From: a virus
IMG/VR virus record: IMGVR_UViG_3300049216_000601
Location: 1 to 35,971 of that record
DNA length: 35,971 bases
Reading direction: 5' to 3' (one strand)
Each line of letters starts with the position of its first letter. The stretch's first letter is position 1. Under the pieces are notes generated by a model that saw only the letters and a list, made by a program, of their open reading frames with translations, had not been told where the DNA came from and ran no database searches. Shown in pieces: positions 1 to 35,971 of this stretch. Position numbers and translations under genes: made by a program.

Positions 1-759
1 ATGTCCATGCTCGCCTCCAACGCCCCAACGAGCCCCGCCCCCAACGCCATCGCCGAGCAGCGCCGTCGCGCGCGGTTGGAGCGCAACCGCCGCCAGGCCC
101 AGATGGAGCCTGAGGTGTCCGACGCCGAGGCGCGCCGGTTTGAGCGGCTCCAGGCGCGCCGCGACGATCCCACCCAGCCTAAGGCGGCGCGCGAACGGGC
201 GGCGGACGAGTTGATCGCGCTCCAACGGCGCCTCGATCTGAAGCGCGACCAGCATTGGCGCGACGGCGCCGTTGCCGAAACCATTGAGCTGGCGACGGCG
301 ACCGGCGCGGTGATGACGCGGCGGGCCGACGGCGGGGCGATGCGCGAACTGGGGCCGGGACTTGGGACCTTATGGACCGCAAACCGCCTGACCGAGGCGC
401 AAGCGAGGGCCGGCAAACGCTATGCCGACACGTTCGAGGACGCCGAAGGCTCGATCCGGTCGAGCTTACAGGACGGGGTCGGCGCCAGCAGCGGTAAAGG
501 CGCTGGCGGCGGTCTGCCGCCTCCGCCCAAGGCCAGCCTGTTCGACCTCGCCCGCGCCCGCGATAGAGGCCTGATGGGCGATCCGGCGCTGATCGCCATC
601 TGCAACGACGTGTGCGGCCGAGGCCTCAAACTCACCGACCTCGCGCGGCGCCACGCCGACGCCCGCGCCGATCGCACCCACCTGGCCGCTTTGGAAGAGC
701 GGCTGAAGTGCGCGCTGAACCTGTTGCGCCGCCACTACGGGATCAGGGGAGGGGACTAG
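1..759 (+). CDS. hypothetical phage-associated protein, possibly DUF6456-like
   Basis: A 252-aa protein starting at the first base of the window. The N-terminal ~90 residues are strongly charged and Arg-rich (RRRARLERNRRQAQ), consistent with nucleic-acid binding or a coiled coil. The C-terminal half (from about residue 128) has the pattern LTEAQARAGKRYADTF, then a Gly/Pro-rich linker, then a helical end with ALEERLKCALNLLRRHYG. That 'AGxRY..xF' block plus a terminal L..AL..L..HY helix resembles my memory of DUF6456 proteins of alphaproteobacteria. This is pattern recognition, not a search result. It lies upstream of the toxin and packaging genes on the same strand, with an SOS box immediately after its stop codon. 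No biochemical function can be assigned. Confidence 0.6.
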   Translation: MSMLASNAPTSPAPNAIAEQRRRARLERNRRQAQMEPEVSDAEARRFERLQARRDDPTQPKAARERAADELIALQRRLDLKRDQHWRDGAVAETIELATATGAVMTRRADGGAMRELGPGLGTLWTANRLTEAQARAGKRYADTFEDAEGSIRSSLQDGVGASSGKGAGGGLPPPPKASLFDLARARDRGLMGDPALIAICNDVCGRGLKLTDLARRHADARADRTHLAALEERLKCALNLLRRHYGIRGGD

Positions 760-772
760 GGGATGGTTGGAT

Positions 773-787
773 GTTCTTTTTATGTTC
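773..787 (+). promoter_or_regulatory. LexA (SOS) box, GTTC-N7-GTTC
   Basis: The sequence GTTCTTTTTATGTTC is a perfect match to the direct-repeat LexA operator GTTC-N7-GTTC known from alphaproteobacteria including Caulobacter. It lies in the 73-bp gap between the first gene and the toxin gene, about 46 bp upstream of the toxin's proposed TTG start. That is a normal place for an operator overlapping a promoter. The box is seen directly; LexA control of the toxin-immunity pair is inferred. Confidence 0.75.
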
Positions 788-832
788 TTGATCTGATCCG
801 GACCTCGTGGCATCTGAAGAAAGGGGAAGCTG

Positions 833-1300
833 TTGACGGGTGAAGCTTTGGAAAAGGCGTGGCAGGACCGCGCAGGCGCGACGCCGCTGACGCCCCTCAT
901 GGCGTTTGGGGCAGATGGCCTGACGCTGGGGGCGGGCACGGTGCTGGCGCCTTTGGAGGACTTGAGGTCCGAAGATCCTGAGACTCGGCGGGGAAGGGTG
1001 ATCTTCGACGATTGCCAACGCAAGACGGGTATGATGGCGGAGGCGAAGGGACCAACGTTTTCGAAATTTTTAGATCAAAAAATTAATCAATGCCTTAAAC
1101 GTGAAAAATGTAAAGTTCTTAATCGCTTAAATAGGAAGCTGATACGGCAAGCTTATCTACAAGTTGGTGCAGCAAAATTGAATGGAAATCGACCCATTAC
1201 ATGGTTTGTTCAAAATAAGCCCACCGCTGATTTCGTGCAGAAAAAATTTATGGAGCACGGAAATGGATTAGAGAAAATTATGATTCGTGTTCTTCCTTAG
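833..1300 (+). CDS. polymorphic toxin with C-terminal Tox-REase-5 nuclease domain
   Basis: A 155-aa protein; the proposed TTG start follows AAGGGGAAG at about 820-828. From about residue 55 it matches the Tox-REase-5 pattern: FDDC, then the restriction-fold motif AEAKGPTF (E-x-K core), then AYLQVGAAKLNGNRPITWFV, and an ending typical of the family (KPTADFVQKKF...IMIRVLP). Tox-REase-5 is a predicted DNase domain found in polymorphic toxins, for example the Pseudomonas T6SS effector TseT. The first ~70 codons are GC-rich like the neighbours, whereas from about base 1050 the DNA becomes distinctly AT-rich, as expected where a toxin domain has been grafted onto a different leader. There is no long delivery domain (no PAAR, Rhs or signal peptide), so it may be an orphan toxin module. 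The immunity gene follows after 9 bp. Confidence 0.8.
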   Translation: MTGEALEKAWQDRAGATPLTPLMAFGADGLTLGAGTVLAPLEDLRSEDPETRRGRVIFDDCQRKTGMMAEAKGPTFSKFLDQKINQCLKREKCKVLNRLNRKLIRQAYLQVGAAKLNGNRPITWFVQNKPTADFVQKKFMEHGNGLEKIMIRVLP

Positions 1301-1309
1301 AGGTGACGC

Positions 1310-2071
1310 ATGACGAATATCTACAATTATACTGCTCACGCTGTGTGGGGCGGAAATCACAAAAAACCGAAGCAAATCGGGGCCGAGTTTCTGCGCATGG
1401 TCGATGCACTGACTGCGATATATCCCGTGCCGCCGGATTGCACAAAGAGCTATTGGACGCTGCTGGATGAAAGCGAGGATGAAGAGGCTGATTTATTGAC
1501 TAAATATTCGGATAATATGACTAAATATGTTAAAGATAATATATGTAGAGACGAAGATGATATCCCCGATCCGGACGGTGGATATTGGATATTTTCTCAA
1601 CTCATGCTCGAGCCATTGAGCGCCAGTGGGCGTTCAAGCTTGAGCTTTAATCTTCAAGATGGGTCGCCATTCAAAAACGATTTTGAGTTCGAATTGGGCG
1701 CGTCCGTTTCGCCACCCGATCCAGACCGGGTTACCTTCCCATTTTATAAGGCGGCGCTGCTGGCTGGGTTATCGATATGGCCGGCCGACTGGGCCAATGT
1801 CCGGTGCTCGCAGTTCGGCGCGTCGCCGGCTGAGGCGTCGCTGGATCCGCACTTTCCCTACTCGGGCTTTCAAATGCCTTGGATGTCCTACCTGTCCGCC
1901 GAGCGGGCGGTCGGGGTCAGCGTACCGGCCGGGATCGTCACGGAACGCACGCCCGATGGCGGCCTTTTGATGATCGCCGCCGAAAGCCGACTAGATCCCG
2001 ATGACCCCTATCATATGGCGCGTTCCAGAAGCTTGGCGCAGCTCATGATCAAGCACGTGGGCAATCATTGA
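1310..2071 (+). CDS. Imm52-like immunity protein for the adjacent Tox-REase-5 toxin
   Basis: A 253-aa cytoplasmic-looking protein with no signal peptide or membrane segment, starting 9 bp after the toxin stop behind an AGAGGTGACGC ribosome-binding site. It has many aromatic residues (for example YNYTAHAVWGGNHK at the start, ADWANVRC, FPYSGFQMPWMSYL) and a C-terminal end LDPDDPYHMARSRSLAQL. Imm52 proteins are known as usual neighbours of Tox-REase-5 toxins, and this fits in length, composition and position. Its presumed job is to bind and neutralise the toxin in producing cells. Base composition is mixed: AT-rich over the first ~350 bp, more GC-rich later. The family call is from memory plus context. 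Confidence 0.7.
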   Translation: MTNIYNYTAHAVWGGNHKKPKQIGAEFLRMVDALTAIYPVPPDCTKSYWTLLDESEDEEADLLTKYSDNMTKYVKDNICRDEDDIPDPDGGYWIFSQLMLEPLSASGRSSLSFNLQDGSPFKNDFEFELGASVSPPDPDRVTFPFYKAALLAGLSIWPADWANVRCSQFGASPAEASLDPHFPYSGFQMPWMSYLSAERAVGVSVPAGIVTERTPDGGLLMIAAESRLDPDDPYHMARSRSLAQLMIKHVGNH

Positions 2072-2196
2072 CTCGCGCTCTCGGGGTCGCCTTGCGCAGG
2101 GTGCGATATCCTGGCCGTCCAGCGCCCATATAATCGCGTCCTCAAATTCAGTCGCCAACGCTATATGCCAAGTTGCGAGCTATGAGGGAGACGGCG

Positions 2197-2826
2197 ATGA
2201 GCGGTGTGGACATTGGACGTCGAAGCTTGGTGGCGGGGGCTGGCCTTTTGATCGCGGGCGGTGTCGGCGCGCGGGCCGCACCGCCAAAACCCAAGGTGGC
2301 GATCAAGACCAACCATGGCGTGATCGTAGTCGAGTTGGAGGCTGAGCGGGCGCCGCTGACCAGCGCCAACTTCTTGCATTATGTCGATACCGGCCGGTTC
2401 GATGGCGGGTCCTTCTATCGGGCGTCGCGCACGCCCGGCTCGCCCAAGGAAGGCACAATCGTCGGCGGCCCGTCTGACCGCACCCATCGCTATCCGCCGA
2501 TCCCTCACGAAAGCACGACAATGACGGGCCTTCGGCACACGACGGGAACGATTTCGCTGGGTCGTTACGCGCCGGGCTCCGCCACGGCGGATTTCTTCAT
2601 CTGCGCCAGTCCAGAGCCATATCTGGATGCTCATCCCGGAGCCCCGGTTCCTAAGGGCGGGGGCGATAACTTGGGTTACGCTGCCTTCGGTCAGGTCGTC
2701 TCGGGCATGCATGTCGTGCGCACCATCTTAGCTCTGCCGACACCTGGAAAATCGCGCTTTCCGGACATGAAGGGGCAATGGCTGGACCCCGTCGTGCCGA
2801 TCTTCACCATGCGAAGGGCGGTGTAG
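2197..2826 (+). CDS. exported cyclophilin-type peptidyl-prolyl cis-trans isomerase
   Basis: A cyclophilin-fold protein catalysing cis-trans isomerisation of prolyl bonds. The start at 2197 is preferred over the ATG at 2173 because it follows GAGGGAGA at the right distance. It places a Tat-like signal at the N-terminus (GRRSLVAGAGLLIAGG, then ARAA), so the enzyme should act in the periplasm. Core motifs are visible: VAIKTNHGVIVVELEAERAP, SANFLHYVDTGRFDG, SFYR, TGTISLGRY, ADFFICASPEP, and NLGYAAFGQVVSGMHVV near the end. Length (209 aa) is usual for bacterial cyclophilins with an export signal. It is a host-type gene between the toxin-immunity pair and the terminase genes, so it may be cargo or mark a boundary between host and phage DNA. 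Confidence 0.9.
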   Translation: MSGVDIGRRSLVAGAGLLIAGGVGARAAPPKPKVAIKTNHGVIVVELEAERAPLTSANFLHYVDTGRFDGGSFYRASRTPGSPKEGTIVGGPSDRTHRYPPIPHESTTMTGLRHTTGTISLGRYAPGSATADFFICASPEPYLDAHPGAPVPKGGGDNLGYAAFGQVVSGMHVVRTILALPTPGKSRFPDMKGQWLDPVVPIFTMRRAV

Positions 2827-2976
2827 GTCGCCGCCAAAGCATTTACCAGTTGTCGGCGCCCCGCGAATCACCGATAAAAACATATGGGTTGAATTTGCGG
2901 CCGGCGGCGACGCCGATAATCACTCAGCTGCTGCATAACCTATCCAATTTTATCTAAAATCTGCATCAGAGGCGAT

Positions 2977-3366
2977 ATGATCGATCGCGCGCTCTCCCTA
3001 TGCTTGCGCCCCTATCGCGAAGCCTTTTGCGAACAGGTCGAGCAGGCGATGGGGGAGGGCTACAGCCTCACCGCTTTTGCCGGCCTGATCGGGGTGTCGC
3101 GCCGCGAGGTAGATAGCTGGATCGCCGACCATCCCGAGTTCGCAGACGCAGTCGGGCGGGGTCAGGCGCGGCGGTTGATGCATTGGGAGCGGGCCGCGCT
3201 TGAAGTGGTCGAGCGGGGCGGGGCGGGCGCGGCGTCTGTGATCCTGTTCGGCCTGAAGTCCTTAGGCGGACAGGATTGGGCGGATGCGGACGATAGCGAT
3301 CCCAGCGCCGACGCCGCGGCCGCCTCGGTCGTCATCTTCGCCCTGCCGGAAAATGGGCGGGCCTGA
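2977..3366 (+). CDS. terminase small subunit-like DNA-binding protein
   Basis: A 129-aa protein placed 21 bp before the large terminase, which is the normal site for TerS. Residues ~10-60 form a helix-turn-helix (YSLTAFAGLIGVSRREVDSWIADHPEFADAVGRGQ), as in phage small terminases that recognise the packaging site. The following helix (ARRLMHWERAALEVVERGG) would mediate oligomerisation, and ASVILFGLKSLGGQDW is an ending seen in many small terminases. The ATG follows AGAGGCGAT. The 150 bp upstream are comparatively AT-rich and may hold the promoter for the packaging operon, but I could not identify -35/-10 boxes with confidence. Confidence 0.8.
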   Translation: MIDRALSLCLRPYREAFCEQVEQAMGEGYSLTAFAGLIGVSRREVDSWIADHPEFADAVGRGQARRLMHWERAALEVVERGGAGAASVILFGLKSLGGQDWADADDSDPSADAAAASVVIFALPENGRA

Positions 3367-3387
3367 CCGCAGACTCTGGAGGCGCCC

Positions 3388-4842
3388 ATGGCCCCAGCCG
3401 AGGTGCGCCAGATCCGGCCGCAGCCGGGACCCCAACTGCAGTTCCTGTCGAGCGCGGCGGACATCGCGGTCTATGGCGGGGCGGCGGGCGGGGGCAAGAC
3501 CTGGGCGCTGTTGATCGAGCCCTTGCGCCATATCGACAACCCAGGCTTTGGCGCCGTCTTCTTTCGCCGCACTACGGTTCAGGTGCGAAACGAGGGCGGG
3601 CTTTGGGACGAGAGCCATAAGCTCTATGCCGAGATCGGCGGCGTCCCGCGCAAGGCCGCGCTCGCGTGGCGGTTTCCGTCGGGCGCCAGCGTCAGCTTTC
3701 GCCACCTGGAGCACGACAAGTCTGTCTATGGCTGGCAGGGCGCGCAGATCCCGTTGATCTGTTTCGACGAGCTGACCCACTTCAGCGAACGCCAGTTCTG
3801 GTATCTGGTCAGCCGCAACCGCTCCACTTGCGGCGTGCGCCCCTATGTGCGCGCCACGTGCAATCCCGACGCCGATAGCTGGGTCGCAAGCTTCATCGCC
3901 TGGTGGATCGATCCCGAGACGGGCCTGCCGATCCCCGAGCGCGCCGGCGTGCTGCGCTGGTTCGTGCGGATCGGCGATGCGCTGGTCTGGGCCGACCGAC
4001 CACAGGATTTGGCGGACCACATCGATCCGGTGGGGCGCCGTCCGATCCCGCCGAAGTCTTTGACGTTCGTGCCCGCCAAGCTGACGGACAATGGGGCGCT
4101 GATGGCGGCCGACCCCGGATACCTGGCCAATCTGATGGCCCAGCCGACGGTGGAGCGCGAGCGGCTGCTGCTTGGCAATTGGAAGGTGCGTCCGGCGGCG
4201 GGGCTCTACTTCCAGCGCGGCTGGTGCAAGCTGGTCGATGCGGCCCCGGCCGAGCTCGATATGGTGCGCGGCTGGGACCTGGCGGCGACGCCCAAGACCG
4301 AACGCAACGACCCGGACTGGACCTGCGGCGTGAAGATCGGCCGCGACCGGCGCACCGGCCGCTTCATCGTGCTGCACCACGTGCGCATCCGCGATACGCC
4401 GGCCAAGGTGCAGGCCCTGATCAAGAACACCGCCAGCCAGGACGGCCCGGGGATAGAGATCAGCCTACCCCAAGACCCTGGCCAGGCCGGAAAGGCGCAA
4501 GTCGCCGCCCTGACGCTTGCGCTCGAAGGTTTTGTGGCGCGGGGCACGCCGGAGACGGGCGACAAGGTCACGCGCTTTGGCCCCTTCTCGGCCCAGGCCC
4601 AGGCTGGCAATGTGGAGGTGCTGCGGGGCCTTTGGAACGAGGACTGGTTCACCGCCCTGGAAGGCTTTCCGGCCGCCGCCCATGACGATGACGCGGATGC
4701 GACCTCGCGAGCGTTCAACGCCTTCCTGCAACGGCTGAACAGCCAGGGCCTGCTCGACCTCGTGCGCCGCCAGACGGCTGGCGATGCGCCCACCTTGGCG
4801 CCTGGGTCGCTGGAGTGGGAGCAGACTAGGGGCGAGGGCTAG
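3388..4842 (+). CDS. terL: phage terminase large subunit (packaging ATPase/nuclease)
   Basis: The motor that translocates and cuts phage DNA during head filling. The 484-aa protein shows an N-terminal ATPase: Walker A GGAAGGGKT at residues 30-38 (Lys37), Walker B LICFDE at 123-128 with the catalytic Glu, and the coupling-type motif ATCNPD near 156-161. The C-terminal RNase H-like nuclease begins at GWDLAATPK (Asp297 as a likely metal ligand) and continues through KIGRDRRTGRFIVLHHVRIR. A later acidic cluster HDDDAD (around residues 432-437) probably supplies further metal-binding residues. Start chosen at the ATG after GGAGG. It is full length for the Terminase_6-like family and intact. Confidence 0.95.
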   Translation: MAPAEVRQIRPQPGPQLQFLSSAADIAVYGGAAGGGKTWALLIEPLRHIDNPGFGAVFFRRTTVQVRNEGGLWDESHKLYAEIGGVPRKAALAWRFPSGASVSFRHLEHDKSVYGWQGAQIPLICFDELTHFSERQFWYLVSRNRSTCGVRPYVRATCNPDADSWVASFIAWWIDPETGLPIPERAGVLRWFVRIGDALVWADRPQDLADHIDPVGRRPIPPKSLTFVPAKLTDNGALMAADPGYLANLMAQPTVERERLLLGNWKVRPAAGLYFQRGWCKLVDAAPAELDMVRGWDLAATPKTERNDPDWTCGVKIGRDRRTGRFIVLHHVRIRDTPAKVQALIKNTASQDGPGIEISLPQDPGQAGKAQVAALTLALEGFVARGTPETGDKVTRFGPFSAQAQAGNVEVLRGLWNEDWFTALEGFPAAAHDDDADATSRAFNAFLQRLNSQGLLDLVRRQTAGDAPTLAPGSLEWEQTRGEG

Positions 4843-4851
4843 GCTTTTGAT

Positions 4852-5005
4852 CCCTTCCCCCTCGATGGGGGAAGGGGCAGGGGATGGGGGTGCTCGCACC
4901 GACGCCGACCCAGGTATCCCGGGGCGGCGACGCCTCCTGCGCCCTCCTCGTCAGCGGCTGTGGATGGACCCCCATCCCAACCCTTCCCCCATAAGAGGGG
5001 GAAGG
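4852..5005. repeat. palindromic repeat element between terL and portal
   Basis: A compound inverted repeat. Inner hairpins are CCCTTCCCCC/GGGGGAAGGG (4852-4861 with 4867-4876) and CCTTCCCCC/GGGGGAAGG (4982-4990 with 4997-5005). The segment 4867-4892 also pairs imperfectly with 4968-4990, giving a long outer stem. It starts 9 bp after the terL stop. The style resembles dispersed intergenic palindromes of Caulobacterales chromosomes. It could act as a processing or weak termination signal but has no T-tract. Confidence 0.75.
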
Positions 5006-5036
5006 ACTTATCTCATTGCCTCAGGAGCCGTCTCCC

Positions 5037-6419
5037 ATGCCCCCACCCGGCGGTTTCCGCAGCTCTTTGAGCTTCAATGTGCAAGGCCCGCTGGGCCAGG
5101 CGACGTTTCAGCCGAGCGGGGGCGTGTTCTCGCCGGGCTTGCCGCTCCAGCCCATGGAGGGGCAGCAGCCGACGCGGGCGTTCGACTTCAATGTCGGGAT
5201 CAATACGGTCGTCACCCCGCGCTCGGGGTTCGCCGATATCCACAGCTTCGCCAGCCTAAGGGCGTCGGCCAATGTCGAGCCGGTGCGGCTGGCGATCGAG
5301 ACCTGCAAGGATCAGATCGAGCGGCTGGATTGGAGAATCAAGCCCATCGATAGCCAGGCGGGCAAGGCCGATCCGGCGCAAGTCGCGGCGCTGACGCGCT
5401 TCTTCCGCAAGCCCGACGGCGTTACCCCCTTCGCCACCTGGCTGCGGGCGGCGCTGGAAGACCTGCTGGTGATCGACGCGCCGGCGTTTGAGCGGCGGCG
5501 GGATCGGGCGGGGCGGCTGATCGGGCTCGATGTCGTGCCCGGCGATACCTTCAAGCTCCTGGTCGATGACACGGGCCGCCGACCCCGGCCGCCCTTGCCG
5601 GCCTATCAGCAGATCATCAAGGGCGTGGTCTGGAACGATCTGACGACCGACGATCTGATCTACGCCCCACGCAATCCGCGCCCAAACCACCTCTATGGGT
5701 TCAGCCCCGTGGAGCAGATCCTCGTCACCCTCAACATGGTGATGCGCCGCCAGGGCGTACAGCTCGCCTATTTCACGGAAAACAACACGCCCGCCGGCCT
5801 CCTGAACGTGCCGCCAGGCTGGGGCGCTGACGCGATCAAGACCATGCAGGACGCCTGGGACGCCCGCGCCGAGGGCGATCTGCCCTATCGCAACAAGGTG
5901 CAGTGGGTGCCCGACGGCACACGCTATCAGCCGTTCAAGGACGCGCCCCTGAAGGACGATTTCGACGAATGGCTGTACCGCATCGTCTGTTTCGCCTTCT
6001 CACTGCCGCCCAGCGCCTTCGTCAAACAGATGAACCGCTCCACCGCCGACGCAGCCTCCGACACTGGCAAGGAGGAGGGGATCGAGAGCCGTAAGCTGTG
6101 GTGGAAACGCCTGGCGGACCAGATCGTCCAGGACGACTTCGGCGCGACAGACCTGGAATGGGGCTGGTGCGAAGACGTCGAGATCGACCCCCTCAAACAG
6201 GCCCAGATCGACGAGATCAACCTGAAGAACGGCACGACCTTCATCAACGAGGTCCGCGACAGCCGCGGGCTTGAGGGTGTGGCCGGCGGCGACCAGCCGC
6301 TGATCTACCTGCCCACGGGCGTTCAGGTGCTAAGCCACGCGGTACAGGCGTCGCTGACGCCGGCGCAAACGCCTTTATCCCACCCTAATCATTCTCTCGT
6401 CACAGGAGCGCCCGCCTGA
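5037..6419 (+). CDS. phage portal protein
   Basis: The dodecameric ring through which DNA enters the head and to which the tail attaches. The start is placed at 5037 because CAGGAG lies just upstream; an in-frame TTG at 5016 is less likely. Length is 460 aa. Typical HK97/SPP1-type portal features are the early SFASLRASANVEPVRLAIETCKDQI helix region, the wing region around DVVPGDTFKLLVDDTGRRP, YGFSPVEQILVTLNMVMRRQ (common in portals), and FALPPSAFV-like FSLPPSAFVKQMNRSTA followed by the long stem/crown helices. It ends overlapping the protease start (TGATG), so translation of the two is probably coupled. Confidence 0.93.
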   Translation: MPPPGGFRSSLSFNVQGPLGQATFQPSGGVFSPGLPLQPMEGQQPTRAFDFNVGINTVVTPRSGFADIHSFASLRASANVEPVRLAIETCKDQIERLDWRIKPIDSQAGKADPAQVAALTRFFRKPDGVTPFATWLRAALEDLLVIDAPAFERRRDRAGRLIGLDVVPGDTFKLLVDDTGRRPRPPLPAYQQIIKGVVWNDLTTDDLIYAPRNPRPNHLYGFSPVEQILVTLNMVMRRQGVQLAYFTENNTPAGLLNVPPGWGADAIKTMQDAWDARAEGDLPYRNKVQWVPDGTRYQPFKDAPLKDDFDEWLYRIVCFAFSLPPSAFVKQMNRSTADAASDTGKEEGIESRKLWWKRLADQIVQDDFGATDLEWGWCEDVEIDPLKQAQIDEINLKNGTTFINEVRDSRGLEGVAGGDQPLIYLPTGVQVLSHAVQASLTPAQTPLSHPNHSLVTGAPA

Positions 6420-7495
6420 TGCGGCTGTTTGCAGATCTGTCCAAGGTCGAGGAGCAGGACGACGGCTCCTTGAAGGTGTTTGGCGTCGCCTCCAGCGGCG
6501 CGCGCGACGAGGCCGGCGAGATCGTCTCGCCGGAGGCGATGAAGGCGGCCCTGCCGGGGTATCTGGCCTTTGGCGCCATTCGGGAGATGCACCAGCCGAG
6601 CGCGGCGGGCACGGCGCTGGAGGTCAATGTCGATGAGGACGGCTTCACCCGCCTGACCGCCCACATCGTCGATCCCGTCGCCGTCGCGAAGGTCAAGGCC
6701 GGCGTTTACAAGGGCTTATCCATCGGCGGCAAGGTGCTGCAGCGCGATCCCAAAGACCCCACCACCATCACCGCCCTGAAGCTGATGGAGATCAGCCTGG
6801 TGGATCGCCCCTGCAACCCGGAGGCCTCGATCAATATGTGGAAAGCCGATGGCGGGTTCGATCTCGACGATCTTGAGCTTGGGGCGCCCGATGGGGCGCG
6901 GGCGGCTTTGATCGCGGAGGCCTCCAAGGCGCTTTTCACCACCTTGGCCACCGCTCGCGACGATAAGCCTGTCGCAAAGATCGGCCGCCGCAACTCCGCC
7001 AAGGACCAGGCCGCCATCCAGGCCAGCCACGACCAGATGGTGGGCCTAGGCGCGCGCTGCGATCCCGCCAACTGCGATTTCGACGACGATGAAGACGATG
7101 ATGAGGGCGACGCTGCGCCTGACGCCGGTTCCGACGATGCCGATCCGGCCGAGGACCAGAAGAGCGCAGCCATCGCCGACCTGACCAAGGCCTGGACGCA
7201 GCTTTCCGCCGAGAAGGATGCGCTAAAAGCCACGCTGGACGGCGTCGCGCCGCAGCTTCAGGCGCTCCGCGCCGAGATCGACCTCCTGAAAGCGCAACCC
7301 CTGCCGCCCAAGACCGCCGGCTCGCTCCACGCCGTGGTCGACAAGTCAGCCGACGCGCGCGGCGTTCAGGCCGAGCCGTCGGCCGACCTCAGCCTGGAGG
7401 CGGTGCAAAAGGTTCTGGACGCCCTGCCGCCCCAGGCCCGCGCCGACCTTCTGATGAAGGCCGCCATGGCGCGGCCGATTCCGATACGGGCCTAG
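6419..7495 (+). CDS. HK97-family prohead protease (S78) with extended scaffold-like C-terminus
   Basis: A serine protease that matures the procapsid. The N-terminal ~150 residues are the protease: start MRLFADLSKVEEQDDGSLKVFG, the His58 region IREMHQPSAAG and the Ser101 region YKGLSIGGKV, followed by MEISLVDRPCNPEA, which is diagnostic of this family. After that come an acidic stretch rich in Asp/Glu (about residues 220-250) and a predicted coiled coil, suggesting the C-terminal half also serves as scaffold, as in other HK97-like phages that lack a separate scaffold gene. The C-terminus is LLMKAAMARPIPIRA; a second, diverged copy of this ending occurs at 8501-8602, beyond the toxin cassette. 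Confidence 0.92.
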   Translation: MRLFADLSKVEEQDDGSLKVFGVASSGARDEAGEIVSPEAMKAALPGYLAFGAIREMHQPSAAGTALEVNVDEDGFTRLTAHIVDPVAVAKVKAGVYKGLSIGGKVLQRDPKDPTTITALKLMEISLVDRPCNPEASINMWKADGGFDLDDLELGAPDGARAALIAEASKALFTTLATARDDKPVAKIGRRNSAKDQAAIQASHDQMVGLGARCDPANCDFDDDEDDDEGDAAPDAGSDDADPAEDQKSAAIADLTKAWTQLSAEKDALKATLDGVAPQLQALRAEIDLLKAQPLPPKTAGSLHAVVDKSADARGVQAEPSADLSLEAVQKVLDALPPQARADLLMKAAMARPIPIRA

Positions 7496-7626
7496 CAGAC
7501 GGCCCTTCTCAGTCGCCGCCGCGACCAAGGTCGCAAGCGACGAAGCCACTGTAAACAAGGCCGAATAGCTGAGCGCGCTGCGGGCGTCGCGCCGACGCGC
7601 AAGGCTGCGCGTGAGCGGCGGCGAGC

Positions 7627-8187
7627 GTGTGGCCGCCGCCGGTCCATTTGATGGACGCCATTAACGACTTGCTCATGAAGCGAGCTTCGGCTCTCTATAA
7701 CCTCCGCTACGATCCGAGCCAGTTACAGGTGGAGACGCTGAAATTTCTGCGGAAGACCGTGGATGCGGCTTACGCTGAGGCGGTAGAAGAATTTCGCGCG
7801 AAAGGCCTCAAAGTTGGCCCGTCCTATAATAGAGCTATCGGCAATTTAGTTGATGAAAATGTTCGGGATAAACTTAAACAATTATATAACGAGTACGACA
7901 TATATTATGGTAAAGGTGGATTCATTACCATAAATAACAGAGACTATAACAGGTTGCGAGATCCGCCTACGTATAGGGTGCCCGACGCGCGCGTTGGCAA
8001 TATTGCGTTCGATTGGACAATCGGGTTAAAGACAGCCGCCACGCGTCAAGTAATTGACTTCTTCGAGGCGGATTCGAAACCGGCGGGCGTCGTGATAGTT
8101 GTGCCGACTCAGATTAATAAAGACGGTGCTTATTATATACCCCGTCCACCTACAGCTAAAAAGTATTCCTATGTCTCGCCCATTTAA
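7627..8187 (+). CDS. orphan polymorphic-toxin domain, paralogue of the C-terminus of the protein at 33926-35632
   Basis: A 186-aa protein if started at the GTG (7627); an ATG at 7651 starts right where homology with the second toxin (residues 378-568 of the 33926 gene) begins. The copies share LQVET, FLRKTVD, YAEAV, AIGN, INNRDYN, YRVPD, DWTI, ADSKP, VVIVVP and GAYYIP in the same order. I do not recognise the family. The motif pair YRVPD(A/L)R(V/I)G followed by (F/I)DWTI..K hints at a restriction-endonuclease-like PD...D/K site, but this is speculative. There is no secretion signal or delivery domain and the RBS is weak, so it looks like an orphan toxin tip. The DNA is much more AT-rich than the neighbouring phage genes. 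It ends inside the start of the immunity gene. Confidence 0.75.
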   Translation: MWPPPVHLMDAINDLLMKRASALYNLRYDPSQLQVETLKFLRKTVDAAYAEAVEEFRAKGLKVGPSYNRAIGNLVDENVRDKLKQLYNEYDIYYGKGGFITINNRDYNRLRDPPTYRVPDARVGNIAFDWTIGLKTAATRQVIDFFEADSKPAGVVIVVPTQINKDGAYYIPRPPTAKKYSYVSPI

Positions 8188-8500
8188 GCAGCGGGTACCA
8201 GAAGACATTAACGATGTTATAGAATTTTTGGGCATGATGGTGCTGGACTCGCCAACTTTTATCGATCGAACCGGATATTTTCCTCATACAAATATAGAAA
8301 CCGTATTTACTGCCCTGAATGAAGGCCTATATTTAATTAAATCGGAAATCGGAGATAAAAAATACCTCATGCTAAGACAAATGTCAGATCGAATGCGCGC
8401 CCACTTTGAGGCCGATCGCGAAAAAATTACTGACGAAACAACGAAGGGATGCGACATTATTTTTGAGATGAAGGACATACTGATTGCGAGCCTCACGTAA
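8171..8500 (+). CDS. probable immunity protein of the orphan toxin cassette
   Basis: A 109-aa protein whose ATG lies 17 bp inside the end of the toxin gene, so the two are translationally coupled. It is clearly homologous to the 111-aa protein at 35636-35971. Shared blocks are SPTF-D-TGYFP, NI, LNEGL, the run MSDRMRAHFEAD and a KG..II.EM ending. Each homologue sits directly downstream of a copy of the same toxin domain, which is the classic arrangement for an immunity gene. It is small, soluble-looking and without a signal peptide. The family is not recognised. AT-rich codon use matches that of the toxin, so the pair moved as one cassette. Confidence 0.8.
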   Translation: MSRPFKQRVPEDINDVIEFLGMMVLDSPTFIDRTGYFPHTNIETVFTALNEGLYLIKSEIGDKKYLMLRQMSDRMRAHFEADREKITDETTKGCDIIFEMKDILIASLT

Positions 8501-8602
8501 CCGCCGAGCTTGGAAGAGCCCATCGATGACCAAGCTCGATTGAGCCTGCGCCGCCACATTGTGAAGGGCGCCATGGCCCAGGCGATCCTGATTAGACCTT
8601 AG
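8501..8602 (+). pseudogene. displaced remnant of a prohead-protease 3' end
   Basis: Immediately after the immunity stop, a 33-codon open stretch ends in IVKGAMAQAILIRP and a TAG. It resembles the intact protease C-terminus (LMKAAMARPIPIRA, TAG): 7 of 14 residues are identical, and 31 of the last 45 bases by hand alignment without gaps. A shared QAR lies slightly upstream in each. There is no start codon of its own. It looks like the old or donor 3' end of a protease gene left behind when the toxin-immunity cassette was introduced. The similarity is short, so chance is not fully excluded. Confidence 0.55.
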
Positions 8603-8622
8603 CTCGCTCCCGCTGGCGGGCC

Positions 8623-8739
8623 GTGCGTGCTTCGAGACGCGAGCAAGCTCGCGCCTCGAGCCATGATGCAGTTATCGGAATAGCAATGTGTTTCGTCATG
8701 CTGAGGAGCCCCTTTTAGGGGGCGTCCCGAAGCACGCAC
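8623..8739. repeat. inverted repeat, arms ~46 bp
   Basis: The left arm (8623-8668, starting GTGCGTGCTTCGAGACGC) and right arm (8694-8739, ending GCGTCCCGAAGCACGCAC) are imperfect reverse complements, strongest over the outer ~18 bp, separated by 25 bp. Each arm also carries its own small hairpin (GCGAGCAAGCTCGC; CCCCTTTTAGGGG). The 'TCATGCTGAGGAG...GAAGCACGCAC' wording resembles a dispersed intergenic repeat of Caulobacterales genomes. It sits between the protease remnant and the capsid gene. Confidence 0.75.
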
Positions 8740-8834
8740 AGCCCGCGTTCTAACCCCCATCCACCTTCCCACACCCACTCGCGCCCGCTTGCGGCCGCGT
8801 GGGTTTCTCCATGCCTGAAAGGCCTATACCCCCA

Positions 8835-10328
8835 ATGACCCAACCTACCTCCGCCGACATCCACAAGATGTTCGTCCAAGCCCACGCCCATCCCAGCGAA
8901 GACATCGCTCGCACAGTCCTGATCAACGCCGGGGTCGATCCGGCCGCGTTGGAGAAGACCATCTCCACGGCCACGGGCCTGGTCGCCTACGATTTGCAGG
9001 CGCCGGCCAAGAACCTCTATCCGGTCAATACGCCGATCCGAAACGTCCTGCCGCGGGTGAGCGGGGGCACGGGCACGGCGACCAACTGGCGCCAGGTCAA
9101 CGCCATTATCGGTTCGGGTTACGACGCCTCGGGCTGGGTGCCCGAAGGTCAGCGGGCCGGGGCCATGAGTTACAGCACGTCCACCAAGGCGGCGAGTTTC
9201 TGCACGCTCGGCGAAGAAGACGCGGTCACCTATGAAGCCATCAGCGCGGCGCAGGGCTTCGAAGACGTCAGTTCGTCGATGTCGACCCGCCTGTTGCAAA
9301 AGATGATGCTGAAGGAGGAGCTGGCGCTGTTGGGCGGCAACACCTCGCTCCAGCTCGGCACGCCGGCCGCGCCCACGGTCATCGCGAGCGCGGTCTCGGG
9401 CGTCACGGGAACCCTGCCGGCGGCGACGTATTCGGTGATCGTCGTCGCCCTGACCCTGGAAGGGATGAAGAACGCCTCGCTGACCTCGGGCGTCGCCACC
9501 AGCAAGACAATCACCGGCCAGGACGGCAAGACGTTCACCCTGAATGGCGGCTCGTCCAACAAGTCAGTCAGCGGCGAGATCGCGCTCAGCCTCGGCCAGG
9601 TGCTCCAAGCCAGCGTCACCCCGATCAACGGCGCGCTCGGCTATGCCTGGTACGTCGGCACGGTGGGCAATGAGACGCTGCAGGCGATCACCACGATCAA
9701 CTCGATCGCGCTTTCCGCCCCGCTCTCGACTGGAAACCAGGCGGCCACCGCCATCACCGCGGACTGCTCCACCAACGCCACCGCCTTCGATGGGCTTTTG
9801 ACCTGGGCCTTCAAGTCGGGCGGCTATCAAAACACGCTGGCTACCGGCACGCCCGGCGTCGGCACCACGCTGACGGCGTCGGGCAAGGGCACCGTGAACG
9901 AGATCGACGCCATGCTGGAGGGCATGTGGGACGCCTATCAAGTCTCGCCCGACGTTCTCTACGTTAACAGCCGGCAACTCCGCGACATCACGACCAAGGC
10001 GCTGTCGAGCGGAACGGCGCCCCTGCTATCGATCCGCCAGGACGCCGACGCGCCGGGTTACCAGCTGACCGCCGGCGGCAATATCGGCTGGTATTTCAAT
10101 CCCTTCACCATGGACGGCGGCCAGCGCATCCCGATCCGGCTGCACCCAAATGTGCCGGCGGGGACGATCCTGGGCTGGGCCTCCAACCTGCCGGCCCAAT
10201 ACATGAGCAACAACGTGCCTTACGTCGCGTCGGTCAAGACGCGCCAGGACTATTACGCCATCGACTGGCCGATCACGACCCGTCAGCGCCAGCGCGGCGT
10301 CTATGCCGAAGAAGTGCTGGCCGTCTAA
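8835..10328 (+). CDS. major capsid protein (HK97 fold) with an Ig/Fn3-like insertion
   Basis: Forms the icosahedral shell. The start at 8835 (MTQPTSADIHK) is chosen as the most family-like; ATG 8811 and GTG 8799 are in frame. The N-arm and P-domain are visible (KNLYPVNTPIRNVLPRV, GTATNWRQVNAI, then ASFCTLGEEDAVTYEAISAAQGF). After LALLGGN comes an inserted ~120-residue beta-rich module (APTVIASAVSGVTGTLPAATY through LQAITTINSIALS) that looks like an Ig/Fn3 domain and would project from the capsid. The capsid fold resumes at FDGLLTWAFKSGGYQN and ends with the typical VKTRQDYYAIDWPITTRQRQRGVYAEEVLAV region. An intrinsic terminator lies 65 bp after the stop. Confidence 0.9.
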   Translation: MTQPTSADIHKMFVQAHAHPSEDIARTVLINAGVDPAALEKTISTATGLVAYDLQAPAKNLYPVNTPIRNVLPRVSGGTGTATNWRQVNAIIGSGYDASGWVPEGQRAGAMSYSTSTKAASFCTLGEEDAVTYEAISAAQGFEDVSSSMSTRLLQKMMLKEELALLGGNTSLQLGTPAAPTVIASAVSGVTGTLPAATYSVIVVALTLEGMKNASLTSGVATSKTITGQDGKTFTLNGGSSNKSVSGEIALSLGQVLQASVTPINGALGYAWYVGTVGNETLQAITTINSIALSAPLSTGNQAATAITADCSTNATAFDGLLTWAFKSGGYQNTLATGTPGVGTTLTASGKGTVNEIDAMLEGMWDAYQVSPDVLYVNSRQLRDITTKALSSGTAPLLSIRQDADAPGYQLTAGGNIGWYFNPFTMDGGQRIPIRLHPNVPAGTILGWASNLPAQYMSNNVPYVASVKTRQDYYAIDWPITTRQRQRGVYAEEVLAV

Positions 10329-10392
10329 GCCCCCTTCGCCATGGGGATCATCAGCAACATCGCGCCGGGCTGACGCCTCCAAACTCGCAACC

Positions 10393-10428
10393 GAGGAGCG
10401 GCCGAAAGGTCGCGCCTCATTGTTTTTT
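10393..10428 (+). terminator. intrinsic terminator after the capsid gene
   Basis: An 11-position stem (GAGGAGCGGCC with GGTCGCGCCTC, one mismatch and one G-T wobble) closed by a GAAA tetraloop and followed by ATTGTTTTTT. This is a textbook Rho-independent terminator on the + strand. It lies between the capsid gene and the next head gene, whose Shine-Dalgarno sequence (CAGGAGGTGAGG) begins right after the T-run. Partial termination here would keep capsid mRNA in excess over downstream genes. Confidence 0.8.
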
Positions 10429-10441
10429 CAGGAGGTGAGGC

Positions 10442-10801
10442 ATGACCAATATCAATCGCAAGATGGTGCGGCTGTACGCCGGCGAGGGCCAGGACGAGGC
10501 CAATTACGGTACCGAACGGTTCCGTGTCCACGAGGACCACACCATCGACGTCCCAAGCGAGGCGGTCGACAGCCTGGTCCGCATCGGCGGGTTCGAGCGG
10601 ATCGCGGATCCGGCTCCGGTCCCGCAGGGCCATATCGCCTTGGCCCATCCGCAAGGGATCGGGTGCTCCTGGGGCGGAACGCTCTATCCGCCCGATGCGG
10701 AAGGCCTGGTCATCGTACCCATCGCGGCGGCGGCCGATCTGCTGATCCACGGCTTCAAGCCGGTCTCCGAGCTTGAGGAGATAAGCCATGGCTGTGGGTG
10801 A
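10442..10801 (+). CDS. small head-region protein, function unknown
   Basis: A 119-aa protein starting behind a strong ribosome-binding site (AGGAGGTGAGGC). It begins MTNINRKMVRLYAGEGQDEANYG and has a mid-region HTIDVPSEAVDSLVRIGGFE that resembles the short domain found in small phage proteins between capsid and connector genes. A second half, HPQGIGCSWGGTLYPPDAEGLVIVPIAAAADLLIHGF, again predicts a compact beta/alpha unit ending in a similar 'D...hGF' pattern, so the protein may hold two related repeats. It overlaps the connector gene by 14 bp. It could be a head decoration or a head-completion protein; neither is proven. Confidence 0.75.
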   Translation: MTNINRKMVRLYAGEGQDEANYGTERFRVHEDHTIDVPSEAVDSLVRIGGFERIADPAPVPQGHIALAHPQGIGCSWGGTLYPPDAEGLVIVPIAAAADLLIHGFKPVSELEEISHGCG

Positions 10802-11378
10802 TCTCTGCCAACTCGCCGACGTTCAGGCCTGGCTACCGAACGCCCCGACCGGCTCGCCTGGGACCGACCTGATCTCGCAACTGATAACGGCGGCGTCCCG
10901 CGCTATCTGCGGCTACTGCGCTCGGGGACAGTTCCTGGCTCAGAGCTACACCGATACCTATGACGGCGCGGGCAAGACCTGGATGCTGTTGCGTCAGTGG
11001 CCGGTGCTGTCGGTCAGCGCCATCGCCCTGACCCAGTGCGGCGTTACAACAACCGTCGCCGATCCGACCGCGTTTCAGCTCGAAGCCCCGATCCCGGCCG
11101 GCGGCGCCCAGCGCCTGACCTTGATCGCGCCGCACCTGTATTTCGCGCGAGGTCGGGGCAATGTGCAGATCACCTACGAGGCGGGGTATGAAAGCGTGCC
11201 GCCCGATATCGCCCAGGCCTGTATCGAGGCGGTTGGCGAGGCCTATCAGCGACGCAACCGGATCGGCCAGACGTCGGTCTCCAGCCAGGGCCAGACCACA
11301 GTGTCATTCAGCCAGGCCGACCTCAATGCGGCGGCCAAGGCGATGCTGGAGCCCTATATCCGCCGCCTACCGCTGTAG
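10788..11378 (+). CDS. head-tail connector (gp6-like adaptor)
   Basis: A 196-aa protein with the features of gp6-like adaptors that bind under the portal. The N-terminal helix is DLCQLADVQAWLPN, followed by LISQLITAASRAICGYCARGQFLAQSYTDTYDG, a beta section with WPVLSVSAIALTQCG (the 'RPVlSV' type motif common in this family), and VQITYEAGYESVPPDIAQACIEAVGEAYQRRNRIG near the C-terminus, which is typical. The gene ends 12 bp inside the 3' end of a convergent minus-strand gene, so the insertion of that gene abutted this one closely. Confidence 0.85.
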   Translation: MAVGDLCQLADVQAWLPNAPTGSPGTDLISQLITAASRAICGYCARGQFLAQSYTDTYDGAGKTWMLLRQWPVLSVSAIALTQCGVTTTVADPTAFQLEAPIPAGGAQRLTLIAPHLYFARGRGNVQITYEAGYESVPPDIAQACIEAVGEAYQRRNRIGQTSVSSQGQTTVSFSQADLNAAAKAMLEPYIRRLPL

Positions 11379-13133
11379 CCCAAACCGTACTCGGAACCCG
11401 TCTATCGCCGCGCCGAGGCCGGGTCCGCCGCCGCGGGCTCGGGGCGTCGGCAAGGTGGGGCAGAGCGGGGTCTCGGCGGCCAGGCGCCGCCAGGCCGACC
11501 ACGCCTGATCGTATCGCGCCACCGCCTCGCGAATGCGCTCGCTCCGATAAGCGCCGTTTTTCGCGCCGTCGGCGGCGAGCAAGCAGGCGGTCCAGCCTGC
11601 GGCGATGACCGAATATTTGCACTGGCCATAGCGAGCCGACACCCGCGCGAAGGCTTGCCTGGACGCGCTGGCGAATTGGATGTGATCCATCTTTTCGACG
11701 ATATCGCCCCACATCGCCAGCGCTTGGCCCTTCTCGTCGATCGCCGCGTCGACCAGGCCCTTATCGACGAAATCGCTCAAGTCCGGTGTGGAGAGGGTGT
11801 CGTCGCGCGCCCACCACGGGTCTATCGCAGCGCCCAGATTGCTGACTTGCCCGCGCAAAACAGCCGCGGCTGAGGTTAGGCTTATCTCGCGCAGGATCTG
11901 GGTGTCGCTATCGGACAGCTTCAGGATTTCGCGGCCATATTGCGCGAACAGCGACGCTTCGTCTCGAGAGGTGTCCCGGGCGAAACCGCTGAGCACATAG
12001 GCGTTCAGATCGCACCACAGCTCGTCCTGGATATAGGGCCCATCCCATCCCCCGCCGCGCGACCAGGTCCATAGGCCGCAAAACTGCGGACTGGAGGTCA
12101 GGTCGCGCAGGCCGCGGGACGCGCCCGCCGGCATAAGCCAATTGAATTCTTCCCAGCCCTCAATGACGCCTCGGGCGACATAATAGGGGTGGGCGCCCTT
12201 GCCGTAAGCTTCCATCTGGCACTGCGCCTCGACCACCTGGCGGTGCCGGCCCATTCCCAGGGTCGGGTTGAACGGCGTGAGGCGCAGAAAATCGCCCCTC
12301 GGGTGCTTGATGGAAAAGCAGAGTTTGGGGTGGGGCGCGATCCGGTCGGTGACGCCGAGGTAATAGCGCGGATTGTTATGGAAATTGTCGCCGAAGTCCC
12401 AGGTGCGGTACATCACGGTTCTATCCGAACCGACGCAGACGACCTCACGCAGCAAGGTCAGTAGGGCGCGATGGCTCTCTTCCCCATGGGTGATGGCCGT
12501 CCCCGCCTGGATCTGGCTTTCTGCGTGAAGCGCTGTCGCCGAGGGGACGCGCGCGGCGTGATAGGGCAGGTCTTGGAGATAAATCTCGCCGGTGCGCACC
12601 ACCAAGCCGTCGAGATCGGGGAAGGTCTGCAGGATTTCGAGCGTAAAGGCTCGCAGCACCGCCTGGGTCGCCGGCAGACGCACATCGATCCGGCCGGCCG
12701 GATCGACCAGCTTGGCCCCGTGCTTAGCCAAGAGGCGTTTGGGCAGGACCACATATTGCACCCAGGCGTAGACCGATAGCCCGGCCCGCTTGGCGTCTGC
12801 GATCCGCGCGCCGATTTCGGACTTCAGCTTGGCCGCCAGCCTGGCTTCATCGCTGTCTTTGGGAATGAGGCCTGGATCGTAGGCGCCAAAGGTGGCGACG
12901 CCTTCGATCGCCTGTTCGACGACCACCGCGCCGTAGCCCCGCGCCCTCAGAAACGCCGGGTCCAGATAGGCGGTGTGCGGCGGCGCGACGCCGGGATTGG
13001 CGTGGACCATATCCATCAGGGCCAGCGTGCGGCGGGGCGCCGACGCCTGTGCGGCCGGCGCTTGCGCCAAAGCCGCCGCCCCGCCGAGCCCCGCGAACAG
13101 CGTCGCCTTGAATGCACCCCGCCGGTCGATCAT
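11367..13133 (-). CDS. Tat-exported glycoside hydrolase-like protein (cargo)
   Basis: A 588-aa protein from the ATG at 13133, chosen because AGGGCGAGG precedes it and because it starts a Tat-type signal (MIDRRGAFKATLFAGLGGAAALAQ, cleavage after AQA). The mature part looks like a TIM-barrel polysaccharide-acting protein: LDPAFLRARGYGAVVVEQA, a central AKRAGLSVYAWVQYVV strand, PDLDGLVVRTGEIY, RTVMYRTWDFGDNF, YYVARGVIEGWEEFNW, and GLWTWSRGGGWDGPYIQDE. Those patterns recall alpha-glucuronidase-like or related glycosidases, but I cannot name a family. Acidic residues in RTGEIY and EGWEEFNW could be catalytic. It is antisense to the phage genes, between the connector and the gp10-like gene, and so appears to be host-type cargo. 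Confidence 0.7.
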   Translation of the reverse strand: MIDRRGAFKATLFAGLGGAAALAQAPAAQASAPRRTLALMDMVHANPGVAPPHTAYLDPAFLRARGYGAVVVEQAIEGVATFGAYDPGLIPKDSDEARLAAKLKSEIGARIADAKRAGLSVYAWVQYVVLPKRLLAKHGAKLVDPAGRIDVRLPATQAVLRAFTLEILQTFPDLDGLVVRTGEIYLQDLPYHAARVPSATALHAESQIQAGTAITHGEESHRALLTLLREVVCVGSDRTVMYRTWDFGDNFHNNPRYYLGVTDRIAPHPKLCFSIKHPRGDFLRLTPFNPTLGMGRHRQVVEAQCQMEAYGKGAHPYYVARGVIEGWEEFNWLMPAGASRGLRDLTSSPQFCGLWTWSRGGGWDGPYIQDELWCDLNAYVLSGFARDTSRDEASLFAQYGREILKLSDSDTQILREISLTSAAAVLRGQVSNLGAAIDPWWARDDTLSTPDLSDFVDKGLVDAAIDEKGQALAMWGDIVEKMDHIQFASASRQAFARVSARYGQCKYSVIAAGWTACLLAADGAKNGAYRSERIREAVARYDQAWSAWRRLAAETPLCPTLPTPRARGGGPGLGAAIDGFRVRFGLQR

Positions 13134-13188
13134 GCCGCGCCTCGCCCTGAACCGGTCCAAATCATCGTACGGAGGTCTTAAGGCGCCG

Positions 13189-13683
13189 ATGACCGCTTTC
13201 AAGCTCGCCGGCGCCGACGAGGTGGTCCAGCGCTTAAATCGCCTGGGCGCCGACGTTCAGGCCTGCCTCGTCGCCACCAGCCAGACCCTGGCCGCCAGCC
13301 TCGCGGACCACGTTCAGCAGGACAAGCTCGCCGGCCAGGTGCTGAACCGGCTGTCGGGCGACCTGGCCGCGTCCATCGCGGCGACGGTCGATGTCGGCGA
13401 CGGGACTGTGACCGCCCAGGTCTTTTCCGCCAATCCGCCGCCCTACGCCGCCATCCTAGAGTTCGGCGGCGTGATCCCGGCCCACGACGTCCGGCCCGTC
13501 TCCGCGGAGGCTCTGTCGTTCATGCTCGACGGTCGGCGCGTGTTCGCCAAGGTCGCGCACATCCCCGACGTGACTCTCCCGGCCCATTCCTACCTGCGCG
13601 CCTCGCTCCAGGACATGGCGGCCGAGATCGCGACCGAGCTGCAGCAGGCGGTCGCCCGCGCCCTGAAAGGCCAAACCTCATGA
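13189..13683 (+). CDS. HK97 gp10-like head-tail/tail-completion protein
   Basis: A 164-aa protein started at 13189 (MTAFKLAGADEVVQRLNRLG) after GGAGG at 13171-13175. The longer open frame upstream is antisense to the cargo gene and is not believed. The pattern is that of the HK97 gp10 family: an N-terminal helix LNRLGADVQACLVATSQTLAASLADHVQQDK, a beta region with VFSANPPPYAAILEFGG, and the C-terminal AHSYLRASLQDMAAEIATELQQAVARAL ('P-x-R.F/Lr.al.e') ending. It overlaps the next gene by 4 bp (ATGA), so the pair is coupled. Its 5' end is head-to-head with the cargo gene, 55 bp apart. Confidence 0.85.
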   Translation: MTAFKLAGADEVVQRLNRLGADVQACLVATSQTLAASLADHVQQDKLAGQVLNRLSGDLAASIAATVDVGDGTVTAQVFSANPPPYAAILEFGGVIPAHDVRPVSAEALSFMLDGRRVFAKVAHIPDVTLPAHSYLRASLQDMAAEIATELQQAVARALKGQTS

Positions 13684-14132
13684 CCCGTGAGCCGATCTTC
13701 GCCGCCCTGTTTGCGCTCGGCCAAACGATTGTCTGGACGGACCCGGAAACGGGAGCTTCCGAAGGTTTCGGCTACAGCAACCGGCGCATCCAGACGTCGG
13801 ATCAGATCCCAGCGGAGCTCATGCCGGCCCTGCTGCAAGGCGTCGGGCCTGAGGAGTTCAAGGTTTCGCCGGGCCTGCCGCCCAAGCGCACCCTAAGCGC
13901 CAACTGGCTGATCTATTACAAGCCTCGCCTCCCGCCCCTGACCACCGACCCGCTGACCAACGCCATCGTGGATGGGGTCGAGGCGGTGTTCGTTCCCGAC
14001 AGCCTGACCGGGACCGTCACCCTGGGCGGCCTGGTCGCGCACGCCTGGATCGAGGGCGAGGTGTTCAAGGCCGCGGGCGACCTGAACGATCAGGCCATGA
14101 TCGTGGTCGCGATCAAACTCCTCATCCCCTAA
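13680..14132 (+). CDS. tail terminator/tail completion protein
   Basis: A 150-aa protein coupled (ATGA) to the gp10-like gene and directly before the tail tube gene, the usual slot of the tail terminator in HK97-like phages and gene transfer agents. Features include MTREPIFAALFALGQTIVW at the start, RIQTSDQIPAELMPALLQGVGPEEF, KRTLSANWLIYYK, a central NAIVDGVEAVF helix, and TLGGLVAHAWIEGEVF with an ending IVVAIKLLIP. These match small tail-completion proteins of the gpU/Gp8 type in pattern. It would cap the tube once the tape measure length is reached. Confidence 0.8.
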   Translation: MTREPIFAALFALGQTIVWTDPETGASEGFGYSNRRIQTSDQIPAELMPALLQGVGPEEFKVSPGLPPKRTLSANWLIYYKPRLPPLTTDPLTNAIVDGVEAVFVPDSLTGTVTLGGLVAHAWIEGEVFKAAGDLNDQAMIVVAIKLLIP

Positions 14133-14146
14133 AGGAAGCAAACCCC

Positions 14147-14887
14147 ATGGCTCATCAGTTCAATTTCGGCACGGGCAATATCTACGCCCTACCCGTCGGG
14201 GGCGGCGCGCCCGTGCCCTTCGGCTCGATCAACGGCGCCTCCATCGACTTCGACGGCGACGTCAAGATGCTCTACGGCTCCAACCAGTATCCAGACGATG
14301 TGGCCGTGGGTAAGCGCAAGATCACCGGCAAGGCGACCTTTGGCCGGCTCGATCTCAATGTCGCCAATCAGGTCTTCTTCGGCCAAACGGTGGCGACGGG
14401 TCAGATCGTCGGGGTCTTGGCGGAGGCCGGGACCGTCTCCGCGGCCACGCCCTACACTTACGACGCCGCCAATGGCGCGACATTTTCCACCGATCTTGGC
14501 GTGCGCTACGCCTCAAGCGGCGTTCAGCTGGCGCAGGTCCCGGCCACGCCGGCGGTGGGCCAGTATGCGGTGAGCCCGTCTGGCGTCTACACCTTCGCCT
14601 CGGGCGACGCCGGCAAGTCGATCTATGTCGACTACACCTACACCTCGGCCACGGCCGGCTATACGCTCAATGGCGTCAACCAGACCATGGGGCTACTCCC
14701 CACCTTCCAGCTCGATCTGGTCAACCTGACCAAGGGCAAGTCACTCACGATGACGCTCTATTCCTGCGTCGCCAACAAGTTCTCCCTGCCGTTCAAGCAG
14801 GAGGACTACACCGAACAGGAAGTGGATTTCAGCGCCTTCGCCAATGGCGGCGGTCAGGTCTTCACCTGGAGCATCACCGGTGGCTAA
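14147..14887 (+). CDS. major tail tube protein
   Basis: A 246-aa protein behind AAAGGAAG. The start MAHQFNFGTGNIYALPVGGGAPVPFGSINGASIDFDGDVKMLYG and the following KITGKATFGRLD are the pattern of tail tube proteins. The sequence is nearly all beta, as expected for the tube fold. The middle (TPYTYDAANGATFSTDLGVRYASSG through SIYVDYTYTSATAGYTL) is an inserted beta-rich unit seen in several siphophage tube proteins. It ends EQEVDFSAFANGGGQVFTWSITGG. It overlaps the next gene's GTG start by 8 bp. Confidence 0.9.
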   Translation: MAHQFNFGTGNIYALPVGGGAPVPFGSINGASIDFDGDVKMLYGSNQYPDDVAVGKRKITGKATFGRLDLNVANQVFFGQTVATGQIVGVLAEAGTVSAATPYTYDAANGATFSTDLGVRYASSGVQLAQVPATPAVGQYAVSPSGVYTFASGDAGKSIYVDYTYTSATAGYTLNGVNQTMGLLPTFQLDLVNLTKGKSLTMTLYSCVANKFSLPFKQEDYTEQEVDFSAFANGGGQVFTWSITGG

Positions 14888-15284
14888 ACTCACAATCGGT
14901 GGGGTGGACTATGAGGTTCACCCCTTCAAGTTCCGCGAGCTGCGCAAGGCCGCGCCCGCTATCGACCGCATCGCGGCTCGGGCGCGGGGGGCTGCGTCTG
15001 GGCTGGCGTCCATGACCGAGGGCCTGAACGATCTCCTGGAGGTGCTGGCGATCGGCCTTGAGGGCAGATCGGCCGACGACCTGGCCGCCGAATTGGCCAT
15101 GACCGAGGTCGCCGGCGTGCAAGCCGCCTTTGTCAGCCTTTTGGCTGAGTCAGGGCTCAAACCTGTGGGGGAGTCCGGGCCGGCGGCGCCGGCCGATCCC
15201 ACCCCCGACGACCTCTCGCCGAACAGATCGAGGATATCCTCGCCGAACTCGTCGGCGCCGGCTGCGGCGACTGGGACCGTCTAG
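14880..15284 (+). CDS. tail assembly chaperone, zero-frame product (gpG-like)
   Basis: A 134-aa protein. GTG at 14880 (MAKLTIGGVDYEVHPFKFRELR) is preferred, overlapping the tube gene by 8 bp. The N-terminus 'KLTIGGVDYEVHPFKFRELRKAAPAID' is typical of short tail-assembly chaperones that coat the tape measure before tube polymerisation. The zero-frame C-terminus from about residue 100 is low-complexity Ser/Pro/Ala and looks non-native, whereas the -1 frame there encodes a convincing T-domain. The protein therefore probably exists in short (G) and frameshifted (GT) forms. Confidence 0.82.
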   Translation: MAKLTIGGVDYEVHPFKFRELRKAAPAIDRIAARARGAASGLASMTEGLNDLLEVLAIGLEGRSADDLAAELAMTEVAGVQAAFVSLLAESGLKPVGESGPAAPADPTPDDLSPNRSRISSPNSSAPAAATGTV

Positions 15285-15466
15285 ACGAGACCTGGGACCT
15301 GCACCGCTACGCCGCCATGCAACGCCACTGGCGCAGCGTCGCCCCACCGCTGAACGTGACGCTGGCGGCCTTCGTCGGCTTCAAGCCCAGGAAGGCGGCT
15401 CAACACGCCGCCGACGCGTTCGACATCGACGCCTTCTTGCAAGTGGCGACGATGTTTCGGGGGTAG
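15170..15466 (+). CDS. gpT-like extension of the tail chaperone, read by -1 frameshift
   Basis: In the -1 frame relative to the chaperone gene, translation after about 15215 gives LAEQIEDILAELVGAGCGDW, then LDETWDLHRYAAMQRHWRSV, PPLNVTLAAFVGFKP and a DIDAFLQVATMFRG end, stopping at 15464-15466. This is the expected T-domain (conserved Trp, Pro-Pro, FxGF). There is no ATG, GTG or TTG in this frame before its core, and the frame is closed upstream at 15146-15148, so it must be reached by slippage between 15149 and about 15214. The run of five G at 15167-15171 (GTG GGG GAG) is the best candidate slip site; it is not a perfect X-XXY-YYZ heptamer. The GT product would be about 195 aa. Confidence 0.75.
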   Translation, partial: GVRAGGAGRSHPRRPLAEQIEDILAELVGAGCGDWDRLDETWDLHRYAAMQRHWRSVAPPLNVTLAAFVGFKPRKAAQHAADAFDIDAFLQVATMFRG

Positions 15467-15502
15467 CGCTTTTTGCTGTTCAATAGCGCCGATCCATTTA
15501 TC

Positions 15503-15602
15503 CCGCTCATCCCGGCGAAGGCCGGGACCCAGATCAAAGAGCGCTATCGCCTAAACGTTGGCTCCTTATGATCTGGATCCCGGCCTTCGCCGGGATGAGC
15601 GG
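15503..15602. repeat. near-perfect 34-bp inverted repeat (palindromic element)
   Basis: The arms 15503-15536 and 15569-15602 are reverse complements with one mismatch in 34 bases; their core is CATCCCGGCGAAGGCCGGGA. Weaker complementarity extends outward (CCATTT.. against ..GGAATGG). The arms also contain the internal palindrome CCCGGCGAAGGCCGGG. This wording is a very common dispersed intergenic palindrome of alphaproteobacterial chromosomes. It sits between the tail chaperone pair and the tape measure gene. Confidence 0.88.
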
Positions 15603-15673
15603 ATGGAATGGGTCAAGTTATGCGCCCATTGCTCTAGGCGGGCTCTCCAACACCAAAATACCGGGAGGCGCTC

Positions 15674-16660
15674 ATGTCGGACGATTCAGAACTCACCGTC
15701 AGCTTCCTCGCCGACACCTCCGACCTGGAGGCGGGCGCCGAGGCGGCCGCAGGGTTCGTAGACAGCTTCAACACGCACGTCTCAAACACCGCCTCGCTGG
15801 CCGATCAGCTCGCCTCGATTTCTGCGATGACCACGGCCTTCTATGTTCATATGGCCGCCACTGCGGCGGCGGCGAACCAGAAGGTAACCGCGGGCGCCAA
15901 AAACGCCGCCGATGATTACAGCCAGGTTTGGAAGAAAACCGTCACCAGCGTCGTCGATACCTTCGGCAACGGCCTGTTGGCCATGGCGCGCGGGACCGAG
16001 AGTTTTCACGCCGTCGGGCTGAAGGTGGCGGAATCGGTCGAGAACGTCTTCGTCAAGGCGATTGAACGCACCGTGGTCTCCCACGTGCTGGGAGAAACCG
16101 CCAAGTCGGCGGCGACCACAGCCGGGCAGGCGACCCAGACGGCGGCCACCTCGGCCGGCGTCGCACAGCGCACAGCGGCCGAACAAGCGGGGCAGTCGGA
16201 GAGCCTGGCTATGGACCTGACCGCGACCTTGAAGAAGATCACCAACGCGGCGGCTGCGGCTGCGGCCGCGGCTTTCCACGCCTTCGCCGATGTGCCGCTG
16301 GTTGGGCCGGCGCTGGGCGCGGCGGCGGCCGCGGCGACCTTTGTGGCGGTGGAGAGCTTCGGCGCGCTCGCCAGCGCTTCGGGCGGCTATGACATCGGCG
16401 ATGAGAACCCGTTGGTCCAGGCGCACGCGCGCGAAATGATCCTGCCGGCGTCTATCGCCGAGCCGTTGCGGGGGATGATCGCGGCGGGAGGCGCGAGCGG
16501 GTTAAGCGGTTCGGCCGGCCTCGGCGCTGCGGGCGCGGGCGGCGATACCCACAACTGGAACATCCAGGCGCTCGACAGCCGGAGTTTTGCGCGGACTTTG
16601 AACACCTCGGCTGGGCGAACGGCGGTGCGCGGGGCTGCGGCGGCGCATTTGAGGGGGTAG
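15674..16660 (+). CDS. tail tape measure protein (short)
   Basis: A 328-aa protein following GGGAGGCGC. It begins with a helical coil-like region, has a long Ala-rich helical centre (GETAKSAATTAGQATQTAAT through KKITNAAAAAAAAAF) with a small hydrophobic stretch VPLVGPALGAAAAAATFVAVESFG, and ends with the typical tape-measure tail signature GGYDIGDENPLVQAHAREMILPASIAEPLRGMI followed by a Gly/Ser/Ala-rich part. By the usual rule of about 0.15 nm per residue, this would specify a tail of roughly 50 nm, short for a siphovirus. It is followed by the non-phage insertion, but its own stop codon looks natural. Confidence 0.82.
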   Translation: MSDDSELTVSFLADTSDLEAGAEAAAGFVDSFNTHVSNTASLADQLASISAMTTAFYVHMAATAAAANQKVTAGAKNAADDYSQVWKKTVTSVVDTFGNGLLAMARGTESFHAVGLKVAESVENVFVKAIERTVVSHVLGETAKSAATTAGQATQTAATSAGVAQRTAAEQAGQSESLAMDLTATLKKITNAAAAAAAAAFHAFADVPLVGPALGAAAAAATFVAVESFGALASASGGYDIGDENPLVQAHAREMILPASIAEPLRGMIAAGGASGLSGSAGLGAAGAGGDTHNWNIQALDSRSFARTLNTSAGRTAVRGAAAAHLRG

Positions 16661-17048
16661 GGGAAACTTGAACGCCGAGCCGTGCCATCGTGCTCGGGCG
16701 GGTCAAGGGACGTTTCACTCTTCGCCCTTGACCCACCCTGTGCGCGACGGCTGACGGATGGGGTCGGGACGCCGAGCGTCCCTCATCCCGTTCGACCCCT
16801 CCAGAGGGGCCGAACACCGAGCTGTAGACTTTAGCAGCGCCCAATCCATTGATGGCGCTGAGGCTGGACCCTATCAAAATCTGAAAGCAACAGCCCTGTG
16901 TTCGACGCGCCGCAGGCCGTCGAACTTCATTACGGGACGCCCCGCGCCCAGACCCCTCCGGTCAGCCGCCGCGCGCAGGGCGGGTCAAGGGCTTCAGAGC
17001 GAAGCGTCCCTTGACGCGCCCGAGCACGGTGGCCCGAGCACGCCTAAA
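16661..17048. other. gene-free stretch filled by a long inverted-repeat element
   Basis: This 388-bp gap between the tape measure stop and the convergent M20 peptidase stop is nearly all taken up by the inverted repeat at 16685-17032. No believable gene was seen here; the open frames are shadows of the repeat. It may serve as a transcription barrier between the converging genes. Confidence 0.7.
16685..17032. repeat. ~350-bp MITE-like inverted repeat
   Basis: The outer arms (16685-16740, starting CCATCGTGCTCGGGCGGGTC, and 16976-17032, ending GCCCGAGCACGGTGG) are imperfect reverse complements of about 56 bp. Complementarity continues inward: 16741-16763 pairs with 16953-16975 (GACGGCTGACGGA against TCCGGTCAGCCGCCG). 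So most of the element can fold into one long hairpin. No transposase is present. It may be a non-autonomous element or a large chromosomal palindrome. No clear flanking target duplication was found by eye. Confidence 0.75.
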
Positions 17049-18467
17049 TCAATCCGACAACGCCGGGATCAAGCTCACGTAATACGTAATCGCCGGCTGC
17101 AAATTCGCGATCGGCGCGCGCTCGTTCAGGCCGTGGCTGAAATTGTCCGACGGCTTCATGAACATCGGCCCGGCGCCGTAGCTCGCCACGCCGTGATAGC
17201 GGAACCACATGCTGTCGCTGGCGCCCGACGCCATGGCGGGGAAGATCGGTACGCCGGGATAGGCCTTCCCAAGAGACTTTTCGACGGCGGCGATGAAATC
17301 TGGCCGCATCGGCGAGGCGGCGGTGGCGACTGAGCCTTCGGTCACATCCTTGAACGTCACGGCGGGCTCGGCGGCGACGCGCTGGAGCTCGGCCATGATG
17401 GCGGCCCGGGTGTGGCCGGGGAAGATGCGGCAGTTGATATTGGCCGAGGCGTGCTGGGGCAGGGCGTTCAGGGCATGGCCGCCGCCGATCATGGTGACAA
17501 CGCAGGTGGTGCCGATCTCGCCGACCACGGCCGGATCGGCTGTGATGGTCGCAATCGCTTGGGCGTCGGTCGGGTCTGCGACGAAGGCCTTCAGGGCCGC
17601 GCCGATCTTGGGGTCTTCATACTTGGCCGCCTGGCTGAGAGAGGCGCGCGTCAGGTCGCTCAGCTCGGGTTTGAACTGATAGTCGTGGATGCGCAGGAGC
17701 GCCGCAGCCAACTGATCGATGGCGTTGATCTTGCGCGGCTCGGACGAGTGGCCGCCAGGGTTGGAGACGCTGAGCTCGAAGTCCGCATAGGTCTTTTCCG
17801 CGCCCTGCCAGGTGAAGAACAGCGGCTTATTCGTCGTTTCGTCGAGCACACCGCCGCCGCCGTCGATGTTGAGCACGAGGTCTGCGTTGCTCAGCTTGTC
17901 GGCGATGATGGCGCTGGTCTTCATCGTCGTTTCTTCGTCGCCGGAGAACTCGATGATGATGTCGCGGCGGGGCTTATAGCCTTCGCGCTTCAGCTCGATC
18001 AGGGCGGCGATGGCGAGCGTTCCGTCGAACTTCATATCGCTGGCGCCGCGGCCGAACAGGTAGCCGTTTTCGACCACGGGGGTGAAGGGATCGCGCACCC
18101 AGTCCGACGGCTTGGCCTCGACCACGTCCATGTGGCCGGAGATCACCAGCGGCTTCAGCGAAGGATCGCTGCCGGGCCAGCGGGCGATCAGATAGGCGGT
18201 GTCGTCTACCGGCGTGATGGTGATGTCGTTGGCTGAAAACCCGCCCGCCACGAGCGCCGCCTTGTAAAGCTCCGCCACCTGGGGCGTCTGGTTGCCGGGG
18301 CCTTGCACAGACCGGAGCGCAATTGCTTTCTTGGCCAGATCGAGCGCCTGGGCCTGGGCCTCTTGGTAGGTCTGGCCTGCAGCTTGCACCACGCCGATTG
18401 AGGCGGCCAGTACGATGCTGCTGAGCAGCAGCGCGGCGGTCGCCGAACGGGTCTTCGCGGTCTTCAT
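17049..18467 (-). CDS. exported M20-family metallopeptidase (cargo)
   Basis: A 472-aa zinc-dependent peptidase/deacylase with an N-terminal signal peptide (MKTAKTRSATAALLLSSIVLAASIGVVQA). Family motifs are clear: VISGHMDVVEAKPSDW (first zinc His and catalytic Asp), GRGASDMKFDG (bridging Asp), IIEFSGDEET (catalytic/ligand Glu pair), a dimerisation-domain motif SNPGGHSSEPRKINAI, and a C-terminal ASGASDSMWFRYHGVASYGAGPMFM with NFSHGLNE carrying the last zinc His. All key residues are present, so it should be active in the periplasm. It is on the minus strand between the tape measure and DUF2460 genes, where phages normally have nothing, and so is an insertion of host-type DNA. Confidence 0.92.
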   Translation of the reverse strand: MKTAKTRSATAALLLSSIVLAASIGVVQAAGQTYQEAQAQALDLAKKAIALRSVQGPGNQTPQVAELYKAALVAGGFSANDITITPVDDTAYLIARWPGSDPSLKPLVISGHMDVVEAKPSDWVRDPFTPVVENGYLFGRGASDMKFDGTLAIAALIELKREGYKPRRDIIIEFSGDEETTMKTSAIIADKLSNADLVLNIDGGGGVLDETTNKPLFFTWQGAEKTYADFELSVSNPGGHSSEPRKINAIDQLAAALLRIHDYQFKPELSDLTRASLSQAAKYEDPKIGAALKAFVADPTDAQAIATITADPAVVGEIGTTCVVTMIGGGHALNALPQHASANINCRIFPGHTRAAIMAELQRVAAEPAVTFKDVTEGSVATAASPMRPDFIAAVEKSLGKAYPGVPIFPAMASGASDSMWFRYHGVASYGAGPMFMKPSDNFSHGLNERAPIANLQPAITYYVSLIPALSD

Positions 18468-18640
18468 ACGGTTTCACGTCCCTAAGAGCTTTATGCGTCG
18501 GTATCGCCTTTCCGCGAGGCTGCAAAGCGAAAGGCCGCGATTGGAAGAGGGCTTCACGCTGCTGTCGCGGTCTTGCGCTCGAGCTCGGAAAGGTTGACGA
18601 AGATTGGGGCGACTCCGGTCGGCTGGGGGAGAATCGGATC

Positions 18641-18850
18641 ATGCACCGGTTTGGGCTTGCCATCGCCGCTTTGGCCGCTTTGACGACCGCCTCGGCAGCG
18701 TGCGCCGCGCCGGTGTTGATGATCTCCATCGATGGTCTGCGCCCCGCCGACGTGCTGGAGGCGAAGGCTCGGGGGGTCGAGGTTCCTACACTCACGGCCA
18801 AGATCTTAGGCGTCGCCTTACCCTCGGCGCAGGCGGCGCCGCTGTTCTAG
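18641..18850 (+). pseudogene. truncated alkaline phosphatase/nucleotide pyrophosphatase-type phosphodiesterase, N-terminus only
   Basis: A 69-codon frame with a good start (GGGGGAGA upstream). It encodes a signal peptide (MHRFGLAIAALAALTTASAA, then CAAP) followed by VLMISIDGLRPADVLEAKARG and VEVPTL. That is the N-terminus of the type I phosphodiesterase/nucleotide pyrophosphatase family, with the metal-binding Asp of the SIDGLRP motif. Full proteins of this family run to about 400 residues; here similarity stops after VPTLTA and the frame closes shortly after. No remainder is seen before the DUF2460 gene at 19019. It lies divergent to the M20 gene and appears to be the broken end of the imported host segment. 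Confidence 0.75.
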
Positions 18851-19018
18851 GGCGCTCCGGACCGGCCTGAATGCGCTTGAGGCTGTCCCCCGAATCTCAT
18901 AGCGTTTCAGCCAGCGGTTGATTTTGCGTTCGAAGGCTTTTGCGCTTCGCGTCGCCGCTTAATCCCATTTTTCGATCCATCCGGCCCTCGCGCCGGGTTT
19001 TGCGTGTGGAGAGAAGTC

Positions 19019-19618
19019 ATGACCGTCTTTCCCACGCTGACCGGTATGTCGTTCACGGTGAACAAAGGCCCGTCGTGGAACACGCTCACCAAGCAGGCGG
19101 CTTCGGGCCGCCAAGTGCGCGTCAGCCTGCAATCCTCGCCGATCTGGAAATTCAAGCTGGCGTTTGAGTATCTGCGGGACCGGGCCGCGGCGACGTCGGA
19201 TGTCCAGAACCTCTGGGCCTTCTTCAACTCGGTCAACGGGCAGTTCAACCAGTTCTATTTCCTCGACCCCTATGAGAACGCCGTGCTGGATCACGGCATC
19301 GCGGTGGGCGACGGCGCTACCACATCGTTTCAGCTCACCCGCACGGTGGGGGCGGGGACCGGCTATCCCTGGATCGAGCCCGTCTATGGCGTCTCCGGCG
19401 CGCCCACCGTGTACGTCAATGGCGTCCCCACCGCGGCGACGCTCGGCGCTTACGGCGTGATCTCTTTCGCCACGCCCCCGGCCAACGGCGCGGCAATCTC
19501 CTGGTCGGGGACCTTCATGTTCCTCTGCCACTTCACCCAGGACGACCTGCAGCCGAGCCAGATGGTCAAGGGGCTTTGGAGCCTGGATGGGCTCGAGTTC
19601 GAAAGCCTCCTCCCATGA
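19019..19618 (+). CDS. DUF2460 family distal tail protein (GTA gp12-like)
   Basis: A 199-aa protein. ATG 19019 is preferred because GGAGAG lies just upstream; GTG 19004 is in frame. The family pattern is visible: FPTLTGMSFTVNKGPSWNTLTKQAASGRQVRVSL, then PIWKFKLAFEYLRD, LWAFFNSVNGQFNQFYFLDPYENAV, a beta insertion VYVNGVPTAATLGAYGVISFATPPANGAAISWSG and the ending MVKGLWSLDGLEFESLLP. In gene transfer agents and related phages this protein forms the distal tail ring between tube and hub. It starts the tail-tip block after the host-type insertion. Confidence 0.92.
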   Translation: MTVFPTLTGMSFTVNKGPSWNTLTKQAASGRQVRVSLQSSPIWKFKLAFEYLRDRAAATSDVQNLWAFFNSVNGQFNQFYFLDPYENAVLDHGIAVGDGATTSFQLTRTVGAGTGYPWIEPVYGVSGAPTVYVNGVPTAATLGAYGVISFATPPANGAAISWSGTFMFLCHFTQDDLQPSQMVKGLWSLDGLEFESLLP

Positions 19619-19658
19619 ACTCAAGCAGCGCGAAGCGCGGTAGCTCAGGAAAAATTTC

Positions 19659-20588
19659 ATGAAGGCCGCCACCACCACCCTCATAAACTTCCTAGAGAAC
19701 GCCACCACCTATGTGCGGGCCGATCTCTACACCTTCACCCTGAACGGCGGCGCGGTGCTGCGCTACACCTCGGCCAACGCCCCGGTCACCACCACGATCG
19801 CTGTCAACGGCGTCGTCCAGGGACCGTACACCTGGAACGTCGGGCCGCCGATCAGCGACGAGGGCGTGCAGTCCTCGCGCGGGGTCAACGCGGCGTCTGT
19901 CGATATCACCATCAACGGCGGTACGGGCGTGTGGACCGTCAACGGCGAAGACATCCTGGACTTCATCGACGGCTTCGGCCTGGACGGCGCCAGCGTCCGC
20001 ATCGACCGCGCCTGGGCGCCCGACTGGCCGACGATGTTCGGCTCTGGACCCGTAGGCACCCACTGCCGCTTCTCCGGCCTCTTCACCGAAGCCAAGGAAC
20101 TGGGCGAGACCCAGGCCGTGGTCACGGTGCAGGACCCCCGCTCGGTACTGCAAACCCCATACCCGGCCGAGGTGTATTCCACCTCCTGCCTCAATGTGTT
20201 CGGCGACGCCAATTGCAGCGTGAACGTGGCGGCCCTGACCCAGAACGGAACCGTCGTCAACGCCTCCAGCCAACTCGCCTTCAACACCAACCTGACCGTG
20301 GCGGATAACTATTTCACCCTGGGCGTGGTCACCTTCACCTCCGGCGAGAACGAAGGGATCAGCCGCTCGATCAAGTTCAACGCCGCGGCTGGCAACGGCG
20401 TGATGCTGACCGCGCCCTTGCCCGCGGAACCGGCGATTGGCGACACCTTCACCATCTCGCCGGGCTGCTCCCTGGCGCTCTCCAGCACCAGTCCCAACGG
20501 CTGTCAGCAATGGCAACCCTCGACCTGGGCGGAGCGGTTCCGCGGCCAGCCCTTCGTGCCGCCGCCGACGACGGGGCTGCCGACGTGA
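19659..20588 (+). CDS. DUF2163 family baseplate hub protein (GTA gp13-like)
   Basis: A 309-aa protein that begins MKAATTTLINFLENATTYVRADLYTF and shows the order of the family: an N-terminal beta domain with VVQGPYTWNVGPPISDEGVQSSRGVNAASVDITI, a central RFSGLFTEAKELGETQAVVTVQDPRSVL, and a C-terminal BR0599-type domain with Cys-containing motifs (STSCLNVFGDANCSVNV and SPGCSLALSSTSPNGCQQW). The clustered cysteines are a hallmark of the hub family and may bind a metal or iron-sulfur cluster. It ends with PTTGLPT and overlaps the next gene by 4 bp (GTGA). Confidence 0.92.
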   Translation: MKAATTTLINFLENATTYVRADLYTFTLNGGAVLRYTSANAPVTTTIAVNGVVQGPYTWNVGPPISDEGVQSSRGVNAASVDITINGGTGVWTVNGEDILDFIDGFGLDGASVRIDRAWAPDWPTMFGSGPVGTHCRFSGLFTEAKELGETQAVVTVQDPRSVLQTPYPAEVYSTSCLNVFGDANCSVNVAALTQNGTVVNASSQLAFNTNLTVADNYFTLGVVTFTSGENEGISRSIKFNAAAGNGVMLTAPLPAEPAIGDTFTISPGCSLALSSTSPNGCQQWQPSTWAERFRGQPFVPPPTTGLPT

Positions 20589-21214
20589 TCCGCCCTGATG
20601 TCGTCGCGGAGCTTTCCGCGCATCTGCGCGGCCCCTCCACCGCTTTCAGCGGTCCCCCTCCCCATGCTTCGCATAGGGAGGATGAAGACGCTGCGGTTTT
20701 CATCTCCCCTATCGAAGATGGGGGAGTACCGCGGAGCGGGGAGGGAGCCGCGCGGCAGCGCGGAACCGTCTCTATGAGCGAGGCGGAGCAGCGCCAAGCC
20801 GTCGCCGCCGAAGCGCGCACCTGGCTCGGCACGCCCTACGCTCACGCCCAGCGGCTCAAGGGCGTCGGCGCCGATTGCGCCGGCGTGCCGCTGGAGGTCT
20901 ACGCTGCGGTGGGCCTGATCCCGCCCACGGACGTCGGCCCCTACAGCAACCAGTGGCATCTCCACCGTTCGCGCGAGCGGTATCTGGAGTGGGTGGAGAA
21001 GTTCGGCCGCGAGATTGCGCGGGATCAAGCCGGGCAGGGGGATTTCCTGGTCTGGCGGTTTGGGCGCACCTATTCCCATGGGGGCATCCTCGTCGATGAC
21101 CGCCACGTGGTGCACGCCTACGCCCGTGTCGGCCGGGTGATCCTCGACAACAGCATGACCCAGGCCGAGCTGAAAAACAGCCCGGTCAAGGCTTTTACCT
21201 TTTGGGGCGCATAG
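20585..21214 (+). CDS. NlpC/P60-family tail peptidase (GTA gp14-like), with an in-frame repeat insertion
   Basis: A cell-wall peptidase at the tail tip that would cut peptidoglycan during entry. GTG 20585 overlaps the hub stop (GTGA) and starts MIRPDVVAE, the expected start of the family. The homology is then interrupted by about 60 residues of low-complexity sequence encoded by a palindromic repeat. It resumes at VAAEARTWLGTPYAHAQRLKGVGADCAG, with the catalytic Cys in GADCAG. GDFLVWRFGRTYSHGGILVDDRHVVHAY contains the catalytic His region (SHGG). An ATG at 20774 offers an alternative start giving a domain without the insertion. The catalytic residues are intact, so a shorter product could still function. 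Confidence 0.88.
   Translation: MIRPDVVAELSAHLRGPSTAFSGPPPHASHREDEDAAVFISPIEDGGVPRSGEGAARQRGTVSMSEAEQRQAVAAEARTWLGTPYAHAQRLKGVGADCAGVPLEVYAAVGLIPPTDVGPYSNQWHLHRSRERYLEWVEKFGREIARDQAGQGDFLVWRFGRTYSHGGILVDDRHVVHAYARVGRVILDNSMTQAELKNSPVKAFTFWGA
20612..20755. repeat. palindromic repeat inserted in the NlpC/P60 gene
   Basis: Outer arms 20626-20663 and 20720-20753 are imperfect reverse complements (GCGCGGCCCCTCC.. against ..GGAGGGAGCCGCGC). Internal hairpins include CCTCCCCATGCTTCGCATAG and ATCTCCCCTATCGAAGATGG. The style matches dispersed Caulobacterales intergenic palindromes, but here it lies within an open frame and the frame is maintained through it. Confidence 0.7.
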
Positions 21215-24200
21215 ATGGGTCCCGATAACGTCACCCACACCACCAAATACGACGGCATCATCGTTCAGTCGTCCTTGCTCGGCAACTCCATCCCTAAGGG
21301 GTGGGGGACGAACAAGGTCGGCTGCAACCTGATGGATTATCTGGACTTTTCCGCCAAACAGACGTCGAGCGGGAAGGGCGGGGCGAACCCTCAGTACACC
21401 TATAAGGCCACGCTTCTGCTCGGCATCGTGCAGGGGCCGATCTCAGGCGTCCGAACCATCTATAAGGACCAGGCCTACTTCACCGCGACCGCCTCGGGCT
21501 CCAAAGAGGTCAACGGGACCACCATCACCATCTCCAGCAAGTCGCCGGAGCAGGCGGCGGGGATTACGGAGATTTTCACTGGCGAGATCGGCCAGGCGCC
21601 TTGGACGTACCTGGATACGGACTCAGCCAGCCACGCCATCGGCTATTCCGGCATCTGTTACGCGGCGGCCTATCACTATCCGCTGGATACCTCGGCCACC
21701 TCGCCCAACCATAATTTCGAGGTGCAGTTCGCGCTCTACGCCACAATCGAGGGCGTGCAGAACGACGACGCCAACCCGGCGGATATCATCAATGACATGC
21801 TGCCCGACGTCCCGCGCTGGCCGGCGAACGCGATCGGCGATCTGACGACCTATTCCACCTATTGCCTCGCCCAGGGCCTGCTCTTGAGCCCAGTCGCCGA
21901 TAACGGGCGCCAAGCGTCCGATCTCCTGACCGAGATCATGACCTGCACCAATTCCGACGTGATCTGGTCGGACGGTCAGCTCCAGGTCGTGCCCTACGGC
22001 GACACGGCGATCACCAACAACGGCGTCACCTATACGCCCAACCTCACGCCGATCTATTCGCTGACCTGGGATGACATCATCCCGAGCAGCAAGGGCGAAG
22101 ACCCGATCCAGTGGGATCAGACCCGGACGCTGGAGGCCTACAACTACGTCCAGGTCAACTTCCTCGACCGCACCCTGCAATACGCCACCAACACGGCCAC
22201 GGCCGTGGATCAGGCCAATATCAACGAGTTCGGCGCGCGCCGCCAAAGCCCTCAGGAGTTCGATAGCGTCTGCCTGATGGCCACGGCCTCCACCATCGCC
22301 CAGCTGATGGTGCAGCGCTCGGCCAATGTGCGGCGCACCGCCCAGTTCACGGTCAGCGAACTGTTCGGCCTGCTCGATCCGATGGATCTGATCACGGTGC
22401 CGCTGCGCGACGGCGGAAACCGCCTGGTCCGGATCGTGGAGGCCAACGAGCAACAGGACGGCTCGATCCAGCTTCAGGTCGAGGAGATGCTGGTGGGCGC
22501 GGCGCACGCGGCGGAATACACCCGCCAGGACGGTTTAGGCGTCGCGGCCAACTTCAACGTCGATCCGGGCGACACCAACCCGCCGGCCATCATCAACCCG
22601 CCCTTGAGCCTAACCAACGGCGCAAATGAGGTGTGGATCGCCGCGTCCGGCGGCGACGACTGGGGCGGCTGCGTGGTCTGGGCGTCGTTCGACGGCGACA
22701 CTTACCAGAACGTCGCCACGATCGACCAGCCGGGGCGGTACGGCGTCACCACCACGGACTTCCCGGCCGGCGGCGGTGCGGCCGCCGCGGTCACCTATGG
22801 CGGCGCCGACGTCACCTATCAGGCCGCGGACGTTACCTATGGGGTTTCGACCGGCGGCGCCATTGGGACGGTGGACACCACCCAAACGCTGGGCGTCAGC
22901 CTGATCCCCAGCGGCGGAACGCTCACCGCCGGAAGTCAAGCCGACGCCGACGGTCAGGCGACCCTGTGCGCGGTCGGAACCGAGATTATCGCCTATAGCG
23001 CCGCGGTGCTGACGGCCGCGAACCAATACTCCCTTGGAACCTATATCCGGCGGGGCTTGGAAGGCACCACCATCGCCGATCAGCCGGCCGGGTCGCTGTT
23101 CATGCGGCTGGATAGCGCGGTGGTCGCCGTGCCCTACAACCAGGGCCAGGTCGGCTTGACCCTCTACATCAAGCTCCAGTCGTTCAACCTCTATGGCGGC
23201 GCCTATCAGGACCTGGATCTCTGCACGGCCTACGAGTTCACCGCCGAGCCCAATGGGACGAACGTCGAGGATGTGACCTGGACGGCGATTAGCGGCATTC
23301 CGGCGCTCCTCACCTCCTACGTCGCCAGCAACGGTACGGCGGTCAATACCGCCAACGTCGGCACGGCGAGCGCTGGCGACCTCGAGGTCATCCCCGCCCA
23401 GGTGCAGGCCGCCATCGACGACATCGAGGCCAACGCCACCAATATCGCCACCGCCATCCTGCAAGGGACCGCGCTGCAGGCCTATACCAACGCCGTCACG
23501 TCCCTGAACGGACAGCCCATAGGCGTAGTGCTCACCACCGGCCAAGCCAGCCAGGCCAACGCCAACGCCAGCTATGAGTCGAACTTCACCCTTCTGGGCG
23601 CCAAGAACGCGGCGGGTACGGCCTGGGTGTTCGACGGCGCGACGACCTATGTGGACGGAACCACAACGCTCGCCGACCACCTGAACTATGTGGAATCGGT
23701 CCTGGGCGACGGCTCCATCTCCATCGCGTCGATCCAGGAACAGACCACGGCGCTGGGCGGCAAGATCACCCTGTCGGTCAACGCCAACAACCAGGTCTCC
23801 GGCGTCGAGCTGGGCGTGGATGGGGCCAGCTCTTACTTCACGATCGTTTCTTCGGCGTTCCAGCTGGTCGATACCTCATCGGGGCAAACCCTGATCCCGC
23901 TGAGCTATGCCGATGGCGCTTGGACGTTCAACTCCAACGTCACAATCAACGGCAGCCTGATCGTGTCCGGGAGCGTGGGCACCGGCGCTATCGATCCGGG
24001 TTCGATCACCAACACCACCTACAGCGAGAGTACGGCGTCGGTCTCGCTGGGCAATGTCGGGTCGGCGGCGGTGCAGGTCGGGTCCCTGACCGTGACCACC
24101 TCGGGCGCACCGCTGACGGTCGACGTGCTGGTCCAGATCAACAACACCGACGGCTCGCACGACAACACGGCCACCCTCACCCTGGAGCGCGACGGGACGC

Positions 24201-24418
24201 AGATCAGCGACCCCTTCTACTGCTTCACCCGCCAGAACTCCTCCAGCTTCAGCGGCGGCCAGCCGTCCAGCCAGTTCGCGCCCTTCTTCGATACCGGGGC
24301 GACGGCCGGGTCTCATACCTATTCGGTCTACGCCCAGTTCACCGGCGGCACGACCAACGGGTCGGCGCTGGCCAAGCTCTGCCGCATCATCGTGCAAGAC
24401 CTGAAGACGGAGGCTTAA
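21215..24418 (+). CDS. long tail tip/central fibre protein ('megatron', GTA gp15-like)
   Basis: A 1067-aa protein starting directly after the peptidase stop. Order seen: an N-terminal tail-tip domain (KYDGIIVQSSLLGNSIPKGWG, LLGIVQGPISGVRTIYKDQ), an INDMLPDVPRWPANAIGDL and LLTEIMTCTNSDVIWSDGQLQVVPYGD section typical of J-like/Phage_tail_3 proteins, and RTAQFTVSELFGLLDPMDLITVPLRDGG. Next are Ig-like beta modules (NEVWIAASGGDDWGGCVVWAS; TYGGADVTYQAADVTYG short repeats), a helical segment (VQAAIDDIEANATNIATAIL), and a DUF1983-like region (SIASIQEQTTALGGKITLSV). The C-terminal ~170 residues are a beta-rich fibre domain. The protein forms the tip and probably contacts the outer membrane. Confidence 0.88.
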   Translation: MGPDNVTHTTKYDGIIVQSSLLGNSIPKGWGTNKVGCNLMDYLDFSAKQTSSGKGGANPQYTYKATLLLGIVQGPISGVRTIYKDQAYFTATASGSKEVNGTTITISSKSPEQAAGITEIFTGEIGQAPWTYLDTDSASHAIGYSGICYAAAYHYPLDTSATSPNHNFEVQFALYATIEGVQNDDANPADIINDMLPDVPRWPANAIGDLTTYSTYCLAQGLLLSPVADNGRQASDLLTEIMTCTNSDVIWSDGQLQVVPYGDTAITNNGVTYTPNLTPIYSLTWDDIIPSSKGEDPIQWDQTRTLEAYNYVQVNFLDRTLQYATNTATAVDQANINEFGARRQSPQEFDSVCLMATASTIAQLMVQRSANVRRTAQFTVSELFGLLDPMDLITVPLRDGGNRLVRIVEANEQQDGSIQLQVEEMLVGAAHAAEYTRQDGLGVAANFNVDPGDTNPPAIINPPLSLTNGANEVWIAASGGDDWGGCVVWASFDGDTYQNVATIDQPGRYGVTTTDFPAGGGAAAAVTYGGADVTYQAADVTYGVSTGGAIGTVDTTQTLGVSLIPSGGTLTAGSQADADGQATLCAVGTEIIAYSAAVLTAANQYSLGTYIRRGLEGTTIADQPAGSLFMRLDSAVVAVPYNQGQVGLTLYIKLQSFNLYGGAYQDLDLCTAYEFTAEPNGTNVEDVTWTAISGIPALLTSYVASNGTAVNTANVGTASAGDLEVIPAQVQAAIDDIEANATNIATAILQGTALQAYTNAVTSLNGQPIGVVLTTGQASQANANASYESNFTLLGAKNAAGTAWVFDGATTYVDGTTTLADHLNYVESVLGDGSISIASIQEQTTALGGKITLSVNANNQVSGVELGVDGASSYFTIVSSAFQLVDTSSGQTLIPLSYADGAWTFNSNVTINGSLIVSGSVGTGAIDPGSITNTTYSESTASVSLGNVGSAAVQVGSLTVTTSGAPLTVDVLVQINNTDGSHDNTATLTLERDGTQISDPFYCFTRQNSSSFSGGQPSSQFAPFFDTGATAGSHTYSVYAQFTGGTTNGSALAKLCRIIVQDLKTEA

Positions 24419-24420
24419 AC

Positions 24421-24651
24421 GTGAGAAAGCCAGCCGACGCTCGGTTCCATGCCGCCATCTTCCCCTCGACCGACCCCACCGCCCGCACGACGCAGCTCAT
24501 CGGCGGGACGCTGGCGGACATTCAGGCCAATGTGCCGCCCGGCGGCTGTTGGCGCCAAGTCCCGGCCGGCGTGCACCGCGCGGCCGACGTGCCGGCGCTC
24601 GGCGCGCTCCCGACGCCGGCGATTGTGGCGCCTACGAAAGCCTCCGCATGA
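24421..24651 (+). CDS. small tail-associated protein, unknown
   Basis: A 76-aa protein starting at GTG 24421, just 2 bp after the megatron stop, and overlapping the next gene by 4 bp (ATGA). The sequence starts MRKPADARFHAAIFPSTDPT and contains TTQLIGGTLADIQANVPPGGCW, then a Pro/Ala-rich end. No signal peptide or membrane segment. Tight coupling on both sides suggests it is a real gene, perhaps a fibre-assembly or tail-tip accessory protein. I do not recognise a family. Confidence 0.65.
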   Translation: MRKPADARFHAAIFPSTDPTARTTQLIGGTLADIQANVPPGGCWRQVPAGVHRAADVPALGALPTPAIVAPTKASA

Positions 24652-27620
24652 CCATCGCCACCCCCGCCAGCCCCAACCTGCTCGACGACGGCGCGCTCGC
24701 CTTCGCCCCCACGGGCGGCGGGGTGCAGACCGGTTATGGCGAGGTGGCGGGCGTCGCGGCCTATTTCGATACGGGCGCCGGTCCGGTGAGCTGGAACGGC
24801 GTGGCGGTGCTGAACGTCAACGCGATCAATACCGCGGGCAGCGCGCAGACCTACAACCTCGTCATCGACATCTCCAACGATCCGGCGTTTGGAACCTACG
24901 TCACCCCGGCCTCGGCCAATCCCTTGGCGGTGGGGCAGGTGGTTCTGCCGGTGTTCAACGTCTACAATCAGGCGACGTACCGCTACGTCCGCCTGCGCAA
25001 GATCCTCAGCGGTGCGGCCCCCTCGATTACGGTTCAGGCCTTCGTGCTGCCGCTCTCGGCGCTAGCGTCGCTCACCCAAGCGGAGCTGACGCAGCTCCTG
25101 GCGGTCTACGCCGGGGACTGGCAGGCGGCGGTCTCCAACTTCCAGGCCTGGATGAGCGGCAGCGCCACCGGCGGCCCCAACGCCAATGGGCAGTATCCCT
25201 TGTCGGACGGCGCCGGCGGCACGGTCTATGCCGATTGCCCCGCTGCGCTTAGCGCCATCGTGGCCAACGCCGGCGTTAACGTCGGCCTCTTTACCGCGCT
25301 CGGCTCGACCACGATCCCCGACGACATCACCCTGATCCGGACCAGCGGCTATAACGTCATCGGCGTCGGCGCGGCGAGCTATGTCGAGACCACGGCGACG
25401 GGCTTGACCCCCAGCCCGATCACGGCCCAGAGCGCCAACGGCCGCTGGTTCACGCTGTGCGAAGACGAGGTCAGCCCGGAGATGTTCGGCGCCCTCGGCG
25501 ACGGCGGTTCCCATCCTGCCAGCAGCCTCTACGCCTCGCTCGCAGCGCTCCAGGCCATCTACCCCTTCGCCACCAGCTTGGATCAGGAGATGGACTGGCT
25601 GGGCTGGCAGGCCGCGCTGAACAATGGCGGCTTCGTCGTCGCGCCGACGCGCACCTACAAGATGTGCAACAGCGCTACGGCCTCCATGCTGCCCTTGACC
25701 GTGATCGCGGGGCAATCCTGGGCGCGGTGCGCCTCGTCCACCTTCGACTGGTCGGCCATGGTCGCCCAGACGGCCACCGTCCACGAGGTCGCCAACTACA
25801 ACTTCGCCAGCGCCACGGGCTGGGAGAACGCTCCCCAGTACACCTCGACCGAGATCGTCGAGGCGACGTTTGGCGGGGGCGCGGCGACCTGCACCGATAT
25901 CGGGGGGCCGACCCAGCATACCTTCTACCAGTTCGGCTATCAGGTGACGCTGGCGCCCGGCCAGTATGTGGCGAGCATGACCAGCACCGCGACGCTGGGC
26001 GCCTCCTACTCCAACGGCGACACCAACCCAGCCTACGGCAATATCAACCTGTTTTCCACCCAGCCCGGCTCGGGTCAGCTGTTCGGTGGGGCCGTTCTCA
26101 ATAACCTCTATGAGATTGTCGCAGGAACCGCGGTCAGCCAGACCATCAGCTTCGACTTCGAGATTACAGAAACGACCACCGCGTGGCTGAGTTTCACCGG
26201 CGGCGGCTATATGAACCTGTCGGTCACCGATTTCGATATTCAGCCCTATTTCGCCAACGCCGCCATCGTCGCCACGCGAGATGGGGCGGCGGAGCACTAT
26301 CCCATCGTCCAGCCCATGGTGGGGCTGCAGCTGATTGGGCCAGGCTCGACCTCGGGCGTGGTGGGCATCCTCTACAAGTCGTTCTCCAACCTGGACGGCA
26401 ATATCGTCAGCTTCGACAAGACCACGGTCTCCAACTTCGGGACTGGGCTGTTGCTGGAGGACGGCGCCTATCTGACCGAGTTCTTCGACTTCAACACGAT
26501 CGGCTGCGGCATCGGCGCCGCCTTCCCCGGCGGCCAGAACGCCGGCGAGAACTTTCGCTTCTATGGCGGCGGATTCACCAACGGCGCCGTCGGCATCTCC
26601 AATCCGGGAAACGCCGAGTTCACCCTCTATGGCTCGGCGATCGACTACAACACCCAGGCCATCGTGCAGAACAGCGGCCGGATCGAGCTGCACGGCGTCC
26701 ATGCCGAAATGGATATGCCGGTCGCCGCCGGCTTCCCCCTGTTTCAGTGCATAAACGGCGGCCGGATCAGCTGGTTCGGCGGCATGTTCCTGGGGGCGGG
26801 CGCGGTCGGATCGGCGCCGGAGCCGCCGTTCAACCTGGCCAGCGCCTATTCGTCCATGGCCTTCTTCGGCACGGAAATCTACAACCTCGAATCCGCCTCG
26901 GGCATCGCCTGCAGCGGCCCCGGCACGATCCACACCTACGGCTTGCGCTTTTCCGGCAACCCCAATATCGCCGCGATCAGCACGGCGACCGCCATGGACC
27001 TTTTGGGCGGGGCGGGCGGGTTTGAAACAGGGTCGAACCCGGCTCAGGCCGCCGATCCCACCGGGATTAATCTGCTGGGCGGCATCTGGCCCCAAGACGG
27101 CGCGGTTACCGGCCCCTGGACCAATACCGAGATGCCGGCCACGATCAGTACGGCCTACGCCCATTCCGGCACGCGCTCGCTATCTTTCGCCAAGAGCCAG
27201 GGCAACGGCGTCAATGACGAGTTCGCCCTCCTGTTCCCGGTGCGCGAAGGTCAGTTCGTCATCCCCAGCTTCTGGTGGCTCATGCCGCAAGCGGCGGGGG
27301 CGGGAACGGGGACCGCGCCTCTGTATGTGCGCATGTATTGGGTACAGGCGATCGGCTATGACGCCTATCGTCGGCCGATCCTCAGCAGCGTCGCCTGCGA
27401 ATACCGCGGCGAGCACGACATCTCGATCGACCTGGCGGGCTCGACCGCCTGGACCCAGTGGACCTACCCCACGCCCTACAACACAGACTCCACCAGCCTC
27501 ACCGGAAACGTCTCCCCCGGCGCCCCCGCCTGGGCGACCCACTTCATGCTGCTGTTCGACACCGAATCCCTGCCGGCGATGACGTTCTACCTGGACGACA
27601 TCGTGGCGAACGCCTTTTGA
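24648..27620 (+). CDS. tailspike-like protein with beta-helix region
   Basis: A 990-aa protein; ATG 24648 is chosen because it overlaps the preceding stop. The N-terminal ~200 residues would attach to the tail. The middle has SPEMFGALGDGGSHPASS, LQAIYPFA and WLGWQAALNNGGFVVAPTRTYKM, the usual entry pattern ('FGA.GDG...D...wqaAln.GG.v...g.Y') of pectate-lyase-like beta-helix spikes. A following beta-helix region has repeated short turns (SGVVGILYKSFSNLDGNIVS, FGTGLLLEDGAYLTEFFDF, NSGRIELHGVHAEMD). The C-terminal ~200 residues (from about GPWTNTEMPA) form a separate jelly-roll/carbohydrate-binding-like domain. It is probably the receptor-binding, possibly polysaccharide-degrading, spike. Confidence 0.82.
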   Translation: MTIATPASPNLLDDGALAFAPTGGGVQTGYGEVAGVAAYFDTGAGPVSWNGVAVLNVNAINTAGSAQTYNLVIDISNDPAFGTYVTPASANPLAVGQVVLPVFNVYNQATYRYVRLRKILSGAAPSITVQAFVLPLSALASLTQAELTQLLAVYAGDWQAAVSNFQAWMSGSATGGPNANGQYPLSDGAGGTVYADCPAALSAIVANAGVNVGLFTALGSTTIPDDITLIRTSGYNVIGVGAASYVETTATGLTPSPITAQSANGRWFTLCEDEVSPEMFGALGDGGSHPASSLYASLAALQAIYPFATSLDQEMDWLGWQAALNNGGFVVAPTRTYKMCNSATASMLPLTVIAGQSWARCASSTFDWSAMVAQTATVHEVANYNFASATGWENAPQYTSTEIVEATFGGGAATCTDIGGPTQHTFYQFGYQVTLAPGQYVASMTSTATLGASYSNGDTNPAYGNINLFSTQPGSGQLFGGAVLNNLYEIVAGTAVSQTISFDFEITETTTAWLSFTGGGYMNLSVTDFDIQPYFANAAIVATRDGAAEHYPIVQPMVGLQLIGPGSTSGVVGILYKSFSNLDGNIVSFDKTTVSNFGTGLLLEDGAYLTEFFDFNTIGCGIGAAFPGGQNAGENFRFYGGGFTNGAVGISNPGNAEFTLYGSAIDYNTQAIVQNSGRIELHGVHAEMDMPVAAGFPLFQCINGGRISWFGGMFLGAGAVGSAPEPPFNLASAYSSMAFFGTEIYNLESASGIACSGPGTIHTYGLRFSGNPNIAAISTATAMDLLGGAGGFETGSNPAQAADPTGINLLGGIWPQDGAVTGPWTNTEMPATISTAYAHSGTRSLSFAKSQGNGVNDEFALLFPVREGQFVIPSFWWLMPQAAGAGTGTAPLYVRMYWVQAIGYDAYRRPILSSVACEYRGEHDISIDLAGSTAWTQWTYPTPYNTDSTSLTGNVSPGAPAWATHFMLLFDTESLPAMTFYLDDIVANAF

Positions 27621-27628
27621 GCGGCCAG

Positions 27629-27907
27629 CTAGCCGGCCCGCTCCATCGCGGCGCGAAGGGTTGCGTTGATCCGCGTCTGCCAGCCCGGCCCCTGCGCCTT
27701 GAAGTGGTCGAGCACGTCGGCGTCGAGCCGAAGGCCGGTCAGAATTTTTGTGCGGGGTGAGCGGGGCCTCCCACCTTTTCGCGGCGGCGGATCGACCCGC
27801 ACGCCCCCGAACTCATAGATTCCGTTATCGAAAAAGGCATCATCAAGTTCTGGCGCGTCATCTGGATCAATCCATTCGGTCGCGCCATTTTCGGGCTTCA
27901 CGTGCAT
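27629..27907 (-). CDS. brnA: BrnA antitoxin
   Basis: A 92-aa antitoxin whose start overlaps the toxin gene end (27867-27907). The C-terminal half is the BrnA pattern: KGGRPRSPRTKILTGLRLDADVLDHFKAQGPGWQTRINATLRAAMERA, a ribbon-helix-helix-like DNA-binding unit. The N-terminal half (NGATEWIDPDDAPELDDAFF) wraps the toxin in known family members. BrnA both neutralises BrnT and represses the operon. It is antisense to the phage tail genes and convergent with the tailspike gene (8-bp gap). Confidence 0.92.
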   Translation of the reverse strand: MHVKPENGATEWIDPDDAPELDDAFFDNGIYEFGGVRVDPPPRKGGRPRSPRTKILTGLRLDADVLDHFKAQGPGWQTRINATLRAAMERAG

Positions 27908-28139
27908 GGGTATGCCTCATCGAAATGATGCGCCGACCTAGAGAGGTCGGCGTCCAAACCACGATCACAACACGGTCGCCCATGTACCCTGCCGTGATGA
28001 AGCGCGGCTCGGGATAGGCGATCCGCACATCCTCAATTGTTATTGTGCGACCGTCGAACAGCTTCTCTGCGTCCGCGAAATCCAAGCCCCGATTGACCAA
28101 GGTCGCGTCGCGCTTCGCCGGATCGTACGTGATCTCCAT
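27867..28139 (-). CDS. brnT: BrnT ribonuclease toxin
   Basis: A 90-aa RelE-like-fold RNase toxin, first gene of the operon. The typical motifs are present: MEITYDPAKRDATLVNRGLDFADAEKLFDGRTITIEDVR at the start, then GYMGDRVVIVVWTPTSLGRRIISMRHTHAREARKWRD, with the conserved RxIS(M)R..H..E end that carries the active-site residues. BrnT stops translation by cutting RNA when unbound. As a prophage module it could stabilise the element or serve as an anti-phage response. Regulatory palindromes lie directly upstream. Confidence 0.94.
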   Translation of the reverse strand: MEITYDPAKRDATLVNRGLDFADAEKLFDGRTITIEDVRIAYPEPRFITAGYMGDRVVIVVWTPTSLGRRIISMRHTHAREARKWRDRMD

Positions 28140-28142
28140 ACC

Positions 28143-28162
28143 GTTTTTGTAGCCACGAAAAC
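28143..28162. promoter_or_regulatory. BrnA operator, proximal half-conserved palindrome
   Basis: GTTTTTGTAGCCACGAAAAC: an imperfect copy of the perfect palindrome 34 bp away (28177). It lies 3 bp upstream of the brnT start codon on the minus strand, so it probably covers the transcription start and ribosome-binding region. Autoregulation by BrnA is known for the family; this site is inferred. Confidence 0.6.
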
Positions 28163-28189
28163 CATAGGCGCAACGTGTTTTTGTAGCAA
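28161..28189 (-). promoter_or_regulatory. candidate brnTA promoter
   Basis: On the minus strand, TTGCTA (28184-28189) and TATGGT (28161-28166) are separated by exactly 17 bp, a reasonable sigma70-type promoter. The -35 lies in the distal palindrome and the -10 touches the proximal one, so a bound BrnA would block polymerase. Confidence 0.5.
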
Positions 28190-28196
28190 CAAAAAC
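28177..28196. promoter_or_regulatory. BrnA operator, distal perfect palindrome
   Basis: GTTTTTGTAGCAACAAAAAC: GTTTTTGT and ACAAAAAC are perfect 8-bp arms around AGCA. Spacing to the proximal copy is 34 bp (about three helical turns), suited to cooperative repressor binding. Confidence 0.65.
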
Positions 28197-28237
28197 ATTC
28201 GCGCCGTCGTCAGAAAACGACTCCTAAGGATCCCTCC

Positions 28238-29542
28238 ATGCCGTCCATCTTCACCCCCCAGACGCCGGTGACCAACGATACCGGCGCCGTCACGCTCGGC
28301 TTCGAGGGCGCGCCGAACGTCCTTTACGACCGCACGATGGTTGGCGCGACCACCTATACGATTTCGACGACAGGCACGACGGGCGGCGAGACGATGAGCA
28401 TCGTTCTGCGCGGCGCGCACGCGTATAGCTTCGCGAGTTCAGTGGCGATCAACTGGGCGCTTTTTTCCCCGCCCGTTCCGCAATGTTCGGCGACCGCCTT
28501 CGATAAAATCGCTTTTGAGGTGCTCATGGACGGTTCCCTCCTGGGATTTCCCCAGGCGATGGGTGCAGGCGCAGCGGCGCTAACTGTCACACCTTTCGTA
28601 GACTCAATCTACGCCGGCGCCTCTATAACGGTCGGTGGGACTTACTTTGGGACCGCGCCGACTAATCTTGACTATAGCATGGACGATGCAGCCTATGTGA
28701 CGCTCGGCGCAGGTGCTGCGACGATCACTAACGGGAGCTTTAATTTTGAGATCACAGCGCCCGCGGCCGGCGAGCATACGATTACTGTGCGCGCAACAGG
28801 CACGAGCGAGGTTTCGCCAGCGCAGAGCTTCACGACCTCTGCCGAGCCTTCGATATCGACGCCGTCCGCAATTTTCGGCTCTAACCTTGAAGCTTGGTGG
28901 GAAGCCGGGAGCATCACAGGCCTGACAACGGGCGAAAGCGTCACGACTTGGGCAGACCAGTCAGGGAACGGCTATACGGCGACAGGTGGGATTCCCGGCT
29001 ACTACGCGGCGCCGACATATACGTCGTCGGGGCTCGGCGGAACGCCCAGCGTCGTCTTCAATGGTGTCCAAGGGATGTCTACCAATCTTACAGCCGATAC
29101 GGTGAATCGAGCTGTGTTTGCGGTCTTCAACTTGACGGGCGAACCCTCATCTGAAGGCAACGCCTCGCTCTATGGCGCCAGCGGAACTGGAGGATTTCAG
29201 GTCGGCATAAACCCCTCGCTGACGGTCTCCATTATATCCCAATATGTTGCGGACGTCGGCACGTCATCGGGGACCGTGGCCGCCAACACAGTCCAATTCT
29301 TAATGGCGTCCTACGCTGCTGGCGAGATACTGTTCAATATAAACGGAACCGCTCCAGGAAGTGGGACATCGACGCAGACGATGACATCTTCAGCTACTTG
29401 GCTCGGCAATTTCTCCTCCGGTTCCAACGGTGGTTTCACCGGCGAAATAAAAGAAATATTCTCAATCAATGAAGCGCCCACATCCGCGCAAATAGCCGCG
29501 GTAAACGCCTATTTCCAAAGCAAATACGGAAGCGGCGTCTAA
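28238..29542 (+). CDS. tail fibre-like protein with lectin/LamG-like C-terminus
   Basis: A 434-aa all-beta protein after AAGGAT. The N-terminal ~115 residues start MPSIFTPQTPVTNDTGAVTLGFEGAPNVLYDR. An Ig-like module follows (VDSIYAGASITVGGTYFGTAPTNLDYSMDD to HTITVRATG). From about residue 205 comes a concanavalin/LamG-like region: NLEAWWEAGSITGLTTGESVTTWADQSGNGYTATGG and later VQFLMASY...GEIKEIFSINEAPTSAQIAAVNAYFQSKYG. This is the common ending of the phage 'LamG-like' carbohydrate-binding proteins. It is coupled to the next gene (TAATG overlap). The role is probably recognition of surface sugars. Confidence 0.8.
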   Translation: MPSIFTPQTPVTNDTGAVTLGFEGAPNVLYDRTMVGATTYTISTTGTTGGETMSIVLRGAHAYSFASSVAINWALFSPPVPQCSATAFDKIAFEVLMDGSLLGFPQAMGAGAAALTVTPFVDSIYAGASITVGGTYFGTAPTNLDYSMDDAAYVTLGAGAATITNGSFNFEITAPAAGEHTITVRATGTSEVSPAQSFTTSAEPSISTPSAIFGSNLEAWWEAGSITGLTTGESVTTWADQSGNGYTATGGIPGYYAAPTYTSSGLGGTPSVVFNGVQGMSTNLTADTVNRAVFAVFNLTGEPSSEGNASLYGASGTGGFQVGINPSLTVSIISQYVADVGTSSGTVAANTVQFLMASYAAGEILFNINGTAPGSGTSTQTMTSSATWLGNFSSGSNGGFTGEIKEIFSINEAPTSAQIAAVNAYFQSKYGSGV

Positions 29543-30534
29543 TGAAATACTCAGCCAGAGCTTTTGGTTCGCGACTCGTCAAGTCCGCCACTGTCAAACT
29601 AAAGTGCATTAATATCGTTCCGGACAGCTATAGCACGCAAGCAAATTGGGCTGGCCTTTGGACGACGTATAGCGCCGCCCAGATGTCGGCCAGGTTGGCC
29701 CTTTGCAATTCCATCGGCGCCAACGCCGTCAAGATAAGCTGCTCTGGGACACCCGATCCGGGGGGCGCCTCTTATCCGGCGTCTTCGACCCTTTTCGCCA
29801 ATATAGAGAGCTTTTGCCAGCTTTGCCGAAGTTATGGATTTAAGATTTATTTCAATATCAACGATGGACCGACGACGTTCACCGGTTCCGCCGGAAACGA
29901 TGTGGAGGCTAACGTCGCGCAAAATATGCTTGTCCTCGCCTGGTGGTTCACGGTCGCCTCCGATCTGATCGTGGCGATTGACGTTTGCAATGAGGTCAAT
30001 TTCAACCAACCTTCGACTTGGTTAAACGCTTCGCAGATGGAAAGCGACTTAAATTATCTCCTTGAGCAGACGCGTGCGACGGCACCGCAAATTCCCGTAA
30101 CTTTCTCTGTCTACATGGCCAGCAAGACAGGATTTGCTGGCAATGCATTGCTTGAGCTTCAGAGCACGCTAAATTGCGACTTCCATGACTACCATCCCTA
30201 TAACAGCGCGGGAGAGTCCGATACGACGGTTGCAGAAGCGCCTGGCGGCTCGGACCCGGCCCAGCTTGAGGCTCAGCCCTGGTTCATCGGTCGCCACCTG
30301 TGTGGCGAATGCGGAATCACGACAGACAGCGCGACCGCCTCGATGACGGCGTGGGTCAATGGCATGGGCGACCAGGCGCGGCGCGCCGCGTCTCACGGCG
30401 CCGTCCTATTCTGCGATGTGAATTACTATCCTTTGTCGGGGTCGGGCGACTACGGAATCTTCGGCGCGGAACCTACCCCATCGCCAATCGCCGCGCTCAC
30501 GGTTCCGTTTTCGCAGTGGGTTGGTGCGATTTAG
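29542..30534 (+). CDS. glycoside hydrolase, clan GH-A (GH5-like), phage-borne
   Basis: A 330-aa TIM-barrel enzyme coupled to the lectin-like gene. Clan GH-A signatures: acid/base Glu151 in DVCNEVNF (after strand 4) and nucleophile candidate Glu256 in HLCGECGI, with DYHPY at 216-220 between them. It starts near MKYSARAF with no clear signal peptide, and strand motifs KCINIVPDS and GANAVKISCSG are visible. It probably cuts a bacterial surface polysaccharide. With the spike and lectin-like protein it would make an adsorption apparatus. Codon use is more AT-rich than the structural genes, suggesting recent exchange. It converges with the acyltransferase, overlapping its 3' end by 38 bp. Confidence 0.82.
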   Translation: MKYSARAFGSRLVKSATVKLKCINIVPDSYSTQANWAGLWTTYSAAQMSARLALCNSIGANAVKISCSGTPDPGGASYPASSTLFANIESFCQLCRSYGFKIYFNINDGPTTFTGSAGNDVEANVAQNMLVLAWWFTVASDLIVAIDVCNEVNFNQPSTWLNASQMESDLNYLLEQTRATAPQIPVTFSVYMASKTGFAGNALLELQSTLNCDFHDYHPYNSAGESDTTVAEAPGGSDPAQLEAQPWFIGRHLCGECGITTDSATASMTAWVNGMGDQARRAASHGAVLFCDVNYYPLSGSGDYGIFGAEPTPSPIAALTVPFSQWVGAI

Positions 30535-31570
30535 CGACGGCCTTGGTCCATTTTTCAACGCCCCACCAGCTCGCGGCGCCGGCCAAATAAGCCAAGGGCA
30601 AGGTCGAGGCGGCCAATATCAATGGCGACACGCCCCGATCAAACCACAGAATGGCGGTCGAGATCGGCCAGCCGTAAAGATAGACGCCATAGCTGATGTC
30701 CCAACGGTCGTTGACGGCTTGCAGGGGTCCAAGGTTCGATTTAAGGGCGATCCAAAATAGAGATATGGCCCCGACCGTGATGAGCCCAGCTTCTGCGAAA
30801 TGCGAATCGCGAAACAAAAGCGCTCCAGCGACAATGGCTGCCAATAAAGCGGTGCGCCCGTCGATCCATCGAAACAGGTTGTCGCTGAAAAGGTAAAAAC
30901 AGACGCCGACTAAAAAAGTCGTGACGAGACGAATATTGTACGAGGGCGCGCCGATAAGCTGATTTAACCGTTGGTGTGAACTGAGCGCATCCAAAGGAGC
31001 TCGAACGATATGAAAGGTCGCGGCGATCAGCGATAAAACGCCCAAAGCCGTTATGGCAAGAATAAGCCATCGGCGGCGAAGCAAGCCCGTTAATCCGAGC
31101 GCCGCGACCAACAGGTAGCAGCGGACTTCGTAGGCGATCGTCCACATTGAGCCGTTCAGATCGGGGTAGTGGAGACCCGCAAGTTGGCCAGAATATATTT
31201 TCGGGCTTTGCAGGGCTACGAGTCTGAACGCCGTTTCGCCGATCCAGCGCCAAGGCGCCGCGCCGACGAAAGGGCCAAGGATAAAAACACTTACGATATA
31301 GGCGACGATAAACGCCGGATAAATTCGAAGTAGCCGTCTTTTCAGATATTCCGATAGCAAATTAGACTTTAACCAACTCATCGTGATCAGATAGCCGCTA
31401 ATTAAGAAAAAGGCATCCACAGCCAGCTCACCAAAAGACAACGTGTGGAAGATCATCGTGAGAACCTCGCGATGTCGATCTCCATCAATTAGTTCGGGGG
31501 CGTGCCCGATGATCACCAGGCTCGCAAATACGAGCCTCAGGACGCCGATATTGTCGCGATGCCGTTCCAC
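30497..31570 (-). CDS. acyltransferase 3 family membrane protein (surface glycan O-acylation)
   Basis: A 357-aa integral membrane protein with about 10 transmembrane helices, starting at GTG 31570 after GGAGG. The acyltransferase-3 signature lies at the start (RLVFASLVIIGHAPEL, with the conserved His), followed by FHTLSFGELAVDAFFLISGYLIT and EYLKRRLLRIYPAF, all typical. MWTIAYEVRCYL and SYGVYLYGWP are later family motifs. Such enzymes acetylate O-antigen or capsule sugars. In prophages they often change the receptor of the lysogen so that related phages no longer adsorb. Its position next to the spike and glycosidase and its reverse orientation fit a lysogenic-conversion gene. Confidence 0.9.
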   Translation of the reverse strand: MERHRDNIGVLRLVFASLVIIGHAPELIDGDRHREVLTMIFHTLSFGELAVDAFFLISGYLITMSWLKSNLLSEYLKRRLLRIYPAFIVAYIVSVFILGPFVGAAPWRWIGETAFRLVALQSPKIYSGQLAGLHYPDLNGSMWTIAYEVRCYLLVAALGLTGLLRRRWLILAITALGVLSLIAATFHIVRAPLDALSSHQRLNQLIGAPSYNIRLVTTFLVGVCFYLFSDNLFRWIDGRTALLAAIVAGALLFRDSHFAEAGLITVGAISLFWIALKSNLGPLQAVNDRWDISYGVYLYGWPISTAILWFDRGVSPLILAASTLPLAYLAGAASWWGVEKWTKAVAKSHQPTAKTEP

Positions 31571-31928
31571 GGCCCCTCCGCTTAACAGGCCAACTTGCGT
31601 GACCTCTTATCCGCCCCAGTCCCCATCTGAAAAGGAAAGTCTCTATGACGGACTGGCTTAAACGTCTCTGCGCCATGGCCGCAAAGGTCTCGGCCAGATG
31701 CTGACTGAGCGGGACAACGCCACGCTCGACATCAAGAGTGTCGGTTTGGTGGCGTAGGCTGACGGCGCGCATAATGGGGTCGCGCGATAGCCCGTACTTG
31801 GCGATGTTTGCTTCATCTTTGGCCGGGGCGTACTCATTCCAACCGTCAATGTCGTTATATTTTGGTCCGCGCGCAGACCGCATCATCGAAGCTCCGCGGA
31901 TCCCTCATTTGACTCAACGGAGATCGCA
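31571..31928. other. gap between acyltransferase and holin-like gene
   Basis: This 358-bp region has no convincing full gene. It contains a minus-strand fragment with BrnT-like wording (31760-31886) and the divergent start regions of the acyltransferase and the lysis genes, so it may hold their promoters. The ACGGAGATC at its right end is the ribosome-binding site of the gene at 31929. Confidence 0.5.
31760..31886 (-). pseudogene. possible BrnT-like fragment
   Basis: On the minus strand a start with a good ribosome-binding site (GGAGCTTCG, ATG at 31886) opens a frame whose residues GWNEYAPAKDEANIAKYGLS look like the N-terminus of a BrnT toxin ('...D.AK...N..KHG..F'). After about 35 residues the similarity stops and the frame runs on into the acyltransferase start with no BrnT-like end. 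No partner antitoxin is visible. It could be a remnant, or chance. Confidence 0.35.
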
Positions 31929-32132
31929 ATGTCCGATCCGCCGACCCCCAATCCCTGGATACGGCCCGAGCGGTGGCGTCCGCTCATCGCCCTCGTGCAG
32001 AGCCGCAACCTGAACGCCTATGCCCTGATCCTGCTCGGCGGCTTGGCTTTCGCGCTTAAGATGCCGGAGTCGATCTATGGCGGCCTGATTTTGGGCGGTT
32101 TGGCGATCCTTCGGGCGGGGCCGGATCGATGA
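31929..32132 (+). CDS. small membrane protein, holin candidate
   Basis: A 67-aa protein behind ACGGAGATCGCA. It has a charged N-terminal part (ERWRPLIALVQSRNLN) and two closely spaced hydrophobic segments, AYALILLGGLAFAL and YGGLILGGLAILRA, separated by KMPESI. A small two-helix hairpin of this type just upstream of a lysozyme gene is the usual place and form of a class II/III holin. No family was recognised; the call is by context. It overlaps the next start by 4 bp (ATGA). Confidence 0.65.
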   Translation: MSDPPTPNPWIRPERWRPLIALVQSRNLNAYALILLGGLAFALKMPESIYGGLILGGLAILRAGPDR

Positions 32133-32551
32133 CGGCTGTGCGCCCTTTGCCCGACGCCGGCTGCACGATCGACGACTTGGCGCGTGAGATCAACGCCATG
32201 CACGCCTGCCTGCACGCGGTGCGGCGCGAAGCCAGCCTCGACCGAAAGCTTGCCGCCGACCGCGAGGCGCTGCGGCGTGAGCGGCACGAGTCGATCAAGG
32301 AGGACCTCGGCGATATCGGCCGCCGCGTCGGCCTGGTCGAGCGCTGGCAGGAAAGCTTCGCCTTAAGCTTTGGCATGAGGCCGCCGGACGAGGGACGTGC
32401 GCCCAAGCGGATATTCGGCCTTTCTTACGCTGTCGTGCTGGGCTGGTTCGTGGCGCTTCTGATCGGCATGACGACCGGCCCGGTCGGTTATTTCGTGCTG
32501 CTGAAAATGCTGCCCGCCGCCGTTCACGCCGCCTTGAGCGTTGCGCCTTAA
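32129..32551 (+). CDS. coiled-coil protein with C-terminal membrane segments, lysis-region
   Basis: A 140-aa protein coupled to the preceding gene (ATGA). Residues ~12-85 are a charged helical region (CTIDDLAREINAMHACLHAV, KLAADREALRRERHESI, GDIGRRVGLVERWQ), and the C-terminus has one or two hydrophobic helices (LSYAVVLGWFVALLIGMTT and GYFVLLKMLPAAVHAALS). Similar small anchored coiled-coil proteins occur in lysis cassettes, possibly as a holin partner. The function is not proven. Confidence 0.65.
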   Translation: MTAVRPLPDAGCTIDDLAREINAMHACLHAVRREASLDRKLAADREALRRERHESIKEDLGDIGRRVGLVERWQESFALSFGMRPPDEGRAPKRIFGLSYAVVLGWFVALLIGMTTGPVGYFVLLKMLPAAVHAALSVAP

Positions 32552-32553
32552 AT

Positions 32554-32709
32554 GTGGAAACTTCGACTGGCGCGCCGACAACCTTTGTTTTCACGGGGCT
32601 GACGGCGTATTTCGCCTATTCGGTCCTTTATGACGCCGAGCATGGCGTTGTGGGCTTTAAGCCGCGTCCGCTGCTGTCGGGCGGGCCACAGCCTGTGCTG
32701 GTGAAATAA
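32554..32709 (+). CDS. 51-aa small protein of the lysis region
   Basis: A short gene starting at GTG 32554, 2 bp after the previous stop, and stopping at 32709. The product starts METSTGAPTTFVFTG, then has LTAYFAYSVLYDAEHGVVGF with some hydrophobic character, and ends KPRPLLSGGPQPVLVK. The close spacing and sensible composition support it. A spanin-like or holin-regulator role is possible but not shown by sequence. Confidence 0.5.
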   Translation: METSTGAPTTFVFTGLTAYFAYSVLYDAEHGVVGFKPRPLLSGGPQPVLVK

Positions 32710-32793
32710 CCGCCAGGCCAGCTTGTCGGCACGGGTCGGTCCCGACGCCATCCGATCGTCGCGCTCGACCCTCTTCCTCCAGGATCGCCCCTC

Positions 32794-33255
32794 ATGACGA
32801 CGCCTTACCTGGCGGCCGATATCGGCTGCGACGAGGGCCTGCGCCTGCACGCCTATCCAGACCCGGACACGGGCGGTGAGCCCTGGACCATCGGCTACGG
32901 CTGCACCGGGGCCGACATCCGCGCAGGCCTTGTTTGGACGCAGTCGCAAGCCGATGCGGCGCTGAACCTACGGATCGACCAGCTCGAAGGCCAGCTCGAC
33001 GCCTTGCTCCCCTGGTGGCGTGAGGTGAACGACGCCCGCCAGGATGTGCTGGTCAATATGGCCTACAATCTGGGCGTGCGCGGCCTTCTGGGCTTTCACA
33101 CCTTTCTGGCTGCGGCCCAGGCGGGCCGCAACGCCGCCGCCGCAGACGATCTCCTGGTCACCGGCGGGCGCCCCACGCGGTGGGCGCGCCAGGTGCACGG
33201 CCGCGCCACCCGCCTGGCCCAGCAATGGCGCGACGGCGTGCGCGTCGCCCCCTGA
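32794..33255 (+). CDS. endolysin, GH24-type lysozyme (muramidase)
   Basis: A 153-aa lysozyme that cuts the glycan strands of peptidoglycan at the end of infection. The catalytic triad pattern of phage T4-type lysozymes is present: Glu14 in CDEGLRLHAYPD, Asp23, and Thr32 in WTIGYG. Further family blocks are DARQDVLVNMAYNLGVRGLLGFHTFLAA and RWARQVHGRATRLAQQW. There is no signal peptide or SAR helix, so release depends on a holin, which fits the small membrane proteins upstream. The ATG follows CCAGGATCGCCCCTC. Confidence 0.93.
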   Translation: MTTPYLAADIGCDEGLRLHAYPDPDTGGEPWTIGYGCTGADIRAGLVWTQSQADAALNLRIDQLEGQLDALLPWWREVNDARQDVLVNMAYNLGVRGLLGFHTFLAAAQAGRNAAAADDLLVTGGRPTRWARQVHGRATRLAQQWRDGVRVAP

Positions 33256-33290
33256 TCCGACCCTCGTCCAACACAACAAGGAGACCTGCC

Positions 33291-33929
33291 ATGCCCGTCC
33301 TGGCCGCCGCCTGGACGGCGCTTTGCGCCGCCCTGAAGTCCGTCAAGATCAGCGCCACCGCGCTGCTCTACGCCGCGCTCGTCCTATCGGGCGTCGTCGG
33401 CGCTGAAGCGTTCGAGCGCACCTTTCGCGTCAACGTCCTCTTCATCCACATCGAAGGCCTCGGCGCCCAGCTCACCGACCTCAAGGCCAAAGACGTCGCC
33501 GCGCTGAAGGCGGCGCAGGCGCATGTCGCCACGGTCCAGGCCGCGCAGACCCAAGCCACCGCTAGCGTCATGGCCGCCTACACGCCGGCCGTCGCCGCCA
33601 TCGCCACAAACTCGAAAACCCTGAGCCAAGAGGTCCCGACCTATGTCACGCCCAAAGACGATGCTGGCTGCCTTATCAATAACGGCGCTGTCAGCCTGCT
33701 CGACGCCGCCGCCGGCGGTCTGCCCGCCGTTCCCGACCCCGCCGTCGGCGCTGATGACGCCCCCTCGGGCGTTGCACTCTCTACCCTCGTCACCACCGAC
33801 GTCGGCAACGACGCCGCCGCCCTCGAAAACGCCGACCGGCTAGCCGCGCTCCAGGCCTGGGTGCGCGCTCAGCAGGCCGCCCAAGACACGACCGGGACGA
33901 CGCCGAACGCGCCGGCCGCCAAGCCATGA
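33291..33929 (+). CDS. Rz-like inner-membrane spanin candidate
   Basis: A 212-aa protein; ATG 33291 after AAGGAGACC is preferred over the upstream in-frame ATG at 33180. It has an N-terminal membrane anchor (TALLYAALVLSGVVGAEAF), a periplasmic helical coiled coil (LTDLKAKDVAALKAAQAHVAT, VQAAQTQATASVMAAY) and a C-terminal domain with VPTYVTPKDDAGCLINNGAVSLLDAA. That 'YVTp..D..C.i..G.v.l.daA' is a frequent pattern in spanin-like proteins following phage lysozymes. It would help rupture the outer membrane. It overlaps the toxin gene by 4 bp (ATGA). Confidence 0.75.
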   Translation: MPVLAAAWTALCAALKSVKISATALLYAALVLSGVVGAEAFERTFRVNVLFIHIEGLGAQLTDLKAKDVAALKAAQAHVATVQAAQTQATASVMAAYTPAVAAIATNSKTLSQEVPTYVTPKDDAGCLINNGAVSLLDAAAGGLPAVPDPAVGADDAPSGVALSTLVTTDVGNDAAALENADRLAALQAWVRAQQAAQDTTGTTPNAPAAKP

Positions 33930-35632
33930 ACTTTGCGGTCGACTACATCTACCGCCTCGCGCCCCGAGGCGGCGCAGGCTTGGCGTGCGACGCGGCCGGC
34001 GTGGCGCTGGGTGCAACGGACCTCGCCCGCGTGCACCTGGAGGGCGCCCGGCGCCGCTGCGAGGTGCGGCCGCCGGGCGAGATCGGCCGGGTGCTGAAAG
34101 CCGCCTACGGGCCCCAGCCCGACGCGGTGGTCCAGCGCCTCCACCGCGGCTTGAACCGGACCGCCAAATGGCTCGAAGCCGGCGACCTCTGCCACGCCGG
34201 CGTCGAAGCCGTCATGCTGGGCTTCCCCGACCTGACCCCCACCGCCATGGCCAAGCTCGCCGAGCTTGCCGACCTCGAAAAGCGCGGCGCGGCTTGGGAG
34301 GACGAGCCGCGGGTTCCGGCGGGGCAGGCCGGCGGTGGGCAGTGGACGACGGGCGGGGGTGGCGGGGGTGGGGCGGCGGCGAGCGCCAAGCCCGTCCAGA
34401 CGGTCACGTCTCTGCCAACGTCTAAGCCAATGCCCAGGCCCGAGCCGCGCACCCAGACCCTGGACGAGCACGCCTATGGCCCTGCCGCGGCCTTGCCCCC
34501 CTCGAGCCGCCACAGCCAACAGCCTCAGGCCACGCTCGACGACGGGGTCTTGCACTTCACCGAAGGCCAAGGGCCGGGCGGACAGCCGGCGATCTGGGAC
34601 GACGGGGTCTACCGCCCCGCCTCGAACCGGCCACGCCTGATCCCGGCCTCAGGGCCGCTAGAATTGGCGTTGGATCGGCTAAAGGCGGAGGCGGCGGCTG
34701 CAAGGGCGGAGGCCGAAGCGCCGGAGGCAAGGGCGGCGGCAGCAGCCGAAGCCGAAGCCGAAGCGGCAGAGGCGCGGGCGGCGGCGCAACAACGTTCGTC
34801 CCGGTTGCCGGGAGAGGTCAAAACTGTTGAGCAGTTATTTACGAAACCTAAAAATTATCGGGGCGGTATGATCCCCATGGGTCGTCCCGGCCGCTTTGGA
34901 CCGGCGGCCGCAGCCGAGACCTTGAGTGCGGAGCAATCGTGGGACATTTACAAACAGTTGCTCGATGAGACCAAGGCTATTGATCCTCATTACGCCAATG
35001 CTCCGGCGCATCCGAAAAGCGCGTTCATCCACCTGCCCCTAGCCGAACGCCAAGACATGATCGACGACGCGCTTTTGGATCGTGCGGCGGCCGACTATAA
35101 GATCCGTGGCAATCCAAAACTTCTCCAAGTTGAGACCGTGAGCTTCTTGCGCAAGACGGTGGATCATTATTATGCCGAGGCGGTGAAGAAGTTCGACGCC
35201 AAGCGCTTTGAGTCTCCGCTGGCGCGCGGGCAAGCGATTGGCAATGATGTGGACGAGCAGACACGGCGGGATCTCAAACGCCTATACACTCAGAAGGGCA
35301 TCCCTTATGGTCGAGGCCAAGGGATCGCCATCAACAACCGCGACTATAACACAAGTCAGCCAGTGAAGTCGCCGTCTGGAAGGCCACCCTACCGGGTGCC
35401 CGATTTACGGATTGGTGAAGCGCCGAAGGATGACGATCCGATTGGGAAAGTCAAGATTAACAACATAACTATCGATTGGACGATTAGTATGAAACAGCCG
35501 AACGACTCTCAAATTCGGGACTTCATCCACGCAGATTCTAAACCCAAGGCCGTAGTGATAGTTGTTCCTTCGCCAATCTATCCGCCGGGCGCCTATTACA
35601 TACCCAGTCCGGCAGCTTTGAAAGGAAATTGA
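33926..35632 (+). CDS. phage-borne modular polymorphic toxin
   Basis: A 568-aa protein. Residues 1-125 form a helical domain (VRPPGEIGRVLKAAYGPQPD, KWLEAGDLCHAGVEAVMLG, LTPTAMAKLAELADLEKRG). Residues 127-141 carry the junction motif EPRVPAGQAGGGQWT, then a Gly-rich linker, a Pro-rich section (145-235) with two repeats of DDGV (LDDGVLHF; WDDGVYRP), and an Ala/Glu-rich coiled coil (250-290). The last ~190 residues, from 378 (base 35057), are the toxin domain paralogous to that at 7651-8187. Constant leader, linker and variable tip followed by a small immunity gene is the polymorphic toxin plan. The gene is coupled to the spanin-like gene (ATGA), so it should be expressed late with lysis. No signal peptide is seen; the delivery route is unknown. 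Confidence 0.78.
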   Translation: MNFAVDYIYRLAPRGGAGLACDAAGVALGATDLARVHLEGARRRCEVRPPGEIGRVLKAAYGPQPDAVVQRLHRGLNRTAKWLEAGDLCHAGVEAVMLGFPDLTPTAMAKLAELADLEKRGAAWEDEPRVPAGQAGGGQWTTGGGGGGGAAASAKPVQTVTSLPTSKPMPRPEPRTQTLDEHAYGPAAALPPSSRHSQQPQATLDDGVLHFTEGQGPGGQPAIWDDGVYRPASNRPRLIPASGPLELALDRLKAEAAAARAEAEAPEARAAAAAEAEAEAAEARAAAQQRSSRLPGEVKTVEQLFTKPKNYRGGMIPMGRPGRFGPAAAAETLSAEQSWDIYKQLLDETKAIDPHYANAPAHPKSAFIHLPLAERQDMIDDALLDRAAADYKIRGNPKLLQVETVSFLRKTVDHYYAEAVKKFDAKRFESPLARGQAIGNDVDEQTRRDLKRLYTQKGIPYGRGQGIAINNRDYNTSQPVKSPSGRPPYRVPDLRIGEAPKDDDPIGKVKINNITIDWTISMKQPNDSQIRDFIHADSKPKAVVIVVPSPIYPPGAYYIPSPAALKGN

Positions 35633-35635
35633 CTG

Positions 35636-35971
35636 ATGCGCGGCCCATATCCAATTTTAATTCCCCAAAATCGGAGCGAGGTTATCGAGATGTTGGGCGG
35701 AATGAGGCTCCTTTCGCCGACATTTCGAGATATAACGGGCTATTTTCCCGGCAGGAATATCGATAATACCTTTTACGAGCTGAATGAAGGCTTGCGGTTG
35801 TTGCAGCCAAAGCTCGGCGATGACCTTTACTTCAAGCTTCGAGATATGTCGGATCGGATGCGGGCGCATTTTGAGGCCGATCCAGAAGATAAGATGGATG
35901 ACGCACTCAAGGGGCGCGCCATCATCGGTGAGATGATTGATCTACTGAAGCAGAGCCGCCGCAAACGCTGA
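35636..35971 (+). CDS. probable immunity protein of the modular toxin
   Basis: A 111-aa small soluble protein starting 3 bp after the toxin stop. It is homologous to the protein at 8171-8500 (shared SPTF-D-TGYFP, NI, LNEGL, MSDRMRAHFEAD, KG..II.EM). Both stand right behind the same toxin domain. It has the size and charge usual for polymorphic-toxin immunity proteins. The family is not recognised. The window ends at its stop codon. Local composition is more AT-rich than in the upstream genes. Confidence 0.8.
   Translation: MRGPYPILIPQNRSEVIEMLGGMRLLSPTFRDITGYFPGRNIDNTFYELNEGLRLLQPKLGDDLYFKLRDMSDRMRAHFEADPEDKMDDALKGRAIIGEMIDLLKQSRRKR

Follow-up and report, generated by a model that had tools for sequence, protein, structure and literature searches.

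The window, by which is meant the whole stretch of DNA that was analysed, is the virus record IMGVR_UViG_3300049216_000601 (35,971 bases). Its genes run in the order terminase, portal, protease, capsid, connectors, tail tube and short tape measure, and continue with DUF2460, DUF2163, NlpC/P60, a 1,067-aa tail protein, and fibre-like and lysis genes, several of these names being a reading from gene order and sequence. The short tape-measure-like tail protein (328 aa, 15674–16660, plus strand; PHROG 2854 ‘tail length tape measure protein’, 1.3e-11) forms the left border of a slot, and the DUF2460 tail protein (19019–19618, plus strand; PF09343, 1.8e-33 on the ORF from 19004) forms the right border. 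The slot contains a large hairpin, a minus-strand gene for an M20-family metallopeptidase and the start of a phosphodiesterase gene. Capsid relatives are numerous in the viral collection (354 confirmed, the best 80 of 354 kept), the named phages give zero DNA matches to window 15600–20600, and an Rfam scan of the window gave none. A terminase relative (71%) is found in the genome of Caulobacter sp. S45 (locus L010), and from this together with the host-type repeat described below we infer a Caulobacteraceae host. The window probably belongs to a temperate-type siphovirus of this family.

The borders within the slot were set by alignment to a closely related record, IMGVR_UViG_3300047462_000635 (hereafter the sibling; G001, loci L083, L085, L093 and L169), which has the same gene order at a DNA identity of ~80–92% (~85% taken together, 84% in the tape-measure gene). 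The alignment divides the slot into a hairpin stretch (16661–17008), a shared peptidase block (17009–18532) and a variable stretch (18533–18875). The sibling carries the same M20 peptidase in the same slot (L085 5878–7399, 85.5% identical to window 17009–18532). The hairpin stretch is absent from it, only 10 bases separating the two flanking matches, and in place of the variable stretch it has a minus-strand gene for a 111-aa glyoxalase-like (VOC) protein (L085 7470–7802; PF00903 glyoxalase-superfamily domain, 5.1e-10). Of 20 related loci, 18 have the tape-measure gene directly next to DUF2460, and the slot is therefore normally empty in the wider phage family; the two that deviate are the sibling (L093) and L118, where a 371-aa ORF on the plus strand occupies this position. 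This count skips the remaining sibling views (L083, L085 and L169), covers loci with a recognised tape-measure gene (thus excluding, for example, L104, L105, L123, L128, L131, L145 and L149) and includes two bacterial genome contigs (L283 and L284). The peptidase is known at this junction from two records, the window and the sibling.

The M20 peptidase and the phosphodiesterase remnant

The peptidase gene (17049–18467, minus strand) encodes 472 amino acids and is intact, as the first-pass annotation had it, with matches to Peptidase_M20 (3.2e-27) and M20_dimer (1.4e-15) in Pfam and a full-length match to the NCBIfam family NF006596 (577.7 bits, cut-off 349). The protein is predicted to be exported, its N-terminus resembling a signal peptide when judged by eye. 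Sixteen Asp/Glu/His positions are identical in 102/102 aligned sequences, including H112, D114, D144, E178, E179, D202 and H445, several of the sixteen being metal ligands in the M20 family, and the presumed catalytic residues are intact. The protein thus resembles NF006596 (PRK09133, a ‘hypothetical protein’ subfamily) in being full-length with invariant catalytic-type residues, and differs in being carried by a phage. A literature search found no report of a phage-borne relative, which does not prove that there is none.

Comparison of the window with the sibling gives a dN of 0.060 and a dS of 0.561 for the peptidase (dN/dS ~0.11, from one sequence pair), and the dS is close to those of the tape measure (0.506), DUF2163 (0.529) and capsid (0.486) genes. 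The peptidase has therefore evolved with the phage genes and under constraint, and the low ratio indicates purifying selection. Its presence at the same place in both records makes it older than their split. A quick tree with 102 rows groups the two phage proteins (support 100); their next neighbours are an uncultured sphingomonad bin and a Sphingomonas-like isolate, at a support of 91 that lies below the 95 mark. Relatives at 61–78% identity occur in Sphingomonadaceae, Acetobacteraceae, Caulobacteraceae and a few other records, and the flanking genes differ among the five loci inspected. Among named phages, relatives were found in 11 records, all less than 60% identical, the best named-phage matches being at 25–31%.

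Upstream of the peptidase, in the variable stretch, a plus-strand frame of 69 aa (18641–18850) begins back to back with it, the two starts being 173 bp apart. Codons 1 to ~53 (18641–18800) align with type I phosphodiesterases, and the final 16 codons are unrelated and unaligned. Among 13 aligned relatives 11 are open frames of 449–595 aa, the other two (176 and 372 aa) running into a contig end, and the single relative scanned matches PF01663 at 2.1e-44; the 69-aa frame itself matches no Pfam family. It was matched in 18/249 Caulobacteraceae-family genomes over residues ~4–63, mostly ending near 55. As the aligned relatives extend into a conserved region missing here, the window holds the start of the gene without its catalytic domain. 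That a phosphodiesterase had been cut off within the gene was thus rightly noticed, but the remnant comprises ~53 rather than ~60 codons, and since the alignment stops near codon 53 the break lies at ~18800 and not at ~18825. This scrap and the glyoxalase-like gene of the sibling were each seen in a single record.

The hairpin and its repeat family

The ~350-bp inverted repeat reported beside the peptidase is real and spans 356 nt (16681–17036). It consists of two inverted copies of one palindromic unit of ~150 nt, the left at 16681–16829 (plus strand, 130.3 bits to model R1) and the right at 16886–17036 (minus strand, 146.3 bits), both copies being part of the training set of the model. The pair sits exactly where the tape-measure and peptidase genes converge, between their 3' ends. 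Among inverted repeats of the window with arms up to 400 bp apart it heads the list, and the DNA fold of 16670–17050 has a predicted energy of −138.6 kcal/mol (z −14.25, 0/100 shuffles as low). The tip of the right arm (17009–17036) is kept in the sibling, where 26 of 31 bases match over 17009–17039 and 0/1000 shuffles of the tip reach that score, although the covariance model does not recognise this remnant. From the tip it follows that the repeat pair is older than the split and that the sibling lost the rest of it. This repeat also follows the tape-measure gene in a third phage contig, L092 (95.9% identity over 243 bp), which comprises the left unit and ends inside the loop.

A covariance model built from nine copies found the repeat in four Caulobacteraceae genomes, with nine matches in G002, eight in G022, four in G035 and three in G031 (the weakest of these three at E 0.007), and gave a weak match in G011 (E 0.001) and none in 21 other records searched, the sibling among them. 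These copy numbers are lower bounds, since of the first-look candidates, thousands per genome, 113 were scored, and 7 of the 24 copies had served to build the model. An earlier DNA search matched 17/299 genomes of the family, strongly only in the same four. Ten of the 24 copies form five inverted pairs, three of which, all in G002, are oriented as in the window. Among 17 chromosomal sites, eight lie between convergent genes, four between tandem genes and none between divergent genes, with three overlapping a called ORF and two at an edge; the ORF caller behind this count is crude, a looser one making L277 tandem and L281 divergent, and the counts are not independent because some sites in two genomes look orthologous. 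In an alignment of 25 copies that was fitted to the structure, 14 base pairs show paired changes, against 6.5 ± 1.5 in shuffles (0/500). The position of the repeat and its kept base pairing suggest some selection.

Among the phage loci scanned (E ≤0.1) the model matches nothing beyond the window and L092. An exact 26-mer of the unit is absent from the viral collection, a result of little weight because records close to the window may have been omitted, and a literature search found no report of this repeat, which likewise does not prove its absence. The unit resembles REP/BIME and REPIN elements in being short, palindromic and extragenic and in occurring singly or as inverted pairs. Dispersed copies and inverted pairs, as expected of REP/BIME elements, were found, and the extragenic location applies with the proviso that 3 of the 17 sites overlap a called ORF. 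It differs from both types in its length of ~150 nt and its few copies (3–9 found per genome), and from REPINs in that a RAYT-type transposase was not found in the four genomes that carry it, which are drafts. CIR elements of Caulobacter are ~110 bp long and contain GANTC (PMC2229807). The window repeat is like them an alphaproteobacterial intergenic palindromic repeat with several stem-loops, and unlike them it has no GANTC, none occurring in window 16661–17048.

Origin and possible role of the slot contents

That host-type DNA lies inside the phage, as first proposed, is supported by these results. They do not support its import in one event, because the parts of the slot vary one by one: in the sibling the peptidase is kept, the hairpin is gone except for its tip, and a glyoxalase-like gene replaces the scrap, so that the three parts change independently. 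The reading that we consider reasonably likely is a phage cargo (moron) slot with a host repeat between converging genes, in which peptidase, repeat and scrap were gained or lost in separate steps. Other cargo of this phage family is likewise polymorphic at gene junctions. Import of one chromosomal block comprising the repeat pair, the peptidase, the phosphodiesterase start and perhaps the glyoxalase-like gene, followed by differing losses, would agree with the repeat tip in the sibling, which places both repeat and peptidase before the split, and with the 173-bp spacing of the two starts, which resembles a natural divergent pair. The expected neighbours were nevertheless not found in hosts: searches with 11 full-length phosphodiesterases gave no hit in the 100 peptidase loci that were fetched, of which 93 are distinct (80 with flanks as long as 8 kb, contig permitting, and 20 with ~1.5 kb), no glyoxalase-like relative was present in the 100 loci either, and no repeat was detected at E ≤0.1 in the 21 peptidase loci that were scanned with the model. 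The nearest kin of the peptidase are moreover sphingomonad-like (the fork with support 91, below 95), whereas the repeat family was found in four Caulobacteraceae genomes, both donors being unsampled. A single block is therefore regarded as unlikely. A joint host origin of peptidase and phosphodiesterase was rejected: the 100 peptidase loci did not show it, and in the family search, among the matches listed, those on the same contig lie tens of kilobases apart (for example ~30 kb in G048 and G025, ~80 kb in G171). It is possible that hairpin and peptidase arrived jointly, or that a larger ancestral insert lost different parts in each lineage.

The hairpin might instead be a transposable element (MITE or REPIN type) that inserted into the phage while the latter was a resident of the host chromosome, with no connection to the cargo and no function. 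The dispersal of the unit in host-type genomes, as single copies and inverted pairs, and the absence of matches beyond the window and L092 from the scanned phage loci (E ≤0.1) are what such an element would leave, but a RAYT-type Y1_Tnp domain (PF01797) was found in 0/4 carrier genomes, and the position and kept base pairing of the repeat hint at selection. Drafts may miss such a gene; the PF01797 control was positive in 6 of 14 genomes, including Caulobacter vibrioides. We hold a functionless mobile element of this kind to be somewhat improbable. Assemblies do break at palindromes, and the L092 contig ends inside this very hairpin, so fusion of chromosomal to phage DNA at the palindrome also has to be weighed. 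The sibling, a separate record with the peptidase in the same place and flanked by tail genes, largely refutes an artefact; L092 also confirms the junction from tape measure to repeat, and the dS of the peptidase matches that of neighbouring phage genes. This explanation is very improbable.

With a cargo slot filled in separate steps as the preferred reading, the junction displays stepwise turnover (gain, partial loss and replacement) at one point of the tail module in two close phages, and the shared repeat links phage to hosts. Phage morons, or lysogenic conversion genes, are a familiar concept, and the slot peptidase resembles them in being an intact host-type gene between structural genes, on the opposite strand, absent in relatives and under purifying selection. 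A moron also has its own promoter and terminator and is expressed in the lysogen; a scan of 16500–19100 for sigma-70-type promoters found none (0, against 0.3 by chance), and expression of the peptidase in the lysogen is a supposition. The peptidase would be made in the lysogen and exported, where it could give the host a peptide-scavenging or similar trait.

The hairpin pair, for its part, would stop transcripts of the late operon and of the cargo gene from running into each other, whether as read-through or as antisense, and the repeat pair probably insulates the converging genes. No classical terminator with a T-run was found at it, the region containing 2 terminator-like sites against 2.2 ± 1.4 in shuffles, and any termination at the hairpin would therefore be of another kind. 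Insulation by the pair would help to explain why antisense cargo is tolerated in a late phage operon. Alternatively, the unit may sit at the junction merely as a mobile repeat without a role. Whether host chromosomal repeat pairs act more generally as portable two-way insulators in this phage family, so that adjacent antisense cargo is tolerated in the late operon, is a speculative and rather doubtful extension; if true, host repeats would open slots in the phage structural module.

Other cargo and repeats in the window

Several further regions of the window are variable or cargo-like. A 611-aa gene (11367–13202, minus strand) has no Pfam, NCBIfam or PHROG match, and its predicted structure is unusable (mean pLDDT 42.7). 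It is present in the window, L092, L095 and L096, a short junction being found instead in L090, L091, L093, L094, L097 and L098. Two related gene pairs lie at 7627–8500 and 33926–35971, in which the C-terminal part of a 568-aa protein shares 48% identity with a 186-aa protein and the downstream small genes are 53% identical; their appearance is that of polymorphic toxin and immunity pairs. Window 7495–8768 is absent from the sibling. Adjoining weak matches to Tox-REase-5 and Imm52, both under the Pfam cut-offs, occur at 833–2071, and a cyclophilin-type peptidyl-prolyl isomerase (PF00160) is encoded at 2173–2826, upstream of the terminase genes, with matches in L089, L093 and L095. Further long inverted repeats of other sequence are located near or between genes at 4851–5006, 8616–8746 and 15491–15614, where the window departs from the sibling or from other relatives. 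Finally, the related phage contigs L125 (10031–11101) and L131 (14487–15389) carry the same cargo-like protein (72% identical) at two different tail-module junctions.
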